From positions 15,116,878-15,180,877 of the forward strand of contig OY829326.1 in the NCBI GenBank assembly GCA_963691655.1: 64,000 nt of DNA, read 5' to 3'. The position numbers and the translations under genes were made by a program. The DNA is from Toxonevra muliebris (taxonomy: Eukaryota; Arthropoda; Insecta; Diptera; Pallopteridae). The notes under the pieces are model-generated. The model was given only the letters and a program-made list of their open reading frames with translations. It searched no databases and was not told the DNA's origin. Positions 1-64,000 of this stretch are shown here, in pieces (position 1 is the first letter of the stretch; the number at the start of each line of letters is the position of its first letter).

Positions 1-72
1 ACCCTATCCGGGAATCAAACCCGAAACCCCAAAGACAAAACTCGAGCATGCTGCCACTAGGCCCCCAAAGCA
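1..72 (-). repeat. tRNA-like head of a SINE or tRNA pseudogene
   Basis: Read on the minus strand, this segment contains a pol III A-box-like stretch (GGCCTAGTGGCAGCATGC). About 35 bases later comes a B-box-like T-arm (GGGTTTGATTCCCGG) with a 5-bp stem and 7-base loop. The T-loop has T where C56 is expected and no clean acceptor stem closes, so a functional tRNA is unlikely. A tRNA-derived SINE whose body runs past the left window edge, or a decayed tRNA copy, fits better. The window boundary prevents a decision. Confidence 0.4.
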
Positions 73-933
73 ATCAATAATTCATTGCTAATTGGAAATA
101 TTACTTTTTAAGTATGTTTAAATATGAAAATCCAAAAATTGCGAAAAAAGAATGTTTCTGCGTAAGTTTTGTCTATAGCTTCAGAAGTTAAATTTTTTAA
201 CCTTAATAAAGTATAAGCAAGGATATGCAATGCAAAAAGTCCTAAATTTCACACAAAACTTATCTATCGACCCCAATTGAAAAGATGGATGAACTGAAAG
301 TGCTAAATACTTTTTCCACAAACCGAACATTTTCTTAAAAAGCATATGTTGTTCATGCTTCATTTGCTTCAGTAAAAACAAAAACATAATTTATTTATAT
401 TTATATCATAATTATACTGGCTTGTTATTGCAAAAATATTAAATTTAAGAAATCATAGAGCGTAGGTATTTTGTTGCACTCGCACACACACATGTGCAGT
501 TTTCAAGTAGTAATTTAATACTTTCCTTTTTTTTTTATTCATTTCGTTGTCTTGAAATACACCCATAGTAATAAATATACTTCCACTATAAAATATTCAG
601 TGGAAATTCACTATTACAACAAATTAAAAGTTTTGCTAATTGCTTTGTATATATCTTGTGCTGCGACGTATTAATGCAAAAAAATTTCATTTCTTAATGT
701 CCTTGTCTCGATTTAATTTGAATTTAAATGTTTAACCAGAAAGAAATAATTATAGTTCCAAATGATGCAATCGTGATATTTATAAGCTTTACTTTAACAA
801 ATTTTACGGACAACGCATTGTAGACATTGCACAACATTCCGTCACAAGTTATTTGAAAAATTTTACTTGTAAGGCATTGTCAAGAAAAAATGGGGCATGG
901 TAACCATTTTCTGCGAAAGAAATTGGAAAAATA
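73..933. other. AT-rich sequence without recognisable genes
   Basis: Both strands show only short chance frames and homopolymer runs, with a short CA-rich patch near 481-493. I see no splice-bounded exon, RNA gene or repeat boundary. Confidence 0.5.
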
Positions 934-1800
934 ATGCCTCATAAAAAATGAGGAATGTCTAATCGCGCAATTGCATGAAGTATTAACATATCACGTGTAG
1001 ACGTGGTAAACGTCAAAAAAAAAGGAAGTTAATATATGCCAAAATAAAGTGGCTTGGACAACTTATAATCATGAATACACTGCAAAAGCCGGAGATTGTC
1101 AAAGCTACGAGCTTAAAAAACTTATCATTTCTAAAATCCGAAGTGATTTGGATTTAAATATTTTTACAAGACATATTGGAAATATTTTGCATGATTGTAA
1201 ACATCTTACAATAAGGGTTAGCTTCCCCTAAACACTCATCACAAAAACGCATGTTTCGAATTTGCAACATCACATTTGTAATGGACCGGTCAATGTGAAA
1301 CGATTATTTTTGGCAACGAAAAACGTTCACATTAGATGATCCTGATTGTTAAAACCTTTTTCGGTACTATGTATCTAAAAAAAAATTAGTCATAAATTAC
1401 CAAGGCGGTAGACTGATGGCACGAGCTCGATTTGTTTCTCAAACAAAATATTAACATCTTTCGTCAGAAGTAAAATTAACTCCCATGACAATCTACCTCT
1501 TCTGAAAGAGGTGCTTTTCAATGTTCATGTTAAAATCAATAAGATGACACTTTTATCTATCAAGTAGCAGTCAAAACTGAATGTTTAAAGGAGAAAAATT
1601 TTGAAATAATGAAGTAAGCCTTCACTTCAAGCCTGAACTTGAACCCCATGGAAAATCTTTGAAGTGTTTTTTTTAATCAGATTTGTTTACGTGGCATTCA
1701 GATTTCCAGTTTAAATTACTTACGAGCAGAAATAAAAAAGAATTAGAAGGAAATATCAACATTAGAGCTAAGAAATCTTATGAGTTCAACGACAAATAGA
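934..1800 (+). pseudogene. Decayed Tc1-family transposase
   Basis: No long frame survives, but three-frame reading recovers a Tc1 transposase in the right order. A helix-turn-helix (GMSNRAIA, then SINISR) lies near 955-1005. A linker domain frame follows at 1049-1231. A stretch reading KTFTLDDPDC then NLFRYY sits near 1310-1375, and GGRLMARARFVSQTK near 1410-1445. The C-terminal catalytic signature LNPMENL is near 1640-1662. The glutamate of that motif is the third acidic residue of the DDE triad; the first aspartate appears lost. Several stops and frameshifts make it inactive. No terminal inverted repeats were recognised, so the element ends are unknown. Identification is by motif order, not by a search. 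Confidence 0.6.
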
Positions 1801-1934
1801 ATAGAAGAAAATATAAGGAATTAAGGTAGTCACATGTATTACTATATTTGTGATAATCCCTTTCTGAAATTTACTTTATTACTTGGGACCTTTAAATTTT
1901 ATTTTTTCTTATTATTCTCAAAATGGAAGTATAA

Positions 1935-3538
1935 CACAGTGGAACAGTTTTTTTGCACCAGAGCAACTCCAAAAAAAACTGAAAGGAGACGTTCCCCTGA
2001 GCACAGCATGGTGTTTGGTTTGGACGTAAGTGGTCATAATTTTGAGATATGACCTTGAGAATATTGTAATTTAACACATGCAAATATTTTTTATTAAGTA
2101 CAGGAAATGAGGTAAAAAGTAGGTATCCGGGGTTTTTTGGGTCGAGGAATCCATTTGTGATATTTATTTTTTTCTACGAATGCCGCTAGAGGTCGCGACT
2201 CAACTTATTTTTTTGGTCAACTTATATAAAATACAGGAAATTAGGTAAAAAGTAGATATCCGGGGATTTCGGGGTCGACAAATCCATTTTTGATATTTAT
2301 TTTTTTCGGCGATTGCCGCTAGAGGTCGCGGCTGAACTAAAAAAACACTGAACAAAACATAAAATTAAGTGTATTTTTGGTTCATAGAACAGTTGATGAT
2401 TTTCTTGTTATGTTTGATTGGTTGCACAGTATCTTGTAAACGGAACTTTTTCACGAGCGAATAACTTGTCAGCAATCGTGAAAAGGAGCTTTCAGCATCT
2501 TAAATACTACTTCAATATTTATGTAACAACTTCTACTGGAATTGCCTTAAACCATTTTCTTTATATTATAAAAGAATATAAATTCTGTGGCGCCACCTAG
2601 CGGTAGTCGTAGCAAAATTTAAATATCAAAAATTAATTTCTTGGCCCCAAAACCCCCTGATACCTAACCTAACCTAATCTAACTTTAAACCAAAATTGGA
2701 TGCAAAAACATAAAAAAATATGTTCAGTGGCGACCTCTAGCGGCAATCTCAAAAAAAAATTAATATCAAAAATGGATTTCTCGACCCCGAAAACCCCCGG
2801 ATACCTACTTGTTACCTCATTTTCTGTACCTTATATAAGTTGACCAAAAAAATATGTTCAGGCGACCTCTAGCGGCAATCTCAAAAAAAAATTAATATCA
2901 AAAATGGATTTCTCGACCCCGAAAACCCCCGGATACCTACTTGTTACCTCATTTCCTGTACCTTATATAAGTTGACCAAAAAAATATGTTCAGTCGCGAC
3001 CTCTAGCGGCAATCGCCGAAAAAAATAAATATCACAAATGGATTTCTCGACCCCGAAAACCCCCGGATACCTACTTTTTACCTCATTTCCTGTACCTTAT
3101 ATAAGTTGACCAAAAAAAATATGTTCAATCGCGACCTCTAGCGGCAATCGCAGAAAAAAATAAATATCAAAAATGGATTTTTCGATCCCGAAAACCCCCG
3201 GATACCTACTTTTTACCTCATTTCCTGTACCTTATATAAGTTGACCAAAAAAATATGTTCAATCGCGACCTCTAGCGGCAATCGCAGAAAAAAATAAATA
3301 TCAAAAATGGAATTCTCGATCCCAAAAACCCCCGGATACCTACTTTTTACCTCATTTCCTGTACTTAATAAAAAATATTTGCATATGTTAAATTACCATA
3401 TTCTCAAGGTCATATCTCAAAATCATGACCACTTACGTCCAAACCAAACACCATCCTGTGCTCAGGGGAACGTCTCCTTTCAGTTGTTTTGGGAGATGCT
3501 CTGGTGCAAGATCGGATATCTCAAAATGTTCCACAGTG
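1935..3538. mobile_element. Foldback-like element with tandem repeats in its inverted arms
   Basis: The outer ~165 bases at 1935-2100 recur inverted at 3370-3538; both ends carry CACAGTGG or its complement. Inside each arm a ~134-bp unit is repeated in tandem. Roughly two copies lie on the left (2100-2345) and five on the right, with TGTTCA landmarks at 2721, 2855, 2987, 3122 and 3256. Each unit carries GCCGCTAGAGGTCGC. A unique centre spans about 2345-2700. Unequal tandem arrays inside long inverted repeats are the hallmark of Foldback/Galileo elements (P superfamily). No transposase frame is visible, so it is non-autonomous. Short frames in the two ends encode the same peptide only because the arms are copies. 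A clear target duplication was not found. Confidence 0.75.
2700..3389. repeat. Five tandem ~134-bp units (right foldback arm)
   Basis: Head-to-tail copies start near 2700 and end near 3389, with spacings of 134, 132, 135 and 134 bases between equivalent TGTTCA positions. Copies differ by single substitutions and small indels; the third to fifth resemble each other more than the first two. The same unit occurs inverted at 2100-2345. Confidence 0.85.
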
Positions 3539-3539
3539 T

Positions 3540-5760
3540 AATTATTTCCAATGAAGCTTTTTTAAAGTTTTGAACTTAAAGCATTCAAGTAACAGGGTTA
3601 TTTTTATTATATTCGTATTAATTGAATAAAACTTCGTACTTGCTTTTTATTATAAAATAAATTTGGAATAAATAAAAATCTTACGAATAAATCGTATTTT
3701 GTGACTGGAAGTATACTTATTACCATGAGTGTACTTTTGCCGCAAATATTTCCCGGTTAATTCAAACTATGTATACATACAGACAGGCACACACACGTAA
3801 ATATATACATATTCATACCCACATAAGTACGTGAAGTTTTCATACCCAGAGGGAAAGAAATTTTTTCAGAGGCTTTTAATATATGAAAAACAACAGTAGT
3901 TCAAGTGTCAAAGATCTTGCTCTTCTACAAGAGTATCATGCTGCTTGCTGTAAAATAAAATGCCAGTGTGAGTTTAGAAGATTACAAGGAAAAGTTCCAG
4001 ACAATTATCTGTTTTTTTTTTTTGTTTTTTTTACTATTTGTAATAATAAATACCTACTTCGTTTAAAGCTCCAGGGAACTCAAAGTAAACAATTTCATAA
4101 ATGCTCCTTTGTGTAATGCTTCAAATGATTCACCATTGGGTACTTACATACATACTTACATCTGTACACATCCAACGACTAACGTGACTGTTTAGTAAAA
4201 TAAACTAGAAATAAATATTTCTAAAACAAAAACGCAAGCAGCTGAAATCAAAAATTTGTACTTTGAGATTGTAAGAAAACTGCATTGCATACTTTTTACA
4301 AAACTCAACAACAACAATAGCGACAGTAAAACTCATAAATAAACTATACAAAGCCAAAAAAAACGAATATGTTTATATATTGTAGATGTTTCTAGCTACT
4401 AAGTAATTTCTAGTGAAGACAGTAACGGTTGCAGCGTTCTCAACGTTGAAAAGGGTTCAAATTTCACGCTCTTGTTTTGAGTTGCTTATGCTGCAGTTTA
4501 TACGATATTATACTATTATATCTTTTTAAAATGTATACATATATCTGCGTGAGAGTTTGTGTGTATGCGTGCATAATCTGTGTGATTTCTAATTTTATTA
4601 GTTGGCATTCGTGTTGGTATATTCTTGCGTGATATTGTGTGAGCTCATGTATGCGTGTGTTTTAACCCATATCATCATCACAACACTATGACACACTCGT
4701 GTGTGCAGCACGTGACATTTAGTGAAATAGTTTTGCAACTATATGTGTGCATACATAGATCAAGAATATTTACGTTACACATTGCAAGAACATTTTAAAG
4801 ATTTCTGCTTTTGTAAATATTTGAAAATTGAATTTATATTCACATTCCATTCCATTCACTGCATGACTTTATGGAATTGCTTTAAATTAAGTTTTGACAT
4901 AACTTTTAAGTGATTTTCTAAATTTTTAACAAGTACTTAACAAACTATAACAACTTAAATTATAAATTGTGTACACCTCAATTTTATTCTCAGGCGATCT
5001 ACAACTTAATTTACATAGTTAAGTTAAAAACGGTTTAAAAAACCCCTTTACAAATACTGAGGAAAAACAAAAGTTCCCTTAAAACACAATTCAACTTAAT
5101 TTGCCGGCATTTTAACAGTAACTGCTACTTGAAAGTGCATGCTGCAAGCGCAATTTAAAGTAGCAGTAATTAACTACACGACTCGAGAGGGAAAGTAATA
5201 ATCATTTCAGTTAAAGCATGCGAGTTTACTTTAATTTTAGTGTAGCATTCACAGTTAATAACTGTGAATAAAAAATAACAGTCTTTCACATTGCTTATCT
5301 ATTCACTAGCAATAACTCGTCGACTATTACAGTATTGCATTCATTCAACATCGTTCGCATCAAAGCCCAAAGCCAAATGCTCTTTAAAAGCTAAAAGTAT
5401 TTATAAAAAACTTATGCTGTTCTCTAACTCCTTCCCCTGAAATATTGTCAACAATCTGTTTTGGTATAATCTATCGTTAACTTGTCAAAGTCGTTAAAAA
5501 GATTTATGCTACTACGAAATCCATTAATACGCTTTCATTCATTCTTTTCTTAACCTTTTCACTTACCACCACACACACACACACATACAAACACAAACGA
5601 TTCAAATATGTATATATGTTGCAAGTTGCTCATTTTCAGTTTCTTTCTGTTATTTTTTTCGTCTTCTTTATTTCTTGTTATTGTCAATTTTTGTTGTAGC
5701 TGTATCCTTTCATTATTCAACAGATACATCACACATTTACAGTATGAGTTAAGGAAGCGA
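3540..5760. other. AT-rich non-coding stretch with simple repeats
   Basis: The stretch contains TG-rich patches (about 4540-4640), a T-run near 4012-4030 and a CA microsatellite at 5569-5585. No conserved protein signal was recognised; the small frames are low-complexity. Confidence 0.5.
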
Positions 5761-5764
5761 TTTA

Positions 5765-5896
5765 ATGCGTCCATTTCTAGTAGTCGCTATAGCCATTGTG
5801 CCCGCTTTCCTACCCGCCTGCTGTATTGCCTATTTACAAAAAGCAACATTTGGTGTCGATTGCAAACCCATTCAAATTGATAAACGGTCGCATTGA
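5765..5896 (+). CDS. Candidate small secreted peptide (43 residues)
   Basis: An ATG at 5765 opens a 43-codon frame ending in TGA at 5894-5896. The first ~20 residues are strongly hydrophobic after MRPF, like a signal peptide, with small residues and two cysteines around PACC. The remaining ~20 residues are polar and basic and end in IDKRSH. The block is visibly richer in G+C than its flanks, which is why it stands out. I do not recognise a family. It is short enough to arise by chance, and it could also be part of an exon read in another frame, because a longer overlapping frame covers the same bases. No promoter or poly(A) signal was assigned. Confidence 0.3.
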   Translation: MRPFLVVAIAIVPAFLPACCIAYLQKATFGVDCKPIQIDKRSH

Positions 5897-6103
5897 CAAC
5901 CGCACATATTGTCAACAAATTAATCAATGTTTATTTGCTAAGTAGGTCTGCCTCTAGGAAATGTCAAGGATATCATTTGCTATTATTATGGACTTTATTT
6001 GTTTGTTCATTTGTTTGTTGTGTTTGGTTACTTGGTTTGCTATTTGCTTTCTATGTGTTTGTGTTTACGCTTATGTGAGTATTTGCGTGTGTATTAGTCT
6101 ATT

Positions 6104-6129
6104 TGAATGAATGAATGAATGAATGAATA
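6104..6129. repeat. GAAT tetranucleotide microsatellite
   Basis: About six perfect GAAT/ATGA repeats lie in otherwise TG-rich DNA. Confidence 0.9.
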
Positions 6130-6679
6130 GATGGAATACTTGTGTGTATGTGTCGGTGTGTGTAACAAGTGTATTTATGTAACAAATCGCGTTAATAGAG
6201 TGTATGGCTGAATGTATGCTACGCCTCAGGTGCTTTCGAATCGCATTTCAGAGCTTTAGGATATCATATTACAAATGACCGCTACATATTCTATATTCTT
6301 AATGGTGGAGCTTAAGGAGAGAATGGCACATAAATAAAATGTTCTCAAGTACTTTAAGACATACACACATTGATTTAATCCGATTTAATTATATCCACAC
6401 TTAAGGTGGTGGAAATTGAGTGAAATAATGCAGTAGAATTGTAATATGTAACTAAATGAGTAGTGAACTGTTAAAATCAATGAATTTTCTTAATTGTTCA
6501 TTTAAATTGAAATTTTCATGGGAATTACTTTGAATAGATATCAGCATTAAAATAATGTATGTACAGAAACTGTCATCCATAAACATGTGAAATGCAAGAA
6601 ATTAAAATAAGAAATATTTTTTTTTTTTCAAAAGCTTTTCTTGATATATAATATCTTGATAAATATTCTTGAGCTAAAT

Positions 6680-7116
6680 CAAGGCCGTATTTTGGGGGGA
6701 TAATTCCCACTGATAATCATTTGAAAAAATTAGCCTCTGAATATTTTTAGCATTATTGGTCATTATTTTAACTTTGGGTAATGGAAAGTCAAGGAGTTAT
6801 CGAATTTATGTCCTTGACATTAAGAAGTGGATTGGAATTCACATTGAATAATATTTATTTGAAAAAATTTAAATTGATGATTCAGTAAATTTTTTGTAAT
6901 TTTCGGCCATTTTTTTTAGGTTAAGATTAAAAAAAAACTCGGAAAGAACAATTCCTAAAGCTTCAAGGCATTTTTCCACTCTTGTTCCTTGACTGATAGG
7001 GTCCATCAAATGCAACATCGTATCTAATTTATTTATTTAAACATCAGTTTCATAAAAATTATTTAAGAATATTTTCTTCGAATGAAACCTCCCCTGAAAT
7101 CCTGGCTACGGCCCTG
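6680..7116. mobile_element. hAT-type MITE with 8-bp target duplication
   Basis: The element starts CAAGGCCGTA and ends TACGGCCCTG, which are inverted. It is flanked directly by the identical octamer AGCTAAAT at 6672-6679 and 7117-7124. An 8-bp duplication and CAGGG-type termini are diagnostic of the hAT superfamily. Its 437 bp contain no transposase frame. A longer, right-truncated relative lies at 33170-34096. The perfect target duplication suggests a fairly recent insertion. Confidence 0.85.
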
Positions 7117-7309
7117 AGCTAAATTATTGCAAAAAACAAACATCTCTTACACCCAAATAAGTAATTCAATTAGATGGTTAGGTTATCCTGTTAAACAGAG
7201 AGGGACGGGATGGAGATTGTTTGTAAAAAGTTTAAACTTTAAAAACCTTTCTACACTGTATCTGTATACAGATATCCTACTTTTGGCAAAAGGTTTCTAG
7301 TCTGCTTTT

Positions 7310-7520
7310 TAATCTGTTATTAGATCTGATTTTACAGTCTGAATTTTATTCTGGGATTGTTCGCCTTAAAGTCTGAAGATGGATCAGTTTTTGAATTGAT
7401 TTTTTTGTCTGAACTTTAACCCAAGCTTTGGTCTGAATTTCGGCATGATTTTTGGTCTAATTTTTTATCTTGGTTTTGGTTTGCTTTTAGTCTGATTTTG
7501 GTCTGAGTTTTAACCTGAAA
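7310..7520. repeat. Degenerate tandem array of a TCTGATTTTGG-like unit
   Basis: The motif TCTGATTTT, TCTGAATTT or GGTCTGA recurs more than ten times in ~200 bases at irregular 12-20 base spacing. It looks like an aged minisatellite. No protein meaning was recognised. Confidence 0.5.
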
Positions 7521-7769
7521 AATGTATTCCGCGTACTGATTTCTTTATACCTCTCTAAATTACTGAGTTTTCCTAGGAAAACAAAAATTGATTTATAGCT
7601 CATTTTAAAAAATTTGGTCACTAGCTCACCGATTGAGAGGATCACAAAACTTGAGGTTTCCATGAAGTGATACCGAGCTCCAAGACTATTTGGACTGCGC
7701 AAACGAGGCCTATAGATATGCATAACATCCGCATTGTTGGCGAAACACAGCCTTAAATACTGAATTAAA

Positions 7770-7979
7770 TTGAAAATCGCTTCTGGTTTCCGTCTCTATC
7801 GAAATCTTCGAACAATGTCAAAATCTTTACGCCAGGTATTAAAAATGAAATCCAAAGCAGCGCCAAAAACTACAGGGAATCAAACGCTTGAAATAGAAGA
7901 TACAAAGATAGGAAGAACATGGAGTAAAATCAAAGCCATCGCTAAAGGTTATTTGAAGTTCTCCAGTTTTCACGCCTAA
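7770..7979 (+). CDS. Unassigned short basic ORF (69 residues)
   Basis: A 69-codon frame encodes a lysine-rich, non-repetitive peptide (for example KMKSKAAPKT), and an AATAAA (7980-7985) follows the stop directly. I do not recognise it. It could be a relic of a transposon protein, a terminal exon, or chance. The composition is less biased than in most spurious frames here, which is the only reason it is listed. Confidence 0.15.
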   Translation: MKIASGFRLYRNLRTMSKSLRQVLKMKSKAAPKTTGNQTLEIEDTKIGRTWSKIKAIAKGYLKFSSFHA

Positions 7980-10900
7980 AATAAAGTTTTTCCTTATCAA
8001 AAGGTTAACAATTTGTAGTTATTCAGCAATGCCCCAATCTCCTTTCTGTGGCCTTGTCTCAGTGGGTTTTTTACATAAGTACCTTCAGAATATTTCAGTT
8101 CAGTGGGTGGTTTTGATGTTCAACCGTCTCTTTTACATTTTCCCCGAAGAAAGTATGTACAAGCCTTTTAACCTTGAAGAACAATTTTAGAAAAATATGT
8201 GCCAAAAGTTCCAAAATATAACAGCCTAGGGTGAGAAAAATCAAAAATGTTTAAAGGTTTGCAACGATGTCAAAGTAGTAATGTTTCAAAATAATATACA
8301 TACTTGTTCACCAATTTCAATCAGCTAACCAAGGTGCCGTTGAACTCCCCATAAAATAACTATGGTGTTGTAGTCTATATTTGTCTTCACAAAACATTGA
8401 TTAAGGTAATGTCATGTTTCAAAAAATCATTAAATCAACGTTGCGGAAATTAACTTATTTAATTATTGATGAACAAGACTGACATTGGAAACATTTTCAT
8501 AGTCCTAACAAGGTCTAGTCTCCTTCCTACCCAAAGCTTGCAACAAGCTGTGCATATCTGCTGGTTTCTAAGACGTTCGCCAAGCTTACTTCCTTTCAAC
8601 TAACGACCAAAAATCATGAACTTTAATATTAATAGGATTTCGTAGAAAAAAACTTTTGCTAAATTAATGACATCAAACTCATTTAACTTGCCAAACAATA
8701 AATTCATGCATGACTATTTATAGATGTGATTATACTAAACCCAAAAGTATGAGGTTTCTGTGTGTTGGTGTGTATTTGTGCGTATGCATCAAATCAACAG
8801 AAATTAAATTTATGTTCGAATGCAATTTCCTGTACCAAAGCCAATAAACATATTTATGTATATAACTCTTTAACTTCATAATATTTACATCTGTATGTAT
8901 GCATGTAGATGAACGAGAGGGAAATATAAATCTTTATTCATTCGCATATACCGCAATCAAGCAGAAACTTAATTCTCATATCAACATCTAACATAACATA
9001 ACCAGGCTGCGCATAGCCATAAGAAGAAAAATGGACCCAGCACACATACAAATAAAAAAAACGATGTAAACAACAACACCAGCAAACACTAGTGTACGAC
9101 CGATCCGCTTAACATTAAATGCTACATCGAAAAGAGAGGAGCGAGCATCATTACCGCAAGAGCAGTTAAAAGTTGCCGCTGCTGCAGCTACTGCTCCACA
9201 TATGTGGCATATAAACAGCATATGAGTCTAAGTGGATGGCAAAATAAAAAATAAAAAAAAAGAAACCAGGAAGCAATACTCAGCTAAAGTAGAGCAAAAG
9301 CAGCCACACACATACATCCACATGTAGAGAAAGCGCTAACGCTTATGGGGTATACGAGCTTTATATGCGTTGAATGCTGCTCATGTTTGCATGAGTTACG
9401 ACATTAAAGAAGACGAGACACGATGTGATGATGGTTATGCTACTCGTGGTGTTGTTGGTGTAGTTGAAGCTGATAGTGCTGGAGTTATACGCCGGGTGTT
9501 AGTGTGCTGGTACTACATCACTACATTGCTGTATATAAATATATATACGTTTGAATTGGTTTATATGTGCATTTGTAAGCACTAGGAGTGAATGTTTGTT
9601 TTGTTTGTGTGTACATTCTGAGCCATGTCTAAATAACTCAACATAAACATAATTTATTAGCAGCCGAAACATACATACACATAAAAATGGGCAAAAAAGC
9701 AAAAAAATCAACACAGCAAAACAGAGAAGCGTCTCATAGCAAAAGGATAATTTTCACAGGATAATATATTAAAGATGTTACCCAACACAACAACAGGCAA
9801 AAAAAAAAAAAAAAAAACAACAAAAAACTCTCAGCTCGAAAACGTGCGCACGCTCCGCTCCATATGAAATATATGCATATTTGCAAAGCAGAAGATTATA
9901 TGAAGTTCTCCGACTTTCAGTCGTTCGTTCCTTAGTCTTTCTATCATTCTCTCTCTCACTCTGTCTCTTTTACATAAACACACAATTAAAAATAATATTT
10001 TCAACGTTATGGCAATTAATTAAGCGACATCTCCTCCTACCTTTTGCTCAAGTTTTATCTGCCTCCCAAACATTATCCAGAAACGAACACACAAACACAC
10101 ATTAATAGTTGCTGGTACACACCCAGTCGTTCTTAGTATCCTTAGTAAAATGCAAAATTATCACACGCTTCAAGTTTTGCGCATTTATGTAAGTGGGCGT
10201 GAAAACTTTTGGCACTCACTGTGTTTGTATATATCTATATGTGTATGTGTGTGTATGCTCTTATATGTGTGTCATACAATATTGTACGATAAATTCATTT
10301 TAAATTGCCTAAGAGAGCGAGCGAACCACGCATTTCAGTCTTCTTCCTACATACTTACATATGTATCTCTGTGTATATGTTTGTATATTTTAGTATGTGT
10401 GACAGACTATTTGTATGTGTTTGCGTGCGCGTGTCTCTGTGCTTACGAATATGGCGCCACAACTCTAAATTCTTTGAATTTTATAAAAGTAAATAATTGT
10501 ATGTTAAACAACATATCAAAATGATGAATATATTTGCTCTCTCTGATTAGTTCTTTCTCTTTCTCTCTCCAACTCTGTATCTCTTTGAAATATGGGTCAA
10601 AATAGGCTATTGACTTTTGATTTGATACTTTATAACTAGCGGTTATTATCAATATATATATACATAGCTGGGAATGTATGTTAGTAAATAGGTGCATAAT
10701 TAATAAAATTCCAAGTAATAAATTGCATTAACTTTTAAATATTTGATGTTGAAAATAATTGTTAATAATTTAAAAGGCTTTTACAGGAGATCTAACTAAA
10801 CCTTTAAACATGAAAGACACAATGGCATTTAATTTGATATTGTTTTGATCTTGGTACTCCACTTAGACCAAAACTATATACTGTAACTTTTGACTAAGTT

Positions 10901-11249
10901 TTCATTTACAGTGATATATGTTAAACATCAACTCATTAAACGCCACTTTTATCCTTGGGCTGATTTGAGTGGTTTTCGCAGGAGAAACTTAAATGAAAAC
11001 TGCAAAGCTTTTTGACCTCTTGTTTTGCCGGAAAATGGTGTTGCTTTAAAGTAAGACCGGAAAAATGTGCTGTCACTACAATTACATAATGTGTTTATTG
11101 CGAGAACGAAACTTTCACGTAACTGAAACAATTTTTTACGAGATGTTGGAAAATATTTGAAAACTGTTCATGATTTGGGTTATATGATCATCTACAACTC
11201 TGGTATTCACAGAAGGAGAAGGCTTAATTAACTAAATTACCAATCAGCT
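7980..11249. other. Non-coding stretch rich in simple sequence
   Basis: Contains CA/TG-rich tracts (8755-8790, 10220-10440), an A-run at 9799-9817 and CT-rich patches. The frames at 9881-10105 and 10150-10524 are low-complexity translations of TG/CT tracts. I found no exon, RNA gene or transposon boundary. Confidence 0.5.
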
Positions 11250-11282
11250 ATGCATTCACTTCTTATTGAATCTCTAGAAAAA

Positions 11283-12614
11283 ATGTGGAAAATACTAATT
11301 ATTGCTTGTATTACAATAAATTCCTGCTATGCAGTATTGGAATCTGACGCAGAAACGCTTGTACTCTTAGACAATTTAGCAATAAGCGAAACTCATTCCA
11401 TGTTCTTCAAATCTCTTCAAGAGCGTGGCTTCAAGTTGACCTACAAGCTCGCTAATGATTCTGGGCTTTTGCTTTCACTCTACGGTGAATACTTATACAA
11501 GCATGTGGTTATCTTTGCACCCAGCGTCGAGGAGTTTGGTGGCGAGTTGAGTGTTGAGAAATTGACACAATTCGTTGATGATGGTGGCAATGTATTGGTT
11601 GCTGGCAGCGAACAGTCTGGCGATGCATTGCGTGAGTTTGCTTCAGAGTGTGGCTTTGAAGTTGATGAAGAGGGTGCTTCAGTTATTGACCATCTTAATT
11701 ACGATGTCTCTGATGCGGGAGATCACACAACAATCTTAACATCAGCTGAAAATCTTATTGAGTCAGCAACTATCATAGGAAGCCAAGCGAAGAAAAATGC
11801 CGTTCCATTGTTGTACCGTGGTACAGGACTACTTGCCAATAAGGAATATCTACTTGTGCTTCAGTTACTTACAGCTGAGAGCACCGCCTGCAGTTACAAT
11901 TCTGAATCACCCATCAAAGAGTATCCTCATGCCGTAGGCCGTGGCACCCTACCAATTGCTGCATTGCAGGCACGCAACAATGCACGTGCCGTATTCTCTG
12001 GTTCATTACACTTTTTCTCGGATGAAGCCTTTACTGCTACAGTCCAAAATGCACAGAGTGGAGCATTCCACAAACAAGCTGGTAATCATAATGTTGCCTC
12101 AGCCGTCAGCAAATGGGTATTCGGTGAAAGTGGACGCTTACGTGTAGCCGCTGTTAATCGCCATGAAGAAGGTGAAACACAGCCACCAGAGCAAGCCTAC
12201 ACAATCACTGAACCTGCCGTTTATACTATTACCATTGAAGAATTGGCTCAAGATAAATGGCAGCCATTCAAAGCCAAGGATGTGCAATTAGTGCGCACCA
12301 CACTCAAACCATTGAACGGCGGACGTTATGAAGCTAAAATCAAAATACCAGATGTCTATGCTGTTTACCAGTTCAAAGTAAACTATGATCGCTTGGGCTA
12401 TACACATCTCTACAGCAGCACTCAAGTATCGGTTCGTCCACTAGAGCACACAGAATATGAACGCTTCATTCCGAGTGCATATCCTTACTACACGAGTGCA
12501 GTCTTCATGATGATGGGTGTGTTCATATTCTTATTTGTCTTTTTACATTTCAAGGAAGAAACCACTGCCGCCGCTCTTGGAAAGAAGAGTAAGCGCCACG
12601 AAAATACCGCTTAA
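11283..12614 (+). CDS. Ost48: Oligosaccharyltransferase 48-kDa subunit (Ost48/DDOST)
   Basis: Non-catalytic subunit of the ER oligosaccharyltransferase, which transfers the dolichol-linked glycan to asparagine in nascent proteins. I start at the ATG at 11283 rather than 11250: it has an A-rich context and puts a hydrophobic signal peptide (MWKILIIACITINSCYA) at the N-terminus, giving 443 residues, close to the family length. Landmarks in order: ETLVLLDNLAI, FVDDGGNVLVAGSE (GATase-like lumenal domain), YPHAVGRGTLPIAALQARNN, KWVFGESGRLRV, RPLEHTEYERFIPSAYPYY, then one membrane segment and a short basic cytosolic tail. The frame is uninterrupted by introns. From memory of the family, DIQL should be followed by about eight residues (EFVRIDPF-like) before VRT; here DVQL runs straight into VRTTLK. 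Together with P replacing L in GRGTLPIA, this suggests a diverged, possibly retroposed copy. It could equally be the only gene. Confidence 0.95.
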   Translation: MWKILIIACITINSCYAVLESDAETLVLLDNLAISETHSMFFKSLQERGFKLTYKLANDSGLLLSLYGEYLYKHVVIFAPSVEEFGGELSVEKLTQFVDDGGNVLVAGSEQSGDALREFASECGFEVDEEGASVIDHLNYDVSDAGDHTTILTSAENLIESATIIGSQAKKNAVPLLYRGTGLLANKEYLLVLQLLTAESTACSYNSESPIKEYPHAVGRGTLPIAALQARNNARAVFSGSLHFFSDEAFTATVQNAQSGAFHKQAGNHNVASAVSKWVFGESGRLRVAAVNRHEEGETQPPEQAYTITEPAVYTITIEELAQDKWQPFKAKDVQLVRTTLKPLNGGRYEAKIKIPDVYAVYQFKVNYDRLGYTHLYSSTQVSVRPLEHTEYERFIPSAYPYYTSAVFMMMGVFIFLFVFLHFKEETTAAALGKKSKRHENTA

Positions 12615-12788
12615 GCATACAAAAACTAAACATTCGAAAGTTTTTTTTTTTTTTTGTTCTGCAGACCACTGTCACTAACGGTCATTGTAAAACAATTGAA
12701 CAAATAAAATATAACTATCACTAAATAGTTTTAATGAAACTTCAAAAATTTTCAACTAAGTGAAATTACTGATGGTGGAAATTTTTTA
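12615..12788 (+). promoter_or_regulatory. Ost48 3' UTR with poly(A) signal
   Basis: A canonical AATAAA lies at 12703-12708, about 90 bases after the Ost48 stop, preceded by a long T-run near 12641-12655. No genomic poly(A) tract follows it, so there is no direct mark of retroposition at this end. Confidence 0.6.
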
Positions 12789-13529
12789 CGGGGTTATATA
12801 CGTTTTGGTACGGGAAACTTCGGCCATATTTGTGATTTTTTTTGGACTATTTGAGATAATTTATTTGAAACTAGCATAACAGGTATACATACTTCATATT
12901 CTTACGAAAAAAAACAGTGGTCGGTTATGAAAAAATTTTGAAAATTGTAGAAGTTGCAGCTCTTGTCCTGATGGTCGTTTTTTCTGCAGAGTCTGGCCAA
13001 CCACGATTGAATGCCAACAACTCAACTGAAATCAAAAAGGCAAAAAATCTACAGTTGTGTACTACATCGCCGAGTACTTGAACGAAAAATTTTGAAAAAA
13101 AAAACCTTTTTCTCATACGGAAACCATGACGCAAAAAAAAGTTGATTTTTTGAGTATCAATAATGTATTTAAAAAAAATTATTAGTTAAGACAAATACTG
13201 CACATGAAAAAATTATCATTCTAGTACTCCATATTGTAACTAGGAAAAAAATTTAAAAAAAAATTTGATGAATTGGTCAAGTAGTTTTTGAGATATCGCG
13301 GTTACCGCAAAGGCATTTTTCAAAAAACAACATTCGGAGAAAATCACGTTTAAAGTTTTGAGTGTACTTTATTCATGAACAGTAGCGCGCTACAAATCGA
13401 GTTGCTACTTACGATCTACTGCTCGGATTGACTTGAAATTATGAACATAAACTCTTGAAAGTATGTTTGTTCCAAATAAGTCATAAAAATTTTTTCCATT
13501 TTTTGACTAATGAAAACGTATATAACCAC
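12789..13529. mobile_element. MITE with ~16-bp terminal inverted repeats
   Basis: GGGGTTATATACGTTTT at 12790-12806 recurs inverted at 13513-13529 with one mismatch. A TTA trinucleotide lies at both edges and may be a 3-bp target duplication as in PIF/Harbinger elements, although the fit is off by a base. The ~740-bp interior has no transposase frame. The element sits just past the Ost48 poly(A) signal. Confidence 0.55.
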
Positions 13530-16000
13530 TTAAACTACAACTAAATGATAGTTGATAAAGCAAACATACAAATTAGTTTCAATTCAATAAGTGATTGGCG
13601 TGTGTATTTAATAATAGATATCGTTCATTATTTTTGAAATCAAAAGCAAAATTCTTTCATCATTAAATTTAAAACTTCAAATTTTTCTTTTGCTATTGTT
13701 TCAGTTTCCTGGTTTCTTTGCTAAAAATAGTCTTCATTCAACGCACTTAGCGTTGCCGCATTTAGTTCCACAGAAAATTAAACATAAAGCAAAAAACCTT
13801 TTAAGCTCATTGCTTTTTAATTAAATTTTCTCTATGACAAAAATTAGAAGTAAATTACAAAATGTTCATTATTCTCTTAAAATTTATGTAACTTTATTTT
13901 AAATTATTTCAATTTAAATCAGCACTGTGCTTAATCCTTTATTATATATAAACCTTTCTTTTTCTACAGAAATTTAATTTCCTAACCACAAACAAACAAC
14001 AAAGTAGAAAATCTCAATTCTTGTTTATTCACAAACACACACACGCACAAAATAAAAAAACAAAAAATGAAAACCCATAAAAGACCTGTGCTGCGGTGGT
14101 AGACAGCGGTAATGGCAGTAAAAGAGCCATTGCCAAAAGGAATCTGAACGACGGGAGGCGTTCAGAAGGCAGAAGGCAGTGAATGAAAGAAAAAATAAAC
14201 TTTCATTCTTAATTGTGTAAAGCGGCTTATAAAGGTAACTTCATTAAAAAACAAACACACAAAAAAAAAATTCATAGGAAATAGAAGGAAGAAAAGAGTT
14301 AAGTTGGTAAATAGCTGCCTACTCCCATGAAACATCAAAGGCGGGTGGCATACTAAACGCCGTCCTCAATTTAGAACAAAAATAACAAACGCACACAACA
14401 ATATCAACCATAACAACAACAACAGCAAATAAAATATATAGACCTATTTTCTTGTGACCAAATTAACTTTAATTGTTTAACTTTTTTATTTATGTGCTAA
14501 AACGGATTTGTTGTTTGTGTTATTATTGTTATTGCTGTGGTTGTTATTAAGTATATGTATGCCAAGTGAAATGAAGTTAAAATTTAGTTATGCACACACC
14601 CACATGCACTCTCATACCCACTCACACAAATACACACTTACTTACGTAAACATAGACATGAACCCATTTTTGTGTTTAAGTAACTCATGTGCTCATGTTC
14701 ATTCAAGGTAATTTCATTGCAAATGAAATATTTAGTATTAGGCTCAAAATTACTTGTTCCCCTCTACATTGCCTCTCTCTCTCTATCTCTTCCATGCATG
14801 TATAGTATATTGTTAGCTGTTCAAATGCTTGAGTCCACAGTGTATACAGTGTTGCAGCAGCAGCAGCAGAAGCAGTTCATGGCAGTCTTTGGTAATGATA
14901 ACCTTCTGACACAGACACCACAAATCACATAAATTCCAATCGAGTGCATATTTTATACTTATACTCATACTCACATTAAGTGCCAGAGAAGTTAAGATGG
15001 GCACCTTAATGCGACTATCTCTAGAGCTAGAAAAGTAGCAGCTTCTGCTTGTGTGTTTTGTTAGATTAGAATATTTTGAACTTATTAGTTTATGTACTCA
15101 TGGTGTATGTTTAAATTAGGGTGAAATTGGAATGAGTGGAGACTGAAGTAATTTTAATGGAAATATTGGCATATTACATTTAAACATAGTTATATGCATT
15201 TTAACTAAAATTATATGCGTATGTGTATACATATATTTAGAAAATGCATTAATTTTAAGCATAGAAATTTATTAAAGTGATTTTTGATATGATCATATTT
15301 TCTATGCTTTGAGTTTAATTAAGTAACAAATTCTGCTCCTTTTAGTATTAAAGTAGTTGATCACCCCAAATGTTATTGAGTATTCTACCCACAGGAATCT
15401 TTATTGTAGGATAGATGATAGAACGAATAAATTTTATAAAACCTGAGGTCGATTTTGTTACTTATGTAAGTCTGCAAATATTTTTGCTTGCTTTTAACTA
15501 AATTTCAATAAATATTTCTGGTTTTTAAATAATTTTTATTCACAAAAAAAGCTCTCTTGACTGGATTATATTACCAGTGAAATTTTATAGGGCCGTTCTT
15601 TCTAACATAGTTGGGCTAACCACACTTTGTTGACAGAAAAACAGTACAAAAATAAGTGTAACCTAAGCTTCTCGGAAAATTCTATCCTTGTTCAACACAA
15701 GATTTGGTTTTTAAACTAACATAAGCCTATAAACTTTTTGAATATAGCAGACCCAAGAACCAAAGAAGACTCTTACATTGTAGATGCTGATAAGAGTTTG
15801 GCCATAAGATATACACATATTCTAAAAACAAAAAATGTCAAAACATTATTCATCTTTTGAAATCCAATCTTTTTTACTGAGATATGATGGAAAATTTCTG
15901 GTAGAAGATTCAAATTATGGTAAAAATCGTCGAGAGGAATAGTTCTTGGTTATAAAACAAAAGCTATCAGTTTTAAAAAGCAATTAATAATTAATAAAAA
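13530..16000. other. AT-rich stretch with simple repeats; small GC-richer block
   Basis: Mostly A/T runs, CA tracts and (CAA)n. A block at about 14080-14190 is noticeably richer in G and C than its surroundings but has only an 11-codon frame (from 14112). No gene call is supported. Confidence 0.45.
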
Positions 16001-16006
16001 ACATAT

Positions 16007-16204
16007 TCAGAAATTAAATTGTTTACCACGCTCTATTTCGATAACGTCGTCAAATCTGTTAAGCCAATACTTTATTATTTTTCTCCTGCCATCAATAATA
16101 ACTGCGGCTACTAACTTTTCAACCTCTAACCGCGCCAAATTCACCGACAACAAATTTTGCGCTATGCCCTGAGAGTTTAGCACAAACAAAATAATAAGAA
16201 ACAA
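16007..16204 (-). CDS. Unassigned 65-residue ORF with signal-like start
   Basis: The minus-strand frame begins MFLIILFVLNSQGIAQ, a plausible short signal peptide. It continues with an ordinary mixed-charge sequence (LARLEVEKL, GRRKIIKYWL, DVIEIERG). Balanced amino-acid use in such AT-rich DNA is unusual, so it might be a real exon or small peptide. No family is recognised and chance is not excluded. Confidence 0.2.
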   Translation of the reverse strand: MFLIILFVLNSQGIAQNLLSVNLARLEVEKLVAAVIIDGRRKIIKYWLNRFDDVIEIERGKQFNF

Positions 16205-18630
16205 CTTTTACCAATAGAGAAACAACGAAAACAATAAAAAAAAAGTAAATAAATAGCCAAAAGCAGCAAAGTTTTTCTTGTTCAGTCATTACACTCACAC
16301 CCAACAAAATTGTAAAATAATTCATCTAATATTGTTTATATATACATAAGTAACTAGAATCAACAATAACTAAACAACCACAAGTTCATCATCCACCGAC
16401 CAACTAAATTATTCTATTTAAACTTACATAATCAGTTACCAAACATTGTTCACTTTTAATAAATTATTATCGCAAATCGTATTACATTTTCTTTTCACTG
16501 GCCAACAACAACAACAAAAAGTAGCACCAACAGCAGTTAGTAGCAATAGAAAATAAACTTCTTGCTACATCATTTTTGTTTAAAGGAATGTGAGTGAGTA
16601 GGCAAACGGACGATCGATCAGTAGTAAGGGAAGAATAGCTAGGAGAAATGGACGCACGTACATAGCTGACTGACAGAGGAAGCTCAAGAATAAGTGTTAA
16701 CATACATACGTTGTTGGTAATATGATTTCTATTGTGTGTGTATGTGTGCAAGCTTTAAGGAAACTGAACAAAAGGATAAATCGAATGCAGAGTAAGTAGT
16801 GAATGGTAAGAAGAAGTGTAATGGAAACAGTGTTAGGCAAGTCATACATTTGGCGCCAAACTGTTATACATAGCAAACGGCACTCCTACTGCCGCTACTG
16901 AAATTGCTCTGCCGCTTGCATAAGAATTGATAGTGGAGAAAATTTGAAAAGTTTTTCTCAGCAAAATGATTTGTAGCAGTCATTAGTGAAATTGGTTAAT
17001 TGATGAATAGCGAAATCCTTGCTAAACTGTTTATGATGGCGAAAGTTTGTGTTGGTGTATGTGTGTGTGCTTGTGTGTTACAGTAATGGTTGGATAAGTT
17101 AGTTGGCTCAGAAGTTGTAATGAGAATTTTTAATGTGTGTGGAAGCTAGCTCTTTGCTTGCTTCCACACTATGTGTGTACATATACATATTTAGTGAAAG
17201 CAGCACATATACGCCATGCAAAAAGTTTTAAATTTCAAAATATATTTCATTTTATGGTACTGTGGGGTTAAATATTTTAATGTTGACTTTTAGAGCTTTT
17301 ATCTACGATATTTAAGCTTTGTAACACATTGTTTTAATCGGCAAGACTCTCAATAATTTACCAAAATACAGGTCGACAATTTCACTTAATCAAAGACTTT
17401 TTGGGTCCAATAGTGCATTTGTAATTTTAATATAACAACAGATTTGTTAACAGTTTATAAAATTAACAATTTTATAAACTGTCAACTTTTTAGTTTTTGT
17501 TTTTTATTATATAACTGCATAAATTGAGAAAATTTGCATAATTTTAATATCAATTAACATATATATTAAAATAATATATAACTTATTACTTAAATAATAT
17601 TTATTTATGGAGAAAAAATTTCAAAAAAAAAAAAAAGCTAAATTATAATAATGAACCTTTTTGCACTCTTTAGAGATTCAATAAATAAAATTATAATTAT
17701 CCACAATTTCATTCGTTTCAAACCAAAAAAACAACACAAAGTTAATAAAAAATGAAAGCAAAACATAAAAAGAAAGAGAAAGAATGAAATTATGCTAATT
17801 ACCATTGAAGCGGAAAAACCAAAATTAAATCAATTTGAGTCGGTCATTGGCGACTGTTTTCTGTACCTACTCTGCAAGTTGTAAATCTGTAATATAATAT
17901 GCTTGTGGATAGAAGAAGAAAAAAGAAACACTGTGGGCTAAATTTGGTTATGTCAGAAGTTAACAAAGTCAGACAGCATAAAATTCAGTTTTTAATTTCT
18001 GATATAGATTTTTAAAGAATTTATATAAGTGCATAAAATTCTACTAACATAATAGTGCATATCTATGTATGCACCCTGCGAGCCAAGAAAATGTTGTATC
18101 CTATTGAATTGAAATCGGAAATGTCAAGCATTGCGACTAATAAAATATTTTGTATCAAAGCCGTAAATTATGAAAGAAAGAAAGGAAAAAAGATAAATAA
18201 GAAATACGCTAGCCTTATTCCCGACTATCAAGGTCGCCTTTGGAATCCTAATGAGAATCAGAATTTTTCGATCTTACTTGGAATTCGAAAAATCATAAAT
18301 AAACCGTGCGTTAAAGTTTGGTTTTAGTCATTTTTTGCTGTCTATAAAAACTAGTAAAACATTTTTTAACAGATTTTACTAATTTCGTTAAAAACTGATA
18401 GTATTTTCCTTTCCGTGAAAAAATTTACCTTTTTACACTTTTTTGGTAATCTTGACGAGATAGAACAATTAAGCATTTCTATAAAAACCAGAGCAAATCT
18501 AAACTTTGGACACTATGGTTTTTTTAAATAATCTTAATAATTCATTAAAAGTTAAAGTGTATAGATTTCGGAAGTTTTCTCTGGCTACGGCACACAGTGT
18601 AGCGTCTCCATACAACCGGTGGACAAATGT
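16205..18630. other. Non-coding AT-rich stretch with short palindromes
   Basis: Contains TG tracts and a perfect AT-rich palindrome at about 17446-17490 (ACAGTTTATAAAATT against its complement around AAC). It also has an 11-bp stem hairpin near 17137-17171. The 90-codon frame at 18055-18327 resembles nothing I know. Confidence 0.45.
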
Positions 18631-18639
18631 AGAAGGAGT

Positions 18640-19010
18640 AGTGGTAGGCCAATGAAATTTTGCATAAATCTTTTTTAGGTAAATATTAAGAAATATTACG
18701 AATCGGTTAACGGACACGCCCACTTCCTATATAAGCTGAATCAAAAAATTTCAATATCTCGAAAACTTTGGAAGTAATAAACTTGAATTTTTCTGCAGTG
18801 GCTACCGATACTGTAAGCATTTCTTAAAACAAAAATATTCCAGACTGAAAATATGGGCGTGGCACGTCCCATACAAAACTTTGGCTCAAAATTGTCGTAG
18901 AACCCAATCTCATGCCTTGAAAATTGGAGTACGATAATAATTTATAAAAATTATCTAAATCGAAGAAGTAGGCGTGGCATCTCCAATATAGTCAAAGTAT
19001 TTTACGGTAT
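18640..19010. repeat. Dispersed GGGCGTGGC-type repeat
   Basis: GGGCGTGGCACGTCCCAT at about 18853, GGCGTGGCATCTCC at about 18970 and the complementary CACGCCCAC at about 18715 mark a dispersed repeat. Similar motifs appear at about 44512 and 46541. The repeat is accompanied by phrases typical of fly repeat consensus (CCCATACAAA). Class and boundaries could not be determined. Confidence 0.4.
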
Positions 19011-19267
19011 ATATTAAAGCTACAATGGTTATCTATATTTTTTTATGATTTTTGTGTAATTCATTCAATTGATATAAATAAATAATTAAGTATTATCAAA
19101 CTATGTATTTTATAATTATAATTTCTACTAAAATTAAATAAATTGCTTAAAATTTATTCGCTTTCATTTCTTCCTTCATAGTCTGACGACGAATCAGATG
19201 AGTAAACAATTTCTAAATCTATATCTTGACTACTATTTTCTGGAAAATGAACTGACTAAGATCTTTT

Positions 19268-19546
19268 CTATTTGTAAAACATTCAGTCAAATAATTAAAT
19301 TAAATAAAATATAGTCTTTAATTAGCAAAAGGCAAAAAAAACTTTACAAAACACTTAACATTTTTTAACGCCGAATATTATGGATTGCCACACTGTAGCT
19401 GCAGCTTATATTGTATTTCAAGCTAATATTCGGCGTTAAAAATGTTACGTGTTTTGTAAAGTTTTTTTTCGAGATTTTTTGTCTTTTGTTATTTAAGGAC
19501 TATATTTTATTTAATTTAATTATTTGACTGAATGTTTTACAAATAG
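19268..19546. mobile_element. Snap-back palindromic MITE (279 bp)
   Basis: Left arm 19268-19380 (starting CTATTTGTAAAACATTCAG) and right arm 19425-19546 are near-perfect inverted copies separated by a ~40-base loop containing GTAGCTGCAGC. A transcript would form a ~115-bp hairpin. No reading frame is present. Resemblance just outside the arms hints that the inverted repeat once extended further. Confidence 0.8.
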
Positions 19547-19559
19547 TATTTACTATAAA

Positions 19560-20545
19560 TAAATAAGATCATTTTCGTTTATTTGTTTTTTACTGCAAGT
19601 TATTCGTTTAGCAGAAATAAATGGCGCAGAAGATAGTAATAACCAATAACCGCGCTAACAAATCCCTATTACATGTTTCTCTAGAAGTTGTTCTTGTATT
19701 TTCTAATCGACACTTTCTAAACTCCTTGTGTCTTGTTTCTAAAGCATCCTTCGAAATCCCTTGACGGTAAATTTACTGTTGATGTTAGTAGATTTAATCT
19801 GTGAAATTGTATGATTTGTTTGCGAAGGCATTTGGGTTATTCTTTAATTGCAGAGTAGGTGGAAAGTTATTGGGTGAGAGCAAATATCTGGCTTTATTTT
19901 TTCAGAGATATTGCTACTATTGGCGCCTGGTCAATGTCTAGAGCTAAACATCTCCCCGCTCATTCATCTGCCCTTTCATTGCATTAAATGTTTTGAGGAT
20001 AATAATTCTTAGTTTAGAACTATACTAGTCGCTTTGCTGTCTCTGAAAATATTCATTTTAACCTTGTCATATTGTGCGACATATTTCATCAATATTCTTT
20101 GCCGCCGTTAGATAGTGTTCAATAGTAAAACTTGATCTTATTTATTTTATCTGGCCGAAGACCATAGCAGTCAGTGCCACTGCACAATAGTTTATATGTA
20201 CAAATGTATTATATGTATAAACTTTTAAAATAATAATTTATTTTATACATCAAAAACTGAAATTTTAAAGCTATTCAACACTGATCTTTTTGCAATATTG
20301 TTAATATTTAGTAGTCATCTTCAGCTTATGTATTATTTAGGGGAAAGGCTTGGAGGTTCAGGCGGGTTTTGTTTTTATGTCCAAAATTTTTTACCTACTA
20401 AAAATAATATCACAGAGAGCTACATACCTTTGGAAACGTCTTGGGCTACACCTTTGCTGCAGAAAACAGTTGCATTGCTTGAAAAATTAAAAAGTTATGG
20501 CCAATTTTCCGAACATATGTTTTTTGGCAAAAAAAATTATCGACA
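19560..20545. other. Unclassified, probably repeat-derived stretch
   Basis: The 85-codon frame at 20298-20555 (+) contains a balanced stretch (for example ESYIPLETSWATPLL). I do not recognise it, and it ends inside the inverted terminus of the next element. Nothing else can be assigned. Confidence 0.3.
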
Positions 20546-20985
20546 TGCAGGTTGAGACAGTCATAGAAATTGAAAAAATGTTGGAACAAAAAAATTATGA
20601 CGATGAATTTTAAAGTATTATAGTTAATTTATTTATCATAAAGGCCTCAGTCATGGAGAAGAGCAAAAAAAAGAAGAAATTTCATTAATTTTCGTCAGAA
20701 AGATCAGCATCAGAGTAGTAATTTAGGCAAGTGAAATAACTTCGCGTTATGTGGGCACACTTTAAATGGAATGGTTCTTGACACTTGTTGCATTCCACGG
20801 AATTTGTGCTAAGTAGTTTGGCTGGAAAATTTGGTAAATTTTTCATACATAATCAGAAATCAACATCTTCATTTGAAAACGATGTTACCTTTTTTCGACA
20901 ATTCGGCAATTCCGAAAATAAACAAGCATAAAAATTAGGTCTCTGACGTTTTCCCTTTAAAACAAATAACGTGTCTCAACCTGCA
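20546..20985 (-). mobile_element. Short TIR element with PHD-like finger coding remnant
   Basis: TGCAGGTTGAGACA at 20546 recurs inverted, ending at 20985. Between them, on the minus strand, a coding remnant runs from about 20960 down to a TAA at 20685-20687. In order it has a basic stretch (RQRPNFYACLF), acidic NEDVDF, one in-frame stop, PAKLLSTNSVECNKC, PFHLKC and finally TCLN. This has the CxxC...HxxC...C layout of a PHD-like zinc finger at the C-terminus of a protein. The second TIR element at 45630-46447 carries a clearly related finger. I infer the surviving C-terminus of a DDE transposase whose catalytic part was deleted; several transposase groups, including piggyBac and pogo/Tigger types, end in cysteine-rich fingers. 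No target duplication is evident. Confidence 0.5.
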
Positions 20986-21746
20986 AGCACCGCTGATATT
21001 TTGAAATTATGTAATATTTTTTTCACTCTGCAAGGTATGTTCAAAATTCCTTCGGAACATTAAAATAGAACAAAATCTGTGGTACAAACGTTATATTAAC
21101 CTTTTTGTACGGCTTCAATAACTACACTTTTTTTACGTTTAGAAAATTCCCAAATTCACTTTTTTCACAAAAACTGTTTTGGATACTCTGTTTGAAACAT
21201 AAGGAATGGCAACAAGTAGGTCTTTCTGTAATAAAAAATTTACAACTGATGTAATATTAACGTGACAGCTGAAACATTTGTACCGTTAGTGGAAAAATAG
21301 CAATACCAATTCATACAATTCCACTGAGTGTAGGGTTTTGAAATCACTTTTATCTACAGTGGCTCACAGTAAAAATGGTCAACCTGTGACCAAACATCTC
21401 GAACTGCAAAAAATCTAGGAAACTAATATAAATACAAAAAAAGTGAGGTGAATTCCATAAGTTCATTTTATTGAAATAATAAATACAAACAAAAAAAAAA
21501 TGATTAATTCAATTGCATTTTTCATAAAAATAAATATTTAGCAAAATAGGAGAAAAATTCATCTAACAGTGAAAATGGTCCACTCTTGCAGAACTGCGAA
21601 AAGTAACGAAACTTTTTCAAAATCTTCTATAGTTTTGATCTGTTTACTTTTATTTACATTCTTATTTTGAAACGAACAAGTGCTAGATCAATTCATTCAA
21701 TTGCTTAGTTCTTAATTTCAAGATGGGCCGCCATACTACGATTTAG

Positions 21747-22440
21747 TTGCGAAATTTAATTTTTGAGCACTATACAGATGGAAAATCTCAGAGAGAAATA
21801 GCTAAAATTGTTAAGATAGCCCGCACAACAGTCGAAAGCATCATTCACCGGTTCAAAAATAAAAATCGAGTTATAAATAAGTCGAAAGTTAGTTCAAAAA
21901 AGCTGTTCAGCGAACGTCAAGAGAGGTGGATTGTCAAACAAATCCAGATTAATCCAAGGCTGAGTACACCGAAACTACGGGATATGGTTGAGAAATACTT
22001 CAAAATAAACTGTAACGCCGAGACCATTCGGAGAGTCCTTCGAAAGGATGGACTAAATGGCAGAATTGCACGCAAGAAACCCTTTATTAGCCTAAAGAAT
22101 AAAAAAACACGATTGCAGTTTGCTCACAGCTACGTTGGAAAAGATTTTTCATTCTGGAAGGACGTCCTATTATAAAAGAATGGCCGCTGCAACGATGCCC
22201 CAGAGTAATCAAAACGCCCCCCCCCCCCCCCCCCCCATCACATGATTTGAATATAATTGAAAATTTGTGGCAGAAACTGGAGATCGAAATAAGGAAATAT
22301 GAGATTTTAAGCAAAGATGGCTTAAAAAGGCCCTTTTGGAGGAATGGGATAAAATAAGTCCGGATTATACAAAAAAGTTAGTGGAATCTATTCCAAATTT
22401 ATTAAAGTCATTTATTCGCCAGAAAGGATACCCAACAAAA
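21747..22440 (+). pseudogene. Tc1 transposase, N-terminal half plus C-terminal tail
   Basis: The frame 21747-22175 encodes the DNA-binding half: a first helix-turn-helix (KSQREIAKIVKIARTTV) and a second paired-like domain with a GRIARKKP linker at the start of the catalytic region. The frame then stops. About 50 bases later, just beyond a 20-base C-run, the reading SHDLNIIENLWQKLE recovers the conserved third catalytic glutamate. The middle of the DDE domain, including both aspartates, is missing, so this copy cannot transpose. A full Tc1 transposase is about 340 residues. The upstream ATG may lie nearer 21723, in another frame. Confidence 0.85.
22217..22236. repeat. Poly(C) tract of 20
   Basis: Twenty consecutive C residues at the deletion point of the Tc1 transposase. 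Such runs are rare in this AT-rich DNA; the only other one is at 33220-33237. Confidence 0.95.
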
Positions 22441-22660
22441 TATTAGGAATCGATTTTTCTATACTTCCTATTTTATTAAATATTTATTTTTGTAAAAAAT
22501 GTAATTGAATTAATATTTTTTTTTTTTTTGTATTTATTATTTCAATAAAATGAACTTATGGAATTCACCTCCCTTTTTTTTGTATTTATATTAGTTTCCT
22601 AGATTTTTTGTAGTCTGAGATGTTTGGTCACAGGTGGACCATTTTCACTGTGAGCCACTG

Positions 22661-25600
22661 TGAATACATTTTTTTCATATGTATAAATAATTTGCATATA
22701 ATTAGCTTTTGTATAATAATAATTTTAATTTTTTTCCAAAATGCGTTCATTTTTTATTTTTGGGTTTACTTACATTTTTTTCTGGTCGCCATTTCAGGCG
22801 CAAAACAAATTTCACGCTTGACTGCTAGTTTAAAAATTATTAAACTGGGTGTGCAAAGTCAAAGAAAAACCACAGCATAAAAAATTAAAGCAAAGAAAAA
22901 TTTTATATACAACATAAATATGTATACATATTTATATAGCAAAGCACAAAGTAGAACTAAAGTCTACTGCTGGTGCTGCTCTACTACATATCCTAAAGAA
23001 GAATATTTGTGTAAGTCAATCGCTTTAATACACAATAGAACAAAATTGTGAACACACAAAACATTGACTGACGTTGCTTGCTTGCTCTTTCTCCCTTTTG
23101 CATTGAGTCTCTTTGGTAAATCACAAATAAAGCCATTGAATGCCTTCAAAATTTCATAGAAAAATTAGACGAGAAAGCACCAAAGTAAAATAAATAAAAA
23201 AAAAACACTGGCTTTTGAAACTGGCGTTGCTTCTTAAATGAAATCCAATAAAGGAAGAAAGAAAAGAACGAATGAACGGATATAGGAAAAAAAAAGAATC
23301 TTTCTATTAAAAATAACTTAATATAAAAATACATAATTCAAAGGATATTTTTTTTTTTGAAAAGCAAGGAAAACGCTAGTCAATAAAAAATGAAAATTAT
23401 AGCAGTCAAACAAAAAAAAAAAACATCATCGATATTATAAGAAGAGTTAAGCAAAAAATAAAAAAAAGATACTGAAAAGTGGCAAATTCTTGGCTATAAA
23501 ATTCAGCTGGGTCAGTTTTAAAGTAAAACAAACATTTTATGTACTTACTTCAATAAATTGAAAAAATGTTTAGATCTTCAAGTGCGCAAGTGAGTCCATG
23601 TGTTTGGGTATGAGTTATTTATGTGGTTGTAAAAAACTGGTTGGGGAAATAAATCTCTACAATAAATCTTCATTTTAAATCAGTTATCATATTAAAGGGA
23701 GTTTTTTCGGGAGCGTATTTAAGCGAGAAAAAAATTTTGCGGACACATGCTAATCAATGAAGGATGTGCAGGAACGAGACAAGGAGAAATTGAGATTAAT
23801 TTCACGTTATACAGCCTATAATGTATGGCAATATATAAACCTAGTCTCCAATATTTAATACTTGAATAAATTTCAAGGATTTCAAATCAAAAACGTCTTC
23901 CACCTGCCACCAAAAAAGTTAGCCTAAACGGCTTACCGTCCCTAACGGAGGAGGAGAGGGGATGGATGAGATCAAACAAGTCATCAGTCTTGTAATTTAT
24001 AAACAAAACATAAATCTCAAATAAATTTCTTGTAATCTATCTACTCGTAATTTTAAAAGTATTTTATTTCCTCTTTAGTTTCTTGATGACTTCACTTGAA
24101 ATATTATTTCTTTTAAATTTTTAAAGTTAAAAACTAAAAAAAAAAACACACACACATTTTTACTATAGCCAACGATTGCTAACACTCTTCATTCAATTTC
24201 GTTTTGTCTGGTCTGTAGCTGGTTTTGTTCTGTTTTGTTTCTCTCTTTTTGCCCTGCAGCAATTCTTTCTTACTTGCACTGCACTTGCACTTGAATGCTT
24301 ATATTAAATTTCTAAGATTGATTCTAATATGATTTTGACCTATTGATTTTTTCCTAGTTACACACACAAACAAGTACAAGTATGAATTTTAATTGCTTCC
24401 AGCTCTTACTTAGAAGCAGCAATTTTTGAAGCAATAATAATAAATAAAATCGTTTTTAATTGAAATGTTGTGTTATTGTATTTGTATACATATACATATA
24501 CACATATGTACATTGCATGAGCTTGAGAAAAAAATATTAAGAAAAATGTTTACATATTTACTTTTCGATTGATTTTTGATATGTAAACAAAAAGCAAAAG
24601 TGAGAAAGAAAAATTCTTATGTGTGCATATATTTTTATTTGTAAGGTTCTTCAAGAAAATAATTGCTTTTCAATTGTTAAGCATTGATTTCTTTGTTAAA
24701 TCTTTCATAATTGTTGTTGGAGTATTATGTTACATGCTGCACAAGGATCCACACATGTCTTTAGAAAAAATCCGCATTTGTTAAAAGAATAAATTGAAAA
24801 AAGGTCTTGGATTTTGCATTTACAAGTATAAGATTAAATTTTTGCAAATAATTTAAGATTTTTTAATAGAATTTAGAGTAATTTACTGATATTTTGTTTA
24901 TTACTTGAAAGCTTTATTACTCTTAAGCTATTTATTGGCCAGGCATTTAAGAGGATCGTTTTACTTACATAGAAAACACAAGCGCAAATTAAATTAACAA
25001 TAAAATTATTATTATTTTTCTAAATAGTCTGACTTCTAAAACCACTACAGACCTCAAAGACTTTCAGAGAGAGTAAACGGTGAAATAGAAATATTTATTA
25101 ACAGGTTACTTCTGTGGCGATTAGTACAAACAATAAAGATATGTCAAAAAGTCATTCATCAGGAAACGTATCGATTCCTAGAAGAATCGATAGTTTACCA
25201 AATAAAAATGTGAGTGTTTGAGCTTTACTTCAAAGACTTTCAGTCCAGAAATTGTGATGGGTTTGGAATATGAGCCTAAGTTGGTACTGAGTTTAATCCT
25301 CATTGGTCCCTCAAAAAATTACCTTAATTGGTCCGTAGTGTATCATATATGATACAATTAATAAAAATGGATTACATCAACACATATAACGTTATTAGGG
25401 ATTACATTTCTTTGAACGAATATAGTCTAGTCGATCTTTATACCATTGCAAAACCATAAACTCGTTTTTCTGGAACAGCTGGTTTCCAAAGTGTTGGGCT
25501 ACGATTGTACAATCTACTTCAATTTTTATATGCATATACTTAATAAGATCTTGTATCTTATTATGAGGCCTTTTTTATGTCATTAACCATTTTTTAATAA

Positions 25601-25680
25601 TAGCAAAACATAAATGATGTTTTTAAATAAAGGTTGCAGCAATTTTTTAAAAAGAAATAGAAAAAGAATAGAAATAAAAT
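22661..25680. other. AT-rich non-coding stretch
   Basis: Only homopolymer-rich frames, TA/CA tracts (near 24480-24515) and scattered A-runs. I see no exon, RNA gene or element boundary. Confidence 0.5.
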
Positions 25681-25689
25681 TAAAGCAAT

Positions 25690-26030
25690 CTTTTAACTGA
25701 TTTTAGGACATACAGATCCCTTAAAAAACTGGCCACAATAAGAATAACCAGTCAATCAACAACACATTATCACTTGGAAAATCTGGGAAAAGGCATAAAA
25801 CTTGAAAAATGGGTGCCGCATACCTTTTTCAGCAAAGAATTGATGCACTGGGAAGACAATGTAGATACATTTTTTAACCGGACTACAACGGAAAATGGTT
25901 ATACGATTAATCCATTTTGAGCTTTCACCACATAGCCAAAAATCTAGTCCAATATCTGCAAAGATTAAAAGGTGCAAAAATTGGCCAGACTAGTCAATTG
26001 AAATGGAGTTTTAATCCACAAGACAACGCT
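25690..26030 (+). pseudogene. Fossil mariner transposase fragment
   Basis: Plus-strand reading gives HLENLGKGIKLEKWVPH followed by FSKELMHWEDN. This is the conserved HLxxLGK...KWVPHxL segment that precedes the first catalytic aspartate of mariner transposases. Stops follow within ~40 residues. The first catalytic motif is degraded, and no termini were found. The 73-codon frame on the opposite strand is a shadow of this fragment. Confidence 0.55.
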
Positions 26031-27490
26031 TTTCCCATTACAAGAACTAAAACATGAAAAATGAGCAGTCTGCTTTAATCACCGAACCTAGTATCTTCCG
26101 GTTTCCGTTTATTTTGGAGTCTCCAGAACAGAAATGAGATCGTGTAAAGAGTATAAAGCTTTATCATGTCGTATGGCTTATATTCTAACAAAATTCACAA
26201 ATGATTTACGACGTTTCTAGAAACGAGCGTAGAATCTGCATATTCTCAAAATATATTCCTGTTCTCACTGAAAAATAACTTTCATTATAGTATATTAATT
26301 AATATAATACTAGTCGGTAAGGCCCCAGTAACTGGGGCTATTTTTTTGCTCAAGAAATCTCTTTATGAAAAAACAAATATCAGAAGAGAACCAAACTACT
26401 CGTTGGTGTTTGTTTTGTTATTTGTGTATGCAGATAATTCGTTAGATAATTCTGAGAAATGCCGTTACTCATGTCTTCTCTCTCTCTCTCATTTGTTATT
26501 TACTCCCGCTTAAGCAATGATTTTTACAACGATGAGTGCAATGCTTTGTTCAATGAGCGAATTTTAAAAAACTTCCGACGCTAATATTTTAGAATTGGTT
26601 TAACTGATTTTAAATCTGATTGGGCTAACCTACTCGTCAAGCTCCTTAAATTGATACATAATATGATATCGTAGCACTTCTGGAACTTCTGGAATAAAAT
26701 TGTAGCTACGCTAATAAATGTAGAGAATATGGTTTATTAATTTTATTTCACAATAAAATGTGATTAGTAAAAGTTTTGCAAAAAACGATATAAACGTTAC
26801 CTAAATAGATACAAATTTAGTTCATTTTTTAACTAAAATCATATGTGGATAATTTCAGCAAGTTTCGACTAAAAAAACAAGCAAACAATATCTGACACTC
26901 TTTTAAACTTGATGACTTTTTATAAGCCGAGAGAGAAAATTTTAGGATTTAAATATATGATTTTTTTTTATTATCTCTTGTGGTTTACGTGCAGTAGTCA
27001 CTGAAAGTTTTCGAACATGCGCCAAAGAGTTAACTCATAACTTACCTAGTATGCATGGTAATTTAACAATTTATAGCTCGTTGAAAAAGTAATACGGAGG
27101 ACTTTAAGAAAAAGGTAAAAATTTATTACAGAAACATAATTTTTCATAGACATAAGATCCTTCAAAGATAGGTGAATATCTCTGGAAATACCTTTTTTTT
27201 GTTTTTAGATTTTATTATGAATTAAACACGTCAGGCTGGGTTAATATTTTATTTTACCTTTTTCTCCACAAACCTCTACTGTTAGTAGGCCTTTTTTAAC
27301 GGCTTTTAATTTTTTTCACGATCACAAAATTACATACATTAGCTCGTGGGAACTAGTTTCAATGCCAACACCAGTTTTCCTCAGCCATTAAGGCTTTTTT
27401 TTATGAATGCAGTTTTTTTAAAAAACTTTAGATTGTTAATTGTTGGTCAAAACTTGCCGGAATTACCCATACGTATAAATTAATTTGATT
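26031..27490. other. AT-rich stretch, CT microsatellite, nothing coding
   Basis: Contains a (TC)n run at 26477-26490 and a 7-bp GC hairpin with T-run near 26313-26340. A phrase TTGAAAAAGTAATACGG near 27082 might be a decayed transposon end beside the fossil that follows. Confidence 0.4.
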
Positions 27491-27499
27491 TTTATACTA

Positions 27500-28080
27500 A
27501 ACTTTTAGGCTTATATTTTTTCAAAGTTTGAATATCCTCTGTTCTGATTGATTTGGCTTGTTTTCTCTAAATATTGTGAAACCGTGGCATGTCTGCAGTT
27601 GTAAAATTTGTACTTTAAAGATTTGATTTCACTCAGAAAACTTCAGCTCTGGGTAATTTGGTGGGTTGGCACCTCTCACTTTCATATAGATATTATTTAT
27701 TCTTGTGACTTTTTCGAATCTTGGCTTGATGGAAAATAAAAAAAAAATATTTCAAGTATATTGTAGACCTTCTTCAAACAATTCTTGATATGCATTTCAG
27801 CGTTGATTGTTCCTTACGCAACGAAAGTCCAGGAACAAGACGTTTAAAGAGGTTTGCATTCTCGTTCTACACCCTTACCACATCTTCCTGTACCATTTTT
27901 ATATTTTATTCCACAGCCAGCTTTTCTCTACCGTAATATATTTCTTAAGATTTTCCAAAACATTTTCCACCGTTGATTTACGGGTTTTAAATATCTTATT
28001 CAATATTTCGTGGACTAGTTTTTATTTCGTTCAGCATATTTGGTGGACTTCAACTATTTTCAATCCAATTTTCTACTACG
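27500..28080 (-). pseudogene. Fossil DD37E-type Tc1/mariner transposase
   Basis: Minus-strand reading recovers a helix-turn-helix (FKTRKSTVENVLENLKK, about 27930-28030), then MHIKNCLKKV, and then RGANPPNYPELKFSE near 27640-27690. The last motif matches REANPPNCPELR in the better preserved copy at 48705-49699, placing both in one family. Many stops, frameshifts and an internal deletion make it inactive. Confidence 0.6.
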
Positions 28081-28094
28081 AATATGGGGTCTAG

Positions 28095-28420
28095 CCCTCC
28101 TCAGTGAGTCTGGCCAGACCTCATAGTTTCATAGTTTCATGTAATTATTTTTTCAAAATGAAACATTAAATTTAAGGAAAAAATAACATTTTCTCACATT
28201 CCACGAATTTTTTTTCCAATATTTTTACCAGATGAGGTAGAGCAAAACACAAAAACCACTGAGAACAAAAATACATGAAAATATATATGGGCACCAATGT
28301 GAAGTTTACATCACCATAGCATCATAATTATCCTTGGATAGATTCCCTAAATTAAAAATTTATTTGAATTACAATTTAAATCGAAAAAGGTCTGGCCAGA
28401 CTCATTGGCGCCGTGGAGGA
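28095..28420. mobile_element. piggyBac-like MITE (326 bp)
   Basis: Starts CCCTCC at 28095 and ends GGAGGA at 28420, followed by TTAA at 28421-28424; the left flank reads CTAG instead of TTAA. Both ends contain the palindromic GTCTGGCCAGACCT in inverted orientation. CCCT-like termini and TTAA target sites are typical of piggyBac. No coding capacity remains. Confidence 0.65.
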
Positions 28421-31200
28421 TTAATAAACCAGAATTTAGAAATCTCATAATATATTGTACACACACACACACACACTTTTATATTGCATGTGCATGAATA
28501 TTTTTAAATTTTTTCCCAATTTCAATTCGTATCTCAATGACTTTCCTCTATCACATCTTACGAAAAACTGCTTAAAAATTGAAATGAAAACCATATTCTC
28601 CTCCCTTTCTTTCTTTCTCTAATGTCAACAAACTAAAAGAATTTAATTTTTTCAAGCAAACAAAAATTTTATTTCACAACTTCTAAGGTACTTAAAAATA
28701 TTAACACAAAGTAAAAGTAAAGTGAAAAAAACTGAGTTGAATAGAAGTAAAACTTTATCAGAAGAAGAAGAAGAAAAAACACAAAGTTAACTGGTCAGAA
28801 AAACGCCGAAAAATAACGTGTGCAGCAGAAAATGTGTGGCAATGCCACACAACAACAGCAACGACAACGACAAGAGTGACATCAACCAGAAGATAGTTAC
28901 AACACGGAAACAGCAGTAGCAAGTAACTTGCAGCCTTGCAGCAGCTGTGTGGCAAGTATGTACAATGTTCATAAAAAGTACGAAAAAGTAAAACTCTACA
29001 ACACAAAACTGTTGATTTAAGCTGGAAAGTAACGCAATGCACGTGTTTTCATCTGCAAATATTTCTCAAAAAGATAAAATAAAAAAACAAAAGTACAAAA
29101 AACAAAAATGTTATTAAAAAATAATACATATAAAAAAAACTGCATTTCAACAAAATAAACAAAAATTGAAAATATTTACAAAAAACAAAAGCATACATTT
29201 TTTCGTAATTTTTTGTATTTATTTCAGCTTGAACGCGCAAAAAGAAGCTTGAAGTAAAATAAGTTAAGGTACCCATCCATAATAAGGAGATGGCGGTTAT
29301 ACTAAAATGTTATCTGCTTGTATTGCTTTATTTTGGTGAAATGTTAAACTTGAAACTTGAATTGCTACGACACTCGGAGCTGCTGCCAGCCAGATGGGAT
29401 TTAAGATTGGTTGAGGAAATTTTATGTGTATACATATCTTTATATGTATTTGTGTCTGTGTATAAAAAAGATTGTCAAATCTCACAAAAGTTTAGCATTT
29501 TGTGTGCTTCATGACCTTTTTTTGTTTTTGTTACAATATTCTTTTTTTTTTTTGTTTATTTTTTTTTTTTCGTTCAACTTTTACTGCTACGCTGTAAGCG
29601 CCCAAAGTCACAAGCTCATGAAACTATATCTTCATGTTTGCATTTTAATGAGCTGAGTTTTTCAGTAAGTTCATGTTTGTTGTTGCTGCTGCCGAGTTTT
29701 TCCTCCGCTTTTTTTATATACTTTAATTTAATTTTGTTTACCAACGACAAATCTTTTTGGGTACGTGCAAAATTTTTTATATTTATTTTTTCTTACGCTT
29801 ATTCCAGAGAATGTCGAATAGGCGATTTTACTTTGATGAAACAAAGTTCTGAAGATTTATTTACTTAGTTTTTGGCACTTAATTAAAAGCAAAAATCACA
29901 GCAGCAACAGTAAAGTGAGAAAATCAATTCTATAACAACACTGGGCAAAATAATGCAAACTGCAAAATGTTGCTACTCCTGTATCTACATTGTAACCAAC
30001 GTTGATGAAATTATTTGAGGAAATGTTAATTACATAGTTACCCTAAAGTTAGAGCCAATGAAAAATGAAAGTGAGAGTTGGAATTGGGATATTCTAGAAA
30101 AGAGGAAGAATGAGATTTCAAAGAATGGGAAGGGATGAAATCTGTAGAATAAATTCAAGGAATGGGGAATATTTGCAATGCTTTGGAATTTACACAGATT
30201 GCTAAAACTTTTTCCATATCGCTATTTAATTTATATTAATCTTAAATTTTAGTTCTTTTTTGTTTTCAATATATGCTTCTCTACTAATTCATGCAATATT
30301 TAATAACGCTCATACGCTCCCATAACCCGATTTCAAGCATTTCTTTGCATACACTTAATTTCTATTGTATTTGGCACTTGATTCCTGCAATTCTTTTTCT
30401 CTTTCTCACTTTTAGCCTATTACAAAAAACAATAACAATCAAATTTATTTTTACCATTCTCGGTTTTGAGAAAACTTTTTCCTCACTGAATAGGAAAAAC
30501 AACAACATAAATTTCATCAAAATCCAATTATGCAAAATGCATTTAACAATTCCCACACACACACACACAAAACTTTCATTTAACTTCAATTTCTATTGTG
30601 AAATGCATTTCCTCAAATAATAAAATCCATAACGCCTTAAAGGCACTCAATATGCACTCACACAAATATACACTCTCTCACACATACAAATAAACAAAAG
30701 AAAACTTAGTGCTGCGAATAAAAACAACTGCGAAAATTTTGCGCTTCACCAAATTGTTAAGAGATTTTTGGTTTTAAGCACAAATAATTATGCAAAGAAA
30801 TATTTAGTTTTTTTGTTTTTGAATTGTGTTTTTAATTTTCTATAAATGGAACTTTATATAATAATAGAAATTTGATTGAAAAAAAAATATTCCATATAAA
30901 TAAGAAAACTTTTGTACTCTACAATTTAGTAGAGCCAATTAGAAATATGTGGGGAGCAATATAAAATGATCAGTGTGGTTTAGTCAGTCATAATTTGGAA
31001 AAGTATTTTTTTTTTTACATTTTTAATACTATAATTTCTTGGAAATATTTTTGGAGAATAAAATGTAAAAACTTGTAAAATTATAACGATTCTTGCACTG
31101 AAGCTTCAAAGAGATATACAAAGGAGTACAAACTTTAATCGCGTTTTTCTCAAAACCACATTTTCAGGCTCGGTTACCACTCGAATACTTTTCCATCTAT
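28421..31200. other. AT-rich stretch with microsatellites
   Basis: Contains an AC microsatellite (28459-28476), GAAGAA and CAACAA tracts, T-runs near 29540-29570 and another AC run near 30556-30570. Frames at 28758-29042, 29411-29868 and 30291-30620 are phenylalanine- or serine-rich translations of T-rich DNA. No gene is supported. Confidence 0.5.
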
Positions 31201-31280
31201 TTACTAGAAATTATATTGCATATTTCCTACATAAGTAAAACTAGTGTTTGAATGAAGGAATTTGTTTGTTTTGATAATAT

Positions 31281-32880
31281 TTCTGTATTTATATTTATAT
31301 TTATATTTATTTATTGGGTAACACAAATTAGTACAATAAGAAACTAGTCTTTTGCTGCACAACAATAGCAAGCAGTACAAACAAGTGGAAGAACTTAAAA
31401 ATAAATTAAAATTAAAGTTAAAAATCACAAATTCAAATAAATATCAAATAAAAGTTAGTTAAAATTAAACAAATTACATTATAATTAAATTATATATTTA
31501 AAATTTAAAAATCAAAAAGTAAAGTAAATCAAATAAAACTCACTGAACATTTAACAAAATTCATTAGCATTAAAAAGATTTTGAAAAATAATTAAAAATA
31601 GAGTTTGTAAATTTAGCTTTGTTTGCAAGTATTTTTATTGCTGCAGGCAAAGAATTCCAAGTTCTTATGGTGCTGATAAAAAATAACCGGCTAGAGTTTA
31701 GGTATTTAAATTCCGGAACGATAAAATCGTTTGTTCTGCTAGATTTTGTAAATTGTAGCTTTTCATACAGATAAGTAGGAGTTTTAGTACGAACAAGATT
31801 ATGCAAAAAGACACAGTTTCTAGCCTTGAAAAAGTTTACAAGGTTACAGTTAAGAATTTTGTTTTTCCAATGAGAAATGTGGTCAAATTTACGCAAACCA
31901 AAAACATACCTAGTCACGTGGTTAAAAGCAATCCGTAGTTTAAGCATAGATGATGAGTCTAGTTCAGGGTAAACAAGCTCAGAATAAGATATCATAGGTA
32001 AAATAAGTTGCTTAGCAAGAGTTTCCTCGTTTCTTGTGGAGTAAAGCTAGCAGATAATCTCAAACTTCTCAGCGCATTATATACTTTACTCACAGTAACA
32101 TTAACGTGATCAACGCAGGATAAACAGGAATTTACAACGAAACCCAAGTTACGGGTTTTATGAACGAAGTTAAGTTGTACCTTATCTATGAAAAGTGGTG
32201 GAATGTCACACACGTTAATTTTACACTTAAATATTGGAAGCACAAACGATTTATTGGCATTAAGGCTAAGGCCATTAGTTGTAGCCCATTGACAAATGTT
32301 TAATAAATCCCCATTAATTCTGAAGCACAAATCTTCGATAAGACCAATACGACGTGAAAGATACAGCTGTATGTCATCAGCATAAGCATGTATGTTAACA
32401 TATTTACACTGCAGGAAAACATCATTAATAAAAATTGAGAAGAGTAGTGGTCCCAGAACTGAGCCTTGCGGTACACCTGAAATAATATTCTTGAAACCAG
32501 AAATAGTATCACCAGCTTTAACACATTGTATTCTCCCACACAAATAGCTACGCAAAAGATTAGTTGCATTGTCACAAAAACCAAATAAAAATTTTAATTT
32601 GTTACAAAGTAATGAGTGATTCACGGTGTCGAAGGCTTTTGAAAAATCTAAAAGGCACAATAAAGTCAGTAAGTTATTGTCATACGAAGTTCGGATGTCG
32701 TCCAAAATTTTTACCATTGCAGAAGAACAACTATGACCAGATCTAAACCCCGATTGAAGAGGACTTAAGAGCTTAAATTTGTGTATCTGTATGCAGTTTA
32801 TTGTAGAACATGTTGAAATATTTGTTTATAAATAGATAAAATTCGTTGAAAATCATCCCATCCATATATGTCTGGTTGGA
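31281..32880 (-). mobile_element. LINE fragment, CR1/Jockey superfamily
   Basis: A 5'-truncated non-LTR retrotransposon on the minus strand. It covers most of the reverse transcriptase and the C-terminal region of ORF2, a ~250-base 3' UTR, and a short (TATAAA)n-type tail at 31281-31310. Simple-repeat tails rather than poly(A) are usual in CR1-like and I-like clades. Homology fades upstream of about 32870. Confidence 0.85.
31570..32810 (-). pseudogene. LINE reverse transcriptase (frameshifted)
   Basis: Coding starts upstream of the visible ATG: bases to ~32805 read LLSPLQSGFRSGHSCSSA, a conserved RT block. Next come LLDFSKAFDTVNH (first catalytic aspartate), GVPQGSVLGPLLF, and HAYADDIQLYLS with the YADD active site. 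The frame 31992-32717 then shifts to 31570-31995, which carries the thumb and C-terminal tail including RTWNSLPAAI. A further frame change occurs near 32800. The core catalytic motifs are intact, but the frameshifts and 5' truncation make it non-functional. Confidence 0.9.
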
Positions 32881-33169
32881 TATCACATCCTCACTTGATT
32901 GTTAGTTAGTGCATATTTTAGATAGTTTCAGGAGGTTGATAAAGTATAGTTTAACTAAAGTTTTAGCCTTTTTCTCGTTCTGCTGGTATTGCAGATTGTT
33001 AGAAGGTTCCATCTACAATTGACTCCAGAAGATACTTTTTTGGAATTACTTTCTTGGCTATGAACACTAATTCAGCATGATAGTCACGCAGGATAGAGCC
33101 TTTTCAGGCTAACCTGCCTGCTTTTTTATTTATTATTAGTTAGTTGGCACTATAACCAATGATCAGTCT

Positions 33170-34096
33170 CAAGGCCGTATTTAGGGGGGCGGTTTTGGGG
33201 GTTCTAACGCCCCCCCAGTCCCCCCCCCCCCCCCCCCAAATGTGAAAACTTTTTCCTAATTTTTGATATTGATTGCCAGTGGATGGAAAAAAAAGTCAAA
33301 ATAAAATCTATTGAACGATTTTTAAATATTTTTTAATCGGTTTTAAAAATAAATTTGAATTGAAATCGTACGAAGTTGTGCTGCATGGCCAAAAACGGTA
33401 TTTTCAGGGGTTTCAACCCCATTTTTCTAAAACGTGACGTAATGGAAAGTTTTTGACCTCGTGTTCAGTATGAAAAATTCATTCGCAAACACTAGGAACA
33501 ACATTGTTCACCAAACCCATGCAGGACAGTGTTATTGAATAAGCTCCAAAGTTCTTAATCTTAAAATATAATTAATCCTTTAACCCATTATTGCTTAAAG
33601 CACCCGACTCGGAAGATTTCTTTCAATGCTGTGACTGCATGAATTTAGGGAATATATGCCAACCTCATCCGGGATTTTCATCATTGGTAATGGCCCAAAT
33701 TCCCACTGATAATCATTTGAAAAAAATTAGTTTCTGCCTATTTTTGGCATTTTTGATAATTTTTTTGAGGTTGGGCTCATTATCAGTAATGGTAAGTCAA
33801 TGAGTTATCGAAATTATGTCTTTTACGATAAAAAAATGTATTGGAATCCACATTGAATAATATTTATTTGAAAAAATATAAATTGATTATTCTGTGAATT
33901 TTTTTTGTCATTTAAGGCCATTTTTTTAGGTTAAGAAAATTCGGCAACAAAAATTTTTCCTAAAGCTTTAAAAGATTAATCCACTTTTCTCCCTAGTCTG
34001 ATAGGGTCCATCAAATGCATCGTCGTATTTAATTCATTGTAGTTAAACATCAGTTTCATAAAAATTTTATATGAATATTTTCGTCGAATGAAATAA
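33170..34096. mobile_element. hAT-type element, sibling of 6680-7116, right end lost
   Basis: Starts with the same CAAGGCCGTATTTAGGGGGG-type terminus. From 33701 to 34096 it follows the 6680-7116 copy closely (shared landmark GATAATCATTTGAAAA). Bases 33200-33700 are extra sequence absent from the shorter copy, including poly(C) runs. The right terminus and target duplication are missing. The short copy is therefore probably a deletion derivative of a longer family member. Confidence 0.7.
33210..33237. repeat. Poly(C) runs (7 and 18)
   Basis: Seven C's at 33210-33216 and eighteen at 33220-33237 near the left terminus of the hAT-type element. They are preceded by G-runs (33184-33206) that could pair with them. 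Confidence 0.9.
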
Positions 34097-34370
34097 TGAG
34101 AGACTTTGAGTGTGTGATTGTCAATGCTGTGACTTTTCATTTTTGATAGTAATATGACAAAGTGTAAATCTCAATATGTTTGAACAAAGTCAGAACAGTA
34201 GACAAAAATGCTTCTATGATAGTTTTTTAGGAGACAATGAAAATTAAATCTAGAGGTTAATTTTCAAAGTCATGACTTAAGTTCATGTCAATTTCGTTAT
34301 TTGAAGTTATATATAAACAGGTTAATGAACAAATGTAGTCATCACAACAACAATGTATATAGAGACGGGC

Positions 34371-34419
34371 AAATCAGACGGCCGTTTCGGAATCCGCCAC
34401 AATTCCTCATCAGTGATCT
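34371..34419 (-). ncRNA. Type I hammerhead self-cleaving ribozyme
   Basis: All parts of a hammerhead are present in order on the minus strand. Stem I 5' strand AGATCA (34419-34414); core CTGATGA (34413-34407); stem II GGAAT (34406-34402) with loop TGTGGCGG and partner ATTCC (34393-34389), giving the canonical G10.1-C11.1 closing pair; core GAAA (34388-34385); then CGGCCGTC to 34377; stem I 3' strand TGATTT (34376-34371), pairing six for six with one G-U. Stem III is the palindrome ACGGCCGT, with cleavage expected after C at 34377 (GTC site). So short and self-complementary a stem III is known from Penelope-like elements, retrozymes and satellite hammerheads that act as dimers. No Penelope reverse transcriptase was seen nearby, so the parent element is inferred. 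Confidence 0.85.
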
Positions 34420-34424
34420 TAGTT

Positions 34425-36720
34425 ACAGTTCTTAATCTTTCAATATCCCATATAATATATACTATAATATATAATATACTAATATATACTAATATTCTTT
34501 ACAATATATACTTATACTTAGATACCATCTCATTTTTATGATTCTAATACGCCATGTGGCGATGGAAAATTTCAAATGATAAGGGAAATTGGCTTTTCAA
34601 TACCTTCCAAATAAAATTAATTTTGTTAAATTCTGAAATTACGACCTATTTCTTCCGAAATTTCTATTTTTCTTAAATATATATACTTTATCAAGACGAA
34701 TTTTTGTAAAGTTTATTTATAATATTTCTAAGATTTTTTTCCCCTTCTTTTTTATTGGTTTTTGTTTAACTTAACCACGGTGAAAAATTCGAATTAAAAA
34801 TATTAAATTTTTTGTATTTTACTTATTTCCAAATTAGTTTAAACTTAAAAAAATCGTACAACGCTTTCAATTCCTATTAATTTCTGAACTTTTTAAACTC
34901 TGTTCGCAGAAGAAAATTCAAACGAAAAATTCTTTAACTTTATTTACCAAAAAAACTATGAAAGTAAAGTTTCTCAACAGCATTTCCTCTTTCAGGGTCT
35001 AAAATCAAACCCCATGCCTACAAAATGTGTCGCACAGTGTAACCAAAGTAACTTTATTTATTCGAAATTAGGTAAGTATGGTAGGTAAATTGGTTTAAAA
35101 TAGTATACTCACTCATAGATATTGACCTGTAAATAAACAGAAATTTAAGATTATTAAAAATTTATATTTAATTACAAAATATTGAATGAAATAAATGATA
35201 AAGCTTCAATAGTAAAATGGTGTATCGCATAAGATAAAATACATCAAAACTTGAAAGAAAAAATTAAAACTTGGATTTTACCAAAGAATTCTGAAAGAAA
35301 AATATTCAAAATTTTGTTTTACTTCGATATTTTTCTACTTGTTTGTTTACTCATCATCTTCAATGGCATCAAATTAAGATATAAAATTTAAGCTTTGAAG
35401 CAAAAATATTACATAATCTTCAAATGCCCTTATTTCGTTATCGCAAAAATATACTATGGCAGACAACTTCGTCAAATTAAGACAGAAATGTAGTGCAATA
35501 TTAGAAGTTAACAGAAAGAAAATTGTATAAAATCTACTACGGCATCATCTATATTAACTCCAGGGTTTTTCAGACTAAAAACAAGCATATATGTAACCAC
35601 TTTCAATTTAGACATATGTAAAGTTTTCAACGAACAAACTAAGCAAATAAGAAAAGGCACACAAAGTGTAGAAGTTTGTTTTTTGTTTTTTTTTTTTTTT
35701 TTGTACTTTTGTTTTGAGCACACAAAACGCATTCATGTGCGTATGAATGCTACTCATTTTTACACTTTAATGCACCACTAAAGATGCATAAATACCCAGA
35801 GAAACACATACTCAAACACCCGAACACTTCAAATGCTTACAGCAGCACCACCACAAATACAAGCAAACAAACAAACAAACAAATGCATGGAAATATCAAA
35901 CAAACAAAACACTTTACTATGAAAATTGTTCAAAAAGAATAAAATAATGCGCCCGAAATGGCAAGCATGGCACACACAAACTTATATTTACCACTACAAC
36001 CATCTGCATCTCCATCTGTGTATGTGTGTGTGTGTATACGCATATTTTTACCCTTTAACACAAAACTGACTCACTTGTTGTTCTTGTTGGACGGAACGCG
36101 ACACGCTCGCATTCGCGTATTCTAAGGCACCAAAGGATGCAACAGTTTTTACGCTTATTTTCCTTGTAAGCAGCGTTTGCTTTTGCTATTGCTTTGCTAG
36201 AGTTTTTTCTCATCTCTTTTTTTTTTTTTGCATAGAAACGAAAACACACAATTTTTTTTTTTTTTTTTTGTAATACTCTTTTAGTATTGCGTAGTAATTA
36301 TACACTCAAATGGATGTAAATTCATACGCACTCATACACACATAAATACCACAATTTTATGTGAAACCTTTTTATAATTATTATTTCTCGTTTGTGGTAT
36401 CGTTGCAATTTAACGAGAGGAGAGTGAGTATCAAAGTATATAAGTGATCGCCTTTTTGTTATTGTAATTAATAATAACTGTTTAATTAAATAAACTTTTG
36501 GTTTTTTTTTTTTTGTGTTTAATTTACAAAAATTTATTTATATTGCAATTAATTTGTTTAATGTAAGTAAAATAAAAATTTTCCTTAAAACAAAAATAAA
36601 AATTGTCCTTAAAAATTCTAAAGAGATTTTATTGCACAATTATAGTAATGCATTACACTGCCACCTTACCATATAAATAGATAGCAAAAATGTGTTCGGG
36701 AACTTCATGAGTGTGCACAG
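34425..36720. other. AT-rich stretch, nothing coding recognised
   Basis: A TA-rich block (34445-34520) lies directly beside the ribozyme; CA and CAAA tracts follow (35770-35890), with a TG run at 36020-36035 and long T-runs near 35685 and 36250. No PLE, LINE or host exon was recognised. Confidence 0.5.
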
Positions 36721-36726
36721 AATAAT

Positions 36727-36855
36727 TGGGGTGTTCACAAGCTATCGTATACTGTCGTATAGTTGTAAAGTCGTATAATTTTGTATGAAAAATGAGAGAA
36801 TTAACGATGAATGAGAGTATACGACACCAAATATGAATTGCCCACATGTATTTTC
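36727..36855. mobile_element. Small MITE with GTCGTATA-type ends
   Basis: Left end GGGGTGTTCACAAG and the inverted right end GGGCAATTCATATTTGG are imperfect inverted repeats, followed on both sides by TCGTATAC. The interior repeats GTCGTATA. No target duplication could be fixed. Confidence 0.45.
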
Positions 36856-37352
36856 TCTCATGTGCTTTGGCTAAACAAGAAGTAAACATCAAGTTATGTA
36901 GTCCAGAGCCAAGATTTGCATTGATCAATAGAATGGTTAGAGCTATAGGCAATATTTATTGGTCAAGTTTCCTAAATTAATTTAGCTTTTCTGTTTATTA
37001 TTTATTTCCATAGTTTTATTTATACCTAGATTTTTGGTTTTACAACCCAGAAAAGTTTTGTTATTAAAGCAAATGCATATTTTTCTTATTTCCTTATGAT
37101 GTCTATAGAAATACGCTTCAGAAAAAGTATCTAGCGACCAAAAAAAAAAACAATGGATGCGTGGAAGGCACGCAAGATATTTGATTTGTAAACAGTTAAA
37201 CCAACTGAATGCCATATACATAAGCTCACATATGTATAGCCATTTATGGGGATTTGATGTATAATCTATATGCTTAGGTAAATAATTCAAATTAAAAGAA
37301 TTTTTTTATAAACTTAAAAATTTATTAGATATCATTATCTTTTATATATAAT

Positions 37353-37481
37353 AGCCCAATTCACTATAAATTGCAAATGGCCTTGCATCAATGCAAATGC
37401 AAATTTTTGTTCCATATCGCATGTATTTGTTGTTGTGATAGCAGAAATATTTTGCATTTTTACCAAATCGTGAATAGGGCT
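37353..37481. mobile_element. Small MITE with AGCCC...GGGCT ends
   Basis: Left AGCCCAATTCACTAT and right (inverted) AGCCCTATTCACGATTTGG form imperfect inverted termini around 129 bases. The end consensus resembles the preceding MITE, so they may be distant relatives. Confidence 0.5.
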
Positions 37482-37693
37482 GATATCTTGTAGTCAAATC
37501 ATTTTTCTTTTACTCAATGCATCGAGCACGATATGCTCGCATATACGCAACTGCAATAGCATCTTTTTTTCCGCGCTTTAAGTTTTCCTTCTTCTCGAAT
37601 TGAAATTTTATTAGATTTGAAAATTTTACATAACGTCGTATAGGTATATGCCAAATCAATTCTCAGGCGACGATAAGTGCTTTCCGCATTTAA

Positions 37694-37898
37694 CCTTAGA
37701 AAGGCAACAGGGGTGACCAGTCACTCCACCACTTTTTAAAAGCACCGCAAAGAGATTTGCCTTAACTGCATTTAATAAAAATAATAAACAATGTATTTAC
37801 TTTGAAGTAAATAAGTGATTTTATAATAAATAAGGTTGATTTTTTTCTTTAACATTTTTGCTATTTACATAGATAAAAAAAGTGTTGCCTTTCTAAGG
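37694..37898. mobile_element. piggyBac-like MITE (205 bp)
   Basis: CCTTAGAAAGGCAACA at 37694 is repeated inverted, ending at 37898. TTAA lies immediately left (37690-37693) and ATAA immediately right. The terminus resembles the CCCTAGAAAG type known for piggyBac. Non-coding. Confidence 0.7.
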
Positions 37899-38384
37899 AT
37901 AATGTACAAAGCAAAATTTTTATAATGCCGTGGTTTGCTATCATTATCACTACATTTTGTTTATACATTTATTGAAACCTAGATTATTTATTATTTATCG
38001 TTTTGTTTTGTTTTTATATTTTAATTTGTCCCTCTCTTCTTCTCTTCTCTCTTCTCTTTGTTGTTTAGAGTAGCATAGTCATGTCGCGCAGTAGTGTGAG
38101 CGAGACGGGAACTGGACGTTACAGTTATATTACATCTTACGTTACAGTTATTCTTACATTTTACACATTTGAAATTTTGCCCATACCGTGAGCTAAAATG
38201 TTTACACATCAAAAAGGAAGCTTCGACGTGGAAATAATGTATACACCTTTGAATCCAAAACAAATTTCGATGTTGATGTAGGTTTTTACTTAAGGCGTCT
38301 AAAACTCTTTAAATTTAGGCACCTACTTTACTCAGCTAGTGTAAGTATTTCAAAACTAATTACTAGCAATAATTGAAGCTTTTG

Positions 38385-38775
38385 TTTTTGTTTTCTCTCA
38401 TTTGTGGTTTTCCCAGCTCTGTTTATTATTTTCTTTGCTCAAAACTTGATTTCACTCTTCCAATAGGTGTCTTCAGTGACACGAGCTCATTTTCAGGACC
38501 TAGGATTGTTCCCATTTCGGTTATTCAATTATTTCAACTGTCTGATTATTCCCTTTATTATTACTATGTTCGAAGATCCAACCGAGCAGCTCAATATTGT
38601 ACTAGTTTAGGTCATATTTTCTCGTGCTTTTACTTGATTGATGCTTGGCTGTTAAAGACAACAAAAACAGCAATCCTTAAAGACTTCATAATTTTTAGTA
38701 CACCACAAAAGACCTCAAATTCAGCACCCTCTTCCATCTTGCAGCCAACAGTATAGAGCTGAAGATCATTGCTTG
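38385..38775 (-). pseudogene. RNase H domain relic of a LINE
   Basis: Minus-strand reading, with frame changes, gives YTVGCKMEEG (an eroded YTDGSKM block), EVFCGVLKIMK, VFNSQASIK (eroded SDSQAAIK) and GTILGPENELVSLKTPIG. This is the order of the RNase H domain of I/LOA/Jockey-type LINEs, with an internal deletion. The 127-codon plus-strand frame at 38373-38756 is its shadow. The Jockey-type LINE that follows ends with its poly(A) within ~190 bases. Confidence 0.55.
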
Positions 38776-38957
38776 TAACAACCACATTATATTTTCATTA
38801 TTTTCTACTGGGTAGGAAGGATGATAAGTTTTTTCGACTATCGTAGATAAATTCAAAGCAGGAAAAAATAATCCTCTTTGCTCACAGTTAAGCTGCTTGC
38901 CAGGCCCTACACTCGCAGCAGCAACATTTTGTAAATGGGATTACATATAATAGCAAG

Positions 38958-40095
38958 TTATTTTTTTTTTAACGAACAAATCCCAGCGGACCCACTTACC
39001 CGCCCACCCGACCTTGGGGCACATCCGCAAAGCAAACGGATCGGTGACCGAAACAGAAACAGTCCGGACTGCCCTGTGTAATGCAACTCGTGAATAGGCG
39101 AAGTAATATATCCCAATGGTTTTCAAACAGCTACAGATTACGATCATTAGCTGTTTAATCATGTAAGGAATTTAAAATTGCTTGTTTTTTATAGAAAATA
39201 TGGAATCAGTTATATCAAATAAGCCATGTTGGTTGCTGAAATCATTGCATATGCAGCGTAATGGATAATTTTCGGCATAGGTAGATCGGCAGGTACTCAA
39301 TTTAATCAACGATTTGGGATATTTAAGTCAATTTTATTTAGTAAAAATTCAGAATGAATGTCACTATTCAGTAATTTAGTCATAAACATAACATTCAGCA
39401 TAGTTCTTCTGCTGTCTAATGTCGGTAGGTCAATAAGTTTGAGACGATGTATGTAAGAAGGTAAATTATGTAATGGGTGCCAACGTAAATTTCTTAACGC
39501 TAACAAGAGAAACTGTTTTTGAACTGACTCAAGTCTGTCCTTATACCAATTATATTGAGGGCTCCAAACTGTTGAACCATACTCCAAAATAGGTCTTACC
39601 AGTGCCGTAAAAAGTGTTTTTGCTATATACGGATCATTAAATTCAATAGCCCAACTTATAACTAATACAAAAATTCCCTTTGCTTTATTTACACACATAT
39701 TGATATGCAGATTAAAACTCATTTTAGGATCCATAACTATACCTAAATCAGTGAAAGTGTTCACTACCTCCAGGGTATAATCATTTATAGAGTAATGTAA
39801 AGGAGTTTCATTGTAGATGGAAAATCAGTAACTTTGCGTTTAGAATTTACAAAATTAAATTACTTTACATTTTGGAACATACATCTCAAAACCCTGGAAA
39901 AGAATGTTATTGAAATTCTGGATACTTTTATCAACATCATTACAATCAATACACCAGTTAATATTGGATAGAAATTTATTTAATTTTGTGTAATTCGTTT
40001 TTCGGTAACATAATTTCAATGGGATTGAATAAGATATGTTGGTTCTTTTTTGGATATTATTATCAGCAAAAGTAGTTGATTGTAGTGTAGAAATG
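38958..40095 (-). mobile_element. Jockey-type LINE, internally deleted, with poly(A) tail
   Basis: On the minus strand the remnant begins near 40095 with the linker between endonuclease and RT. It includes FADNNIQKR, SIPLKLCYRKTNYTKLNKFL and NINWCIDCNDVDKS. Near 39870 it jumps directly to the C-terminal RT and thumb. ORF2 ends near 39189, followed by a ~225-base GC-richer 3' UTR and an A-run (T's at about 38960-38970 on the plus strand). The endonuclease core and RT palm, including the YADD site, are absent. Confidence 0.75.
39189..39875 (-). pseudogene. Jockey-type RT thumb and C-terminus
   Basis: The frame 39306-39764 reads DLGIVMDPKMSF, then ALVRPILEYGSTVWSP and LESVQKQFLLLALR, the classic post-palm region of Jockey-clade ORF2. 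A one-base shift near 39300 continues into RSTYAENYPLRC and a short tail ending near 39189. Upstream, NSKRKVTDFP joins after another frameshift. Inactive. Confidence 0.85.
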
Positions 40096-40099
40096 ATTT

Positions 40100-43000
40100 A
40101 TTAAAAATTCTCAAAAATTTTGGTAACGAGAGGTGGTGAAGATTGATAACACAACAAAAAATTTATATACTCACAAGAAACAACTTTTTCTTAGACATCA
40201 GCTTTTGAAATTTAAGTAATTATGACGTATTGGACTATAGCTTTTTTCAACAAAACTGCTCAAATCAGTATCAAGTTTAAGTATTACAGTAACTCTATTG
40301 CAAAAACTGTTGGTCTGTATTATTAATGAAGAGAAGAGCTGGTCTTTTTAAGTCTCAAGCTAGAAATTGTAAGAATTTCTTTGTACCTGTTTGTACCTGT
40401 ATTACAATAAAACATCCAAAAAACTTCATTCATTTCTTTATATGAAACCACAATTTTTCCCTTGATATCCCTTTCTAAAAATTTCAACCCCTCTTAAGAA
40501 TGTTGATATTCTATCACTATTTGATATCCAGAAATCAATAATGGAACAGGTTTCTGGATCTAATCCCACAGCTGTCCCCATGAGCTACTGGCAGAGATCT
40601 GTAGGATGAAATGAACATTGCTCAACAATAACGAAGCTTCAATCTTTGCACTTTCCTAAATAGTCCTCAAAGGCTGAGTATGAGAAACTGCTATGAATCT
40701 AAACCTCACGAGGTGCAATAAATAAATGTTTGAAACTGCCACTAAATCTTTAAAATATTTCACATTTAATCTAAAAACTTTAATATTTTTCATTTAAAGA
40801 GATATCAAAAATCATGAAATCATTTCAAATAAAATGACACAAAAAAAAAAAAAAAACTTAACTTCTAATTGAAGTTAATAATTTCCTACAACAAAATTAT
40901 TTTCAACTTATCTGATGTACCACAAACAAAAAAAAAATACCGACTCTGAGCGCATAATTTACATATTTCTCATTCATGCAGCATTTTGTTGGCGCATTAA
41001 AATTTTTTACACGTATCCAATTTTTAGAATTATCAACGTGGTTCGATGTTGATGATGCCACCACATTTATATTTACGTTATAATCCATGGTGAAAAAGTT
41101 TGGTTTTTTCTATAACTTTTTTTTTGTTGTGATATAAAATTTTCTATACAAACATAAAATGACAACGTCAAATTTTCGCTCACAAGGAGTCACGTTACTC
41201 AATGCATAGATTCTCTTTTTTAATATTCATGTTGGAAATATTCTTGTACATACATACATAGATTTATTTTATGAAAGCCACCAATATCAACAACTACTAC
41301 ATTACAACAATAACCAAACTACCACATACAACAAACATCAAACGAACCACAAACATGAACGTCTCTTTTCTGGTTGCCGGAACATATTTTGTCGCATCCA
41401 CTGAAAAATTTGACAAATGAATTTCCCATGATCAGAATCTCGCATGTTTACTTCAGAAGTTAACTTTAACTATACATGTGTGTGTGTGTATGTGTATATA
41501 AAATTTGTAAAATATTATATAGATTTATATTATAAAGTTGATGTTTTATTTGTGTTTGTACGTATAAGTGTGTACTCACATGTAGTTGTTATTATTATGA
41601 TTGTCATTTTGACATTGCATCATCAGCGCATCATAAGTTTTGTGTTGCATTAGTTTATGTTTTACATAATTTTGTGTGAAGGTGTAAAAAATACAAGAGG
41701 AAGTTGCAATGACGGAAACTAACAACGGTAATAACAAAATTGCTGTGGTCCCCACATTTATCCATATGTATGAATGTAGTTTTCTACTAGAGCTTCGAAG
41801 GGCTTTAGATACACAATCCATACGAATTTTGTGTGGGTATATAATACTTGCATGCAGTTATAAGTATGTGTGTGTAAAAAAAGCTGCATAAAATTAAAAA
41901 ACAACGTACAATGTCGACAATTTTACGTTCACCCTTTTTCAACTTCAACAAAATTGTAGTAGATATGTTTGGCTTTGGGTTTTATTGAGTTTTTCGTCTT
42001 CATTGTGGTTGTGATCAGTACACAATGTGGAAACAAAAAACAATATAAGGTAAACTCATACCAACACATACATATTTATACTGTATTTGTAAAAAATTCG
42101 TTTGTCCAATATTGCACAGAAGAATATTTTACTACCACCATTATGCCATGTTCGTCACTTATTGGTGACAAGCAACCACCACTCCAACAAAAAATCAGCA
42201 CTGAAATATAGCAGCATACAAGCAAACGTGTGTATGTGTATACATGTGACTATGTAGCGTAACGAAAGTTATATGAATTTTTACGCTTCATAGCTAAAAA
42301 TTTTCTTATAATAGCTGCAAACTTTTTATGACTTCCTTTTTGCTTTGGCTGCACATACACATATACAGCTTTTATATGTTCAAGCACTAAACATGCATGC
42401 AACTTGTGTACGTATGACTGTGTTTGTGAAAACAAGTTATTTTGGCTTTTAAGTGCCAACAAGACGCAATAAATAACTCCTAAATATCGAGTTTACCATA
42501 CACATACAGAGGCATAAATAAACACACACACACATACATATACAAGTATACAACATAGCCAAAATGTCAAAATGCTTTGTTTGCCACATACTCACAAACA
42601 TTGAATATATGTGTGTTCCTTTTTTCTTGACGCTCAGGCAGGGGTTTTTTTTTCATCAATTTGCTTTTGAGGTTTTCAATTTGAAGTATGTTTTTCTTTC
42701 TCTTTTTTTGTAAACATTTTGAGTGGTAAGTGACCTCAAGTACAAGCACAAGTATGTAAAAATATCTGCTGTTTGACATTTCTGTACAGAACCTTGTAGG
42801 CGTTTTAGTAAAGACATTGTCTGCAGATAACGACTTGAAAAAAAAACATCAAAATTGAACAATGCGTTACATATGCGAGGTAGGCGAAAAAAAAGAATGG
42901 TTTAGTACTTACATACAGACATACATACACGCTTATATCTGTTGTGGTGGTTCAATTTCAAATGATATTTGAAAAATGTTAACACTTTTCTACAAGTGTG

Positions 43001-44130
43001 CATCTAATATCAACAGCACTTAATGAAACTTTGAATGCCAGTCCTCAGGCCTACGAACGGAATTTGCAAATCGATTATTTGGTTTTGGCATATCACCGCA
43101 ACGATTCATTGAACAATTTCAGCATGATTGTTTTTTCAAAAGATCATGAAAAAGTTTAGATTTACAAATATATGTAGATAGACAATGCGTGGATTTTAGT
43201 TTTATACACTAGGTATACAAAAAGAGTGAACGGACGTACACACACGTTAGAGATCTCAGTATCCTTTCAATGCCATTAATCGATTTCGGTCTGCTGTTTG
43301 ATTACTCAAACAGCAACTTTGAAATTTCGTCAAAAATACATTGATAATTTTTTTTCAAAAGAAATCACTGTTTAGTATTTCTATATATACTGACTTTAAA
43401 ATTGTTTTTAGATAGTTTAAAAATATAACATTTCACTTAACCTAAACGCCAGTTGAACAGCCATACTTTTTTGGAAGGAGGTTTTGCAAACCAACAAAGA
43501 AAAGTAAAATTAATTATTTTGCATTTGAAATGAGAAATTTACCTAGATAAGATAATAAACTTGATTAAAACTCCACAGGTGTTTTTATATTTTTAAGAGG
43601 CTACGGCTGCCCAAACTTTTCTAAAAAAACATATGGAGAAATAGGCAAAAATTCAACAAAAAGACATATTTTTCACATGTCGCTTTCCTTAACTTATACT
43701 AAATTCTTAATTACATTTGATCCCATAGATACTCATTTCTTATGATGGGGGAGGAAACATTATTAATTTTTTTTTATACCTAGTCACATTATTTTCTCGG
43801 AGTAAACCAAAAATTGCTGCTGCACTCTCTAAAATTCTGAAACAAATTTTTTTTATTTTTTTACTATACTAAAATTTCTTATTTAAGACATATGGAAGTT
43901 GTCTTTTGAAAATTTTCAAAATTGGATTAAGGCATCTAAGTAGTTATGGCTTAAGTTTATTTTCTTGTCAGCCGAGTTTTCCAGCGTTGAATAGATATAT
44001 TGAAGAAACTATAGCACTGTTTCAAACGAATCTAAGCTCAAATCAAAGGCCATTCTTAAAATGATATATAATTCTAAATTTCGTACCAATATCGTACATT
44101 TGTAATCAATAATATTTGATTGAATATTTT
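40100..44130. other. Non-coding stretch, simple repeats
   Basis: TG/CA tracts at 41455-41480 and 42530-42545, CAA-rich segments (41280-41340) and a 10-bp hairpin near 43300 (TGCTGTTTGA against TCAAACAGCA). No host exon or transposon coding was recognised. Confidence 0.45.
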
Positions 44131-44645
44131 CCACCTTAACCCTTCTGTTGGCACCACTTTTGTTTGTCACATTGCTACCACCACGATCCAGCCAAGCCAC
44201 GGTCCAGTCATATATTTATACTGCATTTATCTGAATTTTCAATGAAAACTGTACGAAAATACGACATATTATGTAAAAATAATGTACTTATATGTAGGTA
44301 CATTTATTGAGAAAAATATGTTTTTAATTTTCAAAAAATTTTACGTTTCGAAACAGCAATGAAGAAAATAATCTAACAATATATATAAAAGTGAAAATCT
44401 GTTTGTCTGTCCGGCTATACTTCCTGAGTGACATAAAAGTTAATGTAATACTGCTTTATGTCTCTGACCTTACTATTGACTTGGTAAAAGTTTGTAATTA
44501 CAAGTGGGCGGTATATCTCCCATACAAACCTTATACTTTTTAAGACTACCATTTATAGTAAAGTATTGTAATTTACTGCATCCTGCGTGCGAAGACGCTG
44601 GCTGACAATATCACTGAAAAAGAGGTGTGACACCTAACATACCAC

Positions 44646-45620
44646 CTTGATCAAAAAGTTTCCGGAATATATTCAGAAAATTAAAAATACAAGTTTATTC
44701 ATTTAAATTTATATTGTCCCCTTTAAAGTAATCCCCATTGACTGCAACACACTTATGCCAGCACTTGATCCAATCCTCGAAACATTTTTTATATTCGGTT
44801 TTAGGTATGTCCATCAGTGCTTCCTGCGATTTTTTCATTACTTCCTCTCGGCTGCTGAAACGCATTCCCCGTAATGGTTTTTTAACTCGATTGAACAGAA
44901 AGAAGTCGCAGGGAGCCAAATCTGTGGCTGTTGGATGGTATTTGTTGCATTTTTCGTCAAAAAATTACGAATAATGATGGCACTGTGCGACGGTGCGTTA
45001 TCATGGTGCAAAATCCACGAGTTTTCTGTCCACAATTCTGGTCTCTTTCAGCGAATTGCTTCGCGCAAACGCCTCATAACACCCAAATAATACTCTTTGT
45101 TTACTGTCTGGCCTTCTGGCAAAAATTCATGATGCGCTACACCGTTGTAATCCATGAAAACCGTGAGCATTGCCTTCTTTTTTGACTGAAAAGACGTGGT
45201 TTTTTTTGGTCTCGGCTCATTTAGTGAACGCCATTCACTTGTTTGATGTCTGGATTGCATGTCGTACTCATAAAACCACGTCTCGTCTCTAGTAATGATC
45301 CTTTTGATGAATGTGGGATCGGATTCAGCCTCGCAAATCATGTCTTTTGCGACGTCAACACTTGTTTTTTTTTTACTTGAAATGGAGGTCTTTTGGCTCC
45401 AACTTTGCTGCTATATGACGGAAACCCAAATCATTAACCAAAATGTCTTGGACGGATCCATAGGCAATGTTCAAGTCCTCCGCTATCTCTCTGATGGTTA
45501 ATTTGCGGTTATTGACCAAAATTTATTTTACTTTATCAATGTTTTCGTCGGTTTTCGATGTCGATGGTCTGCCACTGCGTTCACCATCCTCGATTCACTC
45601 ACGCCCACTTTTGAAACACA
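44646..45620 (-). mobile_element. mariner element, 5'-truncated
   Basis: The 3' terminus with TTGATCAAAAAGTTTCC lies near 44650. The transposase runs leftward from 45618, where homology stops abruptly within its N-terminal domain. The 5' terminus is missing, and the sequence borders the next TIR element within ~10 bases. Confidence 0.85.
44695..45618 (-). pseudogene. mariner transposase, broken
   Basis: Minus-strand order: ERSGRPSTSKTDENIDKV, a stop, then LTIREIAEDLNIAYGSVQ (second helix-turn-helix). Next come ITRDETWFYEYD (first catalytic D), NEPRPKK, HHEFLPEGQTVNKEYYL, an in-frame stop after LREAIR, ENSWILHHDNAPSH (second D), a frameshift, and LAPCDFFLFNRVK (third D). The tail ends in GDYFKGDNINLNE. 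All three acidic residues of the DD34D triad survive, but two nonsense or stop sites, one clear frameshift and the missing N-terminus make it inactive. Confidence 0.9.
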
Positions 45621-45629
45621 GAGATAGAT

Positions 45630-46447
45630 GTAGAGTGCTGTAGACAGATGTGGGCCACAGGTTTGAGTAGGCCACCCGAATAACTATAAGACTAGTGACA
45701 TCTATGTCAAACCGCGCACATTATTTATCGTATTTTGACGCGAGCATCAGAAATCGCAGATACCTACGAAAGTTTCGAAAAAGGCCAATTCTTCGCAATC
45801 AGCTGTGAAAAAAGGCAAAAAAAAAGCCTTCTGTTTCTTCAGATGACGACATCGATTTTAGCATGATTTGCAATAAATTGATGCCGGCAAAGCTGACAAG
45901 AAAAAACTCCATCGAGTGCGATAACTGCGACAGACCCTTCCACTTAAAGTGCGTCGATATGACCAACTGCACCAATTGCGCCTAAAATCTGTGTTTGTAC
46001 ACTGCAAAATGATTTTTTCGCAACACCTTTGTAATTCCAACTTTATTACTCCTTCTTTCCAGACATTAAATGAACATTTTTACTGAAGTCACTGTTTTTT
46101 CAATTTTTAACCCTCATTACACGAAGTAAACTATTTTGAATTTTGCAAATTTGACAACGGATTCGTAATCAGCGTCTTTGAAAACCCCCAGGACAAGAAT
46201 TTGTAGCATATAGCAGCATTTTTTCAGATAAAAATTTGGGTGGCCCACTTCTCCATACACTTTCGGAAAACACGGAAAATTCACTTTTTTTTCCATTCAG
46301 AAAGAAAAATAGTTCAAATCTTAATTGCAAGCATCTGATATGATTAAATATTGCGATTAAAAAAAAAAATTAAGAAAAAATTTTAATTTTTTACCATTTT
46401 ACAACCAAAAATAAATACGTGGCCCACTTCTGTCTACAGAACTCTAC
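45630..46447 (+). mobile_element. TIR element with PHD-like finger reading frame
   Basis: A 29-base terminal inverted repeat (45630-45658; 46419-46447) matches at 27 positions; it contains CTGTAGACAGA and GTGGGCCAC. A subterminal GTGGCCCACTTCT copy lies near 46250. The 818-bp element holds only a short C-terminal coding remnant. No target duplication was identified, so the superfamily is open. Confidence 0.65.
45809..45985 (+). pseudogene. PHD-like zinc finger, C-terminal remnant
   Basis: The frame reads a lysine-rich stretch, SSDDDIDFSMIC, MPAKLTRKNSIECDNC, PFHLKC and VDMTNCTNC, then stops. Cysteine and histidine spacing (CxxC, HxxC, CxxC) matches a PHD-like finger at a protein's C-terminus, although the first cysteine is serine. 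The minus-strand remnant at 20685-20960 shares the acidic xDF, PAKL, NSxEC and PFHLKC positions in the same order, so both derive from one protein family, probably a transposase. Confidence 0.5.
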
Positions 46448-47159
46448 TCTTGGCTACGTAACTTTTGCAAATGCACCATTTGCTGTATGGAAATATTATT
46501 TGCCGATACCGAGCTTACACTGGAGTTTCAGATCTGAATTTGGGCGTGGCACCTCCCATGCAATCTTCATGCTATTTTAAGTATATCTCCGAAACCGCAC
46601 TTATTATAGTGCTGAGATTTGGTGCAAAGGGAAACATGCCATGCTCTAGGAAACATGTGTGTGGAATTGAAAACGAAGGAGTGGCACAAAGTTCTGTGTG
46701 ATATTTTTTGGGCAAGTGGGCACGGCAGTTCTCATACAAAGAAAATACTTTAAACGGTATATCTGAGGAACCAAAGCATGAAGATGATAAAGGTTTTGTT
46801 TTCTATGATCATTTACGGTTTCTAATTTTCAATTACAATTCCAATGGTCGTTTGTGTGATGGTGTTTGTTGATTCGAAACTTTTGTTATCATATCGTAAA
46901 GTAAGTTTATATTTCACAAATAAAGGATGAAAATGTTTATATACATGCAAAACAACACGTTACTAACGACGAAGTAAAGCAAAAATATCGGAAAACTATG
47001 AGAAAATGCATACTGCAAACGCAAATTTTGAAATCACCAAAATCTCGCCCCCTTCATACCTCAGGACTCTGACTTTTATAGTGATATTACAAATAATAAA
47101 AAAATGTCAACAAAGTTAAAAAAAGTCTGGCCAGACCGTAATGCCAATGCAAGGGTTAA

Positions 47160-48660
47160 GTTGAATTAGGCTGTTTTTAATTTTTACGACAGATATACAT
47201 AAACTTTCGGATCTCAGGAGAACCCTCTACGTATGCCTACGTTTTCTGTGTTAAAAATGTAGAAATAGTTCAATACACCTAATAGTAAGCTAATGAATTA
47301 CTAACAATAATAGAATAAATAAGTAACATTGTGCTAAAGTCTCGTAACAAAAAAAAAAGAAAACAGCAAAACAGCAGCAGCAATTTTATGTAAATTTCTC
47401 ATTTCGAAAATATTTCTTGTTTCCCATGGGGATGTAAAAATAATCTAAAATATGCATGCATATAAAATTTGTATTACAAATATTCTAAGCATGCCAGAAA
47501 CTTCAATATCTAACACACACACGAACACACAGATATGCAATACAATAGAATTTAAAATACAATTAATTTTCAGTTGGAATTGGAAACAAGCAGCAATTTA
47601 AGTATTTGCTATGCTCCTATTTTATTTTTCAACTTTTTATTGCAATACATTGAATGTAAATGTGAAATTTATTTTAAACTAAATTCAGAATTGCACACAC
47701 ATTAATAGCTCTAAAGAGTGATTTGCTTACAAATTCATGTTGCTGTGGGCAAACCTGCGATATTTGTATGTGAAAGTTTACTCTACTTCACTGTACGTTT
47801 ATAGTAATTTAAGTTTTATTACAACATTTTTACGACAAAAGCAACGAAAATAAGTGCAACTAGAATATTTCTCTCTCTCACTCAAATGAACATAAAAATG
47901 TTTTATGACTGTGAGATATTTTTATTACAATTTGCTTGCTTCTCCAATGTAAAATACGAAGAAATGCATAAATTCACAGGTTAAGGAACGAAAGTTATAT
48001 ATTTCTGAATGTATGCAAGTAACCTAGTATACCTAGTTATATTAGGTATCCTTTTGTATACCGCAAAAATGCAGCATATGCAGAAATACATGTGTAAAAC
48101 CATTTTTTTTTTTTGTTGCTTTTTTAATTCTCAAAACCCATAACACTCATACGACCTGGTGAACGTACACGAATACTTATGTTTGCATTTATATACAGTT
48201 ATTTAACTTTTATGTTTATCTAAGATATGTATGGATGCAATTTTATTGATTTTGATTGTAATAAAATATGTGGTGGCAACAGTTAAGAAGTTGAATATTA
48301 AAGAGAGATGAAATATATGAATTGCAGTTATGCAGCTTGTACTTGTATATAATAACGAGACATAGATGGTTTTTTTTTGTTATGCACATATGATGACAGA
48401 TTTACGTCTAGGTGTATATTTGGCTATGTGTAACTTCAAAATTTTCCAACGTATTTTAATGAAGATCGAGACTTATTTGAGTTTTTGGCAATATGCAAGT
48501 ATGCAGTTTGGATTATTCAGAGTTGTGTGCAAGAGTTCAATTTATTTGCTATTTTAATAAGGAGTGAGATTGAAAAAATCTTAACACACGTTTTACCTAA
48601 TCATTTTTTTTGGGTGTAAAATTTAAAAATTTTTTTGATCTAGTTATCTTTGAAAAATAT
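47160..48660. other. AT-rich stretch without recognised features
   Basis: Short CA tracts, (CAG)n-like CAACAG and T-runs only. The left boundary of the DD37E element was not found. Confidence 0.5.
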
Positions 48661-48704
48661 GTCAGTTGATATTTTTAATGACAAACATTGTGAGTTTGGT
48701 CAAA

Positions 48705-49699
48705 ATGAGTGAAGAAAAAGAAGTACGTCCTAAAATTATTCAAAATTATCAAAAAAATCCAAATTGGTCCTACAAAAAATTGGCCAAAGAATTGAAAGTC
48801 TGCCGTCAAACTGTTTCCAATGTTATTAAACAGTTTCAGGAGAATTTGAATATCGATAGGAAACCTGCTTCGGGAAGAAAACAAGGACCACATGATATTG
48901 GGAAAGCCAAGAAAATAGAAAGCATATTGAAAAGATCTCCAAACACATCTGGTATAAAAGCTGCTCGGTTAGCCCAGTGCTCTGACTATTTGGTGCAAAA
49001 AGTTAAAGCCAATACAGGTTTGAAAACATACAAAGTCAAAAAGTTCCAGACAAAAAATTTAGACGCCAAAAATAGGTCTCGGAAATTAAAATCAAATTTC
49101 ATACAAAAATATTCATGTTGTATAATGGACGACGAAAGGTATGTACTGGCAGATTTTACGCAGCTTCCGGGTCATAATTTTTATGTTTGCTGATGATCGA
49201 GGAAATGTCGAAGAACAATTTAGAATCCAAAAGCAGACAAAATTTCTTAAAAAATTCCTGGTATGGCAAGCTATACGCAGTTGCAGCAAAAGAAGCAAGT
49301 CATTTGTTACAGTGGGCTCTATAAATACCGAAATATACATCAAAGAATGTTTGAAAAAAGACTTTTCCTTTCATAAGAGAGCACAATGTGTCTACATATT
49401 TTTGGACCAATTTGGCATCATGTCACTACGGCAAGAAAGCTCTGGAGTGGTACCAAAGTAATAACACAGTTTTTGTATCAAGAGAGGCCAATCCTCCAAA
49501 TTGTCCGGAGCTAAGACTAGTACAGAGATATTGGGCTCTTGTGAAAAGATACTTAAAGAGCACAAAAAAGGTATCCCAAAATATCAAAGATTTTAAAAGG
49601 AGATGGGCAAACTGTTCCAAAAAGGTGTCTGAAACAACTAACAAATCTCTAATGGAAGGCTTACCCAAAAAGGTCCACGAGTTCATAAATAGGGGTTAG
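48705..49699 (+). pseudogene. DD37E-type Tc1/mariner transposase, two frameshifts
   Basis: Three overlapping frames make up one transposase. The first has a helix-turn-helix (SYKKLAKELKVCRQTVSNV), GRKQGP and the first catalytic aspartate in MDDERYVLADFTQLPG. After a shift near 49185, FRIQKQTKFLKKFLVWQA and INTEIYIKECLKK follow. After a shift near 49400 comes DLASCHYGKK (second D), then NPPNCPELRLVQRYWALVK. Between the second D and the position of the catalytic glutamate I count 37 residues, the spacing of the ITmD37E family first described in mosquitoes. Here that glutamate is a glutamine. I start at MSEEKEV because the 13 residues before it are not family-like. Terminal repeats were not found. 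Confidence 0.8.
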
Positions 49700-52203
49700 A
49701 ACTATAGAAGTTATATTTTTCTGTAATTTGTAAAATATTATCAATTAAATAAAAAAAAAATCAAAACTCTAAGATCAACCGTTTAAAATCAATAACAAAT
49801 TCTAAAATTAAATAAATAGGAGACACTCATGTCTGGAAGAGGCTGTGTCGAAAACATATTCATCCACCATAAACATTGAGGTATTGAACCAAAGCAGTAA
49901 TAGAAAAGAAGTTTATTTCTTTTTAACCTTCAGTATTGAATGAAGCAAATGCATATATTTTAATCATGCAAAAATTCATACTTTTAAATACATAAGCTAA
50001 AAACCATTAAATTTTGATGTTAACGTTAACACATAAAAAAAAGAATATTAAAAAAAAACTTTTGCTGTTCATAATAATTTGGAAAAAAAATATTTTTGTT
50101 TTTACATTTCTCTAAATTTATCATCCTTTTCTCAATTAAACTCCATACTCATGTGTGTGAAAATGTAAAAAAAAATTTCAATACCATAGAAAACATATTT
50201 TGAACCTCTTCATCTTCTTCTTTTTTCTACTATGTTCTTCTGTGTTGTGTTTATTCTACTCTTGGTCATTATTTCATAGAAATATAAAAGTCTCTAATAA
50301 AACTAACGTTAAAAGAAAACATACAAATATTTACGTTTCATTAAAACTAAAAAAAAAAAAATTTAAAAAAGAAATACGAATGGAAAACTAAATAAATCCA
50401 GCAAAGGCAAACTATCCACGCACACTTACATGTGCATAACCTAGTTTTATAAATACACATATATAGTATATGTACACACGCACACACATATACACATATG
50501 TATTTATATTTCAAATCCTTCCGCAACCAAACGTTTTTACGCTCCTTTTACACCATGAGGGGATCATGCTGTTGACGCGCTAAGGATGAAAAGTATGAGT
50601 GAATCATCATCATAATGATGATAAGAATGATGTTGCTGATGATGATGATGATGATTATTATGATTATAACAAGCGAGTGACTTGGGCTAGCTAGTGCAAC
50701 TGCTCGAGATTACACTTTAATACGAAAGAGTATACACATACACATGAGTATCAGGCATGAGTGTATGACACAAGGACCTTTTAAAAAATGTAACAGCAAC
50801 AAACACAAAATAGTAACAACAGTAGCAGCAATAGCAACTACACAACAACAACAACAAGAGCTACTTTTGCATATTTTACTCTATTGCGTATATATGCATA
50901 GAAAAAAATAAAAATAAGAAGAAAAAATAAATAGTAGTAGAGAGAACACACACACCTGCACACACATACACACACACACAATAAATGTAAACGCTCAAAA
51001 CTTACAACGACACAAACAAACAAACAAACTTAACAAAAAGGTAGCAGTAGTACCTGGTAGTAGAAAATAAATAGTATAGTTTACAGAAGTACCACTCATG
51101 AAAATTGCAAACAACAGCAACAACAACGAACAACAGAATTAGAAACAAAAATACATTTTTACCTTAACAAAAAAATAAATAACAAGAAGAAAACATTAAG
51201 TATAAACCTCTTGGCACATTGTTTACATGAGATACTAAATAAAATACTGGTAGGTAGTAGTAGATGCATAGTATCTAACTAGTATTAGAAATAACAGTAA
51301 CAGTAGTAGAAATAATAGTAGGTGGTGTGGCAATAAAGTAATATAAAAACTGTATAAGAATCATGTCAATTAGTATCTTCCTTTTCTTCTATACAACTCT
51401 TTTGATTTTTATTATTTTTTGTTTGTTTTTATTTCTGTATTGCACTTAAGTGGAACTCATACAATCACATTGAAAACAGTTGGTACTGAAAGTGCTACTA
51501 AATATTTAGTAGTGTGGGAGAGAAAAATATTGTAGTTTTCATATATGTACATATTACTTAATATGCGAAAACCAAAACCAATTTCATTTTTCGTAACTAA
51601 AGAAACAATTTTCTTTGAGTGTATGTAGTTATGGTTGTGTTTATAAAAGTTTGATATCTACATTTATATATGTACATACTTAGATATCTATGTACATACG
51701 TTAGAGCATATCTCTTCCTCTCTCTCTCTCTTTCTTAAGTATGCACTGTCATTTTGTGTTACTGTTTTCGAAAGTCTTTGAAATTTTCGAAAAATTTTGT
51801 ATTCTTTCTTTCACCTAAATAAATATTTATACTTTCCTATTTGTAGATGTATGTATGCATGTGTGTATTGCATTCAAATCCCAGTATGCGGTAAAACTAT
51901 AAATACCAGCAGTAATTTTTGTTTCATTTATGAATAAATGTATGCACAGAAATTTGCAAATTAATTTTTTCATTCTTTCAAAAACATTTTCTTGATATTA
52001 GTTACTTATTTAGTAGAGAGGTAATAATAGTAATGTGTTGGTATTGGATTAAAAAAAAAAAAAGCATTAATGCAAAGGACTAGAATGGAATTTTGTGTTT
52101 ACGTAGAAACGAATAATGCTGCACGAAATACGTTCAAATTCATGGTAGTGTAATGCAGTTGGTAATGTAATCAATTTTGCACTAAAGCAACTTAGTTAAA
52201 GAA
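49700..52203. other. Simple-repeat-rich non-coding stretch
   Basis: CA tracts (50470-50500, 50945-50980), a GAT/ATG run at 50637-50655, many CAA and TAGTAG motifs (50930-51330) and a CT run near 51715-51735. No coding evidence. Confidence 0.55.
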
Positions 52204-53222
52204 GTGATGAGAGCGGCCTACAGACTCCGGTTAATTGGAGTCTGGCATGTCGAGGCGGATGTAGGGCACAGTATGATATACCACCAGTTGTCAGAACAGT
52301 GCCCACTGTTTTTGATGCATGTGTCTTGCATTCGCTTCGGAAGAAGATATGATGTCAGGTTCCGAAAACGTAATCAATGGTTAAGTCCAGAGGTCGTACT
52401 CCGGGGTCTTCGTCATGCCTTCTTTAAGGAAGGATCTAAAACCTCAAACTGTACTGGATCCGGTTGGTACTTGGACGATGTGACCAAGTACTCTTTTTTC
52501 ACTGGAAAGATGGCGTTAGTTTTCCTTACGGAGGTTTTCACTATCCTTGACGTGGCGGGCTGGGTAATTGAGAAGAAATGGCATCTGCAGTAATAGCCAA
52601 GCAGCACTGAAGGCCCTTGCTAACCCTGTCAGCTCCTCAAAATTGGTCAGCGAGTGTAAGGCAAAACTAAATAGTGCTGCAAAACAAGTTATGCCTTATA
52701 TGGGTTCCAGGACACTGTGGTATTGCAGGGAATGAACTAGCTAATGAAGGCTCTGCAATTGCACCATGGGGTCCGGAAACTTTTCTTGGCGTAAATTATG
52801 GGGAGATCATGCGTTGGATTAACAATTTCGTGGGTTCTATCCATAGAGAAAGATGGTCCGAGCTTGACTTCTGCAGAAACGCAAAGTGCTTCGTAAGGCA
52901 ACCTAACATGAAAATTGCAGAACTTCTTCTAAAACTGAGAAGAAAGGGCCTGAAATTACTAGTAGGTGTCACTACAGCCCACAACCCATGTGGTCAGCAT
53001 ATAACTAACATAGGCGTCATCACCCATCCAATTTGTCAATCGTGTCTTAAGGACGACGATACTACGGAGAATTATCTTTGTAGCTGTTCGGCGTTCACGA
53101 GAATCAGATTCAGGCTGTTGGGTAGTGAAGTCTTGAGTATGAACAATGCGAATACTCTCCCTCTTCCTGAGCTTCTAAGGTTCATTAGTGAAACAAAGAA
53201 GTTCGAGGTTGAGAGACCCTAG
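52204..53222 (+). pseudogene. LINE ORF2 C-terminus: RNase H and zinc knuckle
   Basis: The frame 52204-52593 carries FKEGSKTSNCTGSGWYL, an eroded start of RNase H in which the usual TDGSK aspartate is E. A shift near 52590 passes SQAALKALA, and the frame 52674-53222 continues with LIWVPGHCGIAGNELANE. It ends with a CxxC...C tail (ICQSCLKDDDTTENYLCSC) and LPELLRFI near the terminus. Loss of catalytic acids and at least one frameshift make it inactive. RNase H plus this tail points to I- or LOA-type LINEs. Confidence 0.85.
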
Positions 53223-53345
53223 ACCTTTCTTCTTCCCATTTATCCCCACATAACTTTCCTGTCTCTCTACTCTCTTCTACTGGTTCTATCCTTGGGTATA
53301 GCACAATGGTCCTCGTGACTGAGTGCTTTGGTTAAGTTCAGCCCG
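52204..53345 (+). mobile_element. LINE 3' fragment with RNase H (I/LOA-like)
   Basis: 5'-truncated non-LTR retrotransposon. It begins in the region after the RT (AAYRLRLIGVWHVEADVGHS), continues through RNase H and a cysteine-rich tail, and ends with a ~120-base 3' UTR whose last shared bases are CAGCCC near 53345. A nearly identical 3' segment lies inverted at 55590-56085. Confidence 0.85.
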
Positions 53346-53369
53346 TTCATTAACTATTGCATATTTTTA

Positions 53370-53455
53370 GGCTTGCAAACATATGGTATCATAACGGGCA
53401 GTTCATTCCTAAGTGTATCCCTAGACAGCCACTCTAACCTAACCTGACCTAGGCT
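53370..53455. repeat. Dispersed repeat, inverted relative of 59739-59825
   Basis: Contains CAGCCACTCTAACCTAACC, and its complement matches 59739-59825 over ~80 bases at roughly 80 percent by eye (shared ACACTTAGG and GTGGCTGTC). It lies directly after the LINE 3' end, so it might be the tail of an older element. Its class is unknown. Confidence 0.5.
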
Positions 53456-55585
53456 CGCAATGGCAATTCTGTTAGTTCAAGTTCACCAGGCTAATATAAT
53501 CTGTTTAAGCCACTACTTCTTAATTTCTATTCTATTTCTTTCTATGTTTGGACCCTTTCCCAACACTCTTTTTTCTATTTCTATTCTCAGTTTCTCTTCC
53601 TACTCAATTCTCCCGTTCTATCCTTTTCTATATTATATTTTCTATTCTTATGAATATTCTCCTACCGGGCAGTTGCCTTTTGATATATATTTCCAATTTT
53701 CTATTTTTCAATTCAATAAACTTTATAAAGAAATTTACAATCGAATTCTCTCTACCGTGTTTTTCTTTCAAAAATCTATAGTTCAAAAAATATAATTCAT
53801 TCCCGAATTATACATAATCTAAGAGTTTCAAGATAAAAATACATGGTTATAGCAACGTAGATCAATAGTATATAGTACATCAATAGTAATTTGTAATTTG
53901 ATCTTTCAAACTTCTTGAACCTCTGTAGGGATGACTTCACCCTTTATATAGCAAATCATTGCTCAACTTTAATCGAGCTTTTTCCAAACCATGTTTTCAA
54001 ATAGGTGATCAAAATATCTCGACAACCACTAAGCCGATTGACTTGAATTTTTTTTTGTAGTTATTATATACATAATTATCCAGCCTTTTTAATCACTACG
54101 TTAAGTTCCAACGCCCGCCATTTTGTCAAAGAAAGATATTTTCAAAATCACCCATACTATATTTAATGTAAGTTTTAATAATCTTATTGGTTTTTTTGCT
54201 TTTGCCGGTTACAGATGAAATGAATAAAAAAAATTTAACATATTTCCAAAAGTGAGTATGGGCTTCCTTAAAAAATTTACCGAAATTGCCTTTTTCCGTG
54301 TTTTTTTGGTGTTAATATATATTTTAACTTGCCTAATCACTGCAGCGTACTCGTATTTCAAATAAAAGTTATGCCTACTATGATAACGTGGTATCTAAAG
54401 AGGATGTATGTTTCTTCATTGAATCAGTTTTCCACATTTCAAAAGTTGTCGTTGACTTTGATCTAACGAGATATCCTACTAGCTTGATCTGCACTTAATT
54501 TGGCCACCGGAACACAGAGAGATACCGAAAACCAAAACTGCAAATGAGTTAGCAAGAAAGACACACTTTTGAAAAAGAGAGCAAAGAAGTCCACTGTGGC
54601 AACATGTAAGCTACTGTGCCACAAGCGAACAAAAGATGGACGTTGGAAACTAGTTGGAAAATAACGAGATGAGTTCAGTGACTGTGGAGATAACAGGTTA
54701 TTTCCCCATTGGAAAGCAACTAAAATTACGCCCATAGAAATTTTCGAAGGAACTGTGGTAACGAGAAGAGGAGCTGTAATCGATCTTCAAAGCGAATGGC
54801 TTCTCTTTCAGAAGAAGCATATGGACAGCATCTTTTTCGGTGATCTAAAAGACCTGACTGGTTTCCAGATTAAACATTTACGTAGCTATCTAAAAACAAC
54901 TTAGTAGTTTAAATGATATGAGATAGATGGATATGAATTTAGTTCCTTTGTCATGATATCACAATGGGTCTGACACCAACTACGAATTTTAAGTTTAACT
55001 GAGGCTTTTCCACTATAACTTAGATCTAAGTTTATAACATTATGTAGTAAAATCAAAAGTCTTCTTTAACATAAAAATCTTGTTAGTACAATATTTAATT
55101 AATTGTGTATTGAATCAAATTAATCAGTTCTGTATTATTTAAGTATAGAACCAGCAAAATTGTTTATTGTAATGGGCAAGTAATGGGTTTTTTCATATGC
55201 TTTATTTTTTGGTAATGGTTAGGAGTTATAAATATATACAAATAATATAAGCCGCAATAAATCGATCAATATATGATAGAATGCAAACAAAAATCAATGA
55301 CCCTAAGGTGATGTAATTTTAAAATTTATACACTGGAAAAGATATTTATGACTTTATAGGTACAGTAAGTTATAATTGCATAAGTTTAATTAATTAACAA
55401 TTGTTTATAAAGGTCATGGGTATGGACATATTACCTTTTTCAATTTTTTTCTTTTACACCTTTATTGCCAGTTTCAATAATCTACTAATTAACATTAGTT
55501 AGCAAGTTAGCACATCACAACCAATTTTCCCCGACTGTAATATTTAATTTGTGACAAGGCTGACATTTGTATTAGAGTTTAGAGT
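53456..55585. other. Spacer between inverted LINE copies; probable old repeats
   Basis: T/C-rich frames at 53460-53795 are low complexity. Bases 53925-54420 have wording typical of decayed fly repeats (for example CGACAACCACTAAGCCGATTG). Nothing coding was recognised in 54440-54900 despite its higher G+C. Confidence 0.4.
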
Positions 55586-55589
55586 TGTG

Positions 55590-56085
55590 GGTGGGCTGGA
55601 CTTAATCATAGCACTCAGTCAGCGAGGACCATTGTACTATACCCAAGGATAGAACCAGTAGAAGAGAGTAGAGAGACAGGAAAGTTATGTGGGGATAAAT
55701 GGGAAGAAAAAAGGTCTAGGGTCTCTCAACCTCGAACTTCTTTGTTTCTCTAATGAACCTTAGAAGCTCAAGAAGAGGGAGAGTATGGACATTATTCATA
55801 CTGAAGACTTCACTACCCAACAGCCTGAATCTGATTCTCGTGAACGCCGAACAGCTACAAAGATAATTCTCCATAGTATCGTCGTCCTCAAGATACGATT
55901 GACAAATTGGATCGGTGATGACGCCTATGTTAGTTATATGCTGACCACATGTGTTGTGCCCCGTGATGACACCCACCAGTAATCTCAGGTCCTTTCTTCT
56001 CAGTTTGAGCAGAAATTCCGCTGATTTCCTGTTAGGTTGTCTCACGAAGTACTTTGCGGTTCTGCAGGAGTCAAGCGGACATTTG
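55590..56085 (-). mobile_element. LINE 3' fragment, inverted copy of 52204-53345
   Basis: Minus-strand copy starting in LDSCRTAKYFVRQPN, then LLKLRRKDLRLLVGV, the cysteine tail (ICQSYLEDDD, with one cysteine replaced by tyrosine) and LLELLRFIRETKKFEVE. The same 3' UTR follows and ends at CAGCCC near 55590. In the 3' UTR, ~88 compared bases differ from the plus copy at one position. It is truncated further than its partner. Confidence 0.85.
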
Positions 56086-59000
56086 TATTACTTGGATTAC
56101 AGTTTAATGAAGAAGGTTGAGATCTTCGCTGGTTTCATGACATTATCACCTGATGTCATTGTTGTGTGTATGTTGTAACTGTTTTGTCGGCATTTATCAG
56201 TCGGCTGGCATCACGTAAGAGGAATTTGTTATGAATATTAGTGCAATCGGGACAACAGAGCATCATAAGTTTAGTGTGAAAGGGAGTGAGATTTTTTTTG
56301 CTTCTAAATTTTTCTAGATTAATTTGCTTTTTTTTATAAACCAAATTAAGACTTATGCACTAAAAATCCCAGCAATTGTGACAAAATCAATTATTGGATT
56401 GAAAAATCACACACACCACATACATTAACTATTTGTAAATGGCAAAATATATTAAATATTTAGCGCATTTTTAATCTAAAGTTTATCAAAATTACTTTGT
56501 GAAAAGTTTATTTATTTGTTAGCAACCAAAAGTACAAAAATTGTCACTGTGTATGTGTGCTTCCGAATACATACAAGTAGAAAATAATTCCAAATTGTAA
56601 ATATCGCTTTAATAAATAAACAAAAAATCAATTGGAATATTTTTAAAAACAGTTTTCCTTTTTTATATACAATTTTATTAACTTGTTAATATTTTTTCGC
56701 AAAATATTTTTAAGCTCAATGCAACAACAAAAGCAGCAGCGAACAAATATTGACATTTTTTTATATAAAACAAAACAAAACACAGAAATGGTGTGGCAAA
56801 CTGAAAAGTTATAAATCAAATAAAAATCTATTAAATCAACAGTACGCAGTTATTAAATCAACAAGAGTGATTTACCACATAAAATATATATATTATACGT
56901 ATGCATATCAGTATGTTTCACCTTTTTGTGAGAAAAAACAACAATGGGAAAAAATTTTAAATTTCAATAAGCGCTCAACGTAACAAAAAAAGATGTGAAA
57001 ATAAAGAACTGAAAAACAAAATAGTTTTTTAAATATGCATAAAAAAGTGTTGAAAGTCGATAAAATGTGACAATATCAATTTATGTGTATGTGAATATGA
57101 ATATGCATGAGTGTAAAAAAAGCAGCATATCTCCAGGCGTTGCAAATGCTGCATCAAATAAATAAAAACAGAAGCACAAAAAAACTCAAACAAAATGATA
57201 CTTTTGTATGATGTATGAATTTAAGCAGGCAAAGGAAACTCCACACACACTCACATAAATATGTACATATGTTGGATTGCAATGGATATATGTGTATGTG
57301 TGTGTGTGTGTGTAAATACCTTTTAAGTTGTTGCTCCACAGTGTAAGTGAATTTCCTTTTGTGTGTGCTCTTGTTTTTCTTGGAGGTATTTGAGGGAATG
57401 GAAAAGGGTTACATTTATTATTATTTTTTATAGCATACTTTTGAGGGCAATAAATCATTTTGTAATCAATTTTTGACTTGGCATGTTTGCTGTTGCATAT
57501 CAAAAAAACAAAAAACAACAAGCCACATACAAAAAAACACATGCACATATATTACACACATATACACACACAAAAATAGTTAAAAAGTGTTAATAAATGA
57601 AATGTACGAGTATGAGTGCATGTGCGGCAATAACAGATGCAACGCATCTCATGCACAAACAGCCAACAAAACGCTAACAAAAACAACTACAACAATATTC
57701 CAGAAAATAGAATAAAAACAACACAACCAATTGTAAATAACAAAAAAAAAAATCAACATCAACAACGACGACGCTCACGATGAAACGACAGCACTAAAGT
57801 TGAACGAATCGAACGGAAATTGAATATGAACAACAACAATAGTGGCAACAACAAACTCCCGTAAATGTATGACGGAATTTTGACAGAAATTTGCGTATGT
57901 GTCTGACACTAGTTGACTTTGCTGCTGCTGATGTTGGTGAAACCATGATGTTGGTTGGCGTGAATGATGCTGGTGTTGTTGCTGTTGCTATTGATGTTCC
58001 TGTTGTTGCTGGTGATGTTTTTGTTGTTGATAGTGAGTGCATTATTCTGTTGTTATTTACTCGTATGTATGTATTTTTTTTTTTTGTATCGTTTTCTGTT
58101 TTGTTGATGCACATATGAATTTTTGTGTTGATTTTTCATATTGTTGTTGATTGTTTTCGACATCGCATTGTCATTGGTTCAGATAGAAACAAAAAACAAC
58201 ATAAAAACATGCTATGCCATGCATGTATGAGTGCAATATGCATATATGTATGTGTGTGCGTGCTTGTGCATATTTCATTCATTCAACTCTCGTGCATTTG
58301 TTACAAATTTTTTCATCTTTTCTTTTTTGTTTATAGTTATTTACCTTTATGCATGGAAATGGTTTTGTTTTTTTTTTTAGATTGTCAATGATGAAATGCA
58401 TTCATTAGTACCTCTCTCTTGTATAGAAATATTAATTTAGATGATAGATTGTTAGTTTTTTTTTATTGCGTGCGCACTAATAACATAAACCGTAGCAAAG
58501 AATAGTACTTAACTATTTTTCTGCAGAAAATATTCTTAAAAAAACTAGGCTAAATTCTCTCATTTAAAGTTCCTGAACTACTCATGGCAAAACCAAATTT
58601 AACAAGCCTCATCATCACACCATAAAATAGCTTCAGAAACATCAGCAAACGTTATGTTACATATCGGTATATATCTGTGGTTAAAAGCAATAATCGCTTA
58701 AGTCTGAAATCCTCATTTTGAGTATAAAAAATATAGAAAATCGTACTATCGCAGTGCAGTAAGAAGAACATGTTAGCTTTTATAATTCAATTCTTTTTTC
58801 GACTTAAGCCATTAATCATTTTGACCACAGTAATATTCTCCCATAATTCTTGGAAGAAGCGTAGGACCTTAAAAAAAAAATTATTTCAATCTAATCGTTT
58901 ATATGAAGTTAGAGTTCCTATTTTACCAAAAGTTATACTTCTGCATCGATTTGTTCCCTCTAAATACGTGAAGGTTGTGCTTTTTTATGACTTCCTTGCG

Positions 59001-59300
59001 AATTTTGGGTGTGTTTAGAAAATTTCACACACAGATTCTTGTTTTACTCGATAAGATCTACAAAAAAAATAGTATCGCTTCCCAAGTATTTTTAATTCCT
59101 TCTCTTTGCACCACTATGTAATACAACGAGGTTGGTTTTCTCAGTGTCATCTTATGTGCTCTATGATATAAATCATACACACAAAGAATGAAATATCAAT
59201 TTAAAACATATTTATTCCTTTCAGTCCGAGAAAAACTGTTGGATATAAAAATCTGCAATATTGTCATAAGTAAAAAAGAAAAACAAACGCAACGTAGAAC
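56086..59300. other. Simple-repeat-rich non-coding stretch
   Basis: TG run at 57290-57313, GTTGCTGTTGCTG patches at 57915-58030, CAA tracts and T-runs. Valine- or serine-rich frames at 57794-58118 translate these trinucleotide tracts. No exon was recognised. Confidence 0.5.
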
Positions 59301-59311
59301 GCAATTATGAC

Positions 59312-60232
59312 TAGGCAATTACGACTATCGGTACTCGGTACTTTTTCCCCGATACCCGATACTTTTTTACTCGATACTTTTATTATGAGTACTTGCACTC
59401 ATTGAGCACATTGATGCTGGTATCGAAATTCGATACTTCTCAAAATTTCCATTGCAAAAATTAGTACTAAAAATGAAAATGCAAATGCAATCAGAATTAA
59501 ACAGTACAACTCGTAAATACATACTATAAATTGTTAAACAGGGGGTCGGTCGGTATTATCTCTCTTAATTTAAGTAAGAAAGAACTAACAAACATTCAAA
59601 CAAATTTTATATTGTACTATATCCAGGTCTGTGCGCCTTGTAATATGTATAACGCATGCATATATCGCCCGCTAACTACAAAAATGGCACACCTCAAAAT
59701 TGAAAACTTTTCAAGAAATGATAAAAAAGGTGTTTTTGCTAGGTTAAGTTAGGTTGGAGTGGCTGTCGAGAGACACACTTAGGCATGAAAGGCCCATTGT
59801 GATACCACATAGTGTTTTTGGTGACTTGTAGATACATATTAAAATTTATTTTACATGTATCTAAAAGTTACATATTATTTTCCAATACATAAGTTTTAGT
59901 AAGCAAAAAATGTTAAATTTTGAGTTATGCCACTTTTGTAGTTAAGGTGCGATATGTATCTATATTAAATAAATATCTACATTTTTCATATATTTTTTAC
60001 ATACATGCATTCATTATTTATTTATGTACCTATAAATATATTTAAAAAAATTAATAAAAATCATAAATTTACACATAATTTGAAAATTTTATGATTTTTT
60101 TATATTAGGTATAGAAACCCGATACTTTTGGTATCAAGTACATTTATGCCGATACTTTTGAGTACCCAATACTTTTCGGTCGATACTTCAAATGAGTATA
60201 GTATCGATACTTTCCCCGACATCATTTCCCTA
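59312..60232. mobile_element. hAT-like non-autonomous element with subterminal repeats
   Basis: Begins TAGGCAA and ends with the inverted TTTCCCTA. It is flanked by ATTATGAC (59304-59311) and ATTACGGC (60233-60240), an 8-bp duplication with two transitions. TAGGG-like ends and 8-bp duplications fit hAT. The motif CGATACTTTT or a close variant occurs about ten times, confined to the first ~130 and last ~120 bases, like subterminal transposase-binding sites. The interior has no transposase and contains the repeat at 59739-59825. Confidence 0.6.
59739..59825. repeat. Dispersed GGTTAGGTTGGAGTGGC repeat
   Basis: Starts AGGTTAAGTTAGGTTGG and continues GTGGCTGTCGAG and ACACTTAGGC. It is the inverted relative of 53370-53455 and sits inside the hAT-like element, so it inserted there or was captured. 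Confidence 0.5.
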
Positions 60233-60249
60233 ATTACGGCAAACACTCT

Positions 60250-60937
60250 TCACATGAAGAGAGTTAAAAATACCTTTATAATTTTTTTACACAATATAAA
60301 GGATAAAATAACAATTATTGCTCTATACTTAGTCTTACAGCAAACGAACTATGGTGATTCCGTACTAGGTGATTCTTATAATAAGAAGAATAAAATTTAA
60401 AAGTTAAAATTTTTGGCCTACCCACAATGCAAATTTTCGCCGCTAGAGGCGCTGGGATACATCGGTGTTTTTGATTTAAAAATTTTGTCCTACTGTGCTC
60501 ATAAATAAACTAAAAAATAACATCATTACATATAAGCTTCAGTCAACTTTTTCTCTCTCTTTCCTGCCACCACTTCCTTATCTTCCTTCCTCAATCAACG
60601 TAATGATTTTCATTTATAGGGGTACCCCCTGAGTGTTGATTGCTTAGTTAAAAAAATACTGCTGGAATAAGTATATATAAAAATATAATTATATCAACAA
60701 TAATTTTGTATTCAATCTTGAATTATAAATGAATATACAAACACATAACAAAAAAATAAAAAGGGTATAAAATATATTAATAAATTCATTACATTTAATC
60801 GCGTTAGCGATTAATGAACTATTAAAAGAATATTTAAGTTTTTTATTTGGTTGGTGCTTTTTTCGAAGCCTCTAAGCCGAAGCATCTTACTCCGTGACAC
60901 GGGTCTACTTCAAGGTTATAACGGCACTGGTTCATAC
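60250..60937. other. AT-rich stretch, nothing recognised
   Basis: Short T/CT runs and a GCCGCTAGAGGCGC palindrome near 60440, which resembles only by chance the foldback unit motif at 2100-3389. Confidence 0.4.
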
Positions 60938-61731
60938 TGTAACGAACCTTCCTGGTTCCTTTTCTTTTAGTCAGAGTATACTCAGCGAGTAACCAAGGTG
61001 CGTAAATAATAACTTACGATAATTTGTTTCTATTTTCTATGTTCACTTGTTTATTGAAATTCTTCACTGTTGTTTTAATTTACACTTGATTCGTTAGTAT
61101 TTTTATCCTTAGTACCTCGTATGTTGTTTGTTCGTTCGCCTTCGTTCGTGCTCGTTTCACTTTGTTTGCCTTCTTGGCGCTCGGGTTTCTTGCTGTGGCT
61201 TCGTTGCCGCTCGTTCCTGTTGCTGTATTTACGATGCGTGTCCTCGTGACACGATGGCTAAGTCTTTGTCGTTTGCTGTATGGTCAGTGGCAACTTGTGT
61301 GTACTACACCAGTGAGGCTGTCGCACACCCTGGTGTTTAATGAATACCTAATCTTTTTATGCCTTGGTGTGATGTCTCACTCGCAAGGTCCAATAAATAC
61401 CTGAACGATTTCTAAGAATTAAAGAGGAATCAAACGTGCTGTCGCTTATCCTTCCGTGCTGACGCAACCGTAAGGAGTATTTCATATAATCTAACAAAGA
61501 GAAGAAGAAATGACCTGTGCCACAGTCTAAGTCTGAGTGACTTCTTCTGTGCGATGCATGTCCTCTTATATCAATTTCTTCTTGTTGAACCGTATTATTT
61601 CCGTTCTGTGAAATATATATATTGTGATTAATTAAATATAAATGTTAATACAATATATATTTTAACGGCATATATGTGCTAGTGGTTTAGGGTTGTGCGA
61701 TTAAAATTACTGATCATTTTATGTCGTCACA
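60938..61731 (+). mobile_element. Solo LTR of a retrotransposon
   Basis: The 794-bp segment starts TGTAACGA and ends TCGTCACA, inverted termini matching at 7 of 8. It is flanked by ATAC on both sides (60934-60937; 61732-61735). TG...CA ends with a 4-bp duplication fit Ty3/gypsy-type insertion. An AATAAA near 61391 could be the LTR poly(A) signal. No internal retroelement sequence adjoins either side, so it is probably a product of LTR recombination. Orientation is inferred from the AATAAA only. Confidence 0.6.
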
Positions 61732-61735
61732 ATAC

Positions 61736-64000
61736 TTTTCACAAGAGATTTTTAAATGAACAATTCCTGGTATTTATTTAGCATAATGTACATACTAGAA
61801 TAAAAACATATGCAAATTGGTACAAACTATAAATATATTTCAACGAATTACTAAAACGATATCTTAAAAAATATTACTTGTCAAATAAAAACTACAAACT
61901 TCTGTTAAAATTCGCGAACTGGCAACAACAATAGCACCACTACCACCAACATTTCTCCATTTATACCGCAAACAGAGCAAAAAATAACAAAGAATTTGTT
62001 TTTTTATTTAACATGATAATGGTAACCATGGCTGCCATATTCCCAACTCTATGCATTGTAGTAAAAAAAAAAAAAAAAAAAAACAAAAACGCAAAAGAAA
62101 TAAAACAAAAACAAATAAAGCAAATTATTCTTATATATATTTTTTTTATAGATACTTATTTTCATTTTTCTCTTTTAAACAGCCAAAGGGTTTCAAAGCA
62201 GCAACAATAAAAATCCTAGAAATGAAAACAAAACAATCACGAATGTCAACTTAGAAAATGCAAAAGTGAAATGGTAAACGACGCGCAATGCTATTGTGTT
62301 GCTGTTGAGAAAAAGTTGATGAAAGTCATGAATGACCTAATTCTTATCCATACAAGTAAACAGTAACAGCAGCAGCAAACAAGTAGAAGTAGCAGCGAAA
62401 AGGCAGCAGCACAAAGAAGAGGAAGCAGCTGGAGAAATCATACCAAGCACCACTCATTTTATTACCACACATAGACGCAACCATTTTCTGTTATAGCTTT
62501 CTGGCAAACATAAAAGTATAGGGAGCATATCTAAGAGTATTTATATGTTGTACTGTAGTGAGTATTCCACATCAAGTTGCATTAATATCTAAATAGAATT
62601 TTTTTTTATTAAAAGATATGATTTTTCATTTGTAACTATTTAACAAATTAAATTGATGCTTGCTAACAATTCTCTAGGCTGATTTGTAAGAAAATGGTGG
62701 CAGGTCACTATTACGTACATGGCAGGTGCTTTCAGATTCTAGTTCGCAGCGAAATTACGAACTTACTTCTTAAAGTTAAAACCAGGAGAAAGTTGAAGCG
62801 TTTGAATGCTAGAATGATACCATTTGTATGATTTATCATAGCCGATAAACATAGATTATTGAGGCGGCAGCAAAAATAGCAAATGAGATGTTACAATTGT
62901 TTCAAGTAATTTGTAAGCGATTATTGACCAGAAATCTTACAAGCAATGTACGCAGTAATTTTTAGATCGACAATACTGTCATACTTTATTGAGTTTCACA
63001 ACACAGTAGAGCAAAATCAGGCACCAGACATCAAAAGTACACAGAAAAAAAGTATCAGCATTATTCGTAGTAAGAAGAAAAGATAAAGAATAAATAACGT
63101 GAAAATAATAACGCTCTGAGACTGTTCAAAAATACCTTAATGGAATTTAACCCCAAAAAGGAATAAGGTATGTAACGAACATCGATGCCAGATGATTTTG
63201 GCTAATCTAAATAGACGTTATTTTAGGGGGTAGGCAGTCGGACGGGACTCATCCATTCAGCTAGCTTTGCAGTCTGTGGGAGGGTTCTTGACGACCGTAC
63301 CGCACCAATATCGTGGCTCAATCTAATTTTAAAGAGTCCCTAAATTAAGCCTAATTGGTTTAGAATTTACCGGAATTATTGAAGTTAGAAAAAATAAAAT
63401 TTATGCATTTTTACCATTATCGGGTCTTTTTTAACACACAAATAGGAAAGCCACATTCGCAATAAATACTACGAATGCAGTATCGGTACCCACCCTCCAT
63501 GATTCTTGGTTGTGCTCAATGCAAGAATCCCAAATAAAATTACCTGCTTCTTATCCTACCATACCACCAAAGAAATAACCAAAAGATTAGAACTTCATTG
63601 TGAGTTTATTAACAATCATAAAAATTAACTATATTGCTAGGGCTATACATTGTTCGTGTTAAGGTATTTAATATAATGACCAAATATAAAAAATTGTGTG
63701 AACGAAAATTAGCGTACAGTATTTCAATAAGAATATGACTTAAAAATTAGAGGTAATCCAAATTTTCTTAATTTTTTAGTAGTAAAAAAACATTGTTTAT
63801 GAAATTTTCATATAGCGAATTTTTTTCCAATTTTTCAACCAATGTTTATAAGAAGTTGAGCAACATTAAAAGGTAACCAAACCTATGCTTTGACCAAAAC
63901 GAGAGCATAAATGATTTGAGAACGAAGTCTCCGCGGACAGTGAGCTTTCTTTCCGAACTCCTAATTAGATGCATTTTGCATATAAACATTTTAACTTAAT
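61736..64000. other. Non-coding stretch to the window end
   Basis: A-run at 62061-62080, CAG-rich patch at 62360-62430 and a short GC-richer block at 63225-63310 without a usable frame. No gene or element boundary was recognised. Confidence 0.45.

Follow-up and report, generated by a model that had tools for sequence, protein, structure and literature searches.

The window, by which we mean the whole stretch of 64,000 nucleotides that was analysed, contains an OST48 open reading frame at 11232-12614, which is 70-77% identical to the higher-fly proteins listed among its matches and has a pseudoscorpion record (54%) as its top match by E-value. Judged by this gene, the host would be a higher fly. 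On the minus strand, two reverse transcriptase (RT) open reading frames lie at 31570-32825, one of which (31992-32825) matches RVT_1 and the other of which has no Pfam match. Their named relatives include a Rhagoletis jockey-like protein (60% identity over 66% of the query), and the pair appears to be the remnant of a jockey-like non-LTR RT split across frames. Apart from that RT, a six-frame Pfam scan of 12.6-56.9 kb returned only pieces of DNA-transposase and HTH sequence and a weak PHD match.

Several other repeats share the window. A satellite with units of ~134 bp occupies 1953-3509, with a tandem run at 2712-3371 (4.9 copies) and inverted relatives at 1953-2337; a Tc1-like transposase piece (21747-22175) sits between 93%-identical inverted repeats at 21356-22661; and 52862-53344 and 55593-56076 form an inverted repeat pair, 92% identical and with similar open reading frames, of which that at 52671-53222 has no Pfam match. 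Two copies of a further, unrelated repeat, 80% identical and in the same orientation, lie at 33698-34093 and 6702-7087, and by eye their ends resemble the inverted termini of a DNA transposon. Between the copy at 33698-34093 and the element described below lie about 120 bp, and this repeat was rejected as part of the unit.

A minimal hammerhead in the window

The minus strand at 34371-34419 reads, base for base, as a complete minimal type I hammerhead ribozyme, and this observation is confirmed as real (Table 1). From 34419 to 34371 its segments run AGATCA-CTGATGA-GGAATT-GTGGCG-GATTCC-GAA-ACGGCCGT-C-TGATTT. The first-pass annotation had claimed here, outside any recognised gene, every conserved core base (CTGATGA, GAAA, A15.1-T16.1 and C17), a 6-bp stem I, a 5-bp stem II and a self-complementary stem III, and each of these is found on the minus strand where it had been placed. 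GAAA occupies 34388-34385; stem I (AGATCA/TGATTT, 34419-34414 with 34376-34371) forms 6 bp including one G-U, and stem II (GGAATT/GATTCC) has five Watson-Crick pairs and an extra, sixth U-G pair below the loop GTGGCG. The element ACGGCCGT, at 34385-34378, is indeed palindromic. The defining parts of a type I hammerhead are therefore present (CUGANGA...GAAA core, A15.1-U16.1, H17, stems I-III, open helix I), its assignment to type I following from the order of the strands. As for its location, no host exon was recognised by Pfam in six frames across 12.6-56.9 kb, and an intronic hammerhead was rejected for that reason within the range scanned. A role as the 5' ribozyme of the RT at 31570-32825 was also rejected, as among named proteins that RT comes nearest to a jockey-like one and the hammerhead stands in a separate repeat.

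Table 1 Features of the hammerhead-bearing copy, in window positions
Feature	Position	Strand	Evidence
5'-truncated unit fragment	34216..34455	-	unit 446-487 then 1-198; BLAST
3' end of window copy	34216	-	unit ~198, distal of two 3'-end clusters
Minimal type I hammerhead ribozyme	34371..34419	-	R1 34.3 bits, E=7.5e-9; RF00163 23.8 bits
Stem I 5' strand AGATCA	34414..34419	-	sequence
Catalytic core CTGATGA	34407..34413	-	sequence
Stem-loop II GGAATT-GTGGCG-GATTCC	34389..34406	-	sequence; present in predicted fold
Catalytic core GAA (G12, A13, A14)	34386..34388	-	sequence
Palindromic stem III ACGGCCGT (A15.1 to U16.1)	34378..34385	-	sequence; monomer and tandem fold energies
C17, predicted cleavage 3' of base (unit 37/38)	34377	-	sequence
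Stem I 3' strand TGATTT	34371..34376	-	sequence

A chance motif was ruled out by simulation, by a prokaryote and viral null and by a covariance model, which upholds the earlier judgement that such a combination is very unlikely to arise by chance in 64 kb. When 4000 windows of 64 kb were simulated and the exact CTGATGA core was required, none (0/4000) held a stem I of at least 6 bp together with a stem II of at least 5 bp; four strand scans passed at limits of 5 and 4 bp, and 38 passed the loosest setting. The pattern CTGATGAG-N6-20-CGAAACGNNCGTC, with an 8-nt stem III, was sought in prokaryote contigs (257 billion bases) and in IMG/VR. It had 62 exact matches other than the window (61 in prokaryote contigs and 1 in IMG/VR), and in none of them did stems I and II both reach 4 bp, against 6 and 6 in the window. 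The covariance model R1 was built from 24 hand-picked hammerheads of viral contigs, the window motif being excluded; it gave the motif 34.3 bits, with an E-value (7.5e-9) that is rough. The members of R1 were chosen for an exact core. The runner-up in the window scored 11.8 bits, so that no second hammerhead came near the motif, which stands alone there.

A covariance search of the minus strand had been suggested as a check, and its outcome was divided: R1 recovered the motif, and RF00163 left it below the gathering cut-off. Given 81 bases, RF00163 aligned over its whole length (model 1-45/45) with 23.8 bits (E=3.2e-4) against a cut-off of 34; given 401 bases, it did not report the motif at E<=10, and Rfam at gathering cut-offs had no match for it. 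This gathering negative is weak, because in a control of 7 viral loci Rfam at gathering likewise reported no hammerhead, though 5 of them pass the descriptor. Genome-wide, RF00163 returned 0 matches, which is uninformative, as it was silent in every control genome too. In IMG/VR, at least 40 hammerheads were present among 120 viral stretches (stem I of at least 4 bp, stem II of at least 3 bp and a 10-12-nt stem III segment).

Structurally, ACGGCCGT offers a monomer a stem III of 2 bp with a GGCC loop, and a dimer one of 8 bp. Such a palindrome is, in its sequence, ordinary among animal type I hammerheads: the consensus stem III of RF00163 is itself palindromic (ACGcgCGU), and the legend of Figure S8 in PMC3088659 notes a palindromic stem III/loop III in Aedes aegypti and in a number of others. 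For the Aedes aegypti hammerheads the palindromic stem III has been proposed to act as a dimer (PMC3088659). None of 40 descriptor-passing viral hammerheads had a palindromic stem III. The predicted monomer hammerhead lies at -5.0 against a minimum free energy (MFE) of -11.2, a gap of 6.2 kcal/mol. When two hammerhead copies were joined by an artificial 12-nt linker, the tandem double hammerhead reached -27.3, compared with -11.0 for two monomer hammerheads and an MFE of -27.6 (0.3 kcal/mol gap). On paper, therefore, the dimer is favoured over monomers. Dimer activity of the window hammerhead would, by this modelling, be plausible. In monomer, two-strand and tandem calculations the hammerhead was not the lowest-energy fold, other pairings winning; the 61-nt hammerhead stretch was no more stable than its shuffles (z 0.25), and a long outer stem I, when sought, was no better than shuffles.

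An abundant family in arrays and fragments

To place the motif in its genomic context, we searched the window's own assembly (491,410,580 bases in 96 contigs). With 34300-34520 as query, the best 40 of 408 candidates were scored and all 40 match; the window aside, they are 98-99% identical over query positions 1-156 or 2-156, and many are spaced at 483-488 bp. The first-pass annotation had proposed this search and had guessed at tandem repeats of ~300 bp: the copies are there, in tandem, and the unit is larger than supposed. The 30-mer core (CTGATGA to GAAAC) occurs exactly 1727 times (865+862) in the 491-Mb genome and 0 times in a reversed control genome. Of the first 100 listed of these 1727, 65 stand singly and the other 35 are distributed over 11 same-strand arrays (by eye), so that the family exists in tandem arrays and also as dispersed fragments. 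The window alone, where the hammerhead is the sole one and no surrounding genes are recognised, might have suggested an isolated motif, arisen by chance or domesticated as a dispersed-type animal hammerhead, with no mobile family behind it; the 1727 exact cores and the arrays elsewhere in the genome refute this reading, which keeps next to no probability.

Complete units measure 483-488 bp and each contains the hammerhead; nine of the sampled arrays hold at least two complete units. We number the unit from the C of CTGATGA (position 1), which puts the cut at 37/38. One unit, folded as a circle, is predicted at -126.7 kcal/mol, against a mean of -87.3 and a lowest value of -101.3 for 30 mononucleotide shuffles. 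The window copy is a 240 bp piece; BLAST against a single unit of array L191 gives 99.5% identity for positions 1-198 and 95.2% for 446-487. Copies were sampled as 18 stretches from the best 40 of the 408 matches (L191-L208), as loci from the 100 listed of 1727 exact cores, where arrays and two inverted pairs were given precedence (L209-L228), and as the first 40 loci of a 24-mer anchor list (100 listed of 1559 places; L229-L268). Eleven of the last group overlap loci of the first two groups, and the samples are therefore not independent. Best-match lists favour young copies; older ones are present too (L220 82%, L224 87%). One array flank consists of masked N.

Within seven of the nine arrays the units show no difference at all; L215 has one and L191 up to four. 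Between arrays, units differ in 0-16 alignment columns (mean 7.9, 622 pairs). The partial units at array ends are identical to their own array on the 5' side in 6/9 cases and on the 3' side in 7/10, the exceptions being L191 (102 mismatches), L206 (1) and L215 (191) at the 5' side and L191 (1), L206 (3) and L212 (1) at the 3' side; this comparison was ungapped, and the values of 102 and 191 may be length shifts. L193 has no 5' partial unit in the compared stretch. The units within arrays look as if one RNA circle had been copied repeatedly, and rolling-circle reverse transcription of one circle predicts arrays of identical units. Recent unequal exchange or tandem duplication would be other possible sources of identical units, and the assembly may have contributed to the identity. 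L210 and L212 have an identical unit at different loci, and identity is therefore not unique to one array.

Conservation between copies was followed in 33 copies found through a 24-mer outside the hammerhead (of 55 anchor sites, 15 did not extend across all of the hammerhead, and 7 units in arrays were merged). In 17 of the 33 the window hammerhead is reproduced without a change, and 5 have, by eye, a core lesion. Changed cells number 7/429 in the core versus 28/858 in the flank (44-69), and C17 (changed in 2/33) and the stem III bases (8/198) do not fall below this flank rate. The conservation of core bases in other copies, which the first-pass annotation had named among its tests, is thus seen mildly in the core taken as a whole and not in C17 or the stem III bases. 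The evidence that these counts give for constraint is weak. The majority of copies are probably non-functional from the outset, with neutral decay thereafter.

Insertion ends and the Penelope-like alternative

The ends of the copies point to how they were inserted. In a first count, of L191-L228 and the window, 45 chains of at least 150 nt were kept (8 of 53 were shorter and were dropped), and their 3' ends fall at unit 80-124 (24 chains) or 183-206 (21 chains), with the 5' ends of the same 45 chains scattered over unit 1-446. A second count, of 44 chains from the 40 loci chosen by the 24-mer outside the hammerhead, with chains below 100 nt or less than 30 nt from the stretch end dropped, placed 15 3' ends at 99-124, 27 at 190-206, one at 71 and one at 487. 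The two clusters have their centres near units 115 and 198, some 78 and 161 nt beyond the cut and ~80 nt from each other. Arrays L210 and L212, which have the same unit sequence, yet end at ~201 and ~117, and two ends therefore need not mean two subfamilies. The 3' ends do not lie at the hammerhead cut (37/38) and so, on their own, are no sign of ribozyme action. Flank strings of at least 8 nt are shared in 10/45 copies versus 70/1980 mismatched pairs, and in the anchor-chosen sample in 10/44 versus 81/1892; the longest reach 12-15 nt, in 5 copies of the first sample, and flanking repeats are detectable in fewer than a quarter of copies. Opposite-orientation pieces touch or lie at most 60 bp apart in 8/40 loci. 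Inverted 5' pieces of this kind occur in Penelope-like elements (PLEs) as well.

Clustering at the 3' side, scatter at the 5' side and flank strings shared more often than in mismatched pairs together indicate target-primed reverse transcription. They also bear on the idea of satellite DNA that spread by unequal exchange and DNA-level movement with the hammerhead as a passenger. Near-identical units in tandem arrays are what such a satellite would give; the ends and flank strings, and the predominance of single cores over those in arrays among the 100 listed, speak against it, and we regard it as very improbable.

PLE hammerheads are said to have been described by Cervera and de la Pena in 2014 and by Lunse in 2017. 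PLE pseudo-LTRs carry minimal type I hammerheads, and PLEs occur in tandem or partial tandem (PMC7761336, PMC11167929). A PLE has further been described to start reverse transcription at two internal RNA sites, both mapped biochemically, which explains an optional genomic tail (PMC11167929). On this view the fly unit would be a pseudo-LTR belonging to an autonomous PLE, with the copies as its 5'-truncated insertions; the fly family likewise has two 3'-end clusters, partial tandems and close opposite-strand pieces. Against this, one unit follows directly on the next within the arrays, leaving no space for an ORF, and among the 100 listed of 1727 cores none (by eye) shows the same-strand spacing of 2-4 kb expected of a pLTR-ORF-pLTR layout. 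In L213, two inverted copies are separated by 2.4 kb in which Pfam has no match at E<=0.01. GIY-YIG had no match in six frames of the window at 27-42 kb, where the RT is the jockey-like one.

A GIY-YIG search of the genome, which could miss a divergent PLE, gave 13 candidates and 2 matches, and found no intact PLE. One match is SLX1, a host nuclease. The other, L272 (G000:C2:62218000-62222499), has RVT_1 and, downstream in another frame, a GIY-YIG stretch that scored 28.3 bits in the genome search and was not reported at E<=0.01 in the Pfam scan; from the order of RT and GIY-YIG, our reading is that it may be a broken Penelope-like copy. Across the 10 kb around L272, BLAST does not match the unit and R1 scores nothing above 8.8 bits. 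Copies flanking a GIY-YIG or Penelope RT, which the first-pass annotation had suggested looking for, were thus not found among those read, the one PLE-like copy identified through GIY-YIG lacking both unit and hammerhead within its 10 kb. On this evidence, drawn from a sample of the 1727 copies, a PLE remnant is improbable. Of the two readings originally offered, the independent small retroelement is supported, through its 1727 cores, arrays and ends, with circularity as an inferred part of it, and the Penelope-like remnant is not, with no GIY-YIG at 27-42 kb.

A retrozyme-like element and its proposed copying

The window copy is, in our view, very probably what is left of a small retroelement that carries a hammerhead, is non-autonomous and belongs with the animal non-LTR retrozymes. 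This kind of element is already known, animal retrozymes having been discovered by Cervera and de la Pena 2020 (PMC7229834), and the abundant higher-fly family would be a member of it. In line with that account (PMC7229834), the fly element has a type I hammerhead per unit, head-to-tail repeats and a low GC content (33.6% in one unit, under the retrozyme limit of 45%); its unit is, moreover, predicted to pair strongly with itself. It differs in its unit of 483-488 bp, slightly above the 150-450-bp repeats quoted (PMC7229834), and in having no detectable outer stem I. The two 3'-end clusters with scattered 5' ends belong to the fly element and are not among the features given for retrozymes in the part of that source consulted (PMC7229834).

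With PLEs that carry pseudo-LTR hammerheads, the fly element shares a minimal type I hammerhead, (partial) tandems and two 3' ends downstream of the hammerhead (PMC7761336, PMC11167929); unlike them, its unit has no RT or GIY-YIG, and its 3' ends lie ~80 nt apart, compared with the PLE tail of 30-40 bp quoted there. The hammerheads in interspersed repeats of Aedes aegypti (Perreault et al. 2011, PMC3088659) are, by their description, likewise dipteran and repeat-associated. Fly genomes contain further hammerheads, of type III and related to HDV-like agents (PMC7936874); these have a different topology, that of the window being type I. The open-licence literature speaks of animal retrozymes in insects in general terms, and we found in it no higher-fly family with such ends.

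The fly element is most likely copied from RNA circles. From the motif, copy number, arrays, unit identity, ends and flanking repeats, all of which were observed, we infer cleavage, circles, ligation and an enzyme, as follows. Arrays of 483-488-bp units would be transcribed, and their hammerheads would cut the multimer 3' of C17, a step that they would probably perform better when paired as dimers. Circles one unit long would then be sealed by a ligase of the host. The reverse transcriptase would come in trans, start at a nicked target and at an internal RNA site about unit 115 or 198, and copy either a fraction of one circuit or many circuits. This would leave insertions with random 5' ends, some holding only part of a unit and others an array of units without differences.

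As to the enzyme, it has been proposed that the RNA circles of animal retrozymes are copied by LINE or PLE enzymes, with PLEs as a strong candidate (PMC7229834). That a Penelope-like enzyme mobilises the fly element is our boldest guess, and on the present analysis a tentative one. Stated more generally, and as speculatively, animal retrozymes might be parasites of Penelope-type reverse transcription, which would act on circular RNA from two fixed internal initiation sites and go on to rolling-circle cDNA. If synthesis began at two sites of a circle produced by self-cleavage and went on as rolling-circle cDNA, this would explain, in one family, the two 3' ends, the scattered 5' ends, the arrays of identical units and the inverted pieces. 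If true, Penelope-type copying of retrozyme circles would have genomic evidence for a route that, in the source as available, has so far only been proposed.

How animal retrozymes move is a question for which an abundant fly family with near-identical copies gives footprints that can be put to the test. These footprints are the defined ends, the arrays that look like products of a single template, and two 3'-end sites like those described for a PLE (PMC11167929). The fly may also be a more convenient animal to study than corals, mussels or axolotl.
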